A stretch of 64,000 nt of DNA from Oscillospiraceae bacterium. Lineage in GTDB: Bacteria > Bacillota > Clostridia > Oscillospirales > Oscillospiraceae. Each line of letters opens with the position of its first letter. Positions within the stretch are counted from its first letter, which is position 1. A program made the position numbers and the translations under genes. Shown here piece after piece: positions 1 to 64,000 of this stretch. The notes below the pieces were generated by a model. It ran no database searches. It was given only the letters and a program-made list of their open reading frames with translations, and was not told the origin of the DNA. The DNA is taken from NCBI GenBank assembly GCA_017434755.1, contig JAFRER010000003.1, forward strand, positions 248,001 to 312,000, read 5' to 3'.

Positions 1-898
1 GTGTTTTGATGTTGACCTTTTTCAATCCGCCCGAAGGCGCTTTTACCATTACGGAGTCTTCATTCTCAAGGACGATCGTTCCGGTTTCACGAAGCTTTGC
101 AGAGATGCATTCAAGGTGTTTCGGGATAACGTTCTTGATGAGGATCTCTCCGCCGGACGCCGCGGCTGCAACCATGAAAGTGCCGGCCTCGATCTGATCC
201 GGAATGATGGAATAGAATCCGCCGTGAAGAGACTCCACACCGTTGATCTTTATGGTATCGGTTCCTGCTCCGCGAACATCCGCGCCCATGGAATTGAGGA
301 AGTTGGCAAGATCAACGATGTGCGGTTCTCTTGCCGCATTCTCGATGATAGTCCTCCCCTGAGCGAGGACCGCAGCAAGGATGATGTTCATCGTAGCGCC
401 GACGGACACCTTATCCAGATAGATCTTTGAACCGTGAAGCTTGCCGTCGGCAGCAACAGCGGTGATATAACCGTTTCTCACGGTCATATCGGCACCAAGC
501 GCGGAAATGCCTTTAATGTGCTGCTCGATCGGTCTCACGCCGAAATTACATCCGCCGGGCATCGTCGTCTTCGCATAGCCGAATCTGCCGAGCATTGCGC
601 CGATAAGATAATATGACGCACGTATTTTCCTTGTTAATTCATAAGGTGCGTCAACATACTTTACATTGCTGCAGTCGATCTCGATCGTGGAATTGTTTAT
701 GAAACTGATCTTAGCTCCCATCTGACTGAGGATCGTGAGGAGCTTATCCGTATCACTGATATGCGGAATATTCTCAATCCGGCATACTCCGTTTACAAGA
801 AGCGCTGCCGGAATAATAGCAACAGCAGCATTTTTGGCTCCGCTGACAGTTACTTCACCGTATAATGGCCTGCCGCCGTTGATCACATACTTTTCCAT
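1..898 (-). CDS. murA: UDP-N-acetylglucosamine 1-carboxyvinyltransferase, 3' end beyond window
   Basis: The reverse strand encodes about 299 N-terminal residues of an EPSP-synthase-fold enzyme, starting MEKYVINGGRPLYGEV and continuing off the left edge with no stop. The enzyme adds enolpyruvate from PEP to UDP-GlcNAc, the first committed step of peptidoglycan synthesis in the cytoplasm. The N-terminal VSGAKNAA block and the MPGGCNFGVRPIEQH block, which carries the active-site cysteine targeted by fosfomycin in this family, are both visible. The ATG at 898-896 is the natural start. Many Clostridia carry two murA paralogs and the sequence does not say which this is. It is divergent from smpB. 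Confidence 0.95.
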   Translation of the reverse strand, partial: MEKYVINGGRPLYGEVTVSGAKNAAVAIIPAALLVNGVCRIENIPHISDTDKLLTILSQMGAKISFINNSTIEIDCSNVKYVDAPYELTRKIRASYYLIGAMLGRFGYAKTTMPGGCNFGVRPIEQHIKGISALGADMTVRNGYITAVAADGKLHGSKIYLDKVSVGATMNIILAAVLAQGRTIIENAAREPHIVDLANFLNSMGADVRGAGTDTIKINGVESLHGGFYSIIPDQIEAGTFMVAAAASGGEILIKNVIPKHLECISAKLRETGTIVLENEDSVMVKAPSGGLKKVNIKT

Positions 899-1223
899 GC
901 TTACCAACCTAACCGTCAGTTCATTCGTTTACTGACAACTATATATAGTATCATAAAACAGGAAGAAAGGCAATATATGCAGTCTGCTCGGGTCATCACT
1001 TTACATAATTCAGTTGCTTCGCTCTTATACTATAACACCAAACCATTTTGTGTTCCACAATTATTTGTTATTTTAAGACCAAAAATCAATTATTTATACT
1101 AAATGTTGTGGTTGAGTGTTCTTTTTAACATCCGGAAGCAGATTCATTTACAATTCAGTTACACTTTATTCTTCCGTTTTATCGAAAATTATGGTAATAT
1201 ACCAGCGGATGTGATGTGATACT
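899..1223. other. intergenic region between divergent murA and smpB
   Basis: These 325 bp are AT-rich and hold no convincing reading frame. They must contain the divergent promoters for murA (leftward) and smpB (rightward). A plausible -10 for smpB (TAATAT) lies near 1195, but I see no well-matched -35 at proper spacing. No riboswitch or terminator hairpin is obvious. Confidence 0.5.
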
Positions 1224-1691
1224 ATGAATCCTGAAAAAAGAGATATCGCTTCTAACAGGAAAGCATACCATGATTATTTCATACTCGACCGTTATGAAGC
1301 GGGAATAGAGCTTGCCGGCACCGAAGTAAAGTCCATACGAGCCGGTAATATCAATCTGAAAGATTCATTCTGCACGATAAAGAATAATGAGATCTTTATT
1401 CGCGGAATGCATATCAGCCCCTATTCCCACGGAAATATATTTAACAAGGATCCCGTAAGACCGAGAAAGCTCCTTATGCACAAAAAAGAAATAGCACGAC
1501 TGAATGCAAGGATCATGCAGGACGGTGTTGCTTTGATCCCTCTGTCTGTTTATTTCAAAGGCAGTCTTATCAAAGTTGAACTCGGTCTGTGCAAAGGGAA
1601 AAAGCTTCACGACAAGCGTGACAGTGAAGCTGAGAAAGAATCCAGAAGAAACATTGAAAGAACATTGAAAGAAGGAAGGTATTCTGAATGA
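1224..1691 (+). CDS. smpB: SsrA-binding protein SmpB
   Basis: A 155-residue protein of typical SmpB length. It shows the family N-terminus with RKAYHDYFILDRYEAGIELAGTEVKS, here split as the NRKAYHDYF and GIELAGTEVKSIR blocks. It also has the OB-fold core and the basic C-terminal tail (KGKKLHDKRD, then an Arg/Lys-rich helix) that reaches into the ribosomal decoding centre. SmpB binds tmRNA and delivers it to ribosomes stalled on broken mRNAs. The tmRNA gene itself lies 0.5 kb downstream. The stop overlaps the next ATG (ATGA), so translation of the cyclophilin is probably coupled. Confidence 0.97.
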   Translation: MNPEKRDIASNRKAYHDYFILDRYEAGIELAGTEVKSIRAGNINLKDSFCTIKNNEIFIRGMHISPYSHGNIFNKDPVRPRKLLMHKKEIARLNARIMQDGVALIPLSVYFKGSLIKVELGLCKGKKLHDKRDSEAEKESRRNIERTLKEGRYSE

Positions 1692-2209
1692 GCAATCCTG
1701 TAGTTACGTTCGAAATGGAAAACGGAAAAATAATGAAAGCGGAGCTGTACCCTGAAATAGCGCCGAATACCGTCAATAATTTTATTTCTCTTATCAATCG
1801 CGGCTTTTACAACGGACTGATATTCCACAGAGTGATCAGCGGTTTTATGATCCAGGGCGGTGACCCCATGGGAAGAGGCATCGGAGGGCCCGGTTACAGC
1901 ATCAGTGGCGAGTTTGCGATGAACGGATTCAAAAACGATCTGCTCCATGAACGCGGTGTTTTATCCATGGCCAGAGCCCAGAATCCGAATTCCGCCGGAA
2001 GTCAGTTTTTCATCATGCATCAGGATTCTCCCCATCTTGACGGAAGCTATGCCGCCTTCGGCAAGCTTACCGAAGGATTTGATGTTCTCGACGAGATCGC
2101 CTCTGTAAGAACAGATTACAATGACAGGCCGAGGATCCCTCAGGTTATGAAAAAGGTGACCGTAGATACCTTCGGTGAAAAGTATCCGGCTCCTGACAAA
2201 TGTAAATAA
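1688..2209 (+). CDS. cyclophilin-type peptidyl-prolyl cis-trans isomerase
   Basis: A 173-residue single-domain cyclophilin with no signal peptide, so probably cytoplasmic. The family core is clear: FHRVISGFMIQGGDP contains the catalytic Arg and the Phe/Gln pocket, followed by SAGSQFFIMHQDSPHLDG and YAAFGKLTEGFDVLD. It speeds proline isomerisation during protein folding. It starts inside the stop of smpB, which places it in the smpB transcript ahead of ssrA. No extra domains are present. Confidence 0.95.
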   Translation: MSNPVVTFEMENGKIMKAELYPEIAPNTVNNFISLINRGFYNGLIFHRVISGFMIQGGDPMGRGIGGPGYSISGEFAMNGFKNDLLHERGVLSMARAQNPNSAGSQFFIMHQDSPHLDGSYAAFGKLTEGFDVLDEIASVRTDYNDRPRIPQVMKKVTVDTFGEKYPAPDKCK

Positions 2210-2217
2210 GTCAACCC

Positions 2218-2569
2218 GGGGATGTAACGGATTCGACGGGGATACGGAGATCTGACAAGCGGGCGGATGCGACCTGCATCCTTAAAAAGGTCAGGCTTTT
2301 ATAAATTAAAGAACAACGATAACACTGTTCTTCTCGCTGCTTGATCAGTGAGCGTCTGTTTCGGGAGTACCACGGCCCGATCTCAGGCGTCGATTAGTGG
2401 TGAACGTGAGCATTCAAAGCTTTGAGAGTGCCATGAACAATGAAGCTACCTGACTTCTGAGTCTGACAGCTGACGCTTAAGAAAGGGAATCTCAAACAAC
2501 TGTCTGCGCCCGGAGAAAGTTATTTTGAAGTGTTTTCGGACGGGGGTTCAACTCCCCCCATCTCCACCA
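2218..2569 (+). ncRNA. ssrA: transfer-messenger RNA (tmRNA)
   Basis: The 352-nt gene begins with GGGGATGTAACGGATTCGAC and ends with a T-arm (GGGGGTTCAACTCCCCC) and an encoded CCA at 2567-2569. The 7-bp acceptor stem forms between the first and last bases (GGGGATG with CATCTCC, one G-U). The tag frame ends NNDNTVLLAA followed by TGA at 2342-2344; the resume codon is probably AAG at 2309. The LAA-type end is the usual degradation signal for ClpXP-class proteases. It follows smpB and the cyclophilin in the same direction, so binding partner and RNA are neighbours. Confidence 0.97.
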
Positions 2570-2574
2570 TAATT

Positions 2575-2607
2575 GTACGCTGATCCTGATACGATCAGCG
2601 TACTTTT
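2575..2607 (+). terminator. intrinsic terminator of ssrA
   Basis: An 11-bp perfect stem (GTACGCTGATC with GATCAGCGTAC) encloses a 7-nt loop and is followed by TTTT. It begins 6 nt after the tmRNA CCA end. Confidence 0.9.
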
Positions 2608-2686
2608 ATTCTGCACCCCGGGAAGAATTAAAACTCCTCGTGACAAGGGGCTTTCAGACTTCCCGCAAATTTAATCACAACAAGCG

Positions 2687-2728
2687 AATCCCCGACAGAC
2701 CTGTTCTGTCGGGGATTACTGCGTTTTA
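2687..2728 (+). terminator. second terminator-like hairpin
   Basis: A 13-bp inverted repeat (2687-2699 with 2705-2717) around a 5-nt loop, followed within 10 nt by GTTTTATT. It may be a backup terminator for ssrA or a leftover of an inserted element, since the decayed integrase fragment starts right after it. Confidence 0.6.
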
Positions 2729-2737
2729 TTCAAATCA

Positions 2738-2946
2738 GTTCTGAATCTCCATCCGCATTTGTTCCGTCATTATCAAGTTTCCTATCTTATTCAAAAAGGA
2801 TCCGGCATTGTATCGGTTTCTTAGAGGCCTGGTCATTTTAAGTAAGTACAACAACAAACATTTATGCTCATGAGATTGAAAAGGCGGACAAGGAAAATGC
2901 TGATTACGTTGTCGAGAATTATACCTCAAAAGCAAAAATATCGTGA
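2738..2946 (+). pseudogene. C-terminal remnant of a tyrosine recombinase (phage/ICE integrase)
   Basis: Read in frame from about 2741 the DNA gives LNLHPHLFRHYQVSYLIQKG, then a stretch ending RPGH. After a shift of one base it continues VSTTTNIYAHEIEKADKENA and ends at TGA 2944-2946. This matches the end of tyrosine recombinases: the HxxR box (here HLFRH), the second His of the GH box, and the Tyr nucleophile in NIYAH. A TAG at 2822-2824 and a one-base deletion near 2840 break the frame, and everything upstream of the HxxR box is gone. It sits between ssrA and tRNA-Arg, both classic integration targets. Confidence 0.8.
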
Positions 2947-3017
2947 GCGAGTTGAATGAAAGTTGAATTATCTTGTTTTAAGCAAAATCCAAAAGCCCTT
3001 CAAAATCCTATAAAGTT

Positions 3018-3052
3018 AAAAAAACCGCTGTTATATAAAAATACAGCGGTTT
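3018..3052 (-). terminator. terminator of tRNA-Arg
   Basis: On the minus strand a 7-bp or longer GC-rich stem (ACAGCGG with CCGCTGT, extended by A-T pairs) is followed by a run of seven Ts (A-run at 3018-3024). It lies a few bases beyond the 3' end of the tRNA. Confidence 0.85.
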
Positions 3053-3057
3053 GATTA

Positions 3058-3134
3058 TGGTACGGCTGACGGGATTCGAACCCACGACCTCCAGAGTCGG
3101 AGTCTGGCACTCTATCCAGCTGAGCTACAGCCGC
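3058..3134 (-). tRNA. tRNA-Arg (anticodon CCG)
   Basis: A 77-nt minus-strand cloverleaf with encoded CCA (TGG at 3058-3060 on the plus strand). The anticodon arm is CCAGA-CTCCGAC-TCTGG, giving anticodon CCG, which reads CGG arginine codons. The T-arm carries GGTTCGAATCC. The acceptor stem has a G-U first pair. The integrase fragment upstream of its 3' end suggests this or ssrA was once an attachment site. Confidence 0.96.
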
Positions 3135-3254
3135 AAATCTTTTTGTATTATAGCAAATGAACCCCGTTAAGTAAATATGCATGTTTTTTTTTCGACGCAT
3201 TTATGTTATATTGATAAAAAACAAATCCAAGAAATCAATACCGGATCTATCGAT

Positions 3255-4310
3255 ATGAAAAAAAATCCTTTATTCAGACTATTCACCATACTGCTCAGTA
3301 TCTGCATACTGTTTTCTTTTTCATCCTGCGGAGAATCCGATGAAAAAGAAGTTGTGATCTTTGCCATGGATACCCAGATGACCATAAAGGCATACGGGAA
3401 ATACAGAGAAAAAGGGGTCGCTGCTGCATCAAGCATTATTTATTCCATGGACAGCGCACTTGATCCCAAGCTTACGAGCAGCAAGGTCTATGAACTGAAC
3501 CACGCAAACGGAAAAGAGGTCCTTGTTTCCGGGCAGATTGCAAAAATGATCAGCACAGCGCAGGATGTATACAAAAAAAGCGACGGTGCTCTCGATCTGA
3601 CCTTATATCCTCTAATCAAAAGATGGGCTATCCATGACGGGAAGGGATATGTACCTTCCGACTCTGAGATCTACCAGGATCTCAGTCGGCTGTGTTTTGA
3701 TCAGGTCGTCCTGACAGCTTTTCCGGCCTCCGGCAGTTATACTCTTCAGATGCCTGCAAATGCTGAGATCTCTTTTGCAGCGGTAGCAAAGGGATGTGCT
3801 TCGGATTATGCGATCGAGGCTATGAAAAACGCCGGAGTTGAGAGCGGCATCGTCTCTCTCGGAGGAAATGTTCAGACTCTCGGTCTGAAGCCGAACGGGA
3901 AAAAATGGGAGATCGCCATTCAGGATCCGAACAATCCTTCTGCCTATCTCGGCGTTCTCACCATCGGCGAAACCGCCGTTGTCACCAGCGGATCATACCA
4001 AAGGTATTTTACCGATGTGAACGGAAAAACATATCATCACATCCTCAAGCCGAACACCGGGTATCCCGTTAACAACATGCTGTCTTCGGTCACCGTTGTA
4101 TGCAGTGACGGAACTCTTGCTGACTGTCTGTCCACTGCCCTTTTCGTTCTGGGCGAGACGGCAGCGATCAACTACTGGAGGAATTACGGCAAAGAGTCCT
4201 TTGAGCTGATAATGGTCGATATCGACAAAACCGTTATTTGTACCTCCGGCCTTATCGAGCAGTTCAACCTTACCAACACAACAGACTATACGCTGAAGTT
4301 TATTGAATGA
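3255..4310 (+). CDS. apbE: FAD:protein FMN transferase, lipoprotein (ApbE family)
   Basis: A 351-residue exported flavin transferase. The N-terminus is a lipoprotein signal peptide ending in the lipobox FSSC-G, so the mature protein is anchored outside the membrane. I start at ATG 3255, where the signal peptide begins, rather than at an upstream ATG at 3177. ApbE blocks are present: VAKGCASDYAIEA, then SLGGNVQTLG, then TSGSYQRYF with HHILKPNTGYP, and the metal-site region SDGTLADCLSTALFVLG. The enzyme attaches FMN through a phosphoester bond to Thr/Ser of Rnf/Nqr-type subunits or extracellular flavoproteins. No target gene is in the window. Confidence 0.93.
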   Translation: MKKNPLFRLFTILLSICILFSFSSCGESDEKEVVIFAMDTQMTIKAYGKYREKGVAAASSIIYSMDSALDPKLTSSKVYELNHANGKEVLVSGQIAKMISTAQDVYKKSDGALDLTLYPLIKRWAIHDGKGYVPSDSEIYQDLSRLCFDQVVLTAFPASGSYTLQMPANAEISFAAVAKGCASDYAIEAMKNAGVESGIVSLGGNVQTLGLKPNGKKWEIAIQDPNNPSAYLGVLTIGETAVVTSGSYQRYFTDVNGKTYHHILKPNTGYPVNNMLSSVTVVCSDGTLADCLSTALFVLGETAAINYWRNYGKESFELIMVDIDKTVICTSGLIEQFNLTNTTDYTLKFIE

Positions 4311-4319
4311 TTCCATACC

Positions 4320-6365
4320 ATGATCTACTCTGATTCGGATATAAAAACACTGAAAGGCATAGGCGATAAAAAGGCTCAGGCTTTTAACAAGCTCGGCATT
4401 TTTACCGTCTATGACCTTATTTCTTTTTATCCGCGTAAATACGAGGACAGGAGTCTGATAAAAAACATCTCCGATCTGAATGACGGGGACACCTGCTGCA
4501 TCAAGGCTGTAGCAGCGGACGATCCGAAACTTTCAAGGATCAGACGCGGCCTTGATATTGTTAAATTCAGGGCTTTTGACAGCACCGGGCTGATCGAGAT
4601 CTCCTATTTTAACCAGTCCTGGATGAAAAATACGATCTGCAAAGGCGAACAGTATTACTTTTACGGAAAAGTTGAAAAGCGGTACAACCGGGCAGCCATG
4701 ACCAATCCCACGTTTGAAAAGGATGAAGCAGCCGGTAACAAGACCGGGCGGATAGTCCCTGTCTATCGCCTGACGTCCGGACTCACCCAAAAGAACGTAA
4801 CGGATGCTGTGCGGGTTGCCGTTGATACATTTGCCGATACCGTTCCGGAAATACTCAATCCCGAGATCCGGGAGCGCAATGAACTCGTGCAGGCAAGATT
4901 CGCCTATAAAAACATTCACTTTCCCGCCGATCTGGGCAGTCTGGAGCTTTCGAGAAGACGGCTGATATTTGAAGAGCTTTTTCTGCTCTCCTGTTCTCTC
5001 GGCCTGAGAAAGCACGGTATAAAAAAAGAAAACGGCTTTATTATAAGCAGCGATGGCATCCGGGATTTCCTTGATGCACTCCCCTTTACGCCTACTTCAG
5101 CCCAGATACGTGCTATCGATGAATGCTCGATCGATATGAAGTCCGGTCAGGTCATGAACAGGCTTCTTCAGGGTGATGTCGGCAGCGGCAAGACCCTTGT
5201 CGCCGCTGCTCTGATCTATAATGCCTTTCGATCCGGTTTTGTATCCGCACTGATGGTACCCACGGAAGTGCTTGCCGAGCAGCACTGTAAAAACCTGCGT
5301 GAGCTGTTTTCTTTTTCAGGACTGAGAATCGAACTGCTCACGGGATCCACCACAGCAGCTGAAAAAAGACGTATTAAAAGCGAACTGAAAACAGGAAATA
5401 TCGATCTCATCATCGGAACTCATGCGCTGTTCAGTGATGATGTTTCTTATACCAATCTCGGACTTGTCATAACAGATGAACAGCATCGCTTCGGCGTAAA
5501 ACAGCGATCAGCAATCGTTGAAAAGGCAGGAAATCCGCATATCCTGGTTATGTCTGCCACCCCCATCCCGCGGTCTCTCGCGCTGATCATCTACGGAGAT
5601 CTGGACATCTCCGTACTTGACGAACTCCCTCCGGGGAGAAAACCCGTCGAAACATTTCTTGTTGATGACAGTTACAGGCAGAGACTGCTTTCCTTCATTA
5701 ACAAACAGGTCGAAGGCGGACATCAGGTTTATATCGTCTGTCCGAAAGTTGAGGATGATCCGTCTGAGGAACTCAAATCCGTCAAAAGATATACCGAAGA
5801 CCTGATGAGGAAACTTCCCGGGATCTCCGTGGAGTATATCCACGGGAAGATGTCCGGAAAAGAAAAAGACCGTATCATGTCCTCGTTCATGAGAAACGAG
5901 ACCGGCATCCTCGTTTCAACGACCGTTATCGAGGTAGGAGTCGACGTGCCGAACGCCTCCTTAATGATCATTGAAAACGCCGACAGATTCGGACTCAGTC
6001 AGCTTCATCAGCTTCGCGGAAGAGTCGGGCGGGGCTCTGAGAAGAGTTATTGTGTTCTCGTTTCTGACAACACCGGCCAGGATGTTCTGAACCGTTTGAA
6101 CATCCTGTGCAAAACGGGTGATGGTTTCGTTATTTCAGAGGAGGACCTGAAGATCAGGGGGCCCGGTGACTTTTTCGGTGAGCGGCAGCACGGACTTCCG
6201 GAAATGCACATTGCCGATCTCGGCGTTAATGTCAACATCCTTCAAAAAGCCCGTGATGAAGCAACAGCACTGCTGGAATCGGATCCTGAACTGAAAAGAG
6301 AAGAAAACCGGGCGCTCAAAGAGCAGGTCGGCTTTCTTCTCGAAAAGAACCTGATATTGAATTAA
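4320..6365 (+). CDS. recG: ATP-dependent DNA helicase RecG
   Basis: A 681-residue superfamily 2 helicase of normal RecG length. An N-terminal wedge (OB-fold) domain covers about residues 60-150. Walker A GDVGSGKT lies near residue 290, the DEQHRFG box (motif II) near 390, and motif VI (QLHQLRGRVGRGSEKSYC) near 565. RecG remodels stalled forks and Holliday junctions. It begins 9 bp after apbE and is likely cotranscribed with it. The overlap of function is accidental as far as I can see. Confidence 0.97.
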   Translation: MIYSDSDIKTLKGIGDKKAQAFNKLGIFTVYDLISFYPRKYEDRSLIKNISDLNDGDTCCIKAVAADDPKLSRIRRGLDIVKFRAFDSTGLIEISYFNQSWMKNTICKGEQYYFYGKVEKRYNRAAMTNPTFEKDEAAGNKTGRIVPVYRLTSGLTQKNVTDAVRVAVDTFADTVPEILNPEIRERNELVQARFAYKNIHFPADLGSLELSRRRLIFEELFLLSCSLGLRKHGIKKENGFIISSDGIRDFLDALPFTPTSAQIRAIDECSIDMKSGQVMNRLLQGDVGSGKTLVAAALIYNAFRSGFVSALMVPTEVLAEQHCKNLRELFSFSGLRIELLTGSTTAAEKRRIKSELKTGNIDLIIGTHALFSDDVSYTNLGLVITDEQHRFGVKQRSAIVEKAGNPHILVMSATPIPRSLALIIYGDLDISVLDELPPGRKPVETFLVDDSYRQRLLSFINKQVEGGHQVYIVCPKVEDDPSEELKSVKRYTEDLMRKLPGISVEYIHGKMSGKEKDRIMSSFMRNETGILVSTTVIEVGVDVPNASLMIIENADRFGLSQLHQLRGRVGRGSEKSYCVLVSDNTGQDVLNRLNILCKTGDGFVISEEDLKIRGPGDFFGERQHGLPEMHIADLGVNVNILQKARDEATALLESDPELKREENRALKEQVGFLLEKNLILN

Positions 6366-6375
6366 CGGAAAGATC

Positions 6376-6960
6376 TCAGATATGATCAACATATGATCTT
6401 ATTACGGCTACCGAGCCCTCGATTCCGATCTTCGTGCTGTCGATGCACAGGTCATAGTTATCAAGGTCTCCCCAGATCTGATCGGTATAATACCTGTAAT
6501 AGCTGGCCCGGTCTTTATCAACTTCCTTGATCAGCTTTTTCGCTTTATCCTCAGATAAGGCCTTTCTTTCCATGATATTCTTCACACGGTTGGAATAATC
6601 TCCGTAGAAGAACACTCTTACGAGGTCTTCCCTGTTTCTGAGGATATAGTCGGCGCATCTTCCCACGAAAACACAGTCTCCCTTTTCGGAGAGCGACCTT
6701 ATCGCGTCGAACTGAACAGAGACGACTTCAATGTTCATATGGAATGTCTCGTTAAAAGCCGGGTATTCGGGTGTCGTGAGGACATATGGAGAGACTCTCT
6801 TCTCATCATAGGAATTCAACACTTCCTTGCTGAAACTCGAATTACGAGCCGCCTCATCCACAATCTCCCTGCTGTAGCAGGGAATGTTGAGCTGTCTGGC
6901 AAGTTCGACCGCAATGGTTCTTCCGTCAGTTCCGTGCTGTCTGCCAATCGTGATTATCAT
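6376..6960 (-). CDS. cytidylate kinase-like family protein
   Basis: A 194-residue P-loop kinase-like protein starting MIITIGRQHGTDGRTIA, a variant phosphate-binding loop typical of the cytidylate-kinase-like family of Clostridia rather than true Cmk. GDCVFVGRCADYIL and the lid-like Arg/Lys region (SNRVKNIMERKALSEDKAKK) follow. Family members are annotated by similarity to CMP kinase, but the natural substrate is not established. A good Shine-Dalgarno (GGAGGG, 6-nt spacer) supports the start at 6960. It is convergent with recG, only 10 bp apart. Confidence 0.85.
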   Translation of the reverse strand: MIITIGRQHGTDGRTIAVELARQLNIPCYSREIVDEAARNSSFSKEVLNSYDEKRVSPYVLTTPEYPAFNETFHMNIEVVSVQFDAIRSLSEKGDCVFVGRCADYILRNREDLVRVFFYGDYSNRVKNIMERKALSEDKAKKLIKEVDKDRASYYRYYTDQIWGDLDNYDLCIDSTKIGIEGSVAVIRSYVDHI

Positions 6961-7041
6961 ATTCGTCCCTCCAGTCTTTTGTTACATTTTAACACGTAAT
7001 TTCTGTATTTCAAGAAAAAGCGAACTGTAAAGGCTAAATCG

Positions 7042-7704
7042 TCAAAGGACCCCGATCATAACGAGGAACAAAAGGACGAAGGTGATGAGAACTGCAGCGG
7101 CAAAAATCGTAAAGCCCACCTTGAAACCTCCCTTATTGCCGCTTGCAGACTCTTCAACCAGATGCGCTCTCCTGAGTGCATTGACCACCGGTTTATAAAT
7201 AAGAAGTGTTATCCCGGCATTGATGCCTCCCTTAATAAGATTGAACGGGAGAAAAATACTCATCAGCATTCCAGCCACGACCGAACGGTCAACTCCCATG
7301 TAAAAAGGCGTTATTATGTAGTTCCAGAGCACCATGCAGGCTGCCAGCACCACAATCCCGATTCCAAGACCGATCACAGCGCCTTTCAGTGTATGGTGTT
7401 TGCGATAGAACCAAGCCGCAGGAACGGTAAATGCACATGTCGATACAACGTTCATCAAAAGACCGTAGAATCCCGTGGAACTGATGGTAAGCATCTCGAT
7501 GATCGATGTCAGTACAGAAACGAACACGCACGTAAGAGGCCCGAATATGAAGCCGCTTATGACGATTACGGCGTCCTTAGGCTCATAGCTCAGAAAACCC
7601 GCCACATTGGGAATCACCTTGCTGATGAGCACGGCAACAAATGATATTGCTGTAAACATTGCGACTACTGCGATATACCTTGTAGAATACCTCTGATTGT
7701 TCAT
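7042..7704 (-). CDS. ribU: riboflavin ECF transporter, S component RibU
   Basis: A 220-residue membrane protein with about six hydrophobic segments. YEPKDAVIVISGFIFGP and TISSTGFYGLLMNVVST match the substrate-binding region of RibU proteins. RibU gives substrate specificity to a shared energy-coupling module (EcfA, A', T), which is not in this window, for riboflavin uptake. Identity is strongly supported by the FMN riboswitch and terminator directly upstream. The start at 7704 has GGAG 7 nt before the ATG. The C-terminus carries an extra hydrophobic segment after a short Gly/Lys linker, slightly longer than minimal RibU. Confidence 0.93.
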   Translation of the reverse strand: MNNQRYSTRYIAVVAMFTAISFVAVLISKVIPNVAGFLSYEPKDAVIVISGFIFGPLTCVFVSVLTSIIEMLTISSTGFYGLLMNVVSTCAFTVPAAWFYRKHHTLKGAVIGLGIGIVVLAACMVLWNYIITPFYMGVDRSVVAGMLMSIFLPFNLIKGGINAGITLLIYKPVVNALRRAHLVEESASGNKGGFKVGFTIFAAAVLITFVLLFLVMIGVL

Positions 7705-7719
7705 GGCTGTTTCTCCAAT

Positions 7720-7745
7720 AAAAAAAGCCCGGACAGTATCCGGGC
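7720..7745 (-). terminator. riboswitch-controlled terminator ahead of ribU
   Basis: A minus-strand stem GCCCGGA/TCCGGGC with a 5-nt loop is followed by seven Ts. It sits between the FMN aptamer and the ribU Shine-Dalgarno, the layout of transcription-attenuating FMN switches: FMN bound means termination. Confidence 0.9.
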
Positions 7746-7760
7746 AAAGATAACAAAACG

Positions 7761-7882
7761 ATCTTCTTTCATCCAGACTGTACTGTCGGTTCCGGAATCA
7801 CACCGGATCGGCCTATCGGCTCGCGGACTAAGCTTTCACTATTACCGCCGGTAAGGAATCTCACCTTGCCCTGAAGACTGCT
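7761..7882 (-). promoter_or_regulatory. FMN riboswitch (RFN element)
   Basis: On the minus strand the leader contains the conserved RFN blocks. These are CAGGGCAAGGTGAGATTCC, then TTACCGGCGGTAATAG, then AGTCCGCGAGCC, then GGTGTGATTCCGGAACCGAC, closing with GGATGAAAGAAGAT. The 5' TCTTC and 3' GAAGA close helix P1. It senses FMN and controls only ribU here; no rib biosynthesis genes are adjacent. Confidence 0.96.
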
Positions 7883-7944
7883 TGTACTATAGCATATCCT
7901 TCTGCTGTTTTCAATACTAAAGACAAAAGGAAGCAACAACTGAA

Positions 7945-9099
7945 ATGAAAAAGATCCATCTGATCGCTTTTCTGATCATTCTATCGATGCTGTTATGCGC
8001 ATGCGGATCGTCGGATGAACCGGACGGGATCGATTCCGTGACTTATATCTCCGAAATAGGACAGCAGGACACAGTTCCGTCTCCCGAAACCACCGAGGAT
8101 CCCCTTTCCGGGTTGGGCGGCAAACCTCTTGCAGTATATAACGGCACAGAATATTCCTCCTCCTTGTATCTTCTGTTTATGAAAGAGGCTTTTGACAGTA
8201 TTCTTGATAAATACGATATAGCCCCAGGGGATGTTCCCGGGATGGAAGTCCTCCTTTCGAACGGAACCGTATGTACAGGAAAAGAATACTGCGAATCATA
8301 CGCAAAGGAAGAATTTGAATGGGTTTGTCTTTTATATTCGCAATACTCAGGCTATGGTAAAGCGCTTTCCGAGAGCAGGTCTTATCCTTCCGCCGCGGCA
8401 AAAGCTTCCGAAGAGCTGAAGCAGGAGCCTCAGCTGTACAGCGATCTTGCTGTCACGCTGTCTGATCTGATCTTATACAATATTTATACCGATCTTTTCT
8501 ATGATGTTTTTGTATTTCAATACACTTCCGACAGAGATGATCCCTCCTCCGATGAAGCGCTTTCTTCCCTGATGGATAAAAACGTCAGAAAGGTCAGTCT
8601 GATCCTCCTTCCTCTGTATGACACGGCCAGCTACGAAAGGTATTCTGAAGCCGAAAGAACAGCGGTAATAAAGCTTTCAAAAGAATATCTCAAAAGATAT
8701 AAAAGCGGAGAATCCTTTTCTGATCTCTATTCTGAGAACAGACAGCTTCAGGATCCCGATTTTCTGAATTCATTCAACAACAAGCCGTATATATTCTATT
8801 CGATTTCAGATCCGATGCTTCCCGCAGCTATTACAAATGAGGCAGAAAAGCTTAAGGATCATGAAGCATCAATTGTAACTGCAGACAATTATGTCTGCGT
8901 GGTACTTCGTTTACCGGTGAACGAGACCAGAGATGAAGAATGGCTTTCATACGCGCTTGAACTTGCATTTGACTCTCCCATCGGAGATGAATATGCAGAA
9001 AAAATGAGCGGATTATACGATTCTCTGAGTATTGTTTACGACGAAGATGTCCTGTCACAGCTTACTCTTGAGAATTTCATCAGCGAGACAGCAAAGTAA
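7945..9099 (+). CDS. secreted lipoprotein, SurA/PrsA-like in outline
   Basis: A 384-residue protein with a lipoprotein signal peptide (hydrophobic stretch ending LLCAC-G at residue 20), so it is probably anchored on the outer face of the membrane. The mature part begins with an acidic, Ser/Thr-rich linker. A helical domain starting GKPLAVYNGTEYSSS follows, which resembles the N-terminal domain of SurA/PrsA foldases. A central KVSLILLPLYD segment is placed where parvulin domains start in those proteins, but I cannot recognise a full parvulin domain. Function therefore stays open. It stands alone between the FMN switch and a strong terminator. Confidence 0.65.
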   Translation: MKKIHLIAFLIILSMLLCACGSSDEPDGIDSVTYISEIGQQDTVPSPETTEDPLSGLGGKPLAVYNGTEYSSSLYLLFMKEAFDSILDKYDIAPGDVPGMEVLLSNGTVCTGKEYCESYAKEEFEWVCLLYSQYSGYGKALSESRSYPSAAAKASEELKQEPQLYSDLAVTLSDLILYNIYTDLFYDVFVFQYTSDRDDPSSDEALSSLMDKNVRKVSLILLPLYDTASYERYSEAERTAVIKLSKEYLKRYKSGESFSDLYSENRQLQDPDFLNSFNNKPYIFYSISDPMLPAAITNEAEKLKDHEASIVTADNYVCVVLRLPVNETRDEEWLSYALELAFDSPIGDEYAEKMSGLYDSLSIVYDEDVLSQLTLENFISETAK

Positions 9100-9110
9100 A
9101 AAAAGCATAC

Positions 9111-9146
9111 AAAAAGCCCGAAGGAACACAGATCCTTCGGGCTTTA
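9111..9146. terminator. bidirectional terminator
   Basis: An 11-bp stem (AGCCCGAAGGA/TCCTTCGGGCT) is flanked by As upstream and Ts downstream. It can stop the lipoprotein gene from the left and the J-domain gene from the right. Confidence 0.9.
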
Positions 9147-9163
9147 TTCAGTCATGTGACATT

Positions 9164-9835
9164 TCAGATGCAGCAGAAACGGAAACCGCAGACCGGACCG
9201 AGGCAGGCATTCGCCGCACATAAGGCAAAGAAGAGTTTTTCCGGAGAAAAATACGGGACCGAGGTTCTGGTATAACGCTCATAAAAATCACCGCTGCTCT
9301 GAAGCTGAGACAGAAGATTCTGATACTCATAATTCCCCGGTTCAAGCTGCACCGCTTTCCTGGCAGCCTCAATTGCTGCGATCTTATTGCCGCTGTACAT
9401 ATTGGCTCCGGCAAACAGATAATACCATCTGGCGTCCCGTTCGTTTTCGGGAACGCCCGATAAAGCCGTTATGGCCTCCTGATACATGCCGTTTCTGATA
9501 TAATTGACGGCTGCGGTATATTCATTCCTCACTGCATTAGTCTGCTGAGCCTGACCGTTTCCGTAAGCATTTCCCCAGAAATCCTGCCAGCTGTACTGCC
9601 CGTAAGCAGTCTGCTGAGCAGCGGAACCGGAATACTGCTGGGTCTGACCGCTCTTGATCTGGTCATAGGCCACGTTTATCTCGTTCATCTTCTCCGCAGC
9701 TTCCTGATCGCCGGGATTCCTGTCCGGATGATACTTTTTGGCCAGTTCTCTGTATGCTTTTTTGATCTCCTCGTCATCAGCGTCCTTGGACACGCCCAAA
9801 ACGCTATACGGGTCCTTATACATCAGCCGCACCAT
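9164..9835 (-). CDS. J-domain protein with TPR-like region and Cys-rich hydrophobic tail
   Basis: A 223-residue protein. Residues 1-70 form a J domain ([20 protein letters not shown], then the catalytic HPD in KKYHPDRN) that would stimulate a DnaK ATPase. A Gln/Tyr/Ala-rich linker follows, then a TPR-like helical pair (about 110-175). The last 25 residues are hydrophobic and Cys-rich ([13 protein letters not shown] and FRFCC), which suggests membrane association or metal or disulfide chemistry. It lacks the zinc-finger and C-terminal domains of DnaJ. ATG 9835 or ATG 9823 could start it. The gene overlaps its upstream neighbour by 20 bp and is the last gene of a three-gene operon. Confidence 0.9.
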
Positions 9836-10652
9836 CCTGTATCGGATACTTTCTGTAAAAGCTGTTCCAAGCTCCGCAGCATAAAATATTTCTGATAATA
9901 CCTATATCATCAACCAAAGGCAGATAATCGAAGCACTGCAGGCATTCCCCCATGAACATGCTGAGCAGTTCATAAAAATAATCCCTGTTATCCTCAGCCC
10001 CGTTTCTTTCTTTGAAGGGGTTGTAGGATCCTTTGGCAGCATCGTCCTCAAGATCGATGCAGGCATCCATGATATACAGGAACTTACCAAGAGCGAATCC
10101 TGCAGACTGCAGAGAGTCTTTCCACCTGTCCTCTCGAACGGAAAAGATCTCGGACATTATTTTTCCGAAACAGTCGGAAGCTGCGTCCGGATCCGGATCG
10201 CCTTTCTTTTCTATCCCTGCCAGCTGCGTCATATACCCGCCGATTGCGGAGAGCTTTTCGGGGTATTCGGAACAGACGGTATTATAGGCTCCTGTGATCA
10301 GGGAGGAAAAAGAAGCGGAAAAGATGCTCCTGTCGTCATTCCAGTTATCCCTTGCCTTGTAATAAGCCAACGCAACATTGATATCCGCAGCATATGCCGT
10401 AAATTCGTTTTCGAACCAGTCCCTCGGGGAAAAAGGATGGATGAGACAGGTATTCGTTCCCGAACTGCTCTCGCTGTCATACAGGGATGAGAACAGCAGA
10501 ACAAGAAAGGTCAGATCGTAACTCAGTGAGGCGCGTGAAAGCAGCCCGTGCCTGCTGTTGATAGACCTGCACAGTCCGCAGTATGCCGACTTGTATCTTT
10601 TAAGCTCGTCTGAAGTAAGCAGTTTTTCATTCGCGACGAGATACCCGAACAT
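9816..10652 (-). CDS. DUF5685-type protein
   Basis: A 278-residue protein beginning [20 protein letters not shown], followed by a YCGLCRSI motif near residue 28. This opening and the later conserved Cys/Asp/Trp-rich helices match what I recognise as the DUF5685 family of Clostridia. There is no signal peptide. The protein looks all-helical, with a terpenoid-cyclase-like pattern of acidic helices ([16 protein letters not shown]) that could bind a metal, but activity is unknown. Its ATG follows directly on the stop of the zinc-ribbon gene, and the J-domain gene overlaps its end, so the three products are likely made together. Confidence 0.8.
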
Positions 10653-11057
10653 TTATGACCTGCCTTCAAATCTGGTGCCGCATTTTTTGCAGACTATCAT
10701 GATTTTCCCTCTTCCTCTCGGGACCCTGAGCGCAGTTCTGCAGGACGGGCATCGAAAGAATTTATACTCATTTCTCTGTACCCACTTTTCGCGAAGAAGC
10801 CGGAATTTTGAAATAAACTCGTATCGTATTTCCATGTATTTCGCGTTTTCTGTCTGCCTTTTACTCAGATTTTTTGAGAACATCCTGAAATAGACAAGAA
10901 CTATTATTACGAGTGTAAGCGTATTGAATAACAGCCCGGCCGAATCTCTGAAAACGACGCCCAGTATGATAAAAATGATCCCGATAACAATAAGAAAAAG
11001 GTTCAGTCTGTCATTGCCGTTTCTTCCCGCCATAAACTTTGCAATTCGATCTCTCAT
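10653..11057 (-). CDS. small membrane protein with C-terminal zinc ribbon
   Basis: A 134-residue protein: a basic N-terminus, two closely spaced transmembrane segments (about 18-60), a basic cytoplasmic helix, then a zinc ribbon CPSCRTALRVPRGRGKI... ending CKKCGTRFEG. The two CxxC knuckles are intact. It is first in the operon with the DUF5685 and J-domain genes and has an AGGTG Shine-Dalgarno. The arrangement suggests a membrane-docked partner of the J-domain protein; this is inference. Confidence 0.8.
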   Translation of the reverse strand: MRDRIAKFMAGRNGNDRLNLFLIVIGIIFIILGVVFRDSAGLLFNTLTLVIIVLVYFRMFSKNLSKRQTENAKYMEIRYEFISKFRLLREKWVQRNEYKFFRCPSCRTALRVPRGRGKIMIVCKKCGTRFEGRS

Positions 11058-11138
11058 GAAAACACACCTGCAAATACTGAAAGTAGCTGGTAATCAATAT
11101 AACACAGCGGAAAGATCAATTATCAATTAATTGTGAAT

Positions 11139-12197
11139 TCACTTTCTTTGTGCCACAGACAGCTGAACGATCTTCTCGCAAAGCTCCGGATATGTGATTC
11201 CCTCCACCGCAGCAGATTTCGGGATCAGGCTGTTGGGGGTCATTCCGGGAAGAGTATTAATCTCAAGACACCAGGCATTTCCGGAATCGTCAAGAATGAA
11301 ATCCGTTCTGGAATACACGGCAAGTCCGAGCGCCTTATGGAGCCGCAAAGCCGCTTCACCCATTTTCCTCTTTTCCTCATCTGTGATAGCAGCAGGACAG
11401 ATCTCTCTCGCCCCCTGACTGCCGGACTGGTATTTGGCAACATAATCGAAGCTGGTGCCATCGGGAGGTATTATCTCAATCGGACTGAGATATCGGTCAT
11501 CAAGAACGGGCACGGTCATTTCCCTGCCGTTGATCTTTTCCTCAATGATAACACGTTTTCCGAAGTCAAGTGTTCTTTCAAGCGCATCGCGAAGCTCATT
11601 CCTTGATTCACAGATAAATACGCCTATGGAGGAGCCGCCGCCCGGTACCTTTACAACACAAGGGACAGGAAGCGTATCCGAAAGCTGATCGATCTGATCC
11701 GCAGAAAACACGATCTCGCTCCAGGACGGCGTAAGGATGCCTTCATATTCCATGATCTTCTTTGCAACGGCCTTGTTCATCGCCATGGCGCTTCCGAGAT
11801 ATCCGGAACCGGTAAACGGAATGCCCATCAGGTCTAAAACGGCCTGGATCTTTCCGTCTTCCCCGTCAGCACCGTGGAAGCCGAGAAAGACGCAATCAGC
11901 CATTGCACATACGTCAAGTACTCTGTCCCCTATTCTGGAAGGAGACTGTTTCTTCCTCGCTCTTTTGACGCTTTCAATATCCGGTGCGACAGTTTCGATG
12001 GATACATTGCCGCAAAGATCATCTCCCGAATCGAAGATCTTAAGAAGATCTCCTTCATAATCCTCCAATCCGAAGAACAGATCAACAAATATCGCCTTGT
12101 GGCCTATACTGCGCAGAGCTTTGCATACAGAAGTGCTTGTTACAAGAGAGACATGTCTTTCCGTGCTGATCCCGCCTCCCAGAACTACGATATTCAT
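11139..12197 (-). CDS. ddl: D-alanine--D-alanine ligase
   Basis: A 352-residue ATP-grasp ligase. The N-terminal GGGISTERHVSL loop, GFHGADGEDGKIQAVLD near residue 105, the FTGSGYLGSAMAMNK block, the ATP-grasp lysines and the C-terminal EINTLPGMTPNSLIP metal-binding motif are all present. It makes the D-Ala-D-Ala dipeptide for the peptidoglycan stem. The position occupied by Tyr in classical D-Ala enzymes (YTGS) is Phe here (FTGS). Phe at related positions is linked to depsipeptide or D-Lac ligases, so specificity should not be assumed from the name. The start at 12197 has GAGGTG 5 nt ahead. No van genes are nearby. Confidence 0.93.
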   Translation of the reverse strand: MNIVVLGGGISTERHVSLVTSTSVCKALRSIGHKAIFVDLFFGLEDYEGDLLKIFDSGDDLCGNVSIETVAPDIESVKRARKKQSPSRIGDRVLDVCAMADCVFLGFHGADGEDGKIQAVLDLMGIPFTGSGYLGSAMAMNKAVAKKIMEYEGILTPSWSEIVFSADQIDQLSDTLPVPCVVKVPGGGSSIGVFICESRNELRDALERTLDFGKRVIIEEKINGREMTVPVLDDRYLSPIEIIPPDGTSFDYVAKYQSGSQGAREICPAAITDEEKRKMGEAALRLHKALGLAVYSRTDFILDDSGNAWCLEINTLPGMTPNSLIPKSAAVEGITYPELCEKIVQLSVAQRK

Positions 12198-12292
12198 AAA
12201 CGCACCTCACATATAAAAATCTATGTTTTATAAGATACCACGAACTGATTATGCTAACAAGAAAAAGTTGCTGAGAAAGCGTTGTTTTCTTG

Positions 12293-12321
12293 TTGACACT
12301 GTATGGCAATACTGTTAAAAT
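12293..12321 (+). promoter_or_regulatory. strong sigma-70/SigA promoter for the RNA upstream of potA
   Basis: TTGACA (12293-12298), a 17-bp spacer and TAAAAT (12316-12321). This is one of the best promoter matches in the window. It points at a region with no protein-coding gene, with predicted start near 12328. Confidence 0.85.
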
Positions 12322-12327
12322 AAGCTG

Positions 12328-12664
12328 ACTATTGGATAAATAAGGGTCTATCCAAAGCATGATACGACCGCTCTTATTGAGCCGAGGCCACACGGACAGC
12401 CGGGTCGAATGCCGATTTACCGCTTCTATGCGGTGGCAACATCAGTTGCCTTATTGATTGAGTTAAAAGCTCAGTTTTATAAGTTGGTTACTTTATAACC
12501 GCGTGCCGGACGGCATAAAACTTGTGAAATGGTCAATAAGAGTAGGTAAGCATCTTTGCTTTAAGAGACTCTAAAACCCATAGTATAATGTTCTTTCCGT
12601 ATTACCGGGACGAGCATCCATACGGATTTACAAGGGATATGCCGCGAAGCATATCCCTTTTTAT
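12328..12664 (+). ncRNA. structured non-coding RNA / long leader ahead of potABCD (candidate raiA-type RNA)
   Basis: About 340 nt with no reading frame but dense, mutually compatible helices. They include a 5' hairpin TTGGATA/TATCCAA (12332-12355) and a perfect 10-bp closing helix, 12371-12380 with 12533-12542. Inside it are hairpins ACCGC/GCGGT (12419-12434), GGCAAC/GTTGCC (12435-12450), TGAG/CTCA (12459-12473) and GGTTA/TAACC (12486-12500). A long-range helix ATGCCG (12409-12414) with CGGCAT (12511-12516) is possible. It has its own strong promoter and ends in an intrinsic terminator 20 nt before the potA start. The raiA-motif RNA of Clostridia is the first family I would test; a leader riboswitch for potABCD is the alternative. 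Confidence 0.75.
12632..12664 (+). terminator. intrinsic terminator between the structured RNA and potA
   Basis: An 11-bp perfect stem AAGGGATATGC/GCATATCCCTT around a 6-nt loop, followed by Ts. It either ends the RNA or is a conditional attenuator of the pot operon. A possible second promoter (TTTAAG near 12560, 18-bp spacer, TATAAT at 12584-12589) lies upstream of it. Confidence 0.88.
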
Positions 12665-12684
12665 ATATATTATGACCGGAGTAT

Positions 12685-13815
12685 ATGGATATGAAGAAGA
12701 TCATCGAACTCAAAAACATCTCCAAGTCCTTTGACGGCGAAAAGGTCCTTGATAATATCAGCCTTGATATATACGACAATGAATTTCTTACGCTTCTCGG
12801 TCCTTCAGGCTGCGGAAAAACTACCACTCTCAGACTGATAGGCGGATTTGAATCACCGGACGAGGGTGATGTCATTTTTCTCGGAGAGAAGATAAATGAC
12901 GTTCCCCCTCACAAGCGCCATGTAAATACCGTTTTTCAGAAATATGCTCTTTTTCCGCATCTGAACGTTTACGAAAACGTCGCTTTCCCGCTTCGTGAGA
13001 AGAAAATGCCCAAGGATCAGATCGAGAAGAAAGTACACGAGATGCTTGATCTCGTCATGCTGTCCGGATTTGCCAAAAGGCGTGTTACCAGTTTGTCCGG
13101 AGGACAGCAGCAGCGTGTGGCCATTGCGAGAGCGCTCGTGAATGAGCCGAAGGTCCTTCTTCTTGATGAGCCTCTCGGCGCTCTCGACCTGAAGCTCCGG
13201 AAAGATATGCAGCAGGAACTGAAAAAGATCCAGAAAGCCACCGGAATAACCTTTATCTTCGTCACACATGATCAGGAAGAGGCCCTCAGCATGTCCGACA
13301 CGATAGTTGTCATGTCCGAAGGCCGGATCCAGCAGATCGGCACTCCGATCGACATTTACAATGAACCTGTCAACGCTTTCGTTGCAGATTTTATCGGAGA
13401 AAGCAACATTCTGGACGGTGTTATGCTTGAAGATCTCAAGGTCCGCTTTTCCGGCCATGTGTTCGAATGTGTGGACAAAGGATTCGGACGCGGGGAAGCT
13501 GTGGACGTTGTCGTACGCCCCGAAGATGTGGACATTGTTAAAGAGAGCGAAGGCATGCTGACCGGTATTGTCACCGGTGTTACCTTCATGGGTGTCCACT
13601 ATGAAGTCATAGTGGATATCGGCGGTTTCAAGTGGATGATCCAGACCACGGATTTTGTGGATGTCGATGAGCATATCGGCCTGTACATAGAGCCGGATGC
13701 CATCCACATTATGAAGAAGAGCGAATACTCCGGTATGTTCGGCGATTATTCCTCCTTCTCCAATGAACTGGACGAGCTCAGCATCCCTCCCGAAGAGGAC
13801 GGTGATGAAGTATGA
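12685..13815 (+). CDS. potA: spermidine/putrescine ABC transporter ATP-binding protein
   Basis: A 376-residue importer ATPase. Walker [10 protein letters not shown] is near residue 40, the signature [15 protein letters not shown] near 135, Walker [12 protein letters not shown] and the His-loop [10 protein letters not shown] follow, and a C-terminal TOBE regulatory domain runs from about 245. PotA binds the PotB/PotC permeases on the inner face of the membrane. ATG 12685 lies only 3 nt after GGAG; ATG 12691 (9-nt spacing) may be the true start. The stop overlaps potB by 4 bp. Confidence 0.95.
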
Positions 13816-14678
13816 GCAAAAAAAGCAGTCTCACCACAAAGCTCTCTCTTGCTCCCTATTCCCTCTGGGCCGCTCTGTTCATCGTTGTTCCTCTTATATT
13901 CGTTGCCTATTACGCTTTCACGGACAACAGCTTCAACTTCACCTTTGACAACATCTCGCGTTTTTTCACTTCTAAGAGCAATGTCGAAGGAAATGAAGTC
14001 CGGACGTATCTTCTCATCTTCTGGAGAAGCCTGAAGCTTGCCTTTATCAGCACCGTGATCTGTCTTCTCCTCGGCTATCCTCTTGCCTATATCATGTCCA
14101 GAGCTAAAGAGCGAAGCCAGAAGATCATGATGATCCTGATCATGATCCCGATGTGGATGAACTTTCTCATCCGGACCTATGCATGGATGACCATTCTTCA
14201 GGATACCGGTATCCTGAACGGCTTCCTTTCCCTGCTCGGTCTGAACAGGATCCACATTATCGGGACCGAAAGCGCTGTTGTGATCGGCATGGTTTACGAC
14301 TATCTCCCCTATATGGTGCTCCCCATCTATTCAATAATGGCCAAGATGGACGACAAGCTCATCGAGGCCGCGAAGGATCTCGGCTGCAACAGCGCCGGAA
14401 TCCTGAAAAGGGTGATCATTCCCCTGAGCCTTCCGGGAGTGCTGAGCGGGATCACCATGGTGCTCATCCCTTCCGTAAGTACTTTTTATATTTCGCAAAA
14501 GCTCGGCAACGGAAAGTTCTTCCTCATCGGTGACGCGATCGAAGGTCAGTTCGTAGCAAATAATCTCCATTTTGCTGCGGCCATCTCCTTCATCCTCATG
14601 GTTGTTTTGCTCGCAGTCATGGCTCTGATGAAGAAGTTCACGAACAATCGCGTATACGGAGGAGAAAGCACATTATGA
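13812..14678 (+). CDS. potB: spermidine/putrescine ABC transporter permease
   Basis: A 288-residue permease with six hydrophobic segments. It carries the EAA-loop signature that contacts the ATPase ([22 protein letters not shown]). It starts within the potA stop (ATGA) and its own stop overlaps potC, so the four genes form one translationally coupled unit. PotB and PotC form the heterodimeric channel for polyamines. Confidence 0.94.
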
Positions 14679-15505
14679 AAACATCCTCCAAAATCTATAC
14701 TGTTCTTATTTTCATATTTCTGTTTGCTCCTATCGCGATCCTTCTTGTATTCTCATTCAATGAGGCAAAAAGCCTTTCCGTCTTTTCCGGTTTTTCTTTA
14801 CGCTGGTATAAGGAACTCCTGAATGACGAGCCGACACTCCAGAGCGTCCGGAATACGCTCCTGCTTGCAGTCAGCGCAATGGTCGTCAGTACGGTTATGG
14901 GAACGGCCGCTTCAGTCGGGATCCTGCATCTGAGGAACAAGGCATTCAAGGCAGCTCTCAACACGGCAACCGATATTCCCATGACGAATCCGGATATCAT
15001 CACGGGCATTTCCCTGATGCTTATGTTCGTATTTGCCGGAAGGCTATTCGGTCTTGCAAACTCCCTCAGTTTCTGGACCATGCTGATCGCGCATATCACC
15101 TTCTGTCTGCCTTATGTGATCCTTCAGGTGCTCCCAAGACTGCGACAGATGGATCCGGCCCTCCCGGAAGCCGCGCAGGATCTTGGCTGCACGCCTTTCA
15201 AGGCGTTCTTCAAAGTGACGATCCATGAGATCATGCCCGGCATAATCACCGGCGCGATCATGGCTTTCACCATGAGCCTCGATGATTTCGTTATCAGTTA
15301 CTTTACTTCGGGAGCAGGTTTCCAGACCCTTCCGATACGCATATACAATATGACAAAGAAAACCGTAACGCCTAAAATGTATGCCCTTGCAACCATCATT
15401 TTCTTTGTAATTCTCACGTTGCTGCTCATCAGCAACCTGACAGACCGTGATCCGGACAGCCCTGCTCCGGAAAGGAAAAAGCATAAAGGAGGAAAAATGA
15501 AATGA
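14675..15505 (+). CDS. potC: spermidine/putrescine ABC transporter permease
   Basis: A 276-residue permease with six membrane segments. The EAA-loop block LPEAAQDLGCTPFKAFFKV precedes the ...MAFTMSLDDFVISYF segment, which is highly typical of PotC. The C-terminus is a Lys-rich cytoplasmic tail. It is overlapped by 4 bp on both sides. Confidence 0.94.
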   Translation: MKTSSKIYTVLIFIFLFAPIAILLVFSFNEAKSLSVFSGFSLRWYKELLNDEPTLQSVRNTLLLAVSAMVVSTVMGTAASVGILHLRNKAFKAALNTATDIPMTNPDIITGISLMLMFVFAGRLFGLANSLSFWTMLIAHITFCLPYVILQVLPRLRQMDPALPEAAQDLGCTPFKAFFKVTIHEIMPGIITGAIMAFTMSLDDFVISYFTSGAGFQTLPIRIYNMTKKTVTPKMYALATIIFFVILTLLLISNLTDRDPDSPAPERKKHKGGKMK

Positions 15506-16611
15506 AAAAGCACATTGCACTTATCCTGGCGGTCCTCTTTATTCTGTCAGCCCTCAGCGGCTGCGGCTCAAAGGAAGGCACTCTCACCCTGAACGTTTAC
15601 AACTGGGGTGAATACATTTCCGACGGCAGCGAAGGCAGCTACGATACCATTAAAGAATTTGAAAACTGGTATAAAGAAACCTATGGCCAGAAAGTAAAGG
15701 TTAACTATGATACATTTGCCTCCAATGAGGATATGTACTCCAAGCTTTCATCCGGTGCGGTGAGCTATGATGTGATCATTCCGTCCGATTACATGATCGC
15801 CCGCATGTCCTCCGAAGGTATGCTGCTTCCTCTCGATTTCGGCAACATCCCGAACTATTCTCATGTTCCGGAGAGCTTTAAAGGGCTTTACTATGATCCG
15901 GACAACAAATACACCGTCCCCTATGCATACGGGATCGTCGGGATCATCTATAATGCCAATGAGGTGGATGAAGCTGATACGGGGAGCTGGGACCTTCTGT
16001 GGAATGAAAAGTATGCGGGAAAGATTGTCCAGTTCAACAATTCGCGCGATGCTTTCGGAACTGCCATGTACAAGCTCGGTCTTGATGTCAACAGCACGGA
16101 CAAGACCGTTTGGGACAAGGCCTTCGACGAGCTCAGCGCACAGCGCCCCATCGTCTACAGTTATGTTATGGATGAGATCTACAACATGATGGAATCCGGA
16201 GAATCCGCTATCGGCGCCTATTACGCCGGAGACTACTTCACCATGATCGATGCGCAGGCCGACACGGTCGATCTCCGTTTCTACTATCCCGATCCCACTA
16301 ACTACTATATTGACGCGATGTGCATTCCCTCCTGCTGCCAAAACAAGGAACTGGCCGAAATATTCATAAACTTCATGCTCAGCAGAGATGCCGCCGTAGC
16401 AAATGCGGAATATACCTATTATGCAACTCCGAACGATCTGGTGTATAACGACCCCGAATACCTTGACGATCTCGGTGAGGACACCATAGCCATTCTTTAT
16501 CCCGAAATGGACGATTTCTCCGCACAGTACAACAAATATGCCTATCGGAACCTGTCCGCTGATATGCTCGACTATATAAACAGCCTCTGGGAAAACGTGA
16601 AGGTAAACTGA
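15502..16611 (+). CDS. potD: spermidine/putrescine-binding lipoprotein
   Basis: A 369-residue extracellular solute-binding protein. A signal peptide ends in the lipobox ALSGC-G. The mature start LNVYNWGEYIS, then FEKWY-like FENWYKETYG, DVIIPSDYMIARM and the central SGESAIGAYYAGDY block are PotD hallmarks; the acidic and aromatic residues would cradle the polyamine. It is anchored outside the cell and delivers ligand to PotBC. Last gene of the operon, followed by a large hairpin. Confidence 0.95.
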   Translation: MKKHIALILAVLFILSALSGCGSKEGTLTLNVYNWGEYISDGSEGSYDTIKEFENWYKETYGQKVKVNYDTFASNEDMYSKLSSGAVSYDVIIPSDYMIARMSSEGMLLPLDFGNIPNYSHVPESFKGLYYDPDNKYTVPYAYGIVGIIYNANEVDEADTGSWDLLWNEKYAGKIVQFNNSRDAFGTAMYKLGLDVNSTDKTVWDKAFDELSAQRPIVYSYVMDEIYNMMESGESAIGAYYAGDYFTMIDAQADTVDLRFYYPDPTNYYIDAMCIPSCCQNKELAEIFINFMLSRDAAVANAEYTYYATPNDLVYNDPEYLDDLGEDTIAILYPEMDDFSAQYNKYAYRNLSADMLDYINSLWENVKVN

Positions 16612-16628
16612 ATCAATCATTCAGATGA

Positions 16629-16664
16629 AGAACATCCCGGCAGAATGATCTGCCGGGATGTTCT
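16629..16664. terminator. hairpin between convergent potD and hexokinase genes
   Basis: A 15-bp perfect stem (16629-16643 with 16650-16664) and 6-nt loop sit between two convergent operons. The T-tract is weak on both strands, but position and stability make a bidirectional terminator likely. Confidence 0.75.
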
Positions 16665-16686
16665 GTTAACAGAAAATGTCGTTATC

Positions 16687-17973
16687 TCAGCTGTTCAGCA
16701 AGGAAGCGGCTCCGGCCCCGGGGAGGGTTGAATCACTGCCGATGAGAAGAGAAACTTTTTTCCCGATCTTTGCGCCGTATTCGGCAAGATAGCCTTCAAG
16801 AAGCGGCCTGTAATTCAGGCTCTTCTGAACAAGCGAACCCTCTGCAAAGTCGCAGACAGGTCTGTCCCCTTCTCCCCCGCAGCCGGTACATCTGGCAATG
16901 CCGAGCAGAAGAGAGCACATGCAGCGTGCTGAGCGGTCGATCACGGAGTAGCTGATGTCTCTGACAAACTCAGCTTCCTCCGTTGTGGCAAAGACTTCAT
17001 CAAGTCCTTTTGCAAAGGCCCAGGAATCGATCACAGCTGAATTGATCCTCCCCAGAGAAACGATCTTCTCAAGGGTGGCCTTTGAGATGATTCCATCCTC
17101 AGCCGCCTTCAGGATCATCAGTCGCACAAGCTCGCCGAGATAAACGCCGGCAGTCTGCTTTTCAATGATCTTGGTGCCGGGGTTGTGGCTCTCCGCATCA
17201 AGCAGTTCGTCAAAGTATCCCTTGGGTATGCCGCCGTAGAGTCCCGCCTCCATGTTTACTATGATGCTCTTGTCCTCAACGGAGCCGAGCTTGGATATAA
17301 ACTTCAGCGGAACGATGCAGCAGCAGTTTGTACCTGTTCCGCTGACATGTCCGATAAAGGTGCTGTACAGGCTCTTATCGATCGAAGCTGATCCTCCGAG
17401 CAGGACTGCCGCGGTGTCATTCAGAACTACGACCCTTTTGCCCGGGAACCCTCTGCGTGCAAGCTCATCGCTTAGTGACTTTCCGACGAGCTTGCCTTCC
17501 GATCCTTTAATGACAACTTCCTTATCAATGACAACGACCTTCCCGTCGATCTCGGGCGTTATCTCTGCCTCATAGGAAAAACAGAATCCTACCTTGTCCG
17601 TCATCCCGGCAAACGGAACGATCATGTCGGCAACGAACGAGATGAACTGTTCCCAGGTAACCGGTTCATCAACGCCCGGCATGAGGCATTTTTTCAGACC
17701 TTCGAGTTCATAGCCGGAATCCGTAAAGCGGAGCAGAGCGCAGCGGAAATTCGTCCCTCCCGCGTCAATAACGATAACCGGCTCATTTTTCGGGACAGCT
17801 CCGTCATTGACAAGATAGGTCGGGATCATGGGCATGAAAGATTCTTCCCCCGCAAGCCCTTTTTTCATATCCTCACATATCAGGTCAGAACATACGGCAG
17901 GATCCACCGACTCGGGCAGCATGCGGTATTTTTCAAGAAAAGACCTTGAGATCTCGCTCACCGCACACCTCAC
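16687..17973 (-). CDS. hexokinase of the eukaryotic (hexokinase_1/2) type
   Basis: A 428-residue sugar kinase. DAGGTNFR (residues 70-77) is the phosphate-1 loop, CFSYEAEI corresponds to the sugar-binding FSYP region, NDTAAVLL (185-192) holds the catalytic Asp, and GTGTNCCCI is the phosphate-2 loop. Later come INMEAGLYGG-like VNMEAGLYGG, TAGVYLGELVR and the C-terminal DSTLPGAGAA adenosine loop. This block order is that of eukaryotic hexokinases, not of the short ROK glucokinases usual in Bacillota. It phosphorylates a hexose at C6; specificity is not readable. The start is GTG, overlapping the SPFH gene stop. Confidence 0.9.
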   Translation of the reverse strand: MRCAVSEISRSFLEKYRMLPESVDPAVCSDLICEDMKKGLAGEESFMPMIPTYLVNDGAVPKNEPVIVIDAGGTNFRCALLRFTDSGYELEGLKKCLMPGVDEPVTWEQFISFVADMIVPFAGMTDKVGFCFSYEAEITPEIDGKVVVIDKEVVIKGSEGKLVGKSLSDELARRGFPGKRVVVLNDTAAVLLGGSASIDKSLYSTFIGHVSGTGTNCCCIVPLKFISKLGSVEDKSIIVNMEAGLYGGIPKGYFDELLDAESHNPGTKIIEKQTAGVYLGELVRLMILKAAEDGIISKATLEKIVSLGRINSAVIDSWAFAKGLDEVFATTEEAEFVRDISYSVIDRSARCMCSLLLGIARCTGCGGEGDRPVCDFAEGSLVQKSLNYRPLLEGYLAEYGAKIGKKVSLLIGSDSTLPGAGAASLLNS

Positions 17974-18887
17974 TGCTTATCCGGAGTCTCCGGGCTCTTA
18001 AGAGATTCCATTAGTCCCGCAGCAACACCTGCAAGACTCTGGATCTCGCTCGGAATGATGATCTTGGTCGCTCTGCCGTTCGCTGCGGCAGAAAAGGCGT
18101 CGAGAGCTTTGAGTTTAACAACGGCATCTTCCGGCTTGGCCTCATTGATGAGCTTGATACCTTCAGCCGTGGCGCGCTGGACTTTGAGGATCGCCTCCGC
18201 TTCGCCTTCGGCCTCAAGGATCTGCTGCTGTTTCTTGGCATCGGCTCTGAGGATGGCGGATTCTTTTTCACCTTCTGCCTCAAGGATTGCGGCTCTCTTT
18301 TCTCCCTCGGCCCTGAGGATGGCTTCACGGCGTTCACGCTCGGCTTTCATCTGCTTCTCCATCGCGTTCTGGATCTCTTTGGGCGGCAGGATGTTCTTGA
18401 GCTCAACGCGGTTGACTTTGATGCCCCACGGATCCGTCGCTTCATCCAGTATCGCTCTCATCTTGGAGTTGATGATATCTCGGCTCGTAAGGCACTGGTC
18501 AAGCTCCAGGTCGCCGATTATATTACGCAGAGTAGTGGCGGAAAGGTTCTCGATCGCGACCATCGGCTGCTCGATCCCATATGTATAAAGTTTGGGGTCC
18601 GTTATCTGGAAGTAGACGACCGTGTCTATCTGCATGGTGACGTTGTCTTTTGTAATAACAGGCTGAGGCGGGAAATCCGCCACCTGTTCTTTCAGGGAAA
18701 CGATCTTGGCAACTCTCTCGACAAACGGGATCTTGATATGAAGACCCACGTTCCAGGTCGTCTTATAAGCTCCGAGAAACTCGATCACATAGGCTTTTGC
18801 CTGCTGCACGATCCGGATGTTCTTGACCAGAATAAAGAGAATGACAAGAATAAGAATAACCGGTACGATAAAACCTGTTTCTTTCAT
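17970..18887 (-). CDS. SPFH/band-7 (stomatin-like) membrane protein
   Basis: A 305-residue protein with one N-terminal transmembrane helix (residues 6-25). A band-7/SPFH domain follows (about 25-180, with VITKDNVTMQIDTVVYFQI and ATTLRNIIGDLELD). Then comes a long Glu/Ala/Lys-rich coiled coil (AERERREAILRAEGEKRAAI and onwards) and a short C-terminal segment. Such proteins form large rings on membranes and work with NfeD partners. The NfeD gene is immediately upstream in the same operon. Start supported by GGAGG. Confidence 0.93.
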   Translation of the reverse strand: MKETGFIVPVILILVILFILVKNIRIVQQAKAYVIEFLGAYKTTWNVGLHIKIPFVERVAKIVSLKEQVADFPPQPVITKDNVTMQIDTVVYFQITDPKLYTYGIEQPMVAIENLSATTLRNIIGDLELDQCLTSRDIINSKMRAILDEATDPWGIKVNRVELKNILPPKEIQNAMEKQMKAERERREAILRAEGEKRAAILEAEGEKESAILRADAKKQQQILEAEGEAEAILKVQRATAEGIKLINEAKPEDAVVKLKALDAFSAAANGRATKIIIPSEIQSLAGVAAGLMESLKSPETPDKQ

Positions 18888-18901
18888 GGAGACCTCCTAA
18901 A

Positions 18902-19330
18902 TTATTCGATAATAAGCTTAACGCCTTCGATCTGTACAACTTTTTTCACTTCACCGACACCGGAAATGCTTTTTTCATCCTGATTTCTGGCGGTCCAGGT
19001 CTTTCCGTCTACAGTTACAGCGCCGGTTCCGAGAACATTGTTTACTTCTTCGATGACTACGCATTCCCTGCCAATGACCGTATCGGCATTCGTTGCCTGG
19101 ATCTTTCCTGTCTGATACTTTCTGACGAGCGGCTTCGTCAGAATAAGCGTAACAACGGAAACTACAAGAAAACACAGGATCTGAAGCCAGACAGGCGCAC
19201 CCAGCAATGCACAGATAAGAGCCGCCAGCGCACCTAAGGCAAACCAGATGGATACCAGTCCGGGAACGATGGCCTCGACGATGATCAGTATGATCATCGC
19301 TGCCAGCCAGAATATTACCATATCGCCCAT
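18902..19330 (-). CDS. NfeD family membrane protein
   Basis: A 142-residue short-form NfeD: two or three hydrophobic segments in the first 75 residues, then a C-terminal OB-fold domain (NADTVIGRECVVIEEVNNVL to the VDGKTWTAR and EVKKVVQIEGVKLII strands). NfeD proteins pair with SPFH partners and are thought to stabilise their assemblies. It is the first gene of the nfeD/SPFH/hexokinase operon and has AAGGTG before its ATG. Confidence 0.92.
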   Translation of the reverse strand: MGDMVIFWLAAMIILIIVEAIVPGLVSIWFALGALAALICALLGAPVWLQILCFLVVSVVTLILTKPLVRKYQTGKIQATNADTVIGRECVVIEEVNNVLGTGAVTVDGKTWTARNQDEKSISGVGEVKKVVQIEGVKLIIE

Positions 19331-19470
19331 AATATCACCTTCTTTACGGTATAAATTATAGTATTAAGATGAATTTAACGCAATAGCATTTTAAATTACT
19401 TTACACTTTACTTTTTTAAATTAAAGAAGTAGAATTTAGAAAAAACCAAAACAGGAGCATAAGAGGAAAG

Positions 19471-19767
19471 ATGAACAAGCACAAGAAAAAACCGCGCAGC
19501 GAGGAAATGTACAAGGCCATTCTTTCGCTTGAGACCGTGGATGAATGCATGCAGTTTTTTGACGATCTGTGCACAGTCAGTGAGATACTGGCAATGGAAC
19601 AGCGCTATCATGTTGCATCCTGCCTGGATGACGGCATGATCTATACCGACATTCTTGCCGAGACCGGCGCTTCAAGCGCGACGATCAGCCGCGTCAACCG
19701 ATCTCTTCAATACGGTTCCGGGGGATATGAAACTGTATTCAGCAGAATAAAGGGAAAAGACAAGTGA
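19471..19767 (+). CDS. TrpR-like protein, YerC/YecD family
   Basis: A 98-residue helical protein with a TrpR-type helix-turn-helix: FFDDLCTVSEILAMEQRYHV, then the recognition region YTDILAETGASSATISRVNR. Members are small DNA-binding regulators whose targets are mostly unknown. The GAGGAAAG Shine-Dalgarno supports the start. Its stop overlaps the GTG start of the methyltransferase by 4 bp, so the two are coupled. Confidence 0.92.
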   Translation: MNKHKKKPRSEEMYKAILSLETVDECMQFFDDLCTVSEILAMEQRYHVASCLDDGMIYTDILAETGASSATISRVNRSLQYGSGGYETVFSRIKGKDK

Positions 19768-20495
19768 CTGCCTATTATTCACTTGCTGCATGGTATGACA
19801 GACTGACAAAAGATATTCCGTATAAGGAATTTGCCGATTATTACTGCAAGGTCTTTTCGGAATCAGGTGAGGAAATACATCTGGTTCTTGATCTGTGCTG
19901 CGGGACCGGCTCCATAACATTCGAGCTTGCCTCCCGCGGATATGAACTGATCTCAGCGGACGGCTCTTCCGAGATGCTTGCCGTGGCTCAGGCAAAATGC
20001 ACGGTTCTGGAACGGATGCCTCTTTTTATCTGCCAGGACGCTGCGGAACTTGACCTTTACGGAACCGTGGATGCCGCAGTCTGTTCACTCGACAGCATCA
20101 ACTATATCTCTCCTGAGAAAGCGGATGAGGTATTCCGCCGCCTTGCCCTTTTTATCCGTCCCGGAGGTATTCTCATCTTCGACGTGAAAACCCCTCAGCT
20201 TCTGAAGAGTGCCGACGGGCAGACAAATGTCGACGAGGACGAATCCCTTTTCTGCGTTTGGCGCGCCGACTGGTCTGAAACGGACCGATGCCTGATATAC
20301 GGCATGGACATTTTTGAAAAAAAGAATACGCTTTGGTCCAGAAGCAAGGAGGAACACATAGAGTACGCTTATGAAGAGGAAACGCTCAGAAAACTTGTTT
20401 CCTCTCACCTGTTCAGGCTGATCCGTCTAGACGCAGACACCTCGTTCGGCGGCGTCGGCAGGCAGTTTTATGCAGTGAAAAGAACGGACGAATGA
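19764..20495 (+). CDS. class I SAM-dependent methyltransferase
   Basis: A 243-residue Rossmann-fold methyltransferase. Motif I is LDLCCGTGSITFELASRG near residue 36, the acidic end of strand 2 is ISADGSSEML, and the post-I to motif IV region is CSLDSINYIS. C-terminal strands resemble those of small-molecule (ubiE-like) methyltransferases. The substrate is unknown. Start is GTG at 19764, inside the regulator stop. Confidence 0.88.
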   Translation: MTAYYSLAAWYDRLTKDIPYKEFADYYCKVFSESGEEIHLVLDLCCGTGSITFELASRGYELISADGSSEMLAVAQAKCTVLERMPLFICQDAAELDLYGTVDAAVCSLDSINYISPEKADEVFRRLALFIRPGGILIFDVKTPQLLKSADGQTNVDEDESLFCVWRADWSETDRCLIYGMDIFEKKNTLWSRSKEEHIEYAYEEETLRKLVSSHLFRLIRLDADTSFGGVGRQFYAVKRTDE

Positions 20496-20520
20496 ACAGG
20501 CTCAACAGCAAGAAAAAGTA

Positions 20521-20549
20521 TTGACAAGCTGCTGATTATTTAGTAGAAT
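20521..20549 (+). promoter_or_regulatory. tRNA operon promoter
   Basis: TTGACA at 20521-20526, a 17-bp spacer and TAGAAT at 20544-20549, placed 18 bp before the first tRNA of the cluster. Confidence 0.85.
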
Positions 20550-20566
20550 AATCAAGCTGTCATTGC

Positions 20567-20643
20567 GGGAGCATAGCTCAGCTGGTTAGAGCACCTGCCT
20601 TACAAGCAGGGGGTCACTGGTTCGAGTCCAGTTGTTCCCACCA
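20567..20643 (+). tRNA. tRNA-Val (anticodon TAC)
   Basis: A 77-nt cloverleaf with encoded CCA. Anticodon arm CCTGC-CTTACAA-GCAGG; T-arm with GGTTCGAGTCC; acceptor GGGAGCA/TGTTCCC. Confidence 0.97.
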
Positions 20644-20649
20644 ATATCC

Positions 20650-20725
<76 letters not shown>

Positions 20726-20728
20726 TTT

Positions 20729-20804
20729 GCGGCTTTAGCTCATCCGGTAGAGCGCCACCTTGCCAAGGTGGAGGTAGCGAGTTCGAGCCTCGTAAGCCGC
20801 TCCA
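20729..20804 (+). tRNA. tRNA-Gly (anticodon GCC)
   Basis: A 76-nt cloverleaf with encoded CCA. Anticodon arm CCACC-TTGCCAA-GGTGG gives GCC. Three bases after tRNA-Phe. Confidence 0.97.
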
Positions 20805-20833
20805 TTTTTATACAGGCTCTGTCCTGTATATCC

Positions 20834-20908
20834 GGCGCCATAGCCAAGTGGTAAGGCAGCGGACTGCAAATCCGCGATTCCCCAGTTCGAGTCTGGGTGG
20901 CGCCTCCA
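20834..20908 (+). tRNA. tRNA-Cys (anticodon GCA)
   Basis: A 75-nt cloverleaf with encoded CCA. Anticodon arm CGGACTGCAAATCCG gives GCA; acceptor GGCGCCA with GGCGCC. Last tRNA of the four-gene cluster. Confidence 0.97.
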
Positions 20909-20910
20909 GA

Positions 20911-20938
20911 AAGAAGCACTCCGGTGCTTCTTTTTTTT
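20911..20938 (+). terminator. terminator of the tRNA cluster
   Basis: A 9-bp stem AAGAAGCAC/GTGCTTCTT with a TCCG tetraloop and a run of eight Ts. Confidence 0.93.
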
Positions 20939-20960
20939 GCTTCTGAATAATCTGAAATAA

Positions 20961-20988
20961 AAAACAGCGCCGGTAACGGCGCTGTTTT
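20961..20988 (-). terminator. terminator of rpsU
   Basis: An 11-bp stem AAAACAGCGCC/GGCGCTGTTTT, 5 bp past the rpsU stop on the minus strand and followed by a T-rich tract. Confidence 0.88.
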
Positions 20989-20992
20989 CAGG

Positions 20993-21178
20993 TCAATAAT
21001 AACGTTTGTTCTTGTTCTTGCGAGCAGCTTCGGATTTCTTGCGGCGTTTTACGCTCGGGCTCTGATAATACTCCTTTTTGCGGAGATCAGCCAGAACGCC
21101 GGACTTTGCGCAGCTGCGTTTGAATCTTTTAAGAGCACTGTCCAGAGATTCATTTTCCTTGACATAAATTTCAGACAT
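20993..21178 (-). CDS. rpsU: 30S ribosomal protein S21
   Basis: A 61-residue basic protein: [20 protein letters not shown], then [20 protein letters not shown] and a Lys/Arg tail. This is standard bS21. It helps the 30S subunit recognise the Shine-Dalgarno region of mRNAs. A strong GGAGGG precedes the ATG. The gene is monocistronic with its own terminator. Confidence 0.97.
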
Positions 21179-21277
21179 CTATTTCCCTCCCCCCATGCGC
21201 TGATGGCGCTTAAAGGGCCATTCAACTTGGCTTTTTAGCAATAGAATTATAACGGCAGTGCGTATAATTGTCAACTG

Positions 21278-23782
21278 TTAGTTTTTCGGTCTGATTATGA
21301 GGTTGACGAGCTTGTTCTTAACAACGATGGACTTCACGATAGCCATGTTTTCAAGATACCTGCCCACTTTTTCCTCGGCGCAGGCCGCGGCGACGACAAC
21401 GTCGTCCGGAGAATCGGCCGGAACGGTGATGGTGCCTCTGAGTTTGCCGTTCACCTGGACTGCCATCTGCTTGACTGCATCGACGGTCTTGGCTTCGTCA
21501 TACTTCGGCCAGTCCATCTGCATGGCCATCCTGCCGTACTTTTCAGCAAATCCGCACTGTTCCCACATCTCCTCTGCAATATGCGGTGCAAAGGGACTGA
21601 GCAGCATGAGGAAATACTCCAGATCGCCCTTGGATACCCCGTTTGCATAGAACTCATTCACGAGCGTCATGAGAGCGGCGATCGCCGTGTTCATCTTGAG
21701 CTGGAGGATATCCTCTCCGACCTTCTTGATGGTCTTGTGGATGAGCGACTCATTCTTCGGCGAAACGTTCGGATCGTCATTCACCATCTCGAGCAGATTC
21801 CAGCAGCGGTCGAGGAAGCGCTTTGATCCTTTGACGGCATCATCGGACCAGGTGGCCGTCTTCTCGAAGTCCCCGATGAACATGATATACACACGCATCG
21901 TGTCCGTGCCGTATTCTTTGATGACATCGTCCGGATTAACGACGTTGCCCAGAGATTTGGACATCTTTACGGAAGTACGCAGAGCATCGCTGCCGTAATG
22001 CTCAATCAGTTTCTGCTTCTCCTCTTCCGTCTCGGCATACCCTACATAGTGCGGGTTGCGGCCGAGGATCATGCCGTGGGATGTTCGCTTCTGATAGGGC
22101 TCTTTCGTATGGACGACCCCTATGTCATACAGGAACTTGTGCCAGAAACGGCTGTAGAGCAGGTGGAGCGTGGTGTGTTCCATACCGCCGTTATACCAGT
22201 CGACCGGTCCCCAGTAATCCTCCGCTTCCTTGGAAAAGAGGCGTTCGTCGTTATTCGGATCCATGTATCGGAGGTAGTACCAGCAGGACCCGGCCCAGTT
22301 GGGCATCGTGTCGGTCTCGCGGACTGCCGGACCTCCGCACTTCGGGCAGGACGTGTTCACCCAATCGGTCATCTTGGCGAGCGGGCTTTCGCCATCGTCG
22401 GTGGGTTCATAACTTTCGACGTTCGGGAGCACAAGAGGCAGCTCGCTCTCGTCGAGAGCAACCCAGCCGCACTTGTCGCAGTGCACGAGGGGTATAGGCT
22501 CGCCCCAGTAGCGCTGGCGGGAGAAGACCCAGTCGCGCAGCTTGTAGTTGACCTTTGATTTCCCGAAGCCGTGCTCAAGAGCATACTTGTTCATCGCCGT
22601 GATCGCTTCCTTGACGGTAAGCCCGTTCAGGAAGTCGGAATTCACCATGATCCCGTCCTCTTTGGCGACAAAAGCTTCCTTCGTCATATCGCCGCCCTTG
22701 ACCACTTCGATGATCGGAAGGCCGAACTTCATGGCGAACTCCCAGTCACGCTGATCGTGGCCAGGCACGCCCATGACGCATCCGGTACCGTAGCCCATAA
22801 GGACGTAGTCGGAGATAAAGACGGGAACACTTGCATTGTTCGCCGGATTCACCGCGCGAATACCCTGCAGGCAGACACCGGTCTTATCTTTGTTGAGCTC
22901 GCCCCGTTCGAAGTCGGATTTCTTTGAAGCCGCTGCCCGGTAGGCCTGGACCTCGTCCCAGTTGGCTATCTTGTCTTTCCAGGTTTCAAGGATCGGATGC
23001 TCGGGGGAAATGACCATATAGGTCACGCCGAAGAGCGTATCGGCGCGGGTGGTGAATACGGTGATCACATCGCCGGTCGTGATCCTGAAATCGACCTCGA
23101 CACCGTAGGATCTGCCGATCCAGTTCTTCTGCTGGATCTTTACACGCTCAATATAATCCAGATCGTCAAGATCATCGATGAGGCGGTCGGCGTATTTCGT
23201 GATACGGAGCATCCACTGGCTCTTTTCCTTGCGGATGACTTCCCCGCCGCAGCGTTCACAGACACCGTCGACCACTTCCTCATTGGCAAGACCGACCTTG
23301 CAGCTGGTGCACCAGTTTATGGGGATGGTCGCTTTATAGGCCAGGTCATTTTTGAACATCTGCAGGAAGATCCACTGCGTCCATTTATAATACTTCGGAT
23401 CCGAAGTATTGACACAGCGGTCCCAGTCAAAGCCGTAGCCGAGCATCTTGAGCTGACGCGTGAAGTTTGCGATATTGTCGCGCGTGACAATCGATGGATG
23501 GATATGGTTCTTGATGGCATAGTTCTCAGTGGGAAGACCGAACGCGTCATACCCGATCGGGAATATGACATTGTAACCATCCATTCTTTTCTTTCTTGTT
23601 ACAATGTCCATTGCCGTGAAGGGCCGGGGATGCCCGACATGGAGGCCCGCTCCGCTCGGATACGGGAACTCGATGAGGCCGTAGAACTTCGGTCTGGGAT
23701 CACCGGTGACCGCCGCATAAGGCTTGCTTATCTCCCAGCGGTCCTGCCATTTTTTTTCGATAGATGCGAAATCGTATTTCAT
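21278..23782 (-). CDS. leuS: leucyl-tRNA synthetase
   Basis: An 834-residue class Ia synthetase charging tRNA-Leu. It has the HIGH-type site [12 protein letters not shown] near residue 50, zinc-knuckle cysteines (CTSCKVG, CERCGG), and an inserted CP1 editing domain ([12 protein letters not shown] onwards). The KMSKS loop is [12 protein letters not shown] near 600, and the C-terminal anticodon domains end in VNGKLRGTI and the last strand. I start at ATG 23782 with AGAGG upstream; a longer frame back to 23878 would overlap rsfS. No T-box leader is visible. It is the final gene of the long minus-strand run. Confidence 0.97.
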
Positions 23783-23829
23783 CGTTTTTTTCCTCTCAAA
23801 TTCTTCTGAAATCCGGAATGCCCCTGTAA

Positions 23830-24201
23830 TCAGGGGCTCAGAAGGGATGAGAGCGGCACCTCCTCGGAATCGGTCCAAAGTCTTTCAAGATTATAAAACT
23901 TTCTTCCCTCATCCGTGAATATATGGACGATAACACTTCCGAAATCCATCAGCACCCAGATGTCGGAACGCTGTCCTTCTCTTTTTCGTGCCGGCTCGCC
24001 GGCTTCCGAAAGCTGTCTGTCCACTTCGTCGACAAGCGCCTTGACATGCGTGGACGAGGTGCCGTTGCAGATAATGAAGTAATCCGCGAGCACCGTCTTT
24101 TCGGCTATGTGGAGAACTTTGATGTCTTTCGCGCTTTTTTCATCGAGCGCCTTAACGGCTAATGTGACGATCTGTTCCGGTGACATGGGATTATCAGGCA
24201 T
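23830..24201 (-). CDS. rsfS: ribosomal silencing factor RsfS
   Basis: A 123-residue DUF143/Iojap protein: [35 protein letters not shown], then FYNLERLW. It binds uL14 and blocks subunit joining under starvation. The yqeK stop and its ATG share a base (TGATG). The yqeK-rsfS pair is conserved in Bacillota. Confidence 0.95.
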
Positions 24202-24785
24202 CAGTTCAAATACTCCTTATAATATTCATAGGCTTCGGTCGTTATGGGATGAAGTGCAAAGCCTCTTTGCTTAATATCGTCTATGCTCATCCTGAGGCCA
24301 AGGGCCATCGCGCTGTCGAGATCGGCCCATGCGGTCTTGCGAAGTTTGCCGATCCCGTCAAAGTCCCTTGTGGGTTCTATATAGTCCGCAAGGTAGATGA
24401 TCTTTTCAAGAAGCGACATATCCGGTCTTCCGGTCGTATGCCACCATATCGCATCAAATACAGTCTGCTCTATGTCAAAAAGCTCTCTGGCCTTACAGGC
24501 ACCCGTTTTTGAATGGAGAAGGCTCGGACTGTTTTTTTCGATATCGTCGCAAATAATACCATATCTGTCGCACAATATCAACTGATTACTCAAATCCAGC
24601 GCCTTCGTGATATCATGAAGGATGGCGGCGACGGCAGCCTTATCCGGATCCGCTCCGTATTGTGCTGCCAGTTTTACCGCGACCTTCTCGCAGCCTTCAA
24701 CATGTCGGATCCGTTTTTTCTTCAGGTAGGGATATGCCGCCTGCCTGAGTGCGGGAAGATCCTCCGCTTTATATACAACCGGCAA
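24201..24785 (-). CDS. yqeK: HD-domain hydrolase, YqeK type (symmetrical Ap4A hydrolase)
   Basis: A 194-residue HD phosphohydrolase. The metal ligands are visible as RHVEGC, ILHDITKA, LLHSKTGA and IWWHTTGRPDM, followed by EKIIYLADYIEPTRDF. YqeK proteins split diadenosine tetraphosphate into two ADP. The start is TTG at 24785 with a GGGGGG tract about 10 nt ahead. Coupled to rsfS. Confidence 0.92.
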   Translation of the reverse strand: MPVVYKAEDLPALRQAAYPYLKKKRIRHVEGCEKVAVKLAAQYGADPDKAAVAAILHDITKALDLSNQLILCDRYGIICDDIEKNSPSLLHSKTGACKARELFDIEQTVFDAIWWHTTGRPDMSLLEKIIYLADYIEPTRDFDGIGKLRKTAWADLDSAMALGLRMSIDDIKQRGFALHPITTEAYEYYKEYLN

Positions 24786-24803
24786 TGCGGCCGAGCCCCC
24801 CTT

Positions 24804-25097
24804 TTACCTGGCAAGTCTGATGCCGGGGTTTTCATTGTTTCTCTTATACAGCACGAATTTCGAGCCTATCACCTGCACGGGCTCCGCTCCGCAGGCCTCG
24901 GCGAGCATTTCGCAGGCCTCTCTCGGTGTAAGCATCGAGTTTTCAAGAACACGGCCCTTAACGATCTCCCTCGCCTTCAGCGCGTCTCTGACAGATGCGA
25001 TCAGAGTGTCGTTGATGCCGCCTTTGCCGACCATTATGATCGTATCCTCATTCTGTGCTATCGCTTTCAGCTGTGATCTCTGTTTACTTGTGAGCAT
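24804..25097 (-). CDS. yhbY: CRM-domain RNA-binding protein, YhbY type
   Basis: A 97-residue single CRM domain: MLTSKQRSQLKAIAQ, then the GKGGINDTL loop in place of the canonical GxxG and the C-terminal QVIGSKFVLYKRN strand. Homologs bind pre-50S ribosomal particles. It overlaps rdgB by 14 bp. Confidence 0.93.
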   Translation of the reverse strand: MLTSKQRSQLKAIAQNEDTIIMVGKGGINDTLIASVRDALKAREIVKGRVLENSMLTPREACEMLAEACGAEPVQVIGSKFVLYKRNNENPGIRLAR

Positions 25098-25686
25098 CCA
25101 AATACCTCTTATATAACTCCAGAAATTTCCTCAGTGCCTTTCCTCTGTGGGAAATGCTGTTTTTTTCTTCGGGTGTGAGCTGCGCCATGCTTCTGTCATA
25201 ACCGTCAGGACGGAAGATCGGATCGTATCCGAAGCCGCCGCTCCCGACCGGTTCGTACAGGATAGTTCCCTCACATATGTCTTCCGCTGTCAGCACATCT
25301 CCGTTCGGAAACGTGCAGCAAATGCTGCAGACATAGTGCGCTGACCGGTCTGTCGCGTCCTTCATCTCATCGAGAAGATGCATCATCCTCTCATGATCAT
25401 CATGCGCGATACCGGCCCCGTACCTTGCCGAATATATGCCGGGTCCCCCGCCGAGATGATCCACACAAATTCCCGAATCATCGGAAACCGCAGGAGTATG
25501 CGTATGATCCGTCACGCTTTTTGCCTTGATATAAGCATTCTCTGCGAAGCTCGTGCCGTTTTCCTCCACATCAAAATCACACCCGGCCTCACTGCGCTTA
25601 ATGACCAGCGTGTCCGTTCCGGAGAGGATCTCGCAGAACTCCCTGTATTTATGCGCGTTATCGCTGGCAAGTATCAGTCTGTTCAT
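25084..25686 (-). CDS. rdgB: XTP/dITP diphosphatase (RdgB/HAM1)
   Basis: A 200-residue house-cleaning pyrophosphatase. LILASDNAHKYREF is the phosphate-binding start, and SDDSGICVDHLGGGPGIYSARYG the metal/nucleotide core. GGFGYDPIFRPDG and SHRGKALRKF complete the family signature. It removes ITP/XTP from nucleotide pools. Starts within the ftsY stop (ATGA). Confidence 0.95.
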   Translation of the reverse strand: MNRLILASDNAHKYREFCEILSGTDTLVIKRSEAGCDFDVEENGTSFAENAYIKAKSVTDHTHTPAVSDDSGICVDHLGGGPGIYSARYGAGIAHDDHERMMHLLDEMKDATDRSAHYVCSICCTFPNGDVLTAEDICEGTILYEPVGSGGFGYDPIFRPDGYDRSMAQLTPEEKNSISHRGKALRKFLELYKRYLDAHK

Positions 25687-26588
25687 TTGAAGAATGCCTC
25701 CGCAAAAGTCCTGCCGTCGAAAGGAATCAGATCATCGATCCCTTCCCCGACCCCTATGTATTTCACCGGAACGCCCAGCTGCTCGGATATGGCAAAGACG
25801 ATTCCGCCTTTAGCCGTTCCGTCAAGCTTTGTCAGGACGATTCCGCTGATCCGGGCGGATTCTAGGAAATGCTGTGCCTGTATAAGGCCGTTCTGGCCTG
25901 TCGTTGCGTCAAGCACCATCAGGGTCTCGACATCGGCCTCAGGCAGCTCTCTGTCGACCACACGGCGTATCTTTGAAAGCTCGTTCATGAGGTTCTGCTT
26001 GTTGTGAAGCCGGCCGGCAGTATCGATTATGATTATATCCGTACCGCGGGCTTTGGCCGCATTAATGCTGTCAAAAACGACTGCGGCGGGATCGCTCCCC
26101 TCCTCATGCCTGATAAAATCAGCGCCGGATCTCTCTGCCCAGATCGAAAGCTGTTCCGCAGCAGCTGCCCTGAATGTATCTGCTGCAGAGAGGAGGACCT
26201 TTTTCCCCTCGGCGGCAAAACTCGAAGCAAGCTTGCCGATCGTGGTGGTCTTTCCGACACCATTGACTCCGACCATCAGGATAACGGAGGGCTTCGTGTT
26301 GAGTTTCAGGGACGTATCACCTGAGTCGAGAAGCTTTGAAAGGATCTCAATGAGACCTTCCCTCGCCTCATATCCTTTTCTGAACCGTCGCTCCCAGGTC
26401 AGCTTTTTCATCTCGTAGATCACTTTATCTGCGACCTGTGCGCCTACATCCGAAACGATCAGAAGTTCCTCGAGATCATCGTAGAAATCCTCGCTGTCTG
26501 GACTGTAGTTCTGAAAGAGCTCCTCAAGCTCGGCAAGATTTGCTTTTGTCTTGGATAATCCGGAAAAGATCTTTTCAAAAAATGACAT
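25683..26588 (-). CDS. ftsY: signal recognition particle receptor FtsY
   Basis: A 301-residue SRP receptor GTPase: N domain (residues 1-95), then G domain with GVNGVGKTTTIGKLA, DTFRAAAAEQL, DTAGRLHNK and TKLDGTAKGG, ending FDGRTFAEAFF. It docks SRP-ribosome complexes at the membrane together with Ffh. It lacks the acidic A domain of E. coli FtsY, as is common in Bacillota. I choose ATG 26588 (GAGG, 7-nt spacer); a TTG two codons upstream is less likely. smc lies directly upstream. Confidence 0.96.
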   Translation of the reverse strand: MSFFEKIFSGLSKTKANLAELEELFQNYSPDSEDFYDDLEELLIVSDVGAQVADKVIYEMKKLTWERRFRKGYEAREGLIEILSKLLDSGDTSLKLNTKPSVILMVGVNGVGKTTTIGKLASSFAAEGKKVLLSAADTFRAAAAEQLSIWAERSGADFIRHEEGSDPAAVVFDSINAAKARGTDIIIIDTAGRLHNKQNLMNELSKIRRVVDRELPEADVETLMVLDATTGQNGLIQAQHFLESARISGIVLTKLDGTAKGGIVFAISEQLGVPVKYIGVGEGIDDLIPFDGRTFAEAFFK

Positions 26589-26590
26589 GT

Positions 26591-29500
26591 TCAATCCTCT
26601 GCTATATTCTGTGCTTCGTCTATCTCCAGCGGTAAAACAAGAGAGACGCCTTTTTCCTGCATGGTAACTCCGTAAAGCATGTCCGCAGCCTCCATCGTGC
26701 CCCGTCTGTGTGTGATCACGAGAAACTGCGTATCGGAAGCCATTGACGAAAGATAAGCCGCAAATCTTTCAACATTGGTCTCGTCGAGTGCCGCATCGAT
26801 CTCATCCATGATGCAGAAAGGTGTGGGTCTCACCTTCAAAATGGCAAAATACAATGCTATGGCGACGAAAGCCATTTCTCCGCCCGACAGCAGACTGATC
26901 GTTGAGAGATTCTTGCCCGGAGGCTGAACACTTATATCGATCCTGCTTTCAAGCACATTGTCCTCGTCCTCGAGGATGAGTGACGCTTTTCCGCCGGAAA
27001 AGAGATCTGAGATCACTTTCTTGAATTCCCTGTCTATCTCCCCGAACTTCTCAAGGAAGATCTCCTTCATCTGCCCGGTCAGCTCCGAGATCACACCAAG
27101 GAGCTCTGTCTTTGCTTTCAGCACATCATCACGCTGTTCCTTGAGGAACGAGTATCGGCTGTTCACTCTTTCAAACTCGTCTATGGCTCCGATATTCGGT
27201 GTGCCGAGTTCTGCGATAGAGGACTTGAGCGAGGAGATATCCCTGACAAGTCTCTGCATGCTTTCCACAGGCTCTCTCAGGGCAGAGGCCTGAGAATGGT
27301 TCAGTCCGTATATATCCCAGAGTTTGTCGATGATCTGCTTTTCTTCGCTCTCGGCCGCGTTCTTTTTCTGTTCGATCCTTGCAAGATTTCGCTCGAGATC
27401 GATGATCTCACCGCTCTTTTTCTGCGAGTCCGCATTGGCATCCGACTGTTTGTTTTCGAGTTCGAGCCGTGCTTTTCCGGTTTCTTCGATCTTAGACGAA
27501 AGGATATCCGCTTCCCTGCGAAGAGAAAGAATACTCTCATCTTCGTCGGCAAGCTTCTCTCTGATCTGTCCGATTTCGGACGTGACAGACTCTATTGCCT
27601 TTTTCCTCTGCTCGCTGTCGGATGACAGACTGTCAAGGATCAGGGCCATCTGGTCGATCGATGCGCTCACAGCGGTCTTTTCCGATTCGAATGCGGCGAT
27701 CCTGCTTGATATCCCGGCCCGTTCCTCAAGTGCGTTCTCAAGAAGGCACTTGATGTTGTTTATCTCCTCCGAGGCTTTATCCAACCGCTGCTTAAGAAGG
27801 CTTTGCCTGTCCTCGAAAGAAGAAAGCTCGGCTTTCAGTCTCTTAAGCTCGGTTTTTCTTGAGATAAGGCCGGTGTTCTTGGAGCTGCTGCCTCCGGTCA
27901 TGGAACCTCCGGGATTGAGGACCTGTCCGTCAAGCGAAACGACCTTGAATCTATTGCCGAGGCTGTTCGATATTCTCACAGCATCTGCAAGCGTTTCGGC
28001 GATGAGGACTTTACCGAGAAGATCAGCTGCTATCTGCGAATACTCAGGCGCAAAAGAGACAAGATCATACGCAATGCCGATGAATCCGCTGTCGGATACA
28101 GCAGGGACATCCGGTTCTGCTGCCCTGATCTTATCCAGCGGCAGGAAAGACGCTCTGCCCGCATCGTTTCGCTTGAGAAACTCTATGGCGCTCTTGGCGT
28201 CGTTCTGACTGTCCGTGACCAGATGCTGAGCTGCGGCACCCAACGCCGTCTCTATGGCAAGAGAGTAATCTTCCTCCGCGCCTATCAGGTCCGCCACGGT
28301 GCCTCTTATACCCTTCAGTGCACCTCTCCCGGATGCCCGGAGGATCTCTTTGACCGCTCTGGAATATCCCTCGAACTCGTTTTCCATCTCGGAGAGGATC
28401 GTGATGCGGTTTTCGATATTGATGCGCTCGGTCTCCGCAGAGGCTGTTTCTGCCGTCAGCGAGGCAAATATGCTCTCCCGGTTGGCAAGCTTCATACGGC
28501 AGCCGTTTATGACATTCGAATTGCTGTCAAGCAGTTTCTTCTGCTCTTTGACCGATTCTTCGAGCCAGTCGACCCTTCCTTTTGATTCGTTGATGCTGCT
28601 GAGGATCTCCCGGGATCGTTTTTCCTGCGATTCGATGTCAAGATCGAATTGTTTTATCTTTTCTTCGCTGTTCCGGATATCAGAGCTGAGACCGGACGAT
28701 ACCGCTTCATGCTCGGAGATTCTTGATCGGATGACGGAAAGCTCGGATCTGAGCTGTTCCGCTTCCGTTTCTTTCTGCCTTATCCTCCCGTAAATGCTCG
28801 ACGAGGAAGCATAAAGCGCCTCAAGATCTTTTTTCGCTTTTTCCAGCTCAATGCTTATTCGCTCATAGTCCGCGAGGACCGAACCGGAACGGTCATGGAT
28901 CTTATCCAGACTGTTCATCCACAGTGAGACCTCCTTTACGCGGAGATCATCACGAAGGAGAAGATATTTCTTCGCCGTTTCCGCCTGTTCACGAAGAGGG
29001 CCGACCTGCAGTTCGAGTTCATCTATCTTGTCATTTATCCTTACAAGATTCTCCTCGGTCTTTTTCAGCTGGTTTTCCGCTTCATCCTTTCTGTACCTGA
29101 AGCGGGATATCCCGGCAGCCTCTTCGAACACTTCCCTTCTGTCCGCATTCCGGTCGGCAATGATCTCCGCTATTCTGCCCTGACCTATGTTCGAATAGCC
29201 GTCCCGTCCGAGACCGGTGTCCATAAGGAAGGAATTGAGATCTTTCAGTCTGACAGACTCCCTGTTTATGTAATATTCGCTCTCACCGCTCCTGTAATAC
29301 TTTCTCGACAGCACGATCTCATCGGTATCATAGTCAAAGAAACGGGAAGAATTGTCTATGATGAGCGAGACCTGGGCAAACCCGAGCGCAGACCTTTTTT
29401 CGGTTCCTCCGAAAATAACGTCCTCCATTCTGGTCCCGCGCAGGGCCCTTGTGCGCTGCTCTCCGAGCACCCAGAGAACGGCGTCTGAGATATTGGACTT

Positions 29501-29608
29501 TCCGGAACCGTTCGGTCCTACAATCGCAACTATCTTTTTATCGAACGATAATCTTGTTTTCTCGGGAAACGACTTGAATCCCTGGATCTCAATCGCTTTT
29601 AAATACAA
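26591..29608 (-). CDS. smc: chromosome partition protein SMC (short-armed)
   Basis: A 1005-residue condensin ATPase. Walker A GPNGSGKSN is near residue 33, the Q-loop region and GQGRIAEII near 150, the flexible hinge at about 415-560 (GALKGIRGTVADLIGAE), the signature LLSGGEMAFVAIALYFA near 905 and Walker B CIMDEIDAALDE near 940. Long coiled coils join head and hinge. The protein is about 180 residues shorter than the roughly 1185 usual for Bacillota, and both arms are shorter by a similar amount, so the change is symmetric rather than a truncation. The start is TTG 29608 (MYLKAIEIQGFKSF) with an AGGT Shine-Dalgarno. ScpA/B are not in the window. Confidence 0.95.
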   Translation of the reverse strand: MYLKAIEIQGFKSFPEKTRLSFDKKIVAIVGPNGSGKSNISDAVLWVLGEQRTRALRGTRMEDVIFGGTEKRSALGFAQVSLIIDNSSRFFDYDTDEIVLSRKYYRSGESEYYINRESVRLKDLNSFLMDTGLGRDGYSNIGQGRIAEIIADRNADRREVFEEAAGISRFRYRKDEAENQLKKTEENLVRINDKIDELELQVGPLREQAETAKKYLLLRDDLRVKEVSLWMNSLDKIHDRSGSVLADYERISIELEKAKKDLEALYASSSSIYGRIRQKETEAEQLRSELSVIRSRISEHEAVSSGLSSDIRNSEEKIKQFDLDIESQEKRSREILSSINESKGRVDWLEESVKEQKKLLDSNSNVINGCRMKLANRESIFASLTAETASAETERINIENRITILSEMENEFEGYSRAVKEILRASGRGALKGIRGTVADLIGAEEDYSLAIETALGAAAQHLVTDSQNDAKSAIEFLKRNDAGRASFLPLDKIRAAEPDVPAVSDSGFIGIAYDLVSFAPEYSQIAADLLGKVLIAETLADAVRISNSLGNRFKVVSLDGQVLNPGGSMTGGSSSKNTGLISRKTELKRLKAELSSFEDRQSLLKQRLDKASEEINNIKCLLENALEERAGISSRIAAFESEKTAVSASIDQMALILDSLSSDSEQRKKAIESVTSEIGQIREKLADEDESILSLRREADILSSKIEETGKARLELENKQSDANADSQKKSGEIIDLERNLARIEQKKNAAESEEKQIIDKLWDIYGLNHSQASALREPVESMQRLVRDISSLKSSIAELGTPNIGAIDEFERVNSRYSFLKEQRDDVLKAKTELLGVISELTGQMKEIFLEKFGEIDREFKKVISDLFSGGKASLILEDEDNVLESRIDISVQPPGKNLSTISLLSGGEMAFVAIALYFAILKVRPTPFCIMDEIDAALDETNVERFAAYLSSMASDTQFLVITHRRGTMEAADMLYGVTMQEKGVSLVLPLEIDEAQNIAED

Positions 29609-29627
29609 AACTTTACCTCGGTATTGT

Positions 29628-30635
29628 TCAATCTGTTATTTCAACACGGATCTCATTATCTTCCGATGATGAGACGCTGATTCTTTCAAGTGAGAACTCA
29701 TTTTTCAGAATATTCAAATTCTGCCTGTGCTGGCCGATCATCTGGGAATGAAGTTTGGCGGGCCCTCTGAAAACGGCTGAACTGCCTTCCTGCACGCCCT
29801 TCAGCATAATCCGCATGCGGTCGAGCAGGATCCTGCTGCGGACCAGTTCGCCCAGCGCAGGATGGTACGCTCCTCCCGCCGCTTCGCCCGAACTGAGATC
29901 GTCAGTCGGGTTGAGCCCTATCCGGATGACTTCGATCCCGTTTTTTTCAAAGAGCGGAACGATCCGTGAACAAACATTTACAGCATCCTCGACCGTATGC
30001 TCTTTGTATCTCCCTGCTCTCCAGAGATCGTACAGTGCGGTGTCCTTTATGATGACCGTAGGATAGATTCGTACGCCATATGGCGCGATCCGGCAGATAT
30101 CCTCAGCAGTTTTTACAGACTTTTCCAAAGTGTCGCCCGGAAGTCCGGTCATCATCTGGATGACGAGTCTGAATCCGAAGCTTTTTACGAGCTCTGCCGC
30201 TTTGAAAACGTCCTTTGCTGTGTGGCCTCTGCCGGACTTGAGAAGAACTTCGCTGTCGAGCGACTGCGCTCCGATCTCCACTGTCCTTACTCCGTAGCTT
30301 TGCAGGCGTTCGAGTATCTCTGTGTCAACAGCATCCGGTCTTGTGGATACCCTGACGGACTCAAGAAAACCGCTCTCGATATATCTGTATGCAGCTGACA
30401 GAAGGGCTATCTGCTGTTCGGCAGGGATCGCGGTAAAGCTGCCGCCGTAAAAGGCAAGCTGAGGCTTGCCGCCGTCCGGGATCAGAGAAGCTGCCTCCTC
30501 GATTGCTTTTGTAACGTTCTCGGGGCCTGCCGGGATCAGCTGGCCGGAGATCTTTCTCTGATTGCAGAACACGCAGTTGTTCGGGCAACCGACATGCGGC
30601 ACAAAAACCGGAATGATGCGTTCACGGGCGCTCAT
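29628..30635 (-). CDS. radical SAM protein of the Elp3/MiaB-like class
   Basis: A 335-residue radical SAM enzyme. GCPNNCVFCNQRKISG supplies the CxxxCxxC cluster ligands near residue 17. LAFYGGSFTAIP is the GGE-like SAM-binding motif, and the later TIM-barrel strands VSTRPDAVDTEIL and VEIGAQSLDSEVL follow. This family commonly sits between rnc and smc in Clostridia. It resembles the Elp3 radical SAM half without the acetyltransferase domain, so an RNA-modification role is possible but not shown. Its ATG overlaps the rnc stop. Confidence 0.88.
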   Translation of the reverse strand: MSARERIIPVFVPHVGCPNNCVFCNQRKISGQLIPAGPENVTKAIEEAASLIPDGGKPQLAFYGGSFTAIPAEQQIALLSAAYRYIESGFLESVRVSTRPDAVDTEILERLQSYGVRTVEIGAQSLDSEVLLKSGRGHTAKDVFKAAELVKSFGFRLVIQMMTGLPGDTLEKSVKTAEDICRIAPYGVRIYPTVIIKDTALYDLWRAGRYKEHTVEDAVNVCSRIVPLFEKNGIEVIRIGLNPTDDLSSGEAAGGAYHPALGELVRSRILLDRMRIMLKGVQEGSSAVFRGPAKLHSQMIGQHRQNLNILKNEFSLERISVSSSEDNEIRVEITD

Positions 30636-31300
30636 GTCCGAATGGTCTCCAGCGCCTTCTCAGCTGCGGCCTGTTCAGCTTCTTTTTTGCTCTTTCCCTC
30701 GCCCGTTCCGACCACACTGCCGTTTACGGACACACTGAACACAAAGCGTTTATCATGATCGGGTCCCGATTGAGAAAGCATCGTATACTCGATCGCACTG
30801 CCGGCCTTTTTCTGAACGAGTTCCTGCAGTTCCGACTTGAAGTCATTGTGAGACTCTCCGGCGTTCATATCGGAGATATCAAGGACATGGCCGAAAACGA
30901 ATCTTTTTGCAGCTTCGATCCCGCCGTCGAGATAGATTGCCGCTATCAGAGCCTCGACTGTGTCCGCCAGAATGGAGACCCTGTTTCTGCCGCCGCTGCA
31001 TTCCTCGCCCTTTGACAGCCTCAGGTGATCGCCGATTCCAAGCCTGAGCGCCACAGGGTAAAGAGCGTGTTCGCTCACATTCTCGGCACGCAGCCTCGTC
31101 ATTTTACCTTCCGGCATGTCCATATAGGTGTTGTATAGATAATCAGCCGTTATCCATCCGAGGATCGAGTCACCGAGAAACTCAAGCCGTTCATAGCTTT
31201 CCGTTCCGTGCTCATTTGCGAAAGAGCTGTGTGTGAGCGCATTGTCAAGGAGCTTCCTGTTTATGAACTTATACCCTATTGCTTTTTCTAAGCTGTTCAT
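30632..31300 (-). CDS. rnc: ribonuclease III
   Basis: A 222-residue double-strand-specific endoribonuclease. The signature ERLEFLGDSILGW is near residue 37, the second acidic site is ADTVEALIAAIYLDGG, and the C-terminal dsRNA-binding domain spans about 150-222 (NDFKSELQELVQKK, ending GKSKKEAEQAAAEKAL). It processes rRNA and structured RNAs. The ATG directly follows the plsX stop. Confidence 0.97.
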   Translation of the reverse strand: MNSLEKAIGYKFINRKLLDNALTHSSFANEHGTESYERLEFLGDSILGWITADYLYNTYMDMPEGKMTRLRAENVSEHALYPVALRLGIGDHLRLSKGEECSGGRNRVSILADTVEALIAAIYLDGGIEAAKRFVFGHVLDISDMNAGESHNDFKSELQELVQKKAGSAIEYTMLSQSGPDHDKRFVFSVSVNGSVVGTGEGKSKKEAEQAAAEKALETIRT

Positions 31301-32311
31301 TTACTCCTGCTTAACTTTCATATAGTCGATATTGTTCTCTATATCGGAAATGATCCCCGAAGCGCTGAATTCTATTGCCTGTCTAATGGCAGCGAATATG
31401 CTTGCGGCGTTCGAAGAACCGTGCGCCTTGATGACAGGCTTGCTGATCCCGACAAGTGCCGTTCCGCCCACTTCATTGACATCGAGGCTTTTCCTCATGC
31501 CCTGAAGATCGTTCTTCAGCATTCCGGCTGCAAGCTTGTTGGTAAATGACTTGTAAAAGACTCCTTTGAGCTCCTTCAGGATATATTTTATCACGCCCTC
31601 TGCCGTCTTCAGAAGGATGTTCCCGCTGAATCCGTCAGAAACGATAACGTCCGCCTCACCGGAAAACACACCGGTCCCCTCAACATTGCCGACGAAGTTG
31701 ATCCTTTTCTCTTCGTGGGCTTTCATAAGCAGTTCATAGGCCTGATGCTGCAGTTCGCCGCCCTTTGAGCTCTCCGTGCCGATATTGAGAAGTCCGACGC
31801 GGGGATTGTCGCATTTCATCAGCTTGCTGGCATAGAACGAGCCCATATAGGCAAACTGGAGCAGGTATTCGGCCGTGCAGTCTACATTTGCGCCGCAGTC
31901 GATCAGCATGACGCCGTGCTCGCCCGCAGGGAGGACCGGTGCCAGAGCAGCCCTTCTGATCCCGTGTATACGCTTTACGGTCAGTGTTGCTCCGGTGAGA
32001 AGAGCACCGGTGCTTCCCGCGGAAACAGCGGCATCTCCGGCGCCCTCTTTGAGAAGGTTGAGAGAAACTGCCATGGAAGAATCCTTTTTCCGTCTCGTGG
32101 CAGTGCTGGGATCGTCTTCCATGGTGATGACGTCCCGCGCATCGGCTATCTCGATGCCTTTCATATCGATACCGGCAAGAAAGGAAGAGACGACTTCCTT
32201 TTTCCCGACAAGTATGATCTCCACTCCCAGTTCGTCTCTCGCTCTGACTGCTCCTTTGATGATCTCCTCGGGAGCGTTATCTCCGCTCATAGCGTCAACG
32301 ATTATCTTCAT
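31301..32311 (-). CDS. plsX: phosphate acyltransferase PlsX
   Basis: A 336-residue acyl-ACP:phosphate acyltransferase: IIVDAMSGDNAPEEIIKGA, SAGSTGALLTGATL, IDCGANVDCTAEYL and GFSGNILLKTAEG. It makes acyl-phosphate for PlsY in phospholipid synthesis, as a peripheral membrane protein. It overlaps trmFO by 17 bp. The usual acpP/fab neighbours between plsX and rnc are missing here. Confidence 0.96.
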   Translation of the reverse strand: MKIIVDAMSGDNAPEEIIKGAVRARDELGVEIILVGKKEVVSSFLAGIDMKGIEIADARDVITMEDDPSTATRRKKDSSMAVSLNLLKEGAGDAAVSAGSTGALLTGATLTVKRIHGIRRAALAPVLPAGEHGVMLIDCGANVDCTAEYLLQFAYMGSFYASKLMKCDNPRVGLLNIGTESSKGGELQHQAYELLMKAHEEKRINFVGNVEGTGVFSGEADVIVSDGFSGNILLKTAEGVIKYILKELKGVFYKSFTNKLAAGMLKNDLQGMRKSLDVNEVGGTALVGISKPVIKAHGSSNAASIFAAIRQAIEFSASGIISDIENNIDYMKVKQE

Positions 32312-33626
32312 TTTGGAAAACCTCCTTAGCCAGAAGCTGGTTGATTACAGACAAAGACCTTTCTGATATCTCTGCGTTTTTGTTGCGCTTGCCCTTCACT
32401 TTTCTTCCGAGGGGCGACAGGATGCCGAAGTTGATATTCATGGGCTGGAATCCGCCGACCGAACCGGACGACACATAAAGGCTCAGCGCTCCGATGGCGG
32501 TTTCCTGCGGGAAATCGACATGCGGAAGTTCTAAAACATCAGCCGCCATTTCTATCCCGGCGAGAAGACCGGATGCAGCAGACTCTATATATCCTTCCAC
32601 ACCTGTCATCTGCCCGGCAAATGCGATCCTCGGATCCGACTTCAGCCGGTAGTATCGGTCGAGCAGAAGCGGGCTGTTGATGAACGTGTTCCTGTGCATG
32701 ACACCGTATCGTACGAATTCGGCGTTTTTCAGCGCGGGGATCATGGAGAAGACCCTTTTCTGCTCTCCCCATGTAAGGTGGGTCTGAAAACCGACAATAT
32801 TATAAAGCGTACCGTCACGGTTGTCTTTTCTCAGCTGAACGACTGAATAGCACTCTCTCCCGGTATGGGGATCTGTCAGTCCGACGGGTTTCAGCGGGCC
32901 GTACCGAAGGGTGTCCCTTCCTCTTCTGGCCATCACTTCAACCGGCATGCAGCCTTCGAAAACCGCACCGTCGTCGAAGCCGTGGATTTCGGCTTCTTTT
33001 GCCTTGCTCAGTTCATCTACGAAAGCCTCATATTCTTCCCTGTTCATAGGGCAGTTGATATAATCGGCCGTTCCCTTGTTATATCTTGAGGCGAAAAATG
33101 CGCTGTCAAGATCTATGCTGTCAAAACTCACGATCGGCGCGACGGCGTCATAAAAATGCAGATCTTCAACGGGACACACTTCCGAGATCGCTCCGGCAAT
33201 TGCATCGGAACTCAGCGGTCCCGTGGAGATGATCACATTTCCCGTCGGTATGCTGTCCGCCTCTGCCTCGATAACGGTTATATTCCCGCAGTTTCTGATC
33301 TTATCGGTGATGTATTCGGAAAAAGCGTTCCTGTCAACTGCGAGCGCGCCGCCGGCAGCCACGCAGCAGCAGTCGGCACTTTCCATGATCAGAGATCCGA
33401 GACGACGCATCTCCTCTTTAAGCAGCCCGGCAGCATTTGTCAGTTCATTGCTCCTCAGAGAATTGGAACAGACGAGTTCGGAAAAGAGATCCGATGTATG
33501 CGCAGGCGTCTTTTTCGCAGGTTTCATCTCGATAAGATCAACGTGCAATCCTCTCTTTGAAAGCTGCCAGGCCGCTTCACATCCGGCCAGTCCCGCCCCG
33601 ATGACCGTAACGGACCGTTCGATCAA
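32295..33626 (-). CDS. trmFO: methylenetetrahydrofolate-tRNA-(uracil-5-)-methyltransferase TrmFO
   Basis: A 443-residue flavoenzyme. The FAD loop is VIGAGLAGCEAAWQLSKRG at the N-terminus, then EMKPAKKTPAH, LVCSNSLRSNEL and the C-terminal NINFGILSPLG block of the GidA-related fold. It makes m5U54 in tRNA T-loops using methylene-THF. The start appears to be TTG 33626, 6 bp after the topA stop. The topA-trmFO order is common in Bacillota. Confidence 0.94.
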   Translation of the reverse strand: MIERSVTVIGAGLAGCEAAWQLSKRGLHVDLIEMKPAKKTPAHTSDLFSELVCSNSLRSNELTNAAGLLKEEMRRLGSLIMESADCCCVAAGGALAVDRNAFSEYITDKIRNCGNITVIEAEADSIPTGNVIISTGPLSSDAIAGAISEVCPVEDLHFYDAVAPIVSFDSIDLDSAFFASRYNKGTADYINCPMNREEYEAFVDELSKAKEAEIHGFDDGAVFEGCMPVEVMARRGRDTLRYGPLKPVGLTDPHTGRECYSVVQLRKDNRDGTLYNIVGFQTHLTWGEQKRVFSMIPALKNAEFVRYGVMHRNTFINSPLLLDRYYRLKSDPRIAFAGQMTGVEGYIESAASGLLAGIEMAADVLELPHVDFPQETAIGALSLYVSSGSVGGFQPMNINFGILSPLGRKVKGKRNKNAEISERSLSVINQLLAKEVFQNEDNR

Positions 33627-33632
33627 ATACCA

Positions 33633-35810
33633 TCACTCTTTCTTTTTATCTGTTTTTTTATCGCTGCTTTTATTCTTTGCGGTGCCTGCTGTCTTTGTTT
33701 TTTTCTGATACTTTCTTTTTTCCTCCGGAACAAAATTCGAGCATTCCGGATTCACGCAGAATGATTTCAGCGGACCTCTTCCGCTCGGTTTGAACATGGT
33801 CTTTCCGCATGCCGGGCAATTGGAGGCAGTAGGCACGTCCCAGGTTATGAAACCGCACTCTGTTCCTCTCTCGCAGGCATAAAAGACATAACCCTTTTTG
33901 GAGGTCCTTTTCAGGATCTTCCCGCCGCATTTCGGGCATGCTCCGGGCATTTCAATGACCAGAGGCTTTGTAAACGTGCAGTCGGGAAAACCGGGACATG
34001 CGAGGAACCTGCCGAAGCGACCGTTCTTGATCACCATCTGTCTGCCGCACACATCGCAGAATTCACTGCTCAGTTCATCCGGCACTTTTATCCTGACGCC
34101 TTTCAGTCCGTCGCTTGCTTCTTCCAGTTCCTTTGAAAAGCCGCCGTAGAATTCTTTCAGAACACTTTTCCAATAGACTTTTCCGGATTCGACTTCATCA
34201 AGCTCCGATTCCATGTGATTGGTGAATTTCAGATCGACTATATCCGGGAAATGTTCCTTCAGGAGATCTGTTACCGTATCGCCAAGCGCTGTCGGTTTCA
34301 GGTATCTTCCGTCCCTGACGACATAATTGTGTGAGCTGATCGTAGAGATAGTAGGCGCATACGTGGAAGGTCTGCCTATGCCTTTTTCTTCCAGCGCACG
34401 AATCAGCGTAGCTTCCGTATATCTTGACGGCGGCTGCGTGAACTGTCTGTCCGGAATGAACTTTACAAGATCGAGCGCTTCGCCTTCAGACAGCGGAGGC
34501 AGTTTGGAGGTGATCTCGCTGTCATCGGAATCCTTTGCTTCCTCGTATACGGCAGTATAACCGGCAAATTTCAGTTCGGAAGAAGCGGCTTTGAACAGTC
34601 TGTCTCCGGCAGCGATCTCTACCGAGATATTGTTATAAACGGCATTCGCCATCTGGGACGCCGTGAATCTTCCCCAGATTATTCTGTATAGTCTGTACTG
34701 CTCCGGCGTCAGGTCTTTTCTTACAAGTTCCGGTGTCAGGTTGATATCAGTAGGTCTGATAGCCTCATGCGCATCCTGCGCCCCGGCTTTGGTTTTGAAC
34801 CTGCGCGGTTTGCCGGGATAATATTCCTTTCCGTAATGCTCCGTGATGAATGCGCCGGCCGCAGCAAGTGCCTCATCGGAGATCCTGAGAGAGTCCGTTC
34901 TCATATAAGTGATCAGGCCCAATGACCCTCTTCCGGATATCTCGACTCCTTCATACAGCTGCTGCGCAATCGTCATGGTCCTTTTAGGCGTCATGTTCAG
35001 CCTTCTGGACGCTTCCTGCTGCAGGGTCGAAGTAATGAAAGGCGGTGCCGGATTCTTCTGCTTCTCTCCCGGCTTTACGGATTGCACCCGGAATTCCGAT
35101 CCTTTTACGGAATCGATCACCCTGTTGACTTCTTCCTCGTTCTTCAGATCGGCTTTTTTCCCGTTTGTGCCGTAGTACCTGGCGTTGAAAGAACTGTCCA
35201 GTCCTTTTTTGCTGAGCCTTGCATCCAGCAGCCAGAATTCTTCACTGACGAACTCGTTAATCTCCTTTTCTCTGTCAGAAACGAGCCTTACCGCCACAGA
35301 CTGCACTCTTCCCGCAGAAAGACCCGATTTTACGGTCTTCCAGAGAAGCGGGGAAAGCTGATATCCGACGATCCTGTCAAGAACTCTTCTCGCCTGCTGC
35401 GCGTCAACAAGATTCTGATCGATCTCTCTGGGATTGTTTATGCTGTCCAGAATGACATTCCTGGTTATCTCGTTGAACGTGACCCTTTTTGCTTTTTCGT
35501 CCTGCAGCCCGAGAAGCTGTTTCAAGTGCCAGGAGATCGCTTCCCCTTCACGGTCCGGGTCAGTAGCAAGATAAACGAGGTTCGCTGAACCGGCTTCCTT
35601 CTTCAGGGTGGAGATCAGCTCATGCTTATCCTTGACGGGGATATACTGCGGCTCAAAATCATTGTCCAGATCCACGCCCAGTGTGCTCTTGGGCAGGTCT
35701 CTCAAATGGCCCATGGAAGCGACCACCTTATAGCCGGAGCCGAGATATTTCTCTATCGTTTTTGCTTTTGCCGGAGATTCTACGATTACAAGTTTTTTCT
35801 TTGCGGGCAT
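33633..35810 (-). CDS. topA: DNA topoisomerase I
   Basis: A 725-residue type IA topoisomerase. The TOPRIM domain starts KLVIVESPAKAKTIEKYLG with the acidic triad TDPDREGEAISWHL. The active-site region GLITYMRTDS carries the Tyr nucleophile. The C-terminus has three Cys4 zinc ribbons (CDVCGRQM, CPKCGGKI, CPACGKTM) and a Lys-rich tail. It relaxes negative supercoils. ATG 35810 with AGAGG 7 nt upstream is preferred over an in-frame TTG at 35825. Confidence 0.96.
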   Translation of the reverse strand: MPAKKKLVIVESPAKAKTIEKYLGSGYKVVASMGHLRDLPKSTLGVDLDNDFEPQYIPVKDKHELISTLKKEAGSANLVYLATDPDREGEAISWHLKQLLGLQDEKAKRVTFNEITRNVILDSINNPREIDQNLVDAQQARRVLDRIVGYQLSPLLWKTVKSGLSAGRVQSVAVRLVSDREKEINEFVSEEFWLLDARLSKKGLDSSFNARYYGTNGKKADLKNEEEVNRVIDSVKGSEFRVQSVKPGEKQKNPAPPFITSTLQQEASRRLNMTPKRTMTIAQQLYEGVEISGRGSLGLITYMRTDSLRISDEALAAAGAFITEHYGKEYYPGKPRRFKTKAGAQDAHEAIRPTDINLTPELVRKDLTPEQYRLYRIIWGRFTASQMANAVYNNISVEIAAGDRLFKAASSELKFAGYTAVYEEAKDSDDSEITSKLPPLSEGEALDLVKFIPDRQFTQPPSRYTEATLIRALEEKGIGRPSTYAPTISTISSHNYVVRDGRYLKPTALGDTVTDLLKEHFPDIVDLKFTNHMESELDEVESGKVYWKSVLKEFYGGFSKELEEASDGLKGVRIKVPDELSSEFCDVCGRQMVIKNGRFGRFLACPGFPDCTFTKPLVIEMPGACPKCGGKILKRTSKKGYVFYACERGTECGFITWDVPTASNCPACGKTMFKPSGRGPLKSFCVNPECSNFVPEEKRKYQKKTKTAGTAKNKSSDKKTDKKKE

Positions 35811-35821
35811 TTTAATTCCTC

Positions 35822-37018
35822 TCAAAAATGCTTATTCAGTTTAATATTTCCGGTCAGATCCCTGACGATGACACCTTTGATTTCAAGCATCGTGACAGCC
35901 GATAAAACCTTGTGCGCGGAAAGGCCGCTCATGACTATAAGCTCATCGATCACCGATATGCCCCTCTCGATAAGAGCGACCAGCGCGGACTGCTCATCCG
36001 AAAGGCTTGCTGTTTTTCTTTTCCATTCGATCAACGCAGCGGGATCAGAACCCGGAGCCTTTTTCTCCGGAGCATCCGAGATCGCCTTCCCGACTTCCTC
36101 TGATGGATCAGCCAAAGCATCCGGTCTGTCCGACGAATAATGCAGATCAGGAAAAACTGCTGCATATTCCGAAAGAACATCCCAGCCGCATCCGACCGGT
36201 CTGGCGCCCATTTTAAGCAGGTCCAGCGTGCCGATGCTCTTATCGGAATCGGCATTGCCGGGGACGGCAAAAATATCTTTCCCCTGATCGAGCGCTTCAT
36301 TAACAAAATACCGCGTACCGCTCTTTTCCGGAGCTTCTACCACGACCACCCCTGATGAAAGGCCCGCAGCAACTCTGTTCCTGTCCCGGAAAAACGATCT
36401 CAACTGGATGGTGCCGGGAGCATATTCACTGATCAGGGCTCCCTTTTCAATGATCTCATCCGCCAGAGGACCGTGTTCGAGTTCATGAGAAGTTCCGAGC
36501 ACGCCGATACACCGGTCCCCTGCAAGCAGTGCTCCTTCCGCGGCCGAACGGTCGACCCCGGCCGTCAATAAGGAAACGACATAACCGCCGCACCGCACGA
36601 TTTCATACGAGAGCCGTTTCCCCATTCTCAGTCCGTATTGACTTGCCTTTCGCGTACCGATCACCGATATCACGGCAAACTCATCAACAGCAGGCAAAAC
36701 GCCTTTCACATATAATACCGGCGGAGGTGAATAGATGTTTTTCAGTCTGAACGGATATCGAGGATCGTCAAACGGCAGGATATCGATCTTCTGTTTTTCG
36801 CATTCCCCGATGATCCTTTCCACTCTGTCAAGGCCGGTACTGCAGATAAGAGATGCATGATCGGCGCTTAATCCTCTGAATCTTCTGAGCTCTGATTCAC
36901 CGGCTGAAAACACTCCTTCCGGCCCGTTGAAATACGTCAGCAGATCTGTGCGGGTCTTCAGTCTCAAAAACGGAAAGCAGGAAAACCATATCCAGTAAAG
37001 TCCGCTTTGATGGTCCAT
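35822..37018 (-). CDS. dprA: DNA-processing protein DprA
   Basis: A 398-residue Rossmann-fold protein that loads RecA on incoming single-stranded DNA during transformation. The SVIGTRKASQYGLRMG, ISEYAPGTIQ, FFRDRNRVAAGLSSGVVVVEA and FAVPGNADSDKSIGTLDLL blocks are DprA-like. A C-terminal winged-helix domain follows (about 330-398). Two canonical spots deviate: the usual G(I/V)DxxAHxGAL is GVDRSAAEGALLAG, and the DxxYPxxN loop is absent. DNA binding may differ. Start ATG 37018 lies one base after the upstream stop, with GGGAG. Confidence 0.87.
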   Translation of the reverse strand: MDHQSGLYWIWFSCFPFLRLKTRTDLLTYFNGPEGVFSAGESELRRFRGLSADHASLICSTGLDRVERIIGECEKQKIDILPFDDPRYPFRLKNIYSPPPVLYVKGVLPAVDEFAVISVIGTRKASQYGLRMGKRLSYEIVRCGGYVVSLLTAGVDRSAAEGALLAGDRCIGVLGTSHELEHGPLADEIIEKGALISEYAPGTIQLRSFFRDRNRVAAGLSSGVVVVEAPEKSGTRYFVNEALDQGKDIFAVPGNADSDKSIGTLDLLKMGARPVGCGWDVLSEYAAVFPDLHYSSDRPDALADPSEEVGKAISDAPEKKAPGSDPAALIEWKRKTASLSDEQSALVALIERGISVIDELIVMSGLSAHKVLSAVTMLEIKGVIVRDLTGNIKLNKHF

Positions 37019-37019
37019 C

Positions 37020-37775
37020 TTATTTCTCCCGCCTTTTGACTTCCCACATAAGGATCCCGGCTGCAACGGCAGCGTTCAGAGACTCCGCTGAAGGAGACAT
37101 CGGAATGATGACCTCATTGTCGCAGAGTCCGAGAAGCTCCCTGCTCAAGCCGCTTCCTTCATTTCCTATGGCAAACGCACAGCCGGAACAGTCGATGTTC
37201 CGGATATCCTCGGCTTTATCGGAGAGTACCGCGGCGTATAGAGTCAGAGCGTTCGAATCGACGAATCTTCTGAGATCCGGAAGATCGACCAGGTCCGTCC
37301 GCTGCCGGAAGATCGCCCCCATCGATGCTCTTACGGTTTTGCTGTTATAGAGATCTGCACAGGAACCGGTCAGCACGACACTGCCTATACCGAATGCGTT
37401 GGCGGTACGCAGGACGGTCCCGATATTACCGGGATCCTGTATATTTTCGAGCACTACAGCGGAATCTACTTTAGCTTCTTTATCCGGTTCCTGTATTTTT
37501 ACCGTAAACAGCGGTCCAGGACTGTTTTTCAGGGGAGATATGAATGAATAAAGATCCTCCGGAACTTCATACTGGGAAGGTATTCCCGGCACGACAGCAC
37601 CGGCGCTTCCGCACCATATGACAGACGTGATCTCCGCAGATGAAGCGCGCGCCTCATCCAGCAACGTTGCGCCCTCACAGACATATTCGCCGCAGAGGGA
37701 TCTGTATTCCCTTGATGCGGAAAGCTTTCGGATATGAGCGATAAGCGGGTTTTTCCTCGATGTGATCTTATCCAT
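37020..37775 (-). CDS. TrmH-family (SpoU) RNA 2'-O-methyltransferase
   Basis: A 251-residue SPOUT methyltransferase. An N-terminal substrate-binding domain (NPLIAHIRKLSASREYRS) precedes the trefoil-knot motifs IQDPGNIGTVLRTANAFG, FAIGNEGSGLS and IPMSPSAESLNAAVAAGIL. It probably methylates 23S rRNA or tRNA ribose, RlmB-like. It is the first gene of the 14-gene minus-strand run; AT-rich DNA upstream holds a likely promoter. Confidence 0.92.
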   Translation of the reverse strand: MDKITSRKNPLIAHIRKLSASREYRSLCGEYVCEGATLLDEARASSAEITSVIWCGSAGAVVPGIPSQYEVPEDLYSFISPLKNSPGPLFTVKIQEPDKEAKVDSAVVLENIQDPGNIGTVLRTANAFGIGSVVLTGSCADLYNSKTVRASMGAIFRQRTDLVDLPDLRRFVDSNALTLYAAVLSDKAEDIRNIDCSGCAFAIGNEGSGLSRELLGLCDNEVIIPMSPSAESLNAAVAAGILMWEVKRREK

Positions 37776-37890
37776 TTCTCTCTACTATAATTTATTATAT
37801 ATTCTACCGATTTTGTAGAATAGCACAACTGGTCCTTGTTCTGCAAGTCTCATCTGCAAATAGTTTAAAAATTTTTAATATCGGATATGA

Positions 37891-37919
37891 AAAACGGACA
37901 TCCGAACGATGTCCGTTTT
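37891..37919 (-). terminator. terminator of glyA
   Basis: An 11-bp stem AAAACGGACAT/ATGTCCGTTTT with a 7-nt loop, 25 bp beyond the glyA stop. Confidence 0.88.
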
Positions 37920-37944
37920 GAACGCAGCAAACTGCAGACCGGTA

Positions 37945-39147
37945 TTATTTTGCGTCAGACATTTGAGAAATGATCGAATCGATCTTTCTTGCAATATTAA
38001 CGAAATCCTCCGCGGTCTTTCCTTTCGTTGTCTCGGCGGCAGTTCCGATCCTTACGCCGCTTGTCTGAACGGGACTGCGTTTATCATTGGGAACGCAGTT
38101 CTTGTTAAGTGTGATGTAATGCTTATCGAGTTCGTCCTGGACAGCTTTACCAGAAATATCCGGATGCGTGCGGGTAAAATCAAGAAGGAAGAGATGATTG
38201 TCCGTTCCGCCGGTCACAACATCGTAACCGAGGCGGATGAACTCCTCACACATGGCCTTGCAGTTTTTGACAACATTCCCGATATACTCTTTGAATTCCG
38301 GCGTGCAGGCCTCTTCCGCGGCGACCGCCTTAGCGGCGATCACATGCTCGAGCGGGCCGCCCTGCGTGCCCGGAAAAATAGCCGCATCGACGTTCCCGGC
38401 CAGTTCTCTTCTGCAGAAGATCATGCCGCCTCTCGGGCCTCTGAGCGTCTTATGCGTGGTAGTGGTGATTATATCGGCTTTTCCGAAGGGGCTCTGATGA
38501 TAACCCGCCGCGACAAGGCCGGCGATATGCGCCATATCGACCATAAAGAACGGTTTTTTCTCAAGGCCGCAGTTATCGATCATTTCTCTGATGCGGGCAA
38601 AATCGATCTCTCTGGAATATGCGCTGGCACCGGCTAAAACGAGAGCGGGTCTGTATTCCCGGATCTTGTTTCCGATATCATCGTAATCTATGTAGCCCCT
38701 GTCATCCACATCGTAAAACTTCATATCGAAAAGTCTGCCGCTGAAATTGACAGGCGAGCCGTGCGTCAGATGACCGCCGTTATTGAGGCTCATTGCCAGT
38801 ATCGTGTCACCGGGCTCGAGCACGCTGAGATAGGCGGCCATGTTAGCCTGTGAACCGCAGTGAGGCTGCACATTGACATGATAATCCGTGTTGAACACTT
38901 CGCGCCATTTGGTGCAGCAGTACTCTTCGACCTCATCAATGAACTGGCAGCCGCCGTAATAGCGTCCTTTTCTGCCGCATCCGTCTTCCCTGACCGCGGG
39001 ATAACCCTCACTGTATTTGTTGGTAAGACATGATCCCATTGCACGCAGAACATTCTCGCTGACAAAGTTCTCACTGGCGATCAGTTCGATGTTCCTTTCC
39101 TGGCGTTCCTTTTCCTTTTCTATCATCTGAAATACACGGGATTCCAT
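37945..39147 (-). CDS. glyA: serine hydroxymethyltransferase
   Basis: A 400-residue PLP enzyme converting serine and THF to glycine and methylene-THF, the folate donor that TrmFO also uses. IELIASENFVSENVLRAMGS, HCGSQANMAAYL, the His-Asp block VDMAHIAGLVAAG and the PLP lysine in TTTTHKTLRGPRGG are intact. ATG 39147 with GGAGG 7 nt upstream is the start; a longer frame to 39210 lacks one. Somewhat shorter than the usual 410-420. Confidence 0.97.
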   Translation of the reverse strand: MESRVFQMIEKEKERQERNIELIASENFVSENVLRAMGSCLTNKYSEGYPAVREDGCGRKGRYYGGCQFIDEVEEYCCTKWREVFNTDYHVNVQPHCGSQANMAAYLSVLEPGDTILAMSLNNGGHLTHGSPVNFSGRLFDMKFYDVDDRGYIDYDDIGNKIREYRPALVLAGASAYSREIDFARIREMIDNCGLEKKPFFMVDMAHIAGLVAAGYHQSPFGKADIITTTTHKTLRGPRGGMIFCRRELAGNVDAAIFPGTQGGPLEHVIAAKAVAAEEACTPEFKEYIGNVVKNCKAMCEEFIRLGYDVVTGGTDNHLFLLDFTRTHPDISGKAVQDELDKHYITLNKNCVPNDKRSPVQTSGVRIGTAAETTKGKTAEDFVNIARKIDSIISQMSDAK

Positions 39148-39223
39148 CCGACTACCTCCATATATATGAAAATCCTTTGCAAGGATACCACAAGTTATTG
39201 TGTTTCTCAAGTAGTGATTTCAT

Positions 39224-39255
39224 AAAAATGAGTCTGCCGCGAAGCAGACTCATTT
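39224..39255 (-). terminator. terminator of the nucleoside transporter operon
   Basis: A 12-bp stem AAATGAGTCTGC/GCAGACTCATTT with a 6-nt loop and TTTTA tail on the minus strand, just past the last permease gene. Confidence 0.88.
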
Positions 39256-39273
39256 CCCGTACGGGTTTGCTTA

Positions 39274-40218
39274 TTACTTTGTCCTTACAAAAGGTTTTCC
39301 GTTCGCGGAAGGTACATGCGCGCTTCCTACGAAAAGGATGAGCACGATGACGGTAACTGCGTACGGGATCATGGAAAGGATCTGCATATTCACGCCGGAG
39401 GAGCCGCCGAGAACGACTTTGAGTCCCGAGCAGAGCCCGAAGAGCAGACATCCGAGAAGCGCACCGTGCGGGCGGAATTTTCCGAAAATAACGGCTGCGA
39501 TCGCGATAAAGCCCTGACCGACGATGGAGATGGGTCTGAACTGATTGGAGATAGCCATCGTGACACAGGCTCCGCCGAGTCCGGCAAGGAATCCCGAAAT
39601 GCTGACACAAAGGAAACGCATCCGGATGACATTTATACCGAGCGTCTCACAGGCCTGCGGATGTTCGCCGCAGGCTCTCAGCCTCAGGCCGAAACGGGTC
39701 TTGTAGAAAACGAACCAGACGATTAGCACTGCGAGGAATACCAGATAGGTCGAAGCATAATTGGCAAAGACGTTGTCAAGAAAACGTCCGAATACGGTTG
39801 AAGTGTCAAACAGGCCTTTGAACAGACGGGGTATCTTCATTGTAGAATCGAGCGGTATGGTGTCCGTCGAGTTGAACATGACCCTCGCGAGCATGATGAC
39901 GATGCCGGGCCCGAGCATATTGATGGCCGTACCGGAAATGGTCTGGTCGGCACCGAGTTTGACCGTCGCAAATGCGTGGAGCGCTCCGAAGAACATGCCC
40001 GCCAGTCCTCCGCAGAAGAAGCCGATCCAGGGGCTGCCGGTAAAATAGGCCACGACGGTGCCGGTGAAAGCGCCGGCTGTCATCATGCCCTCGATCCCGA
40101 TGTTCACAACTCCGGAGACTTCCGAGAAGCAGGAACCGAGAGCGGCATATGTGAGCGGTGTCATATAGATAAGAGTTGCATAAATGATGATACCGAGATT
40201 ATTTACGATATTTGTCAT
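39274..40218 (-). CDS. nucleoside ABC transporter permease (NupQ/YufQ type)
   Basis: A 314-residue permease with about eight membrane segments of the BPD_transp_2 family. EVSGVVNIGIEGMMTAGAF and GLRLRACGEHPQACETLGIN are family hallmarks. It overlaps the upstream permease by 4 bp (ATGA). Together they form the channel for nucleosides delivered by the BMP lipoprotein. Confidence 0.92.
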   Translation of the reverse strand: MTNIVNNLGIIIYATLIYMTPLTYAALGSCFSEVSGVVNIGIEGMMTAGAFTGTVVAYFTGSPWIGFFCGGLAGMFFGALHAFATVKLGADQTISGTAINMLGPGIVIMLARVMFNSTDTIPLDSTMKIPRLFKGLFDTSTVFGRFLDNVFANYASTYLVFLAVLIVWFVFYKTRFGLRLRACGEHPQACETLGINVIRMRFLCVSISGFLAGLGGACVTMAISNQFRPISIVGQGFIAIAAVIFGKFRPHGALLGCLLFGLCSGLKVVLGGSSGVNMQILSMIPYAVTVIVLILFVGSAHVPSANGKPFVRTK

Positions 40219-41348
40219 TTCTTATCACTCCCTTCCCCCTTTTCCGTATCAGGCGCTTTCTTCGGAGTATCTCTGTGGAGTTTTGAACCGACATATTTCA
40301 GTCTTTCGAAAACGATCGAAATAGATATGAAGAAGACAACGGTTCCGACGATAACACTGATCAGCTGAGTCGGTACATCGACAAGATTCAGCTTGCTGCC
40401 GCCATAGTTTAGCGCACCGTAAAAGATGCCGGCAGCAAGGACGCCGAAGGGATTGGAGCATCCGATCAAAGCGACGACTATTCCGGCAAACCCGAAGCCC
40501 TCCTGCGACGAAAACACACTGATCCTTCCGCCCATACCCATCAGCTGAAGAGCTCCGCCAAGACCGGCAAGCGCTCCGGAGATGCCGAGCGATGTGAGGA
40601 TGGACCTGTTGACCCCTATTCCGCCGTAAAGAGCGGCGTTCTTATTGGAACCGACCGCTTTGAGCTGATATCCGAGCGTAGTCTTTTCTATGATGAACCA
40701 GATCAACACCGTCACGAGAACAGCAACGATGAATCCCCAGTTGAAGGTAGGCGCAAGTTTGAACTTTGAAATAAAAGAGCTCGGGAACAATGTCCTTGCC
40801 TGATCCGCAATGTTCTTTGTCGCTTCAGCCGTGCCGTCGGAATGAATGGCGGGAATGCCGGCAATGTAATTCGAAAGGTAGAATGCGATCCAGTTGAACA
40901 TGATCATGCTGAGGACTTCGTTGATGCCCCATTTCGTCTTCAGAAATGCGACTATCAGGGCCCAGATCGCACCTGCTATCATTGCTGCAATAAAGCATAA
41001 CGGGATCAGTATGATACCCGGCAGATTTGAGAAAAGTATGCCGACACAGGCAGCTGCCATCGATCCGCAGACGAACTGTCCTTCCGCTCCTATGTTGAAC
41101 ACGCCGGTCTTGAATGAGAAGGCCACGGAAAGACCAACGACTATATACGGTATGGAGTATACAATGACATAGGAGAAACCCTTCAGAGTGGTGATGCTGC
41201 TGATAAGCTTTCCGTATGCTTCAACAACGCTGAGTTTCATAATGACCAGGAAAACGGCACCTACGATAAATCCCATAAGGATCGACAGGAGGATATGCAG
41301 GAAACGATGCTCTGCAATAAAATCCAGAACACTCTTTTTCTTTGTCAT
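40215..41348 (-). CDS. nucleoside ABC transporter permease (NupP/YufP type)
   Basis: A 377-residue permease with about ten hydrophobic segments. FKTGVFNIGAEGQFVCGSM and LGYQLKAVGSNKNAALYGGI mark the branched-chain/nucleoside permease family. It starts inside the ATPase gene stop (ATGA). The C-terminus is a charged cytoplasmic tail. Confidence 0.92.
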   Translation of the reverse strand: MTKKKSVLDFIAEHRFLHILLSILMGFIVGAVFLVIMKLSVVEAYGKLISSITTLKGFSYVIVYSIPYIVVGLSVAFSFKTGVFNIGAEGQFVCGSMAAACVGILFSNLPGIILIPLCFIAAMIAGAIWALIVAFLKTKWGINEVLSMIMFNWIAFYLSNYIAGIPAIHSDGTAEATKNIADQARTLFPSSFISKFKLAPTFNWGFIVAVLVTVLIWFIIEKTTLGYQLKAVGSNKNAALYGGIGVNRSILTSLGISGALAGLGGALQLMGMGGRISVFSSQEGFGFAGIVVALIGCSNPFGVLAAGIFYGALNYGGSKLNLVDVPTQLISVIVGTVVFFISISIVFERLKYVGSKLHRDTPKKAPDTEKGEGSDKK

Positions 41349-42886
41349 TGTTTATTTCCTCCTCCCGCCATCATAAGTCCGAGTTCATTCTCGTTCGCAT
41401 CTTTGCCCGGGATGGAGCTGACTATCTTCCCGTCAAAAATGACATCGATCCTGTCGGAAAGGCTCATGACCTCATCAAGTTCAAATGAAACAAGGAGAAC
41501 CGCTTTTCCTTTGTTCCTCTGCCCGACTATATATCTGTGGACATATTCGATCGCGCCGACATCAAGGCCGCGGGTCGGATTGACAGCAATAAGAAGATCC
41601 TTGTCATTCTGTACCTCTCTGGCAATAATGACCTTCTGCTGGTTGCCGCCCGACAGTGTGCCGGCAGGACGTTTTTCGCTGTTGCCCGGACGGATGTCGA
41701 AGCGTTCAATGGAGCCAGTGGCGTATTGGAAGATCTCATCGCGGTTGAGTATCTTTTTCTTCGAGAAAGGCTCCTCTCCGAAGTTCTGAAGAATGAGATT
41801 GTCTTCTATCGAAAAACTCAGGACAAGCCCGTGTTTCTGCCTGTCCGCCGGAATGCTGGATACGCCGTGGTCATAACCGAAACGCGGAGGCTTATTGAAA
41901 ACATCCGTCCCATTGACAAGCACCTGTCCGGAGGTCCCTTTTCGAAGTCCGGTAATGACTTCGACAAGTTCGGTCTGTCCGTTACCGTCGATACCGGCAA
42001 TACCTACTATCTCACCTTTTCTGACCTGCAGATCAAGACCTTTGACGATCTCCACCCCGCGGTAATCCAGACAATGGAGATCCTTTACATCGAGGATCAC
42101 CTCACCGGGTTCGATATCTTCCTTTTCGACCTTGAATGTCACATTCCGGCCTACCATCATACTGGCAAGATCGTTCTCGGTAACGGTATCGACATCAACG
42201 GTATTGATATATTTGCCGAGACGGATGATCGTGCAGAAGTCTGCAGATTCCTTGATCTCCTTGAGCTTATGGGTTATAAGGATTATGCTCTTCCCGTCGC
42301 GGGTGAGGTTGTGCATGATCCCTATAAGCTCAACGATCTCCTGCGGTGTGAGAGACGAAGTCGGTTCGTCCAGGATCAGGATCTCAGCGCCGCGGTAAAG
42401 CGCCTTCAGGATCTCCACACGCTGCTGCATGCCGACGGAGATATCCTCGATCTTGGCGTCAGGATCGATCGAGAGCCCGTACTTTTCCGAGATCTCAACA
42501 ACGTTCCTGCGGGCAGTGGCCATATCAAGAGAAATTCCCTTGGTCGGCTCCGTTCCGAGAACAATGTTCTGCGTGACGGTAAACGGAGCTACCAGCATAA
42601 AATGCTGATGGACCATACCGATTCCGACATCGATGGCGTCTCTCGGGTTGTTCATCTCAACTTTTTTGCCGTTGATGAAAATATCTCCCGATGTAGGCTT
42701 GATAAGCCCGTAAAGCTGGTTCATCAGAGTAGACTTACCGGCACCGTTTTCCCCGAGGATAGCATGGATCTCGCCTTTGTGGACAGTGAGCTGGATACCG
42801 TCATTGGCCGTGAAATCGCCGAACCTTTTAACGATATCCCGCATTTCGACCACAACGGTATTCATATCCACGTGTTCTTTTGACAA
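41345..42886 (-). CDS. nucleoside ABC transporter ATP-binding protein (NupO/YufO type)
   Basis: About 513 residues with two fused ATPase domains. The first has Walker A GENGAGKST, signature region ISVGMQQRVEIL and Walker B LILDEPTSSLT. The second has the degenerate loop GIDGNGQTE and signature LSGGNQQKVIIAREV, as is usual for sugar/nucleoside importers. I place the start at TTG 42886, 4-6 nt after an AAAGGGGGAG Shine-Dalgarno; ATG 42865 lacks one. It lies after a terminator downstream of the BMP gene, so it is probably expressed below the lipoprotein level. Confidence 0.93.
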   Translation of the reverse strand: MSKEHVDMNTVVVEMRDIVKRFGDFTANDGIQLTVHKGEIHAILGENGAGKSTLMNQLYGLIKPTSGDIFINGKKVEMNNPRDAIDVGIGMVHQHFMLVAPFTVTQNIVLGTEPTKGISLDMATARRNVVEISEKYGLSIDPDAKIEDISVGMQQRVEILKALYRGAEILILDEPTSSLTPQEIVELIGIMHNLTRDGKSIILITHKLKEIKESADFCTIIRLGKYINTVDVDTVTENDLASMMVGRNVTFKVEKEDIEPGEVILDVKDLHCLDYRGVEIVKGLDLQVRKGEIVGIAGIDGNGQTELVEVITGLRKGTSGQVLVNGTDVFNKPPRFGYDHGVSSIPADRQKHGLVLSFSIEDNLILQNFGEEPFSKKKILNRDEIFQYATGSIERFDIRPGNSEKRPAGTLSGGNQQKVIIAREVQNDKDLLIAVNPTRGLDVGAIEYVHRYIVGQRNKGKAVLLVSFELDEVMSLSDRIDVIFDGKIVSSIPGKDANENELGLMMAGGGNKQ

Positions 42887-42983
42887 AAGGACTCCCCCTT
42901 TCAACATGCCAGAGACAGATTGTTATGATTATTCATTTTACTATATCTGTGAGGATTCTTCCATCTTTTTATGAAGCAAAAAT

Positions 42984-43015
42984 AAAAAAATACCCTCACC
43001 CGAAAGGTGAGGGTA
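42984..43015 (-). terminator. attenuating hairpin between the BMP gene and the ATPase gene
   Basis: A 10-bp stem TACCCTCACC/GGTGAGGGTA with a 5-nt loop and seven Ts on the minus strand. It sits inside the operon, the usual device for making more binding protein than transporter. Confidence 0.85.
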
Positions 43016-43025
43016 AAAGGAATGA

Positions 43026-44117
43026 TCAGTCAGCGAGAGTGAACTCGGGAACTTCTTCCGCCAAAGTGGGAACAACGATCTTGCCGGATCCGATGTCTTC
43101 CATTGCCTGTTTTACAAGAGCAAGAACCTCATCGGAGATGTGAGTGGTGGTGGGGGCAATGCCGACGCCGTTGTTGCTCAGATCATAGAGATAGACGCCG
43201 CCTTTGAATGTTCCATCCTTGACAGCCTTGGAGATATCCTGGCTGGCAGTGTCAACGCGCTTCATAGCGGAGGTGAGGACGTGATCGGGAGCGAGGTTGG
43301 ACTGGTCGGTATCAACACCGATGGCCCAGATGCCCTCTTCGTTGCAGGCTTCGATAACGCCCATTCCGGTGCCGCCGGCAGCATGGTAGATAACGTCAGC
43401 ACCCTTGGTGATCATATCCTTGGCAGCAGTGGCACCGCCGGCAGAGTCGCCGAAGTTGTTTGCATTATACTGCAGGATCTTTGCATCCGGGCAGACGGAA
43501 AGAACGCCGGAGATGAATCCTACGCCGAACTTATTCATTGACGGGAACACCATGCCCTGTACATAACCGACGGTCTTGGTCTTCGTATAGGAACCGGCAA
43601 CGATACCCACGAGGTAAGAGGCCTGCTCCTGTGCAAACATCAGGCAGGCAACATTGGGAAGATCTGCGTTGGTGTCATCATCGATGATCGCAAACTTCTG
43701 ATCGGGATTGGCTTCGGCAGCCTGACGGGTCGCATCAGCGAGCATGTAGCCGACGCAGATGATGAGGTCGTAACCGTCATCGATAAAGGTGTTGATATTG
43801 GTCTGGTAGTCAGCATCGGTCTTGCTTTCAAGGTATTTTACGTCAAAGGTGGGATCCTCTGCCTGAAGTGCCTGAAGGCCTTCCCAGGAGGTCTGGTTGA
43901 AGGACTTGTCGTTGACACCGCCGACGTCGGTGACCATACCGATCTTGATCTTTGCCGCAGGAGCTTCGGCGGGCTGGGATGCCTGCTCGGCGGGCTGGGA
44001 TGCCTGCTCAGCGGGCTGGGATACCTGCTCGGCGGGCTGAGCTGCAGGCTGAGCGCCGCATGCGCACAGAGCAAATACCATGCAGAGTGCAAGAATCATT
44101 GCTAATGTCTTTTTCAT
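43026..44117 (-). CDS. BMP-family nucleoside-binding lipoprotein (NupN type)
   Basis: A 363-residue substrate-binding lipoprotein: signal peptide ending ALCAC-G, a repetitive Gln/Pro/Ala/Glu linker, then the BMP (PnrA-like) domain with IGMVTDVGGVNDKSFNQTSW, FAIIDDDT and GADVIYHAAGGTGMGVIEA. PnrA/NupN proteins bind purine nucleosides outside the cell. ATG 44117 has GGAGG 6 nt ahead. deoD lies directly upstream, linking uptake to phosphorolysis. Confidence 0.94.
   Translation of the reverse strand: MKKTLAMILALCMVFALCACGAQPAAQPAEQVSQPAEQASQPAEQASQPAEAPAAKIKIGMVTDVGGVNDKSFNQTSWEGLQALQAEDPTFDVKYLESKTDADYQTNINTFIDDGYDLIICVGYMLADATRQAAEANPDQKFAIIDDDTNADLPNVACLMFAQEQASYLVGIVAGSYTKTKTVGYVQGMVFPSMNKFGVGFISGVLSVCPDAKILQYNANNFGDSAGGATAAKDMITKGADVIYHAAGGTGMGVIEACNEEGIWAIGVDTDQSNLAPDHVLTSAMKRVDTASQDISKAVKDGTFKGGVYLYDLSNNGVGIAPTTTHISDEVLALVKQAMEDIGSGKIVVPTLAEEVPEFTLAD
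43970..44042. repeat. 21-bp tandem repeat coding for the lipoprotein linker
   Basis: About 3.5 imperfect copies of a 21-bp unit encode (Q/E)-x-SQPAE heptads between the lipid anchor and the BMP domain. In-frame repeats of this kind can change in copy number by slippage and so alter linker length. Confidence 0.85.
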
Positions 44118-44231
44118 GTAATTCCTCCATAGTTTTAATATTTCAAAGGTTATCCGTACCCTTTGGAATTCGAATATAATATAGCATGTTAAGTTTCTTA
44201 AATCAACAACAAGAAACTCCAAAAACGAAAA

Positions 44232-44951
44232 TTAAAGATCGTTGACCTTGACGGCCGTATCAAGCGCGATCTCGATCATCTCATTGAAGGAATTCTGGCG
44301 CTCCTCGGCAGTAAGCTCAACCCCGTTGAAAATGTGATCGGATATCGTGCAGATGCAAAGGGCGCGCTTCCCGGCCGCCGCTGCATTGGCATAAAGGGCT
44401 GCAGCTTCCATCTCGACGGCCATGATCCCCATCTTTTTGCAGATATCATTGCCCAGATAATGCTCGGGATGATAGAAATTATCCGAGGAATAAATGTTGC
44501 CCACATGCCATTTCGCCCCGCTTTCCTTTGCCGCTTCGACAGCAGCGGAAAGAAGCGTATAGTCCGCGATGGGTGCAAATGTGCCAGGGAAATGGAAAGT
44601 ATCAGTATAGTTTGAATTTGTGCAGGCCCCCATGCCGATCACAACATCCCTGACGTTTATATCATCCTGGAGCGCGCCCGCGGATCCGACTCTTATGATA
44701 TTCTCCACATTGTAGAAATTGAAAAGCTCCCAGCTGTAGATGCCTATAGAGGGCATGCCCATTCCGGATGCCATTACCGTTACGGGTATCCCCTTCCATG
44801 TACCGGTGCGTCCCTGGACTCCGCGGACATTATTAACGAGCTCGGCATCCTTGAGGAATTTTTCCGCTATGTACTTTGCTCTGAGCGGGTCCCCGGGCAT
44901 CAGAACGGTCTTTGCTATCTTATCGATCGGCGCATTATTATGAGGCGTCAT
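44232..44951 (-). CDS. deoD: purine-nucleoside phosphorylase (hexameric, DeoD type)
   Basis: A 239-residue phosphorylase: VLMPGDPLRAKYIAEKFL, GMGMPSIGIYSWELF, IRVGSAGALQDDI, VEMEAAALYANA and the catalytic Asp region CTISDHIFNG. It splits purine (deoxy)nucleosides into base and ribose-1-phosphate. It heads the operon with the nucleoside transporter. Start supported by GGAGGAG. Confidence 0.96.
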   Translation of the reverse strand: MTPHNNAPIDKIAKTVLMPGDPLRAKYIAEKFLKDAELVNNVRGVQGRTGTWKGIPVTVMASGMGMPSIGIYSWELFNFYNVENIIRVGSAGALQDDINVRDVVIGMGACTNSNYTDTFHFPGTFAPIADYTLLSAAVEAAKESGAKWHVGNIYSSDNFYHPEHYLGNDICKKMGIMAVEMEAAALYANAAAAGKRALCICTISDHIFNGVELTAEERQNSFNEMIEIALDTAVKVNDL

Positions 44952-45078
44952 ATAGTTCTCCTCCTGATAATAGAATGATTGATTCAGCTGTAATGATTAT
45001 ATTTTCTCACATCCTAAAAGTCAAATTGAAAAGGCCGGATGTGTATGCTATTATTAAGAAAAAACGGAGGGCGGAATC

Positions 45079-45705
45079 ATGTCGGACGTAATGGTCATCG
45101 GTATTGCCGGAGGGACCGGAAGCGGAAAAAGCACCATCACCAACAGGCTCAAGGAGTGCTTCGGCGACGATGTGGCAGTCATTTATCACGACAACTATTA
45201 CAAGGCCCATCACGACCTCAGCTATGAGGAGCGCGCCAAGCTCAATTATGACCATCCCGATGCGTTCGACACCTATATGCTCGTAGATGCGATCCGGGAC
45301 CTCCGCGAGGGGAAAAGCATCGTATGTCCGGTATATGACTTCACCATACACGACAGGAGCGATGAGACCGTTACCGTCAAGCCGGCAAAGGTGATCCTCG
45401 TTGAAGGGATACTGATCTTTCAGGATCCGGAGCTTTGCGACCAGCTCGATATCAAGATCTATGTCGACACAGACGCTGACGTGCGGATTCTCAGACGAGT
45501 AGTAAGAGATGTAAAGGAAAGAGGCCGCAGCCTCGACAGCATCGTGAATCAGTATCTCGCCACGGTGAAGCCGATGCATGAGCTGTATGTGGAACCGAGC
45601 AAGCGGAATGCCGATGTCATCATCCCGGTCGGCGGATACAATCAGGTGGCGCTCGATATGGTGATCGAACGCGTCCGGGCGCATCTGAATATGAAAAACA
45701 CATAA
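45079..45705 (+). CDS. udk: uridine kinase
   Basis: A 208-residue P-loop kinase. GIAGGTGSGKSTITNRL at the N-terminus, YHDNYYKAH, NYDHPDAFDT, PVYDFTIHDRS and VEGILIFQDPEL are uridine/cytidine kinase blocks. It salvages pyrimidine nucleosides to UMP/CMP. It is divergent from deoD, so both salvage genes share one intergenic region. Confidence 0.96.
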   Translation: MSDVMVIGIAGGTGSGKSTITNRLKECFGDDVAVIYHDNYYKAHHDLSYEERAKLNYDHPDAFDTYMLVDAIRDLREGKSIVCPVYDFTIHDRSDETVTVKPAKVILVEGILIFQDPELCDQLDIKIYVDTDADVRILRRVVRDVKERGRSLDSIVNQYLATVKPMHELYVEPSKRNADVIIPVGGYNQVALDMVIERVRAHLNMKNT

Positions 45706-45721
45706 GAAAAGAATCCATAAA

Positions 45722-45760
45722 CAAAAAAGGATGCAGTTCAAAAACTGCATCCTTTTTGTT
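45722..45760. terminator. bidirectional terminator between udk and copA
   Basis: A 15-bp stem (45724-45738 with 45743-45757), A-rich on the left and T-rich on the right. It serves both convergent genes. Confidence 0.92.
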
Positions 45761-45761
45761 C

Positions 45762-45971
45762 TTACTCAATTCCGAGGACATCGTAATCCTGCGCTTCAAC
45801 CGCTTTCCTGAGCACCTCGTTGTCAACATCTCGGTCAAGTTCCACGGTGGCATAACCGGTGTTGTGATCTGCCGCCGCACTTACAACTCCCTCCACGGCC
45901 TCAAGCGCCTTCTTCACTCTTGCTTCGCAGTGGGAGCACATCATTCCGTCTACTTTGATCTTCTTCGTCAT
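45762..45971 (-). CDS. copZ: internal start: probable free CopZ copper chaperone from the copA 3' end
   Basis: Within copA an in-frame ATG at 45971 is preceded by AAGGAG at a 9-nt spacing. From it a 69-residue protein [20 protein letters not shown]... runs to the copA stop, exactly the length and shape of stand-alone CopZ proteins. The likely history is loss of the copA stop codon in an old copA-copZ pair, leaving the ribosome-binding site inside the coding region. If the internal site works, both a fused and a free chaperone are made. Confidence 0.6.
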
Positions 45972-48308
45972 AACATCGTTCTCCTTTATAATATTGGTTT
46001 CATTATCTGACAGACTTCCCTCCGCAGAGACCGGAGCAAGCCTGTTTTTTACCGGTTTGTCGCGGGACGGGTCATGGATATCCACAAGGTTGAGCCGCAG
46101 GGCATTCATGCAGACGAAGAAGCTGGAAAGCGCCATCGCCGCGGCTCCGTACATCGGCTTCATCGCTACGCCGTAAAGTCCCATCGCCAGAGGGATGCAG
46201 ATTATATTGTAGAAAAACGCCCAGAACAGATTCTGATGGATGTTCCTTATCGTTGCTCTGCTTTCCCTAATAGCGGCCGTAACATCCGACAGTCTGCTTT
46301 TCACAAGCACTATGTCGGCTGCGTCAATGGCGACATCCGTCCCCGCTCCGATCGCGATCCCCGTATCGGCCAGTGTCAGCGCAGGCGCGTCGTTTATGCC
46401 GTCACCCACCATGGCTACCTTGCCGGACTCCTTCAGACGGTTTATAACATCTGCCTTGCCGTCCGGCAGAACGCCGGCGATCACTTCATCGACCCCCGCC
46501 TCGGCACCGATCGCTTTGGCGGTCATTTCATTATCGCCCGTAAGCATAACGGTTCGGATGCCCATGTTTTTAAGCTCCGCAATTGCTCCGGCGGAATCGG
46601 CCTTGATGATATCCGCAACGGCTATTACACCGGCAAATACTCCGTCCACCGTAAAAAGGAGCGGCGTTTTTCCTCTGTCTGCAAGTTCATCCGTCTTTTT
46701 CAGGAATTCTTCGGGTATCTCCGACAAGGAAGAGATATACTTTTTGCTTCCGCCGATGACCTTTTTGCCCTCGACTGTCCCTTCAAGCCCCCTGCCGGGT
46801 ATCGCCTGGAAATCCGACACGGTCGGCAGTTCAACCCCTTCCGCCCTCTCCGAAACGGCTTTTGCGAGCGGATGCTCGCTCTTTGATTCAAGCGACGCCG
46901 CATAGTGAAGCAGGGTCTCTTCGTCGATTCCGCAGGGGATCATGTCCGTGACGACGGGCCTTCCCTCCGTGATAGTACCGGTCTTATCCAGTGCTATTAT
47001 CTGTGTTCTTCCGGCAGCCTCGAGCGATGCCGCCGTTTTATACAAAATGCCGTTTTTCGCTCCGACTCCGCTGCCGACCATGATTGCGACCGGCGTTGCA
47101 AGGCCGAGTGCGCACGGGCAGCTGATTACGAGAACCGAGATCCCTCTGGCAATCGCGAAGCCGAAATCCTTCCCGGCTATCAGCCAGCCCGTCATCGTAA
47201 GGATCGCAATACCGATCACGGCCGGGACAAAGATCCCCGAAACCTTATCCGCTATTCTCGCAAGCGGAGCCTTGGTTGCAGCTGCATCGGAAACGGTCTT
47301 TATGATCTGCGCGAGGGTCGTGTCCTCGCCTACGCGTGTTGCGCTGCACAGGATATATCCCTGCCGGTTTATCGTGGCGGCGGAAACGGTATCGCCGGGA
47401 CCTTTATCGACGGGGATGCTTTCTCCCGTGAGCGCCGATTCATCGACCGAGGAACTGCCTTCTATGATCTTTCCGTCAACAGGGATGCTCTCTCCGGGCC
47501 TGACCGCGAATACATCGCCTGCTTTGACCGTTTCTATACCGACTTGGGTTTCCTTCCCGTCGATAACGAGCACGGCTGTCTTCGGAGCGAGCTTCATCAG
47601 GCTCTTCAGGGCATCGGTCGTTCTGCCCTTGGACATTGCCTCGAGCATCTTTCCGATGGTGATGAGCGTCGGTATCATGGCGGCAGATTCGAAGTAGAGG
47701 TTCATGCCGTATCGCATGACCGTTTCATGGTCTCCGTTGCCCAGTGCGATTATCATGATGAACAGTTCAAACAGCGAATAGCCGAAGGAAGCCGATGAAC
47801 CGAGTGCAACAAGGGTATCCATGTTGGGTGAGCCCCGGAGCAGAGACCTGAAGCCGGAAGTAAAGAACCTGCCGTTGATGATCATCACCAGGATCGCGAG
47901 CAGCATCTCGAAGGTGCCGAGAAATACGTGGTTATCGAACACGGCGGGCGCCGGCCAGTGCCACATCATATGCCCCATCGAAAAGTACATCAGGACTGCA
48001 AGCACAGCAGCTGAGCAGATCAGCCTCTTTTTCAGTTTCGGGGTCTCCTTGTCCTTAAGCGCCTCATCATCGGCCCAGACGGGGTTTGAACTGTTATCCG
48101 AAGCTGCTTTCCCCTTCTTTGAAGCGCCATATCCGGCATTCTCTACTGCTTTGATGATATCGGCCTCGGAAGCAGTGCCTTCAACACCCATGGAATTCGT
48201 TAACAGGCTCACGGAACAGCCGGTAACGCCCTGAACCGCGGACACCGCTTTCTCCACGCGTGCACTGCAGGCCGCGCAGCTCATTCCGGTGACAGAATAC
48301 TTCTCCAT
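45762..48308 (-). CDS. copA: copper-exporting P1B ATPase with C-terminal CopZ-like domain
   Basis: An 848-residue Cu(I) exporter. The N-terminal HMA domain has [13 protein letters not shown]. The membrane region has eight helices including the metal site [24 protein letters not shown] (phosphorylated Asp), SEHPLA and [10 protein letters not shown] follow in order. Unusually, after the last helices and a hydrophilic linker the protein continues into a second complete HMA domain ([17 protein letters not shown]) that equals a free CopZ chaperone. copA starts within the csoR stop (TAATG). Confidence 0.95.
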
Positions 48309-48607
48309 TATTTCATCACCTTCCGAAGTGTCTCCACGAGCTCATCAATGGTCTCTTCCCTGCCCTCTTTTATGTCTTCTACAACACAAGTTTTCATATG
48401 TGAAGCAAGAAGCGTTTTGCTGAAGGCATTCAGGGCGGAGTTGACAGCGGATACCTGCACGAGGATATCCGGGCAATAAGCATCGCTCTCAAGCATTTTC
48501 TGCAGTCCCCGGACCTGGCCTTCAATGCGCTTGAGCCTGTTCATAAGATCTTTGACCTCTTTTTCGCTCCTGTGCTTTTTTCTTGTCTGACAGCAGTTTT
48601 CTTCCAT
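48308..48607 (-). CDS. csoR: copper-sensing repressor CsoR (copy 1)
   Basis: A 99-residue all-helical DUF156 repressor starting [11 protein letters not shown] (an in-frame start 9 codons upstream is also possible). The Cys-His-Cys copper site is in [10 protein letters not shown] and [25 protein letters not shown] is the DNA-contact helix. Cu(I) binding releases DNA and turns on csoR-copA. Operators overlap its promoter. A near-identical copy is at 58.9 kb. Confidence 0.94.
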
Positions 48608-48633
48608 TATTAGCGACTCCCGTATCTTCTTCA

Positions 48634-48690
48634 AATACCCTCACAGGGTATTTCTGTTATCAATATATACCCCGCCTGGGTATTTGTCAA
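48634..48690 (-). promoter_or_regulatory. csoR-copA promoter with two CsoR operators
   Basis: On the minus strand TTGACA (48690-48685), 17 bp, TATATT (48667-48662). The spacer is exactly filled by the palindromic CsoR box TACCC-N5-GGGTA (48668-48682). A second perfect box with the same spacing lies at 48636-48650, 32 bp away (about three helical turns), just past the transcription start. Confidence 0.85.
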
Positions 48691-49026
48691 TATGTTTTTA
48701 GGATTTTATAATCCCTTGACAACAATGATTAATAATAGTTTATCGTCTTGTCAATTCTAATAATTTATACTTATATCGGAGACTATTGATTCCAGGAGAC
48801 ATTATTTTATTCGCCATAGGAATAGAGATCTTCTTCAGAGTCTCTTATTCTGATTGATTATTTGGCTTTGTTAAAGCTCTTTTAACCACAGCCGGCCTGT
48901 GTTTTTCTGTATACAAAAAACTCGTACCATTGTTGGTACGAGTTTTTTGCTGGAGTATTACCTTATTGAATTTGCTTTCTTAATGACATTCATGCTTTGT
49001 TTTCAAATTACTAATTAAATGAAATT
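48691..49026. other. AT-rich left edge of the island
   Basis: No gene is seen in these 336 bp. They are very AT-rich compared with the flank. The only clear element is a terminator at 48915-48948 (15-bp stem AAAAAACTCGTACCA, TTGT loop, T-run), placed to stop the mmsA transcript coming from the right and possibly reads from the left. Confidence 0.6.
48915..48948. terminator. bidirectional terminator
   Basis: A perfect 15-bp stem with a 4-nt loop, six As before and six Ts after, about 80 bp beyond the mmsA stop. Confidence 0.9.
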
Positions 49027-50478
49027 CTAATTACGCTCGACAGTTCCTTCCCAAGTATCGATGGTCTTCTTCCGTGAGTGCTCATCATACCAGTGTTTAG
49101 TAACTGTCTTTGCTCTTGTGTAGAAACGAACTCCGTCGATCCCAAGAACATGCTGATCGCCAAAGAAAGAATTCTTATTTCCGGAGAACGGGAAATATGC
49201 TGTAGGCACGGGAATACCCACGTTAATGCCAACCATTCCTCCGTCAGTAAGAAGCTCAAACTGACGAGCGTAATAACCATTCTGCGTGAAGATCACTGAT
49301 CCGTTTGCAAAGGGATTTGCATTCATAACTGCAAGGCCTTCTTCAAACGTTTTTACACGTTTGATTAGTGTTACAGGCCCGAAGATTTCACGGTCACCGA
49401 CACTCATGCCAGGCTTTACATGATCAAGGATTGTAGGACCGACAAAGAATCCGCCCTCAAACCTGGGAACAATTATATCCCGTCCATCAAGCACGAGTTC
49501 AGCCCCTTCATCGATGCCTTTTTGGATCCAATTGCAAATCGACTGTTTGTGTTTTGCGCTGACAACTGGACCAAGTTTCGTTTCTGGGTCATAAGCACAG
49601 CCGACTTTCATAGCCATTGCTTTCTCTTTCAGAAGAGAAACAAATCTATCCGCAATGCTTTCCTGCACGACAACCACCGGAAGGGCCATGCATCGCATTC
49701 CGGCACAACCATACGTGGAGTTGATTACCGCATTGACAGTACTTTCCAGATCACAGTCTTCAAGAACAAGTGCATGGTTTTTAGCCTCGCATTGTGCCTG
49801 AACACGCTTTCCGTTTGCTGCAGCGATCGAATAGATATGTTTTCCGACATCCGTCGTTCCTACAAAAGTAATAGCTTTAACTCTGGGATCAGTCAGCAGC
49901 ACTTCAGATTCGCCGCGGGAACACGTAACCAGATTAACGACACCTTTCGGGAAACCGCCTTCTTCATAAAACAGTTCCATGATCCGCATTGCCGTCAACG
50001 GTGTTTGTGACGCAGCCTTGATAACTACTGTATTACCGGTGACAATCGCCAAAGGAACCATCCATCCCCATGGTATCATAGCCGGAAAGTTGAACGGAGC
50101 AATTCCAGCAACAACGCCTAAAGGCATGCGATAGCTGGCCGTATCAAATCCAGTGGTAACCTGCAGCGATGCAGTACCTTGAGAGATAAATGGAGCAGCG
50201 CAAGCCAGTTCAGTAGGTTCAATTGCCTTCAGCACATCACCCTTTGCTTCACCGAGCGTTTTTCCAAGTTCCTTCGAACAAAGAAGCGTCAACTCGTCTA
50301 AATGCTCCACCAGAACGTTTCTCCAATGGAACAGCAACTGAGTGCGTTTGCTAATGGACATCTGGGACCATTCGGGGAATGCTTTGGCAGCAGCATCGAT
50401 TGCTTCTAATACTTCTTCCTGAGTACACGATGGAACTTCCGCAATTATTTCTCCCGTAGAACTGTCGGTCACATTCAT
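49027..50478 (-). CDS. mmsA: CoA-acylating methylmalonate-semialdehyde dehydrogenase, N-terminus clipped
   Basis: A 483-residue aldehyde dehydrogenase: GVVAGIAPFNFPAMIPWG (NAD site), ITFVGTTDVGKHIY, and catalytic Cys in YGCAGMRCMALPV, the MmsA/IolA pattern. It oxidises malonate- or methylmalonate-semialdehyde to acetyl- or propionyl-CoA. The frame upstream of ATG 50478 still reads PAWKESKTQKW, the usual family N-terminus, but then meets a stop. About 15 N-terminal residues and the Shine-Dalgarno are lost at the junction with the ROK remnant. Activity is doubtful; Met 50478 has no good ribosome-binding site. Confidence 0.85.
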   Translation of the reverse strand: MNVTDSSTGEIIAEVPSCTQEEVLEAIDAAAKAFPEWSQMSISKRTQLLFHWRNVLVEHLDELTLLCSKELGKTLGEAKGDVLKAIEPTELACAAPFISQGTASLQVTTGFDTASYRMPLGVVAGIAPFNFPAMIPWGWMVPLAIVTGNTVVIKAASQTPLTAMRIMELFYEEGGFPKGVVNLVTCSRGESEVLLTDPRVKAITFVGTTDVGKHIYSIAAANGKRVQAQCEAKNHALVLEDCDLESTVNAVINSTYGCAGMRCMALPVVVVQESIADRFVSLLKEKAMAMKVGCAYDPETKLGPVVSAKHKQSICNWIQKGIDEGAELVLDGRDIIVPRFEGGFFVGPTILDHVKPGMSVGDREIFGPVTLIKRVKTFEEGLAVMNANPFANGSVIFTQNGYYARQFELLTDGGMVGINVGIPVPTAYFPFSGNKNSFFGDQHVLGIDGVRFYTRAKTVTKHWYDEHSRKKTIDTWEGTVERN

Positions 50479-50511
50479 CCATTTCTGTGTTTTGGATTCT
50501 TTCCATGCAGG

Positions 50512-51135
50512 CTGCTGGCGGAAAAATGGTTTTCAGGAGAAAACATATATCCTAATACCGTATATGTTGATATCGGAAGAGTAATTGGCGCAAGTATTTT
50601 TTTTAACGGAGAATTGCTGCGCAATAATGTTGGTGCGATTGGAGAAATTGGACATTTCTGTGTTTCACCCGGAGAAGAACTCTGCACATGCGGCAATCAG
50701 GGTTGCCTGATGACTGTAGCTTCCACTAATGTCATCATTCGGCAGATAAAGCAAGCTTTGAAACAAGGTACAATTTCAACTCTTGCTAACCCAGATTATT
50801 CAGATTTGACGATTCAAATGGTCCTGAACGCTGCAGAAGCAAATGATCGTCTTGCCATTCATTTTCTTTCAAACGCAGCGCAGTATATAGGTAAGGCCAT
50901 CTCGTTTATCGTTAATCTTATCGGACCTGAGCTAATCATTTTGGGTGGGGACATGATTACTGATTCAAATTTCTTTTTTGATAGTATCGTTGCAGAGATT
51001 AAAAGGTTCAGTCTATATCTAATGATTGATAATCTTTTCGTTAGAAAAGCTACATTGAATTATTATGGTGGTGCACTAGGTGCAGTATGCATTGTAATGG
51101 ATGAAGCATTTTCAGACTGCATATTTGAGCCATAG
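50512..51135 (+). pseudogene. ROK-family regulator/kinase, 5'-truncated
   Basis: From about 50512 the plus strand reads LLAEKWFSGENIYPN, then VYVDIGRVIGASIFFNGELL, AGEIGH-like AIGEIGHFCVSPG, the zinc motif CTCGNQGCL and LIGPELIILGGDM, ending at TAG 51135. This is the C-terminal two thirds of a ROK protein of the NagC/XylR type. The DNA-binding and first ATPase parts are missing. Its 5' edge meets the clipped 5' end of mmsA on the other strand, so a rearrangement removed both beginnings. Met at 50614 could start a shorter product. Confidence 0.75.
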
Positions 51136-51304
51136 ATAAATCAAATATCGTGTTTTATGAGGATTCTGAACAACTTGATATAAACAGAGGTTTTTGCGGT
51201 AATGAATTCCAATGTTTATTATGTTTCGTACTGGAAGATTTCTTCTATTCACAGCTAATGCTAACCTGTCTGCAGCCTTAAACATTCCAAATTTATTTGT
51301 TGGA

Positions 51305-51358
51305 ATTGAATAAAAGAAACTGCCCTGCGTAATAGCAGGGCAGTTTCTTTTATTCAAT
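51305..51358. terminator. 24-bp perfect inverted repeat (bidirectional terminator)
   Basis: 51305-51328 is perfectly complementary to 51335-51358 with a 6-nt loop. It has an AT-rich base and GC-rich top and lies between the convergent ROK remnant and lysR. It is the longest perfect hairpin I noticed in the window. The 228 bp before it (51136-51363) hold no convincing gene. Confidence 0.85.
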
Positions 51359-51363
51359 TGATA

Positions 51364-52278
51364 CTAAAGCAAGAAATCCGGTTTTTCAATTTCCTTTGTG
51401 ATTTCAATCAACTCTTTTCCTATTGAAGGAAGATAACGGCCGGATTTCATTATGAAACCCGATTCGAAAAGAATCGGCCGCTCCATATGCCTCAAGATCA
51501 AACCGTTTATAGTGAGATATTGTCGTATATATGGATCTGAAGCAGCCATGAATCCAATAAAATCTCCGAACTTTACTGTATTGATCATGGTGAATACCTG
51601 CTCATGTGATGATACAACATTCGGTACAACGCCACTCTTTTGCATTTCCTGCATTACCTGCGAACAAACCAGAGATGTTTCATCAAGCATAATGATATCA
51701 GCTTTGTCTAAAATCTCGATAGGGATCGTATTTCGGTTAGCATATGGATGAGAAGGCCCCATGATAGCATAAATTTCGGAAGTCATAACAGGAATGATTT
51801 CCATGCCCAATGCTTCGGCCCCTGTGGGAATGGCATTGAACGAAAGATCCAATGCCTCCATTCGTAGTTTTTCAACATGCCTTCTCATAGAGCCCTCTTC
51901 CAAAAATAGAGATGCGTTCGGAAATCTTTGTGTGAACTCTTTAGAATGCAGAAACTGTTGCAAACGAAGGCCTAGTGTGGGAGAAATCCCCAGGCGCAAG
52001 GTTAGATTCTTGCTCTCGGAGAGATCAGCCATTTCGTTTTCAACGTTTTCGCATTCGCGCAAAATACGCTTGCAGGAGAGCATAAAACGCTCACCCTCCG
52101 GAGTAAATGTGACTCCCTGCGGTGTTCGGACTACAAGCGTTACTCCCAGTTCCTGCTCAAGTGTTTTGACCGCAATGGAAATAGCAGACTGAGAAACAAA
52201 TAGTTCTTCACTGGCTCTCGTGAAGTTGTGATGACGATATACTGCATCTAAGAACTGCAAGCGTTTGAAATCCAACAT
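51364..52278 (-). CDS. LysR-type transcriptional regulator
   Basis: A 304-residue regulator: winged HTH in residues 1-65 (FLDAVYRHHNFTRASEELFV, SQSAISIAVKTLEQELG), then the two-lobed effector domain (TLRLGISPTLG onward). It is divergent from the dehydrogenase/aco genes across 350 bp, the normal layout for a LysR controller of its neighbours. The inducer is unknown; acetoin or a related small molecule is inference from context. Codon use is AT-rich like the rest of the island. Confidence 0.92.
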   Translation of the reverse strand: MLDFKRLQFLDAVYRHHNFTRASEELFVSQSAISIAVKTLEQELGVTLVVRTPQGVTFTPEGERFMLSCKRILRECENVENEMADLSESKNLTLRLGISPTLGLRLQQFLHSKEFTQRFPNASLFLEEGSMRRHVEKLRMEALDLSFNAIPTGAEALGMEIIPVMTSEIYAIMGPSHPYANRNTIPIEILDKADIIMLDETSLVCSQVMQEMQKSGVVPNVVSSHEQVFTMINTVKFGDFIGFMAASDPYIRQYLTINGLILRHMERPILFESGFIMKSGRYLPSIGKELIEITKEIEKPDFLL

Positions 52279-52631
52279 ATTGATACACCTTGTTCTGAGA
52301 ATATGAATTCAAAAAGGCGATGTCATGATTAATAATTTTAATCATGATTAATTGGATTATACTATATGTAATTTAATTAGCAACATTCTTTTGATCGATT
52401 TGTATAAAAAGCATAAATCTTTTTTATAAATCTTGTAAGAAAATGAGTTTAATTCTTAAATGCCATTATTAAAATTATTAATGATGGGCACAATTATTTC
52501 AATTTCCATTTCTAAAGACATATGCAAGAATAATATCAGCAAAGAATCATTTGATAAATAAAATAGCTTTATGAATTAGAGTTGATTCTTAAACAGCTAA
52601 TAATCTTAAAAGAGAAAAAGGAGGTTTGTAT
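52279..52631. promoter_or_regulatory. divergent control region with LysR-type operator repeats
   Basis: This 353-bp AT-rich region has no gene. At 52325-52351 it carries three copies of ATGATTAA/TTAATCAT: a plus copy at 52325-52332, an inverted copy at 52338-52345, and another plus copy at 52344-52351. The last two form the 14-bp palindrome TTAATCATGATTAA. They lie about 50 bp upstream of lysR and fit LysR dimer sites. An AGGAGG for the dehydrogenase is at 52619-52624. Confidence 0.6.
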
Positions 52632-53696
52632 ATGGATCAAAAAAGCATGCGTGGCCTTGTAAAAGACACTATGGGCCCGGGAGAACTTGTATACCGGGAT
52701 GATCTTCCGATCCCCGAAATAGGAGACGATGATGTTCTGATCAAAATACATTGCACAGCTATCTGTGGAACTGACCTGCATATTATCGATTGGGATGAAT
52801 GGACGCAGAAGCGCGTTAAAAAGCCGGTTGTTACCGGCCACGAGACTGCGGGCGATATAGTTGCAGTTGGTAAAAATGTTAAAAATCGAAGGGTGGGAGA
52901 TCGTGTCTCATGTGAATCTCACGTTCCATGCGGATCCTGTTTCTTCTGCAAAAATGGAATGCCGCATATTTGTAAAAACGTAGAACTGTTTGGCATAACT
53001 CAGGATGGTGCATTTGCCGAGTACGCTAAAATACGTTCTGACTGTACTTTTCTGATTCCCGATGGTCTCCCTTATGAGGCAGGATGCCTCTTCGAGCCTA
53101 TGGGTGCCGGAGTTCACGGAGCTGAAGTCGCGAATGTTAAAGGAAAGTCCGTCCTGGTCAGTGGCTGTGGCCCGATAGGTCTTGCCGCCATAAGCGCCTG
53201 TAAACAGTTTGGTGCTTCTACTCTAATCGTTTGTGCTAGAACCGACAGCAAACTCGAAGTTGCAAAAGAAATGGGTGCGGATATCATATTCAACACGAAT
53301 AAAGTCGATCTTGTACATAAGATCATGGAATTGACAGATGGTATCGGTGTTGATGTCGCTATAGATGTTTCCGGTTCCGGAGACGCCATCCATACTGCAC
53401 TGCAGTGTCTTCGAGCAGGAGGTGACTTCGTCGGTGTTGGTCTTCCAACCAAGCCGGTCACATTTGACCTTGCCAATGAGATCCTCTATCGTGAGATACA
53501 TTTCACCGGGATTTCCGGCCGTCTTATATGGAGGACCTGGGACGACTTCGCCGAGGTAATGAATGGACCATACTTCGATTATAGAAAAGTCCTTGGCGGA
53601 AAATTCGCAATCGAAGATTATAAGGAAGCATTCGCCCGCAGCAGAAGCGGTGCGCCGGGAAAGAATCTGATCTACCCTGATTCGTTTTTGACCTGA
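52632..53696 (+). CDS. zinc-dependent alcohol dehydrogenase, threonine/2,3-butanediol dehydrogenase type
   Basis: A 354-residue medium-chain dehydrogenase. Catalytic zinc ligands lie in AICGTDLHIIDWDEW and GHETAGDIVAVG; structural zinc Cys in CGSCFFCKNGMPHICKN; NAD loop SGCGPIGLAAISACKQFG. The DLHIIDWDEW block and the C-terminal YKEAFARSRSG resemble L-threonine 3-dehydrogenase. Next to acoABCL it could instead oxidise 2,3-butanediol to acetoin. ATG 52632 has AGGAGG 7 nt upstream. It begins the aco operon. Confidence 0.88.
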   Translation: MDQKSMRGLVKDTMGPGELVYRDDLPIPEIGDDDVLIKIHCTAICGTDLHIIDWDEWTQKRVKKPVVTGHETAGDIVAVGKNVKNRRVGDRVSCESHVPCGSCFFCKNGMPHICKNVELFGITQDGAFAEYAKIRSDCTFLIPDGLPYEAGCLFEPMGAGVHGAEVANVKGKSVLVSGCGPIGLAAISACKQFGASTLIVCARTDSKLEVAKEMGADIIFNTNKVDLVHKIMELTDGIGVDVAIDVSGSGDAIHTALQCLRAGGDFVGVGLPTKPVTFDLANEILYREIHFTGISGRLIWRTWDDFAEVMNGPYFDYRKVLGGKFAIEDYKEAFARSRSGAPGKNLIYPDSFLT

Positions 53697-53741
53697 ACAA
53701 TCTGAACATATCTATAAATAGAGTCTAAGGAGAATAATGCC

Positions 53742-54716
53742 ATGACAGTCACTATTTCTAAAGATCAAGCAATAAAATTCTATGAAACAATGTGCACTAT
53801 CCGTTGCTTTGAAGAGTCTGTAAAAAGAGATTTCTTAAATGGTGATATCCCTGGCTTTGTCCATCTTTATATTGGAGAAGAGGCAATCGGCACCGGCATA
53901 TGTGCTGCTCTTCGCACAACTGATTACATTGAAAGCACTCATCGAGGTCATGGCCACTGCATCGCAAAAGGTGCAGATATAAACAAAATGATGGCCGAGG
54001 TTTTCGGAAAGAGAGATGGTCTATGTAAAGGAAAAGGCGGCAGTATGCACATTGCTGATTTCTCAGTGGGAATGTTGGGAGCAAACGGGGTCGTCGGTGG
54101 TGGATACAACCTCGCTACTGGCGCTGCTCTTGCTAATAAAACCATTCTAAAGAATGATAAGGTTTCGGTTGTATTCTTTGGTGATGGTGCTTCCAACCGC
54201 GGTACATTTCACGAGGCTGCAAATGTTGCTGCAGTTTGGAAACTTCCTGTCATTTTTGTCAATGAGATGAACTGCTGGGCGTCAACTACGCCTTACCGTA
54301 CAACTACTTCTGTAGAAGATATCTCAGATCGTGCTATTGGCTACGGAATGCCGCGAGTCATAGTAGACGGGCAGAATGTATTTGAAGTATATGATGCAGC
54401 TTGCGATGCAGTAGAGAGGGCCCGCCGCGGTGAAGGACCGACATTCATAGAAGCAAAGACCTATCGTATTGAAGGTCACTTTGTAGGTGACCCCGAAAAG
54501 TACCGTAAAAAGGAAGAAACATTACAGATATTTAACGATACTGACCCGTTGAAACTGTTCAAAGATCAGTGTCCCGATGGCATTGATTTTACACAGGAAG
54601 AACTTGACATGATTCTCACTATAGCACGAGCAAAGGTTCAGGCTGCCAAGGAATTCGCCGTAAGCTGCGACTATCCCGATGAATCCGAATTCTACAAAGA
54701 CGTATACGTTGATTAA
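53742..54716 (+). CDS. acoA: 2-oxoacid/acetoin dehydrogenase E1 alpha
   Basis: A 324-residue ThDP-binding subunit. HRGHGHCIAKG, GKGGSMHIAD, GANGVVGGGYNLATGAAL and the ThDP/Mg motif FFGDGASNRGTFHEA ... FVNEMN are present. With E1 beta it cleaves acetoin (or a 2-oxoacid) and passes the acyl unit to lipoate on E2. Short length and the lack of the phosphorylation-loop extension fit AcoA. Shine-Dalgarno GGAG precedes it; 45 bp after the dehydrogenase gene. Confidence 0.9.
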   Translation: MTVTISKDQAIKFYETMCTIRCFEESVKRDFLNGDIPGFVHLYIGEEAIGTGICAALRTTDYIESTHRGHGHCIAKGADINKMMAEVFGKRDGLCKGKGGSMHIADFSVGMLGANGVVGGGYNLATGAALANKTILKNDKVSVVFFGDGASNRGTFHEAANVAAVWKLPVIFVNEMNCWASTTPYRTTTSVEDISDRAIGYGMPRVIVDGQNVFEVYDAACDAVERARRGEGPTFIEAKTYRIEGHFVGDPEKYRKKEETLQIFNDTDPLKLFKDQCPDGIDFTQEELDMILTIARAKVQAAKEFAVSCDYPDESEFYKDVYVD

Positions 54717-54730
54717 TGGAGGTGCCAATA

Positions 54731-55717
54731 ATGCGTAAAATCAGTTTTTCTGAAGCTACCCGCGAGGCTATGGCTGAGGAAATGGAAAAATACCCTGAAG
54801 TATTTGTTATGGGCGAGGATATAGCGCGCCAAGGTGGAATTTTCGGTCAGTTTAAGGGACTTCCGGATGAATTTCCGGGTAGGGTAATCGACACGCCGAT
54901 ATCTGAGACCTTCATAGTTGGCGGCGGTGTCGGTGCCGCGCTAGCAGGAACACGTCCTGTTGTAGATATGCACTTTGCTGACTTTATCGGCGTTGCAATG
55001 GATGAAGTCTTCAACCAGATGGCAAAGGTCCGCTACATGTTCGGTGGTCAGGCAAAGATTCCTCTTGTTCTTCGTGCTCCTGACGGGCTGGCTGGCGGCG
55101 GAGCTGCACAGCACAGCCAGAGCGTCGAAAGCTGGTTCATCCACATTCCTGGCATCCAGGTTGTTGCTCCTTCTAATCCATACGATGCTAAGATGGTTCT
55201 GAAAGCTGCTATTGAGAGTGACGATCCGGTTCTTTACTTTGAAAACAAGGTCTTATATAAGGAATACGCTGAAGTTCCGGAGAAAGAAGATGAGGTCCCC
55301 TATCAGATAGGAAAAGCCCGAATTGAGCGTGAGGGTAAAGATATAACTATTGTCTCATACTCAATAGGTATGAAAAACGCACGAGCTGCGGCCGATCGGC
55401 TCCTGAACGACGGCATTCAGGCCGAGATTATCGACCTTATTACACTTTCTCCCTGGGATAAAGAGACTGTTATCAGTTCTGTAAAGAAGACTCATCGCCT
55501 ATGTTTGGTATCAGAGTGCGTTAAGCAGGGCGGTGCTTTGGCGGAAGTGGCTGCTACTGTGGCTGAAGAAGCTCTTGAGTATCTCGACGCTCCGATTCTT
55601 CGATATGGCGCGCCGTTCACTCCGATTCCGTTTGCGCCGACCCTCGAAAAGTTATACAGAGTCTACCCTGATGACTTGGTAAAAGGCATTAAAGGTGTGT
55701 TTCAAGGCACCATATAA
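54731..55717 (+). CDS. acoB: 2-oxoacid/acetoin dehydrogenase E1 beta
   Basis: A 328-residue subunit: FVMGEDIARQGGIFGQFKG, ETFIVGGGVGAALAGTRP, PDGLAGGGAAQHSQS and the C-terminal ITLSPWDKETVI ... RYGAPFTPIPFAP. It completes the E1 heterotetramer. ATG 54731 follows GGAGGT with proper spacing, so an upstream ATG at 54716 overlapping the acoA stop is less likely. Confidence 0.9.
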   Translation: MRKISFSEATREAMAEEMEKYPEVFVMGEDIARQGGIFGQFKGLPDEFPGRVIDTPISETFIVGGGVGAALAGTRPVVDMHFADFIGVAMDEVFNQMAKVRYMFGGQAKIPLVLRAPDGLAGGGAAQHSQSVESWFIHIPGIQVVAPSNPYDAKMVLKAAIESDDPVLYFENKVLYKEYAEVPEKEDEVPYQIGKARIEREGKDITIVSYSIGMKNARAAADRLLNDGIQAEIIDLITLSPWDKETVISSVKKTHRLCLVSECVKQGGALAEVAATVAEEALEYLDAPILRYGAPFTPIPFAPTLEKLYRVYPDDLVKGIKGVFQGTI

Positions 55718-55728
55718 GGAGAATAAAA

Positions 55729-57069
55729 ATGGCTACAGAGATACTAATGCCTAAGCTTGGCCTGACCATGACTGATGGTACAATTGGTGAATGGAATAAG
55801 GATGTTGGAGACTTCGTTAAGAAGGGTGAGACTCTGTTCACAGTTGAGACAGACAAACTGACAACCGATGTAGAAGCTGAATCGGACGGAGTCCTGCTTC
55901 GTATTGATGTTCCTGCAGGTGAAACAGTTTCCTGCAAAACTGTAATCGGCTGGATTGGTGCTTATGGAGAAAGCCTATCAGAGACTGATGATAAGACACC
56001 TGTTTCTGGTCAGGCTTTACTCTCCAAGTCAGCAGTTATTGATACGATTCAATCGAAAAAAGCATACGACCGAACAACAGGTGAATATGTTCTTGCAACA
56101 CCATATGCTAAAAAAATTGCTAAAGAGAAAGGATACGACCTGATGTCCGTTCCTGGCACAGGTTATAATGGTGTTGTAGTTTCAAAAGATGTCCTAAACT
56201 TCAAACCGTTGAAAGCTGCGCCAGATTCGAGATCGGATATATCAGTCAAAGCCAGTCCCCTATCTGAGAAAGTCGCCGCGGAGCTTGAAATCGATCTAAA
56301 GGATATCAAAGCATCCCATGGTCGCATTTTAGCAGAAGACCTGTTGCGTTACATTGCGGAGACGCATGAGAAGACAAGCTCTTATGAACCAGTAAGAGAA
56401 GAAATCAAACCGATGAGCAGCATGCGCAAGGCAATTGCAAGGAACATGTTGGCCTCAGTGCAGACTTCACCAACTGTGACATTCAATCTCAGTGTCGATA
56501 TGACTGAGATGAAACACTACCGCGAACAGCTGAAGAGAGTTGATATTAATGTCAGCTATACCGATTTGATCGTAAAGTTCGTGGCAAAAGCCCTCTCTGA
56601 ATTCCCGCTGCTGAACTGCTCGGTCGAAGATAACAAGATAATATACAAAAAATATATCAATGTTGGTGTAGCAGTAGCTCTGGAGAATGGTTTATTGGTT
56701 CCTAACATTGCTGATGCGGATAAAAAAAGTCTACCTGTAATCTCAAGTGAGATTAAGGAACTGGCGAAACTTGCTCGAGAGGGTAAGTTACCTCCTGAAA
56801 AGTTGAAAGGCGGCACTTTCACCATCACGAATCTCGGCATGTACGGCATCGAGAGTTTTTCTCCAATCATCAATCAACCTGAAGTGGCGATAATGGGAGT
56901 CAACACAATTGAAGATAAAGTTGTTGTTCGAAACGGTGAGATATGCATTCGTCCTATCATGAATTTGAGCTTGACGGCAGATCATCGTGTGGTCGACGGT
57001 TCACTGGCAGCTCAGTTCCTTCATAGGGTAAAGAATCTATTGGAAACACCTGCTCTTATTCTGGCATAA
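55729..57069 (+). CDS. acoC: dihydrolipoamide acyltransferase E2 with tandem E3-binding domains
   Basis: A 446-residue E2. The lipoyl domain is residues 1-75 with lipoate Lys in ETDKLTTDV. Two successive peripheral-subunit-binding motifs follow: ATPYAKKIAKEKGYDLMSVP ... GVVVSKDVL (about 120-155) and ASPLSEKVAAELEIDLKDI ... ILAEDLLRYI (about 180-215). The catalytic domain ends in LTADHRVVDGSLAAQFL (His and Asp). It transfers the acetyl group from lipoate to CoA and forms the core of the complex. Two binding domains are more than the usual one. Confidence 0.9.
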   Translation: MATEILMPKLGLTMTDGTIGEWNKDVGDFVKKGETLFTVETDKLTTDVEAESDGVLLRIDVPAGETVSCKTVIGWIGAYGESLSETDDKTPVSGQALLSKSAVIDTIQSKKAYDRTTGEYVLATPYAKKIAKEKGYDLMSVPGTGYNGVVVSKDVLNFKPLKAAPDSRSDISVKASPLSEKVAAELEIDLKDIKASHGRILAEDLLRYIAETHEKTSSYEPVREEIKPMSSMRKAIARNMLASVQTSPTVTFNLSVDMTEMKHYREQLKRVDINVSYTDLIVKFVAKALSEFPLLNCSVEDNKIIYKKYINVGVAVALENGLLVPNIADADKKSLPVISSEIKELAKLAREGKLPPEKLKGGTFTITNLGMYGIESFSPIINQPEVAIMGVNTIEDKVVVRNGEICIRPIMNLSLTADHRVVDGSLAAQFLHRVKNLLETPALILA

Positions 57070-57083
57070 GGAGACTGCAAACA

Positions 57084-58799
57084 ATGGCGACAAAACTGGT
57101 AATGCCTAAACTTGGTTTAACAATGACCGAGGGTACCATAGCCGAATGGAAAAAGAACATCGGTGACACTGTCGTGAAGGGAGATATCATCTTCTCCGTC
57201 GAGACGGATAAACTGACAAATGATGTTGAGTCTGATACTGAAGGCGTGCTTATAGATATTACTATTCCGGAAGGCAAATCTGTTCCTTGCGGGACGACTG
57301 TTGGTTGGATAGGTGCAACTGGTGAAAAGATCAACGTTGCCGACACTGCCTCAAAACCTTCTTTAAAGAATTCAGTCATTTCAGAAACATCTGCCGCAGA
57401 GGTGGGAGAAAAAAGCGTGCTTGTAGTAGGCGGAGGCCCAGGCGGCTATGTAGCGGCGATTCGTGCAGCACAGCTTGGAGCAAAGGTTTTTCTTATTGAA
57501 AAGGATAAGCTTGGCGGCACCTGCCTGAACCGTGGTTGCATGCCCACGAAGGCAATGCTCCATACTTCTGAAATCTATGAAGCTGCATCAAATAATGCAG
57601 ATTTAGGTATTCTATGCTCCGATATCAAGATAGATTGGCCAAAGGTACAGGGTTTTCGAGCCGCAGTGGTCGATAAGCTGACCGCCGGCGTTCAAATGCT
57701 TTGCAAAGCAAACAAGATAAAGCTCGTTACAGGTGAAGCGAAGTTCATCGGCCCGAAGGCAGTTTCTGTCGGTGCAGATACTTATAGTGCCGATAAAGTA
57801 ATTATCGCGACAGGTTCCCACCCAATAATACCTGACATCCCTGGTATGAAAGAGTGTAAAGCCGTCATAGACTCAACATCATGTCTGGAGCTGGATCATA
57901 TACCTGAGAGTCTGCTTGTGATAGGTGGCGGAGTCATAGGTTTAGAGCTTGGGAGTGTATACCATCGTTTTGGTACTAAAGTGACCATCATTGAAAAGAT
58001 GCCGAAACTGCTTCCGGGCACGGACATTGAATTGGCAGAATTGCTTAAAAGCAAACTAGAAAGGCAAGGCTTGAATATTTATACCGATTCGACTGTAGAA
58101 AAGATTGAAAGCTCTGTCAAAGGAGCTCAGATCACGGTGAAGTGTCCCAATGGTTATAAAGTCTTTGAGGCGGAAAATGTTCTGCTTGCTGTCGGCCGAG
58201 CCCCGGTTACAAAAGGACTCGGCTTTGAGAATACAGGCATTATAATTGAGAACGGCTTTATTAGCACAAATGAAAAGATGGAGACATGTGTTCTCGGCGT
58301 CTATGCAATTGGAGACTGCACCGGAAAAATAATGCTCGCTCATGCAGCAATGGCTATGGGCGAGGTTTCTGCAGAAAATGCCCTGGGCGGGAATCGGATT
58401 TTTAATCCTGCTGAAAGCCCTTACTGCGCTTATGTAGGGCCTGAGTTAGCTGGTGTTGGTTTTACTGAAGAAAAAGCAAATGAGGCCGGAATTGCATATA
58501 AAGTTGGTAGATTCCCGACAAGCGGAAATGGGAGAAGTTTGGTTTTAGGCGAAACAGACGGCATGGTTAAAGTATTAGCAGGTGAAAGATTTGGTGAGAT
58601 CATCGGCGTTCACATACTCGCACCATGTGCTACGGAACTCATACAAGAAGCCGCACTTGCAATAAAGCTGGAAGCAACTCTTGAAGAGTTCACTCAAACC
58701 ATCTACTGCCACCCAACCGTATCTGAAGCAATTCGCGAATGTGCATTGAATGCTGACGGCAAAGCTATCCACATTCCAAATAAAAAAGGAAGAATATAA
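57084..58799 (+). CDS. acoL: dihydrolipoamide dehydrogenase E3 with N-terminal lipoyl domain
   Basis: A 571-residue flavoprotein. A lipoyl domain (residues 1-80, ETDKLTNDV) precedes the disulfide oxidoreductase: FAD loop VVGGGPGGYVAAIRAAQLG, redox pair GGTCLNRGCMPTKAM, NAD loop VIGGGVIGLELGSVYHRFG, and the C-terminal His-Glu site YCHPTVSEAIREC. It re-oxidises dihydrolipoate on E2 with NAD. Its lipoyl domain closely resembles that of AcoC. Last gene of the operon. Confidence 0.94.
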   Translation: MATKLVMPKLGLTMTEGTIAEWKKNIGDTVVKGDIIFSVETDKLTNDVESDTEGVLIDITIPEGKSVPCGTTVGWIGATGEKINVADTASKPSLKNSVISETSAAEVGEKSVLVVGGGPGGYVAAIRAAQLGAKVFLIEKDKLGGTCLNRGCMPTKAMLHTSEIYEAASNNADLGILCSDIKIDWPKVQGFRAAVVDKLTAGVQMLCKANKIKLVTGEAKFIGPKAVSVGADTYSADKVIIATGSHPIIPDIPGMKECKAVIDSTSCLELDHIPESLLVIGGGVIGLELGSVYHRFGTKVTIIEKMPKLLPGTDIELAELLKSKLERQGLNIYTDSTVEKIESSVKGAQITVKCPNGYKVFEAENVLLAVGRAPVTKGLGFENTGIIIENGFISTNEKMETCVLGVYAIGDCTGKIMLAHAAMAMGEVSAENALGGNRIFNPAESPYCAYVGPELAGVGFTEEKANEAGIAYKVGRFPTSGNGRSLVLGETDGMVKVLAGERFGEIIGVHILAPCATELIQEAALAIKLEATLEEFTQTIYCHPTVSEAIRECALNADGKAIHIPNKKGRI

Positions 58800-58807
58800 C
58801 GCTAAAT

Positions 58808-58850
58808 ATCTAACGCGCCTGCAGCTTTGCAGACGCGTTAGATTCATTTT
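58808..58850 (+). terminator. terminator of the aco operon
   Basis: A long stem (ATCTAACGCG/CGCGTTAGAT extended by CTGCA/TGCAG) with a GCTT loop, then TCATTTT, 9 bp after acoL. Confidence 0.85.
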
Positions 58851-58920
58851 GGCATTTAGTATAACTTTTAGTAGTTACTTTCACAAAAATAAAAGCACAT
58901 AATGTGGCAGAATGAGTTAT

Positions 58921-59232
58921 TTATTTCACTGGATATTTCATCACCTTCCGCAGTGTCTCCACAAGCTCGTCAATGGTCTCTTCCCTGCCCTCTTTTATAT
59001 CTTCCACCACACAGGTCTTCATATGGGAAGCAAGGAGCGTTTTGCTGAAGGCATTCAGGGCGGAGTTGACGGCTGACACCTGCACGAGGATATCCGGGCA
59101 GTAAGCGTCGCTCTCAAGCATATTCTGAAGTCCCCTGACCTGGCCTTTGATACGCTTGAGCCTGTTCATAAGATCTTTGACCTCTTTTTCGCTCCTGTGC
59201 TTTTTCCTTGTCTGACAGCAGTTTTCTTCCAT
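58921..59232 (-). CDS. csoR: copper-sensing repressor CsoR (copy 2)
   Basis: A 103-residue near-duplicate of the csoR at 48.3 kb, with the same Cys-His-Cys site ([17 protein letters not shown]). Two substitutions (Glu to Lys in RLKRIKGQ, Lys to Asn in LQNMLE) sit in or near the DNA-contact helix. The C-terminus runs four residues further. No copper gene follows it; the next gene downstream is the convergent acoL. It is an orphan regulator, and its basic change could alter DNA affinity. Confidence 0.92.
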   Translation of the reverse strand: MEENCCQTRKKHRSEKEVKDLMNRLKRIKGQVRGLQNMLESDAYCPDILVQVSAVNSALNAFSKTLLASHMKTCVVEDIKEGREETIDELVETLRKVMKYPVK

Positions 59233-59322
59233 TTATCGCGACCCCTGTATCTCTTCAAATACTCTCACGGGGTATTGACATGATTAGATATACCCTATAA
59301 AGGTATTAGTCAATATGTTTTT
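58932..59322. repeat. csoR direct repeat, right copy
   Basis: Same orientation and same content (csoR plus promoter) as 48308-48690. Similarity ends shortly after the shared CAATATGTTTTT upstream of the -35. The two copies bracket the 10-kb AT-rich island. Confidence 0.85.
59260..59313 (-). promoter_or_regulatory. promoter and degenerate CsoR boxes of copy 2
   Basis: TTGACT (59313-59308), 17 bp, TATCTA (59290-59285). The spacer holds TACCC-N5-AGGTA (59291-59305) and a second box TACTC-N5-GGGTA lies at 59260-59274. The layout equals copy 1, but each box has lost one symmetric base. Confidence 0.75.
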
Positions 59323-59339
59323 GTTTTTTCCTGATCTAT

Positions 59340-59373
59340 AAAAAACTCACCGACATGTGTCGGTGAGTTTTTT
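59340..59373. terminator. bidirectional terminator
   Basis: A perfect 15-bp stem AAAAAACTCACCGAC with an ATGT loop and a T-run; just downstream of the TIGR04076-like gene on the minus strand. Confidence 0.9.
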
Positions 59374-59392
59374 ATTAGTTATTTACGATCGA

Positions 59393-59716
59393 TCAAAACA
59401 GCGGCTTTTCATCATCCGTATAACCTTCAAGCCGGAAAACTACCGGACGCACACCGTCATTGCAGCAGGCGATGTGGACCTCGTCGTGTCCGAACACCTT
59501 GCCGCCGCCGGCCAGCGTTGTAGCCTGCAGACAGATAGCCATCCATGCCATATCGCAGAATCCCTTGGGGCATTCATTTCCGAAGGGACCGCCCGTGATG
59601 AAAACGTCACCTTCCTTCATCCTGTCGCATGGTCCGAACCCCGGAAGGGTAACATACTCATCCGCAATATCCTGAAAGAATTCCCTTTTCAGTACCGTGA
59701 TCTAACATTTTTGCAT
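59393..59716 (-). pseudogene. TIGR04076-like small protein with in-frame amber codon 5
   Basis: From ATG 59716 (AGGG about 9 nt upstream) the frame reads MQKC, TAG (59704-59702), then ITVLKREFFQDIADEYVT, GFGPCDRMKEGDVFITGG, PKGFCDMAWMAIC and HIACCNDGVRPVVFRLEG. It resembles the small Cys-rich TIGR04076 family over its full length. Only codon 5 interrupts it, where relatives have a normal residue. A shorter product could start at Met 59620, losing the first strand. Most likely a recent nonsense mutation. Function of the family is unknown to me. Confidence 0.65.
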
Positions 59717-59734
59717 TTCGTTATTCCCTACCGG

Positions 59735-60253
59735 TCAATACAGCTTTGCACCTGCCGGGATGTGCGGATCGACCATGAGCAGGTGGAGTTTTTCCTCCTC
59801 GCCTTCATGATGGACGGCACTGATCAGCATGCCGCAGGAGTCAATGCCCATCATCTTCCGCGGAGGCAGGTTGGTGATTGCGATGCAGGTCTTTCCGATC
59901 AGCTGTTCCGGCTCATAGTATTCCCGGATCCCGCTGAGGATCACCCGTTTTTCGGCGCTTCCGTCATCCAGCAGGAACTTCAGAAGCTTCTTTGACTTCG
60001 GAACGGCTTCGCATTCAAGCACTTTTACGGCACGGAAGTCGCTTTTCGAGAAGGTCTCGAAATCAACGAATTCCTCGAAAAGAGGCTCTATAACGACGTT
60101 GGAGAAGTCGATCTTTTCTTCACCGGGCGCTGCTTTTTCGGCTTCCTGAGCCGCCTTGCAGGCTTCCTGAGACGGGCAGGTAGAGCAGGCGCATTCGAAT
60201 CCTTCGGACTTTTCCTCAGCCTTTTCGACCTTTTCCCTGTCCAGGGGCTTCAT
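59735..60253 (-). pseudogene. orphan C-terminal tRNA-binding domain of methionyl-tRNA synthetase
   Basis: A 172-residue frame: a charged linker with CACSTCPSQEAC, then the Trbp111-type OB fold (DFRAVKVLECEAVPKSKKLL, VILSGIREYYEPEQLIG, ITNLPPRKMMGIDSCGML, VDPHIPAGAKL). In Clostridia this domain forms the end of MetG. The frame upstream of Met still reads LFPTMKPLDREKVEK, as in full MetG, but the catalytic part is absent and no Shine-Dalgarno precedes the ATG. It is probably the stump of a deleted metG; a free tRNA-binding protein is the alternative. The 18-bp gap to the next gene suggests cotranscription. Confidence 0.7.
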
Positions 60254-60609
60254 GGTCGGGAACAGAAAACATGTCCTAATTCCTCCAAAATGTCAGAACG
60301 TTCCGCAACGTAATAACGGATTTCAGAGCTTTCCTTGTTATGTGCAGCCCACACAATTAGGAAAAGAACTCACCTGCTAATTAAGATGGCGAAACGTCTC
60401 GAAGAATGAAATATCTTATCGAGGAACTGGAGACTAAATCGGAGAACAAGGAGATTGGGCATCATTGTCTGCAAAACGCGCCATGTTCCTCTTCCCTGTA
60501 ATACGAGGGCACAGGGCTAACCTCTAAGCTTGAATATTATAGCAAATAGTCAGCCAGTTTTCAAGATGTGAGGCCATTTTAATTCGGTAAAGTATGTATA
60601 ATCTGTTCT
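60254..60609 (-). other. gene debris and a promoter between the metG stump and the right-hand operon
   Basis: No intact gene is seen in these 356 bp. On the minus strand a clear promoter TTGAAA-17-TATAAT lies at about 60563-60535, pointing toward the metG stump. A 39-codon frame at 60369-60250 (AAHNKESSEIRYYVAERSDI) looks like true coding sequence of an unrelated protein cut at both ends. I found no T-box or SAM-riboswitch pattern in the leader. Confidence 0.5.
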
Positions 60610-61248
60610 TCAGCTTCTGTTTACATACAGTCGGATCGACGAATCAGGGATGCCCTGAAAAAGGCTCCCACCAATATCAGATTCACAGGCATCACTGAAG
60701 AGCTCTTTCAAGGTCCAAACTCTGTCCGCAATAGTTCGATAAATCCAATACTCGCCATACGGGTCATTCCAGCGATGAAACACATATCTGCGTTTTTCCT
60801 TTTCGGTTAAGGCTTTATATTCATCGTCTGATAGCCACTCGGAAAACTCTTCTCTTTCATAAACCTCAAATTCAGCAAGTTCCTTTTTCGATACGTATCC
60901 CTCGTACTTATACTGCTTGTCCTTATTGACCTTTGGAAGAATCGCCTGGGCAAAGTTCACATAGTAGATACTGTTTCTATAATACTTTTCCCATGTAATT
61001 TTCCACCCATCCATTATTTCATTAAGATCCTCATGAAAGATCTCACGCAAACCGTCTGACATATCTGCTGGAATACCACAACCAAGAGCATAGTCCTCAA
61101 GATAGTTTGAGACTTCCCAAAAAAGTGATTTAGCCCAAAAGATAGGGTGGGTTCTCGTCTCGCCTTTACCATTGTTATAGTATGGGCAGATGCTATACCA
61201 CTTGCCATCTACATTGGCTTCAGCATAAACGAAGTAATAGACACCTAT
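60610..61248 (-). CDS. unknown accessory protein with apparent ATA start
   Basis: Clear coding sequence runs from 61248 down to TGA 60610 (about 212 residues): GVYYFVYAEANVDGKWYSIC, FWAKSLFWEVSNYLEDYALG, ADMSDGLREIFHEDLNEIMD, VSKKELAEFEVYEREEFSEW. There is no ATG, GTG or TTG before codon 63 (Met at 61062), and a stop lies 3 codons upstream of 61248. The only plausible initiator is ATA 61248-61246, which overlaps the phosphoesterase stop TAG and has GGGGTGAGG upstream. No family is recognised; there is no signal peptide or membrane segment. Confidence 0.6.
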   Translation of the reverse strand: MGVYYFVYAEANVDGKWYSICPYYNNGKGETRTHPIFWAKSLFWEVSNYLEDYALGCGIPADMSDGLREIFHEDLNEIMDGWKITWEKYYRNSIYYVNFAQAILPKVNKDKQYKYEGYVSKKELAEFEVYEREEFSEWLSDDEYKALTEKEKRRYVFHRWNDPYGEYWIYRTIADRVWTLKELFSDACESDIGGSLFQGIPDSSIRLYVNRS

Positions 61249-61967
61249 TGCGCCTCACCCCTTTCGTTTTCATAAAGAAATTGCTCATTACTTTCAAAAG
61301 AGTGAAATAGGAAGTGCATCTTGTCGATCCTTTTATCAATGTGCCAGTGTCCACAGAACCATGCTTTGTATTCGATGCTCTCCTCAATATGATCCAGCCA
61401 CTTCTCCGTGCTGGAATCCACAGTGCTCTGATCGACCATCGGGAGGAAAACCTCAGTTGGCTCATACTTGAATGGACACGTGTGCGACAGAACTATATCA
61501 AAGGGTTTCTCCTTGATCTGCGCTTCCACATACTTCTTGATTTCCTCAGAGGGTTGTTCATCTGGAAACCAGTTAATCCCATGTGTGAGCCGGTAGTATT
61601 TGTCTACGCTATAAGCTCCTCCAATCACCAGATGTCGAAGCCCTTCCAAGTTGAATATTTCTCCGTCTCTTGCGAACAACAGCGATGGATACTCCTCCTC
61701 AAACCAAACAAGCCCGCCATTCCAGCTTTTCTGCCTGTACATAGGCAGACTGGATGGGCGGGCTTCATGATTTCCATGAACACAAAGAACCATTGGCTTT
61801 ATCTTATTCAGTGCAGCTTTGCATTCGTTATCTCGCTCATCACAATAAAAGTTAGCCCCAACATCACCGAGGATCACAATCGTATCATCCTTTGTCAAGT
61901 GGAGGCGTATGCTCAATTTCACCACATTCCACGGCATACCGTGAATATCGCCGGTATAGAAAACCAT
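61245..61967 (-). CDS. calcineurin-like metallophosphoesterase
   Basis: A 240-residue phosphoesterase with all five motifs: GDIHG (7-11), GDVGANF, GNHEARPS, SHTCPFKYEP and GHWHIDKRID. The dinuclear metal site is therefore complete. Such cytosolic enzymes act on nucleotides or phosphoproteins; the substrate is unknown. GGGAGAG precedes the ATG. It sits in the middle of an operon of small unknown genes, typical of mobile-element cargo in gut Clostridia. Confidence 0.9.
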   Translation of the reverse strand: MVFYTGDIHGMPWNVVKLSIRLHLTKDDTIVILGDVGANFYCDERDNECKAALNKIKPMVLCVHGNHEARPSSLPMYRQKSWNGGLVWFEEEYPSLLFARDGEIFNLEGLRHLVIGGAYSVDKYYRLTHGINWFPDEQPSEEIKKYVEAQIKEKPFDIVLSHTCPFKYEPTEVFLPMVDQSTVDSSTEKWLDHIEESIEYKAWFCGHWHIDKRIDKMHFLFHSFESNEQFLYENERGEAQ

Positions 61968-61973
61968 GTATTC

Positions 61974-62276
61974 TTACTCTCCCTTTACCCGAATGCTATC
62001 CGGTTCTGATACAATTCTCAGAACAGTTTGTTGTTGCTTCTCCGAAAGATCTTCAGGTTTCTTCCCCAGCAGCATCAACGCAGCCCAAACAGTATCCATC
62101 ATACTACAGTTTGGGCAAGTCCTTGGAGAAAGAACGCCATAACGCCCCATCATGGGAGGATAGTCCCATCCTTGGTCGTAAGCTTCCTTTGGAGTCAGCA
62201 CTTCTGTTCTACCGCATACTTCACAGATATGCAAGAGTGCCCCATTGAAATCGGGGTCTGTGTTATACAGGTTCAT
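61974..62276 (-). CDS. small zinc-finger-like protein of unknown function
   Basis: A 100-residue protein. CEVCGRTEVLTPKEAYDQGW and CPNCSMMDTVW supply a CxxC...CxxC pair likely to hold zinc; the rest is helical. It ends 6 bp before the phosphoesterase gene. No family recognised. Similar small proteins are common on integrative elements and phages. Confidence 0.75.
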   Translation of the reverse strand: MNLYNTDPDFNGALLHICEVCGRTEVLTPKEAYDQGWDYPPMMGRYGVLSPRTCPNCSMMDTVWAALMLLGKKPEDLSEKQQQTVLRIVSEPDSIRVKGE

Positions 62277-62283
62277 GTATGGT

Positions 62284-62679
62284 CTAATCCGCCTCTTTTA
62301 GGTTTCGTATGGTAACGCCATCAACGAGAGAGAACACCGCCGTATTCTTGTCTTTCAGGTACTCCCCCGAAAGTGTATATGTACGTGATGTGTCCAAGTC
62401 GTTTGATTTCATTATTCCGTGGACAAAGCGTTTGCTGTTAATTCGCATTACGCACTTGTGGTCCGAAAACAATTTAGTAGGGACCCTGAATGCCATTACA
62501 TCATCTTCATCACACGGAAACACGCTGATAGAGTCATTACTATCAGAAATCTTCAGCGAAACGTGGCTCGGCTTTCCCAAGGCACGAATAACGCCCTTTC
62601 CGATGCTTATGCAGTTTCTGGCTCCCTGCACAGACAATTCAATTTGTTCATTCCTGTCTTCTGTAGGCTGCTTATCCAT
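62284..62679 (-). CDS. unknown beta-rich accessory protein
   Basis: About 131 residues (start ATG 62679 with GGAGG 8 nt upstream; an ATG at 62685 is too close to it). Strand-rich: CISIGKGVIRALGKPSHVSL, ISVFPCDEDDVMAFRVPTKL, TAVFSLVDGVTIRNL. No signal peptide or known motif. It overlaps the upstream gene by 8 bp, so expression is coupled. Confidence 0.7.
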   Translation of the reverse strand: MDKQPTEDRNEQIELSVQGARNCISIGKGVIRALGKPSHVSLKISDSNDSISVFPCDEDDVMAFRVPTKLFSDHKCVMRINSKRFVHGIMKSNDLDTSRTYTLSGEYLKDKNTAVFSLVDGVTIRNLKEAD

Positions 62680-63502
62680 CTTCATCTCCTCCGTTTCCGA
62701 TTATCGTGCCATACAGCGTTTCACGTTTTCTCTCCTGATCCTTCATACTTATTGAAGCGGCAGTTTCTTCAGAGATCGTAGCAGGGACAGCACTTCCGCT
62801 TGTATCCAAGTAGCCTGACAATGACTCAAAACTACTTCTTCTCTGGGTTGCCTCATAATCGGAATAGCTTCTCCCCAGCTTCATGCGGATCTCATCCGGG
62901 TAATACTTGTTGATGCGCTTTTTCATCTTTCCGGAGCGTTTATCGAAATACTCTTCGGGCAATGGATCGAACATGACGGCAGATGTCAAGTCAAACACGA
63001 GGATCAGACCGCGTTCAGAGTTTGCCAATCTCCCATAAACCTTATAGCGGCAGTCCTTTTTCCAGTCCATTACCTGATAGATATTCTGAGCATACTCCGG
63101 GCATGTTATCGACCTGTTTACCCATTTACCCTTTTTAAGTCTCGCCCATTCTATAGAAGACAGCTCTTCCTCTGCACATATGGCAACAACCATTCTTTTC
63201 TTTCGCTCACTGAGCATCGGGAGAATATACTGCACTCCCTCAAAAAGCCGAATCGCCGACATATTAAACTCAAGCCTGTTAGCTCTGATACTGACAGCAG
63301 GCTTTTTTATCATTGAGAAGAACATTTTCGGAGGAACCACATAGTCATCGAGAGACTCAAACTCGATGGCATTTTTCTTGCCCAGGCGCTCCTGAACCAG
63401 TTGACGGATCAGTTCTTGTTCCTTTGCCGTATAACCGTCACGCTGTTCCTCCGCATCATAATCGCCTGTTAAACCCATGAGAGCCAATTGATCGTTTTCC
63501 AT
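62672..63502 (-). CDS. unknown accessory protein, 276 residues
   Basis: Cytoplasmic in appearance: an acidic N-terminus (TAKEQELIRQLVQERLGKKN), a conserved-looking core (VPPKMFFSMIKKPAVSIRAN, LPMLSERKKRMVVAICAEEE), then a basic segment RSGKMKKRINKYYPDEIRMK and a Ser/Thr-rich tail. GGAGG 5 nt before the ATG. No family recognised. Partly similar in organisation to the protein encoded just upstream (an Arg/Lys-rich sentence followed by a hydrophobic strand and a late regulatory-looking tail), which may mean a related pair; this is a weak impression. Confidence 0.75.
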   Translation of the reverse strand: MENDQLALMGLTGDYDAEEQRDGYTAKEQELIRQLVQERLGKKNAIEFESLDDYVVPPKMFFSMIKKPAVSIRANRLEFNMSAIRLFEGVQYILPMLSERKKRMVVAICAEEELSSIEWARLKKGKWVNRSITCPEYAQNIYQVMDWKKDCRYKVYGRLANSERGLILVFDLTSAVMFDPLPEEYFDKRSGKMKKRINKYYPDEIRMKLGRSYSDYEATQRRSSFESLSGYLDTSGSAVPATISEETAASISMKDQERKRETLYGTIIGNGGDEDG

Positions 63503-63514
63503 GCAAGCCTCCTA

Positions 63515-64000
63515 TTACATCGCATCGTAGAGCTGTTCCAGTTCATCCTCCAGCTCACTTACAGAAGGGATAACTCCGATAAACGGATTTATTACTTTTC
63601 TTCCCGGATTGCTTATATCAGTAGCAGATACTGCACCTAAAACAGCTTCGCGCTTTTGCTTTATCTCATAGCTCACGCCAAGACCCTCTTGCCAGTTCTC
63701 CGGGTAAGCTATACCAGCAGCCTTGTGGAGTGCGTCCTTACGATCTTCGCTTTCCTTGTAAGGGATAAACTTCGCAGTTCCCTCGCTTGTGTCGGAGGTT
63801 TCTATCTGCTTCGCGGCCTTGCCCACTAATATCTGCGGCTCATCAAGGAAGAAGAAAATGATTCTCTCCCCGTCACGGATTCTTGTCACTCCACGAAAGC
63901 GGAACTTGTATTTCTTCATCCAATCGAGCTTATCGAAGATAGCGCCAGAGAAAGCGGAGGAGCAGAGCTGAAGCACCGAGCTCTTTGATTCGTCCCACAA
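63515..64000 (-). CDS. unknown accessory protein, 5' end beyond window
   Basis: At least 161 residues, open to the right edge, so the true start is outside. Visible: LQLCSSAFSGAIFDKLDWMK, KYKFRFRGVTRIRDGERIIF, FFLDEPQILVGKAAKQIE and a C-terminal acidic helix VSELEDELEQLYDAM. No known motif. It ends 13 bp before the next gene of the same operon. Confidence 0.7.
   Translation of the reverse strand: MWDESKSSVLQLCSSAFSGAIFDKLDWMKKYKFRFRGVTRIRDGERIIFFFLDEPQILVGKAAKQIETSDTSEGTAKFIPYKESEDRKDALHKAAGIAYPENWQEGLGVSYEIKQKREAVLGAVSATDISNPGRKVINPFIGVIPSVSELEDELEQLYDAM

Follow-up and report, generated by a model that had tools for sequence, protein, structure and literature searches.

Between a strong promoter and the polyamine-uptake operon potABCD, the window (the whole 64,000-nucleotide stretch of DNA analysed) encodes a highly structured RNA, and the question it raises is whether this RNA acts on its own or controls the genes behind it. 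The initial annotation had offered two readings: an independent noncoding RNA, with the raiA motif as the first comparison, or a riboswitch-like leader tuning polyamine uptake. The outline it drew of the locus, a promoter, a stretch without a reading frame and a terminator ahead of potA, was confirmed. A sigma-70-type promoter, TTGACA-17-TAAAAT, lies at 12293-12321 on the plus strand, with 11 of 12 consensus positions and a TG ahead of the second (-10) hexamer. The leader domain, including an outer helix (P0), occupies 12328-12584 (+) around a conserved core at about 12356-12572, and an intrinsic terminator (12632-12667, +; -16.1 kcal/mol) joins an 11-bp stem at 12632-12659, whose end is 25 nt short of the potA ATG (12685), to a U-rich tail. 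No reading frame inside the RNA is conserved among 129 homologues, and a search of these for a leader peptide found none: a closed open reading frame of at least 10 codons preceded by a Shine-Dalgarno sequence occurs in 12 of the 129, with a start column common to at most 2. By Pfam and NCBIfam, potABCD spans 12685-16611. Its first gene (12685-13815, +) encodes the spermidine/putrescine ABC transporter ATPase PotA, scoring above cutoff with both NF043075 and TIGR01187; potB (13812-14678, +), potC (14675-15505, +) and potD (15502-16611, +) are named from their best NCBIfam matches, which are PotB, PotC together with a fused PotC-like protein, and PotD, all below the model cutoffs. Upstream of the leader, a D-Ala-D-Ala-ligase-like gene (11139-12197, minus strand) points away from it. 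Elsewhere, the window carries an FMN riboswitch aptamer (7757-7882, -; 121 bits), a tmRNA gene (2218-2569, +) and a cluster of four tRNA genes (20567-20905, +).

The covariance-model search against Rfam proposed in the initial annotation matched the leader to RF02440 and not to raiA. RF02440, SpF59_sRNA (ldcC RNA), was the sole family above cutoff (62.4 bits against a cutoff of 37.2), and the 51 nt it covers, 12365-12415 (+), are the only stretch known to Rfam. This clear match indicates that the pot leader and SpF59 are the same RNA. Homologues were gathered by RNA model or DNA pattern alone, blind to the genes around them. The RF02440 model matches 59 of 245 genomes of the order, 18 of 398 in the phylum and, among 14 control genomes, that of Lactococcus lactis alone. 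A 28-base pattern retrieved at least 119 stretches from genome contigs; among the matches listed are Paenibacillus, Neobacillus, Bacillus, Cohnella, Ruminococcus and Oscillospiraceae, together with one Spirochaetes and one Synergistaceae metagenome bin, and a search of viral contigs with one exact pattern found no copies. Comparison of the homologues showed that the conserved stretch is about 220 nt long (12356-12572), not 54. A model of the full domain (R1), from which helix P8b was left out because it was misaligned in the underlying alignment A2, matches 20 of the 398 genomes of the phylum, namely the 18 found with RF02440 and two more, as well as 27 of 31 genomes of the window's genus, including 11 of 11 of high quality.

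These homologues are tied to polyamine genes. Some contigs were duplicated between collections, so counts were redone on distinct sequences: 165 loci merged to 161, and leaving out 11 with less than 800 nt downstream gave 150 that could be evaluated. In 149 of these 150 (153 of 154 before duplicates were removed), a polyamine gene lies no more than 3.5 kb downstream, on the same strand. Neighbours were assigned by clustering and by tblastn, with the neighbours of the same loci and the window's PotD as queries; a count by longest open reading frame had left 7 loci without a polyamine gene, and tblastn found one in 6 of them. The single remaining exception (L031) precedes an M28-type peptidase. 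Upstream, by comparison, up to 5 kb on either strand (1.5 kb for some loci) yielded only 9 PotA-type hits. The nearest downstream gene encodes carboxy(nor)spermidine dehydrogenase in 48 cases, PotA in 46, SpeD in 40 and an Orn/Lys/Arg decarboxylase in 15; NspC, PotBCD, SpeE and agmatinase also occur downstream. Names were assigned from one representative per cluster. The NspC, SpeD, SpeE and agmatinase representatives score above NCBIfam cutoffs, and the decarboxylase representative matches Pfam PF01276 at 236 bits, with NCBIfam matches far below cutoff. That of the dehydrogenase has Pfam saccharopine-dehydrogenase domains and reaches 411.7 of the 800 bits required for NCBIfam carboxynorspermidine synthase, so its label rests on the best match. 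The full-domain model gave the same picture: polyamine genes lie downstream in all 20 matched genomes of the phylum and at all 39 loci kept from the R1 searches, as well as at 8 fetched for the remaining genus matches, and all 28 genus loci (20 kept and 8 fetched) precede pot genes.

The RNA also has a conserved fold. In the window, 12327-12560 folds at -78.7 kcal/mol, compared to a shuffle mean of -58.5 (z = -4.5; 0 of 200 shuffles equally stable). Covariation was examined in 129 homologues with a recognisable 3' end and in alignment A2, which holds 28 of 37 picked sequences; RNAalifold on a 72-row alignment (A1) returned only 15 pairs and had ragged ends, and trimmed alignments were used instead. 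The roughly 220 nt share a covarying fold. On the 28 sequences, 96.7% of the cells of the nested structure are paired, against 33-46% when the structure is slid along the alignment, and changes on both sides of a pair number 80, against 22.4 in shuffles (0 of 500). The strongest mutual information among the 129 sequences (effective number 51) falls on helices P2 and P3, and P5 is one of those ranking just below; high values also occur at some unpaired columns (for example, 12361/12407), a sign of shared ancestry.

The P2-P4 arm (all helices are on the plus strand) consists of P2 (12365-12369/12403-12407; 98% paired, covariation at 12365/12407), P3 (12370-12373/12379-12382; 94% paired, 162 both-side changes, all pairs covarying) and the almost invariant P4 (12393-12395/12400-12402; 386 of 387 cells paired). 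An extra hairpin, ACCGC/GCGGU (12419-12434), read from the sequences, follows in some homologues only, and hairpin P5 (12435-12440/12445-12450; 98% paired, 39 both-side changes) comes next. The long-range helix P10, UUAUUGA/UCAAUAA (12451-12457/12533-12539; 99% paired, 2 both-changed cells), closes a domain that contains hairpin P6 (12459-12473), P7 (12475-12485/12519-12529; 98% paired, 1 both-changed cell), P8 (12486-12489/12497-12500; 85% paired on 28 sequences) and P8b (12503-12507/12512-12516; 84% paired, 46 both-side changes). P9, AGAGU/ACUCU (12539-12543/12568-12572; 99% paired, 4 both-changed cells), shares base 12539 with P10. P7, P9 and P10 vary so little that covariation is hardly informative about them. 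The P9 loop holds the 3' strand of P1 (about 12552-12560), which pairs as a pseudoknot with 12356-12363, imperfectly in the window itself. P1 and P0 (ACUAU/AUAGU, 12328-12332 with 12580-12584, read from the sequence) were assessed by duplex energies on 104 distinct of 126 sequences. For P1, own strands average -9.40 kcal/mol and strands swapped between loci -7.17 (0 of 5000 permutations), a difference of 2.2 against 0.5 and 0.3 in controls; for P0, the values are -7.70 and -5.61, a difference of 2.1 against 0.1 and 0.4 for reversed and shuffled controls. Pairing of the 5' leader with the 3' strand of P9 was weak (-5.13 versus -4.96 kcal/mol; 18 of 5000) and is not claimed.

Of the structure first drawn for this RNA, the internal hairpins recur in homologues (P3, P4, P5, P6, P8 and P8b), and comparative pairing counts led us to reject two long-range helices. 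The 10-bp closing helix 12371-12380/12533-12542 is present in this sequence but is not conserved (55% paired with 2 covarying cells among 129 homologues; 54% paired on the 28-sequence alignment, no better than shuffles); its strands have conserved partners elsewhere, 12370-12373 with 12379-12382 and 12533-12539 with 12451-12457. The possible 6-bp cross-branch helix 12409-12414/12511-12516 did not hold up either (63% paired, 1 covarying cell); its 3' strand forms the 3' arm of P8b and contributes to the antiterminator described below. What remains is a conserved aptamer-like fold in the leaders of genes of one metabolite, as expected of a riboswitch.

Several relatives depart from this consensus. 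In two of the same genus, L208 (about 1822-2281, -) and L209 (2507-2875, +), a large insertion, apparently in the P6 loop, gives rise to two partial model hits; these were at first candidates for tandem copies and are read instead as one RNA with an insertion, so that P6 seems able to hold extra sequence. In L213 (2308-2436, -), also a pot leader of this genus, 5 nt stand in place of 40 model positions of the P2-P4 arm and the rest is conserved, possibly marking a variant or a degenerate copy. Four sequences of alignment A1 (L073, L089, L128 and L131) are off consensus in their 3' part, perhaps through insertions or assembly breaks.

Downstream of the fold, 124 of 131 distinct loci carry a terminator-like hairpin at most 200 nt from P9; none was detected in the other 7. 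The fold-based finder used here also reported hairpins in 41 of 402 plain-letter shuffles and on 30 of 134 antisense strands (controls on all 134 loci); a version demanding perfect stems detected 15 of 115 (2.4% in shuffles, 1 in antisense) and missed the window's own. The stretch searched could run past the gene start: where a gene hit was present (122 distinct loci), 106 hairpins end ahead of the nearest hit and 16 beyond it.

The 5' arm of the terminator is complementary to the body of the RNA. In the window, the 5' half of a putative antiterminator (12511-12528, +) consists of CGGCAUA (12511-12517) and CUUGUGAA (12521-12528), which belong to the 3' strands of P8b and P7, and its 3' half (12627-12644, +), UUUACAAG and UAUGCCG, overlaps the terminator 5' arm. 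The duplex formed by CGGCAUA/UAUGCCG and CUUGUGAA/UUUACAAG is predicted at -19.7 kcal/mol, compared to -16.1 for the terminator. In 78% of 126 loci, the best partner of the terminator arm is found 45-59 nt ahead of the end of P9, at the P8b 3' arm and P7 3' strand; arms swapped in from other loci find the same place in 52%. Mean duplex energies are -15.8 kcal/mol for own arms, -13.5 for swapped, -10.0 for reversed and -7.8 for shuffled arms. The gain of own over swapped arms is 2.29 kcal/mol (0 of 2000; a first swap test gave 0 of 5000 permutations), but reversed arms keep about half of it (1.12 kcal/mol; shuffled arms none), so this gain is partly non-specific, and for the variable part of the arm alone it is 1.21 versus 0.87 kcal/mol in the control. 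Co-variation of the antiterminator is thus not clean and only partly above control; as the swap test is not specific, the case for this element rests on the strength and place of the pairing. At the level of sequence complementarity, the expression platform and the conserved fold are mutually exclusive. The equilibrium fold of the whole leader prefers the terminator state (-117 versus -99 kcal/mol, pseudoknots ignored), so the ON state would need kinetic control, and the choice is presumably made during transcription.

Taken together, sequence comparison displays a conserved fold, linkage to polyamine genes, a terminator-like hairpin and complementary switch strands. The RNA is real, and a cis-acting role as the 5' leader of the potABCD mRNA explains it best. 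The earlier proposal of a riboswitch-like leader tuning polyamine uptake gains good support from the 149 of 150 linked loci, the fold, the terminator and the complementary antiterminator strand. We infer the ligand, its direct binding and the direction of control: the leader is quite probably a polyamine-sensing OFF riboswitch, with spermidine the probable ligand, acting by transcription termination on potABCD. The fold of about 220 nt (12356-12572, extending to 12328-12584 with P0; helices P0-P10 and the P1/P9 pseudoknot) would bind the polyamine; P7 and P8b would then stay closed, the hairpin at 12632-12659 would form and transcription would stop before potA. When polyamine is scarce, 12511-12528 would pair with 12627-12644, the terminator would be blocked and the uptake operon transcribed. 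Spermidine is the point at which the products of the SpeD/SpeE route and of the carboxyspermidine route converge with the cargo of PotABCD. The window's own genome has no PF01276 decarboxylase and a SpeE-like hit only below cutoff, so uptake may be its main source of polyamines.

The linkage and the terminator/antiterminator anatomy would fit any signal of polyamine status, and a cis-acting attenuator of polyamine genes could sense something else, be it a regulatory protein or one of the precursors and by-products, for example putrescine, agmatine, decarboxylated SAM or methylthioadenosine. We regard this as a minority possibility. The same RNA stands ahead of SpeD operons, of carboxyspermidine-type operons and of importers, which makes a pathway-specific intermediate unlikely, and the own genome is without PF01276, the only decarboxylase family looked for. 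For a protein-binding leader, moreover, a pseudoknotted fold of about 220 nt would be large. Far less probable is an independent trans-acting sRNA, as the label SpF59_sRNA and the Rfam type "Gene; sRNA" imply, released by the terminator and with the pot genes as mere neighbours. The strong promoter and the terminator agree with this, although an attenuator should likewise produce a discrete terminated RNA. Against it stand the polyamine genes, of four kinds, that follow 149 of the 150 distinct evaluable copies on the same strand, and the complementarity between terminator arm and RNA body, which clearly exceeds that of reversed and shuffled controls. The raiA-motif reading (ModT RNA, RF03072), prompted by similar length and a likewise highly structured RNA of Bacillota, can be dismissed as next to impossible: 12200-12800 gives no RF03072 match up to E 10, the model matches 0 of 30 relatives, and the gene context differs. 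That absence is meaningful because the same model, as a positive control, found raiA in 7 of 61 genomes of the phylum (57-186 bits), with cmscan re-finding it in three of the 7 loci at 179.5-186 bits. The neighbours reported for raiA RNA in passages of PMC11706538 are comFC and raiA genes.

Among known RNAs, the putative polyamine riboswitch is closest to RF02440, which clearly matches 12365-12415 and whose label names ldcC, a lysine decarboxylase gene that we take to adjoin polyamine genes in Streptococcus. RF02440 differs in having 54 model positions against about 220 conserved nt, in being typed as an sRNA gene and in a model without P5-P10, antiterminator or terminator. The label "ldcC RNA" shows that part of the polyamine link had been noticed earlier and hints that a description may exist elsewhere; among open-licence papers, no title or abstract opening describes the RNA as a polyamine leader, and the polyamine terms searched for are absent from the main text of PMC11109978. 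The speF RNA motif of alphaproteobacteria likewise stands ahead of a polyamine-related gene, that of a polyamine-synthesis decarboxylase in passages of PMC11477304, but belongs to another phylum and, up to E 10, is absent from the Rfam families that match the leader.

The spermidine riboswitch already described, a variant of SAM-I (Salvail et al. 2023; PMC10853860), shares an association with speE, speB, speD and ldcC. In passages of that report, spermidine raises transcription termination, the riboswitch is rare and narrowly distributed, and no definitive spermidine riboswitch had been shown before. It is a different RNA from the pot leader, which has a different fold and no Rfam SAM-family match up to E 10, the lack of a SAM-I fold being judged from the Rfam SAM families. 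The same passages consider further polyamine riboswitch classes certain to remain undiscovered (PMC10853860). The pot leader is a candidate of broad distribution whose expression platform can be tested directly; should it bind polyamines, it would account for feedback regulation of both the uptake and the synthesis of polyamines in many Bacillota, including gut bacteria, and would add a new RNA sensor for one of the cell's major polycations. On balance, we lean towards a widespread second class of spermidine/polyamine riboswitch, structurally unrelated to the SAM-I variant, that would comprise about 220 nt with a pseudoknot, extend across Bacillota from Paenibacillus and Neobacillus to Oscillospiraceae, govern uptake and two spermidine synthesis routes by transcription termination, and have been hidden in Rfam as a 54-nt streptococcal sRNA.
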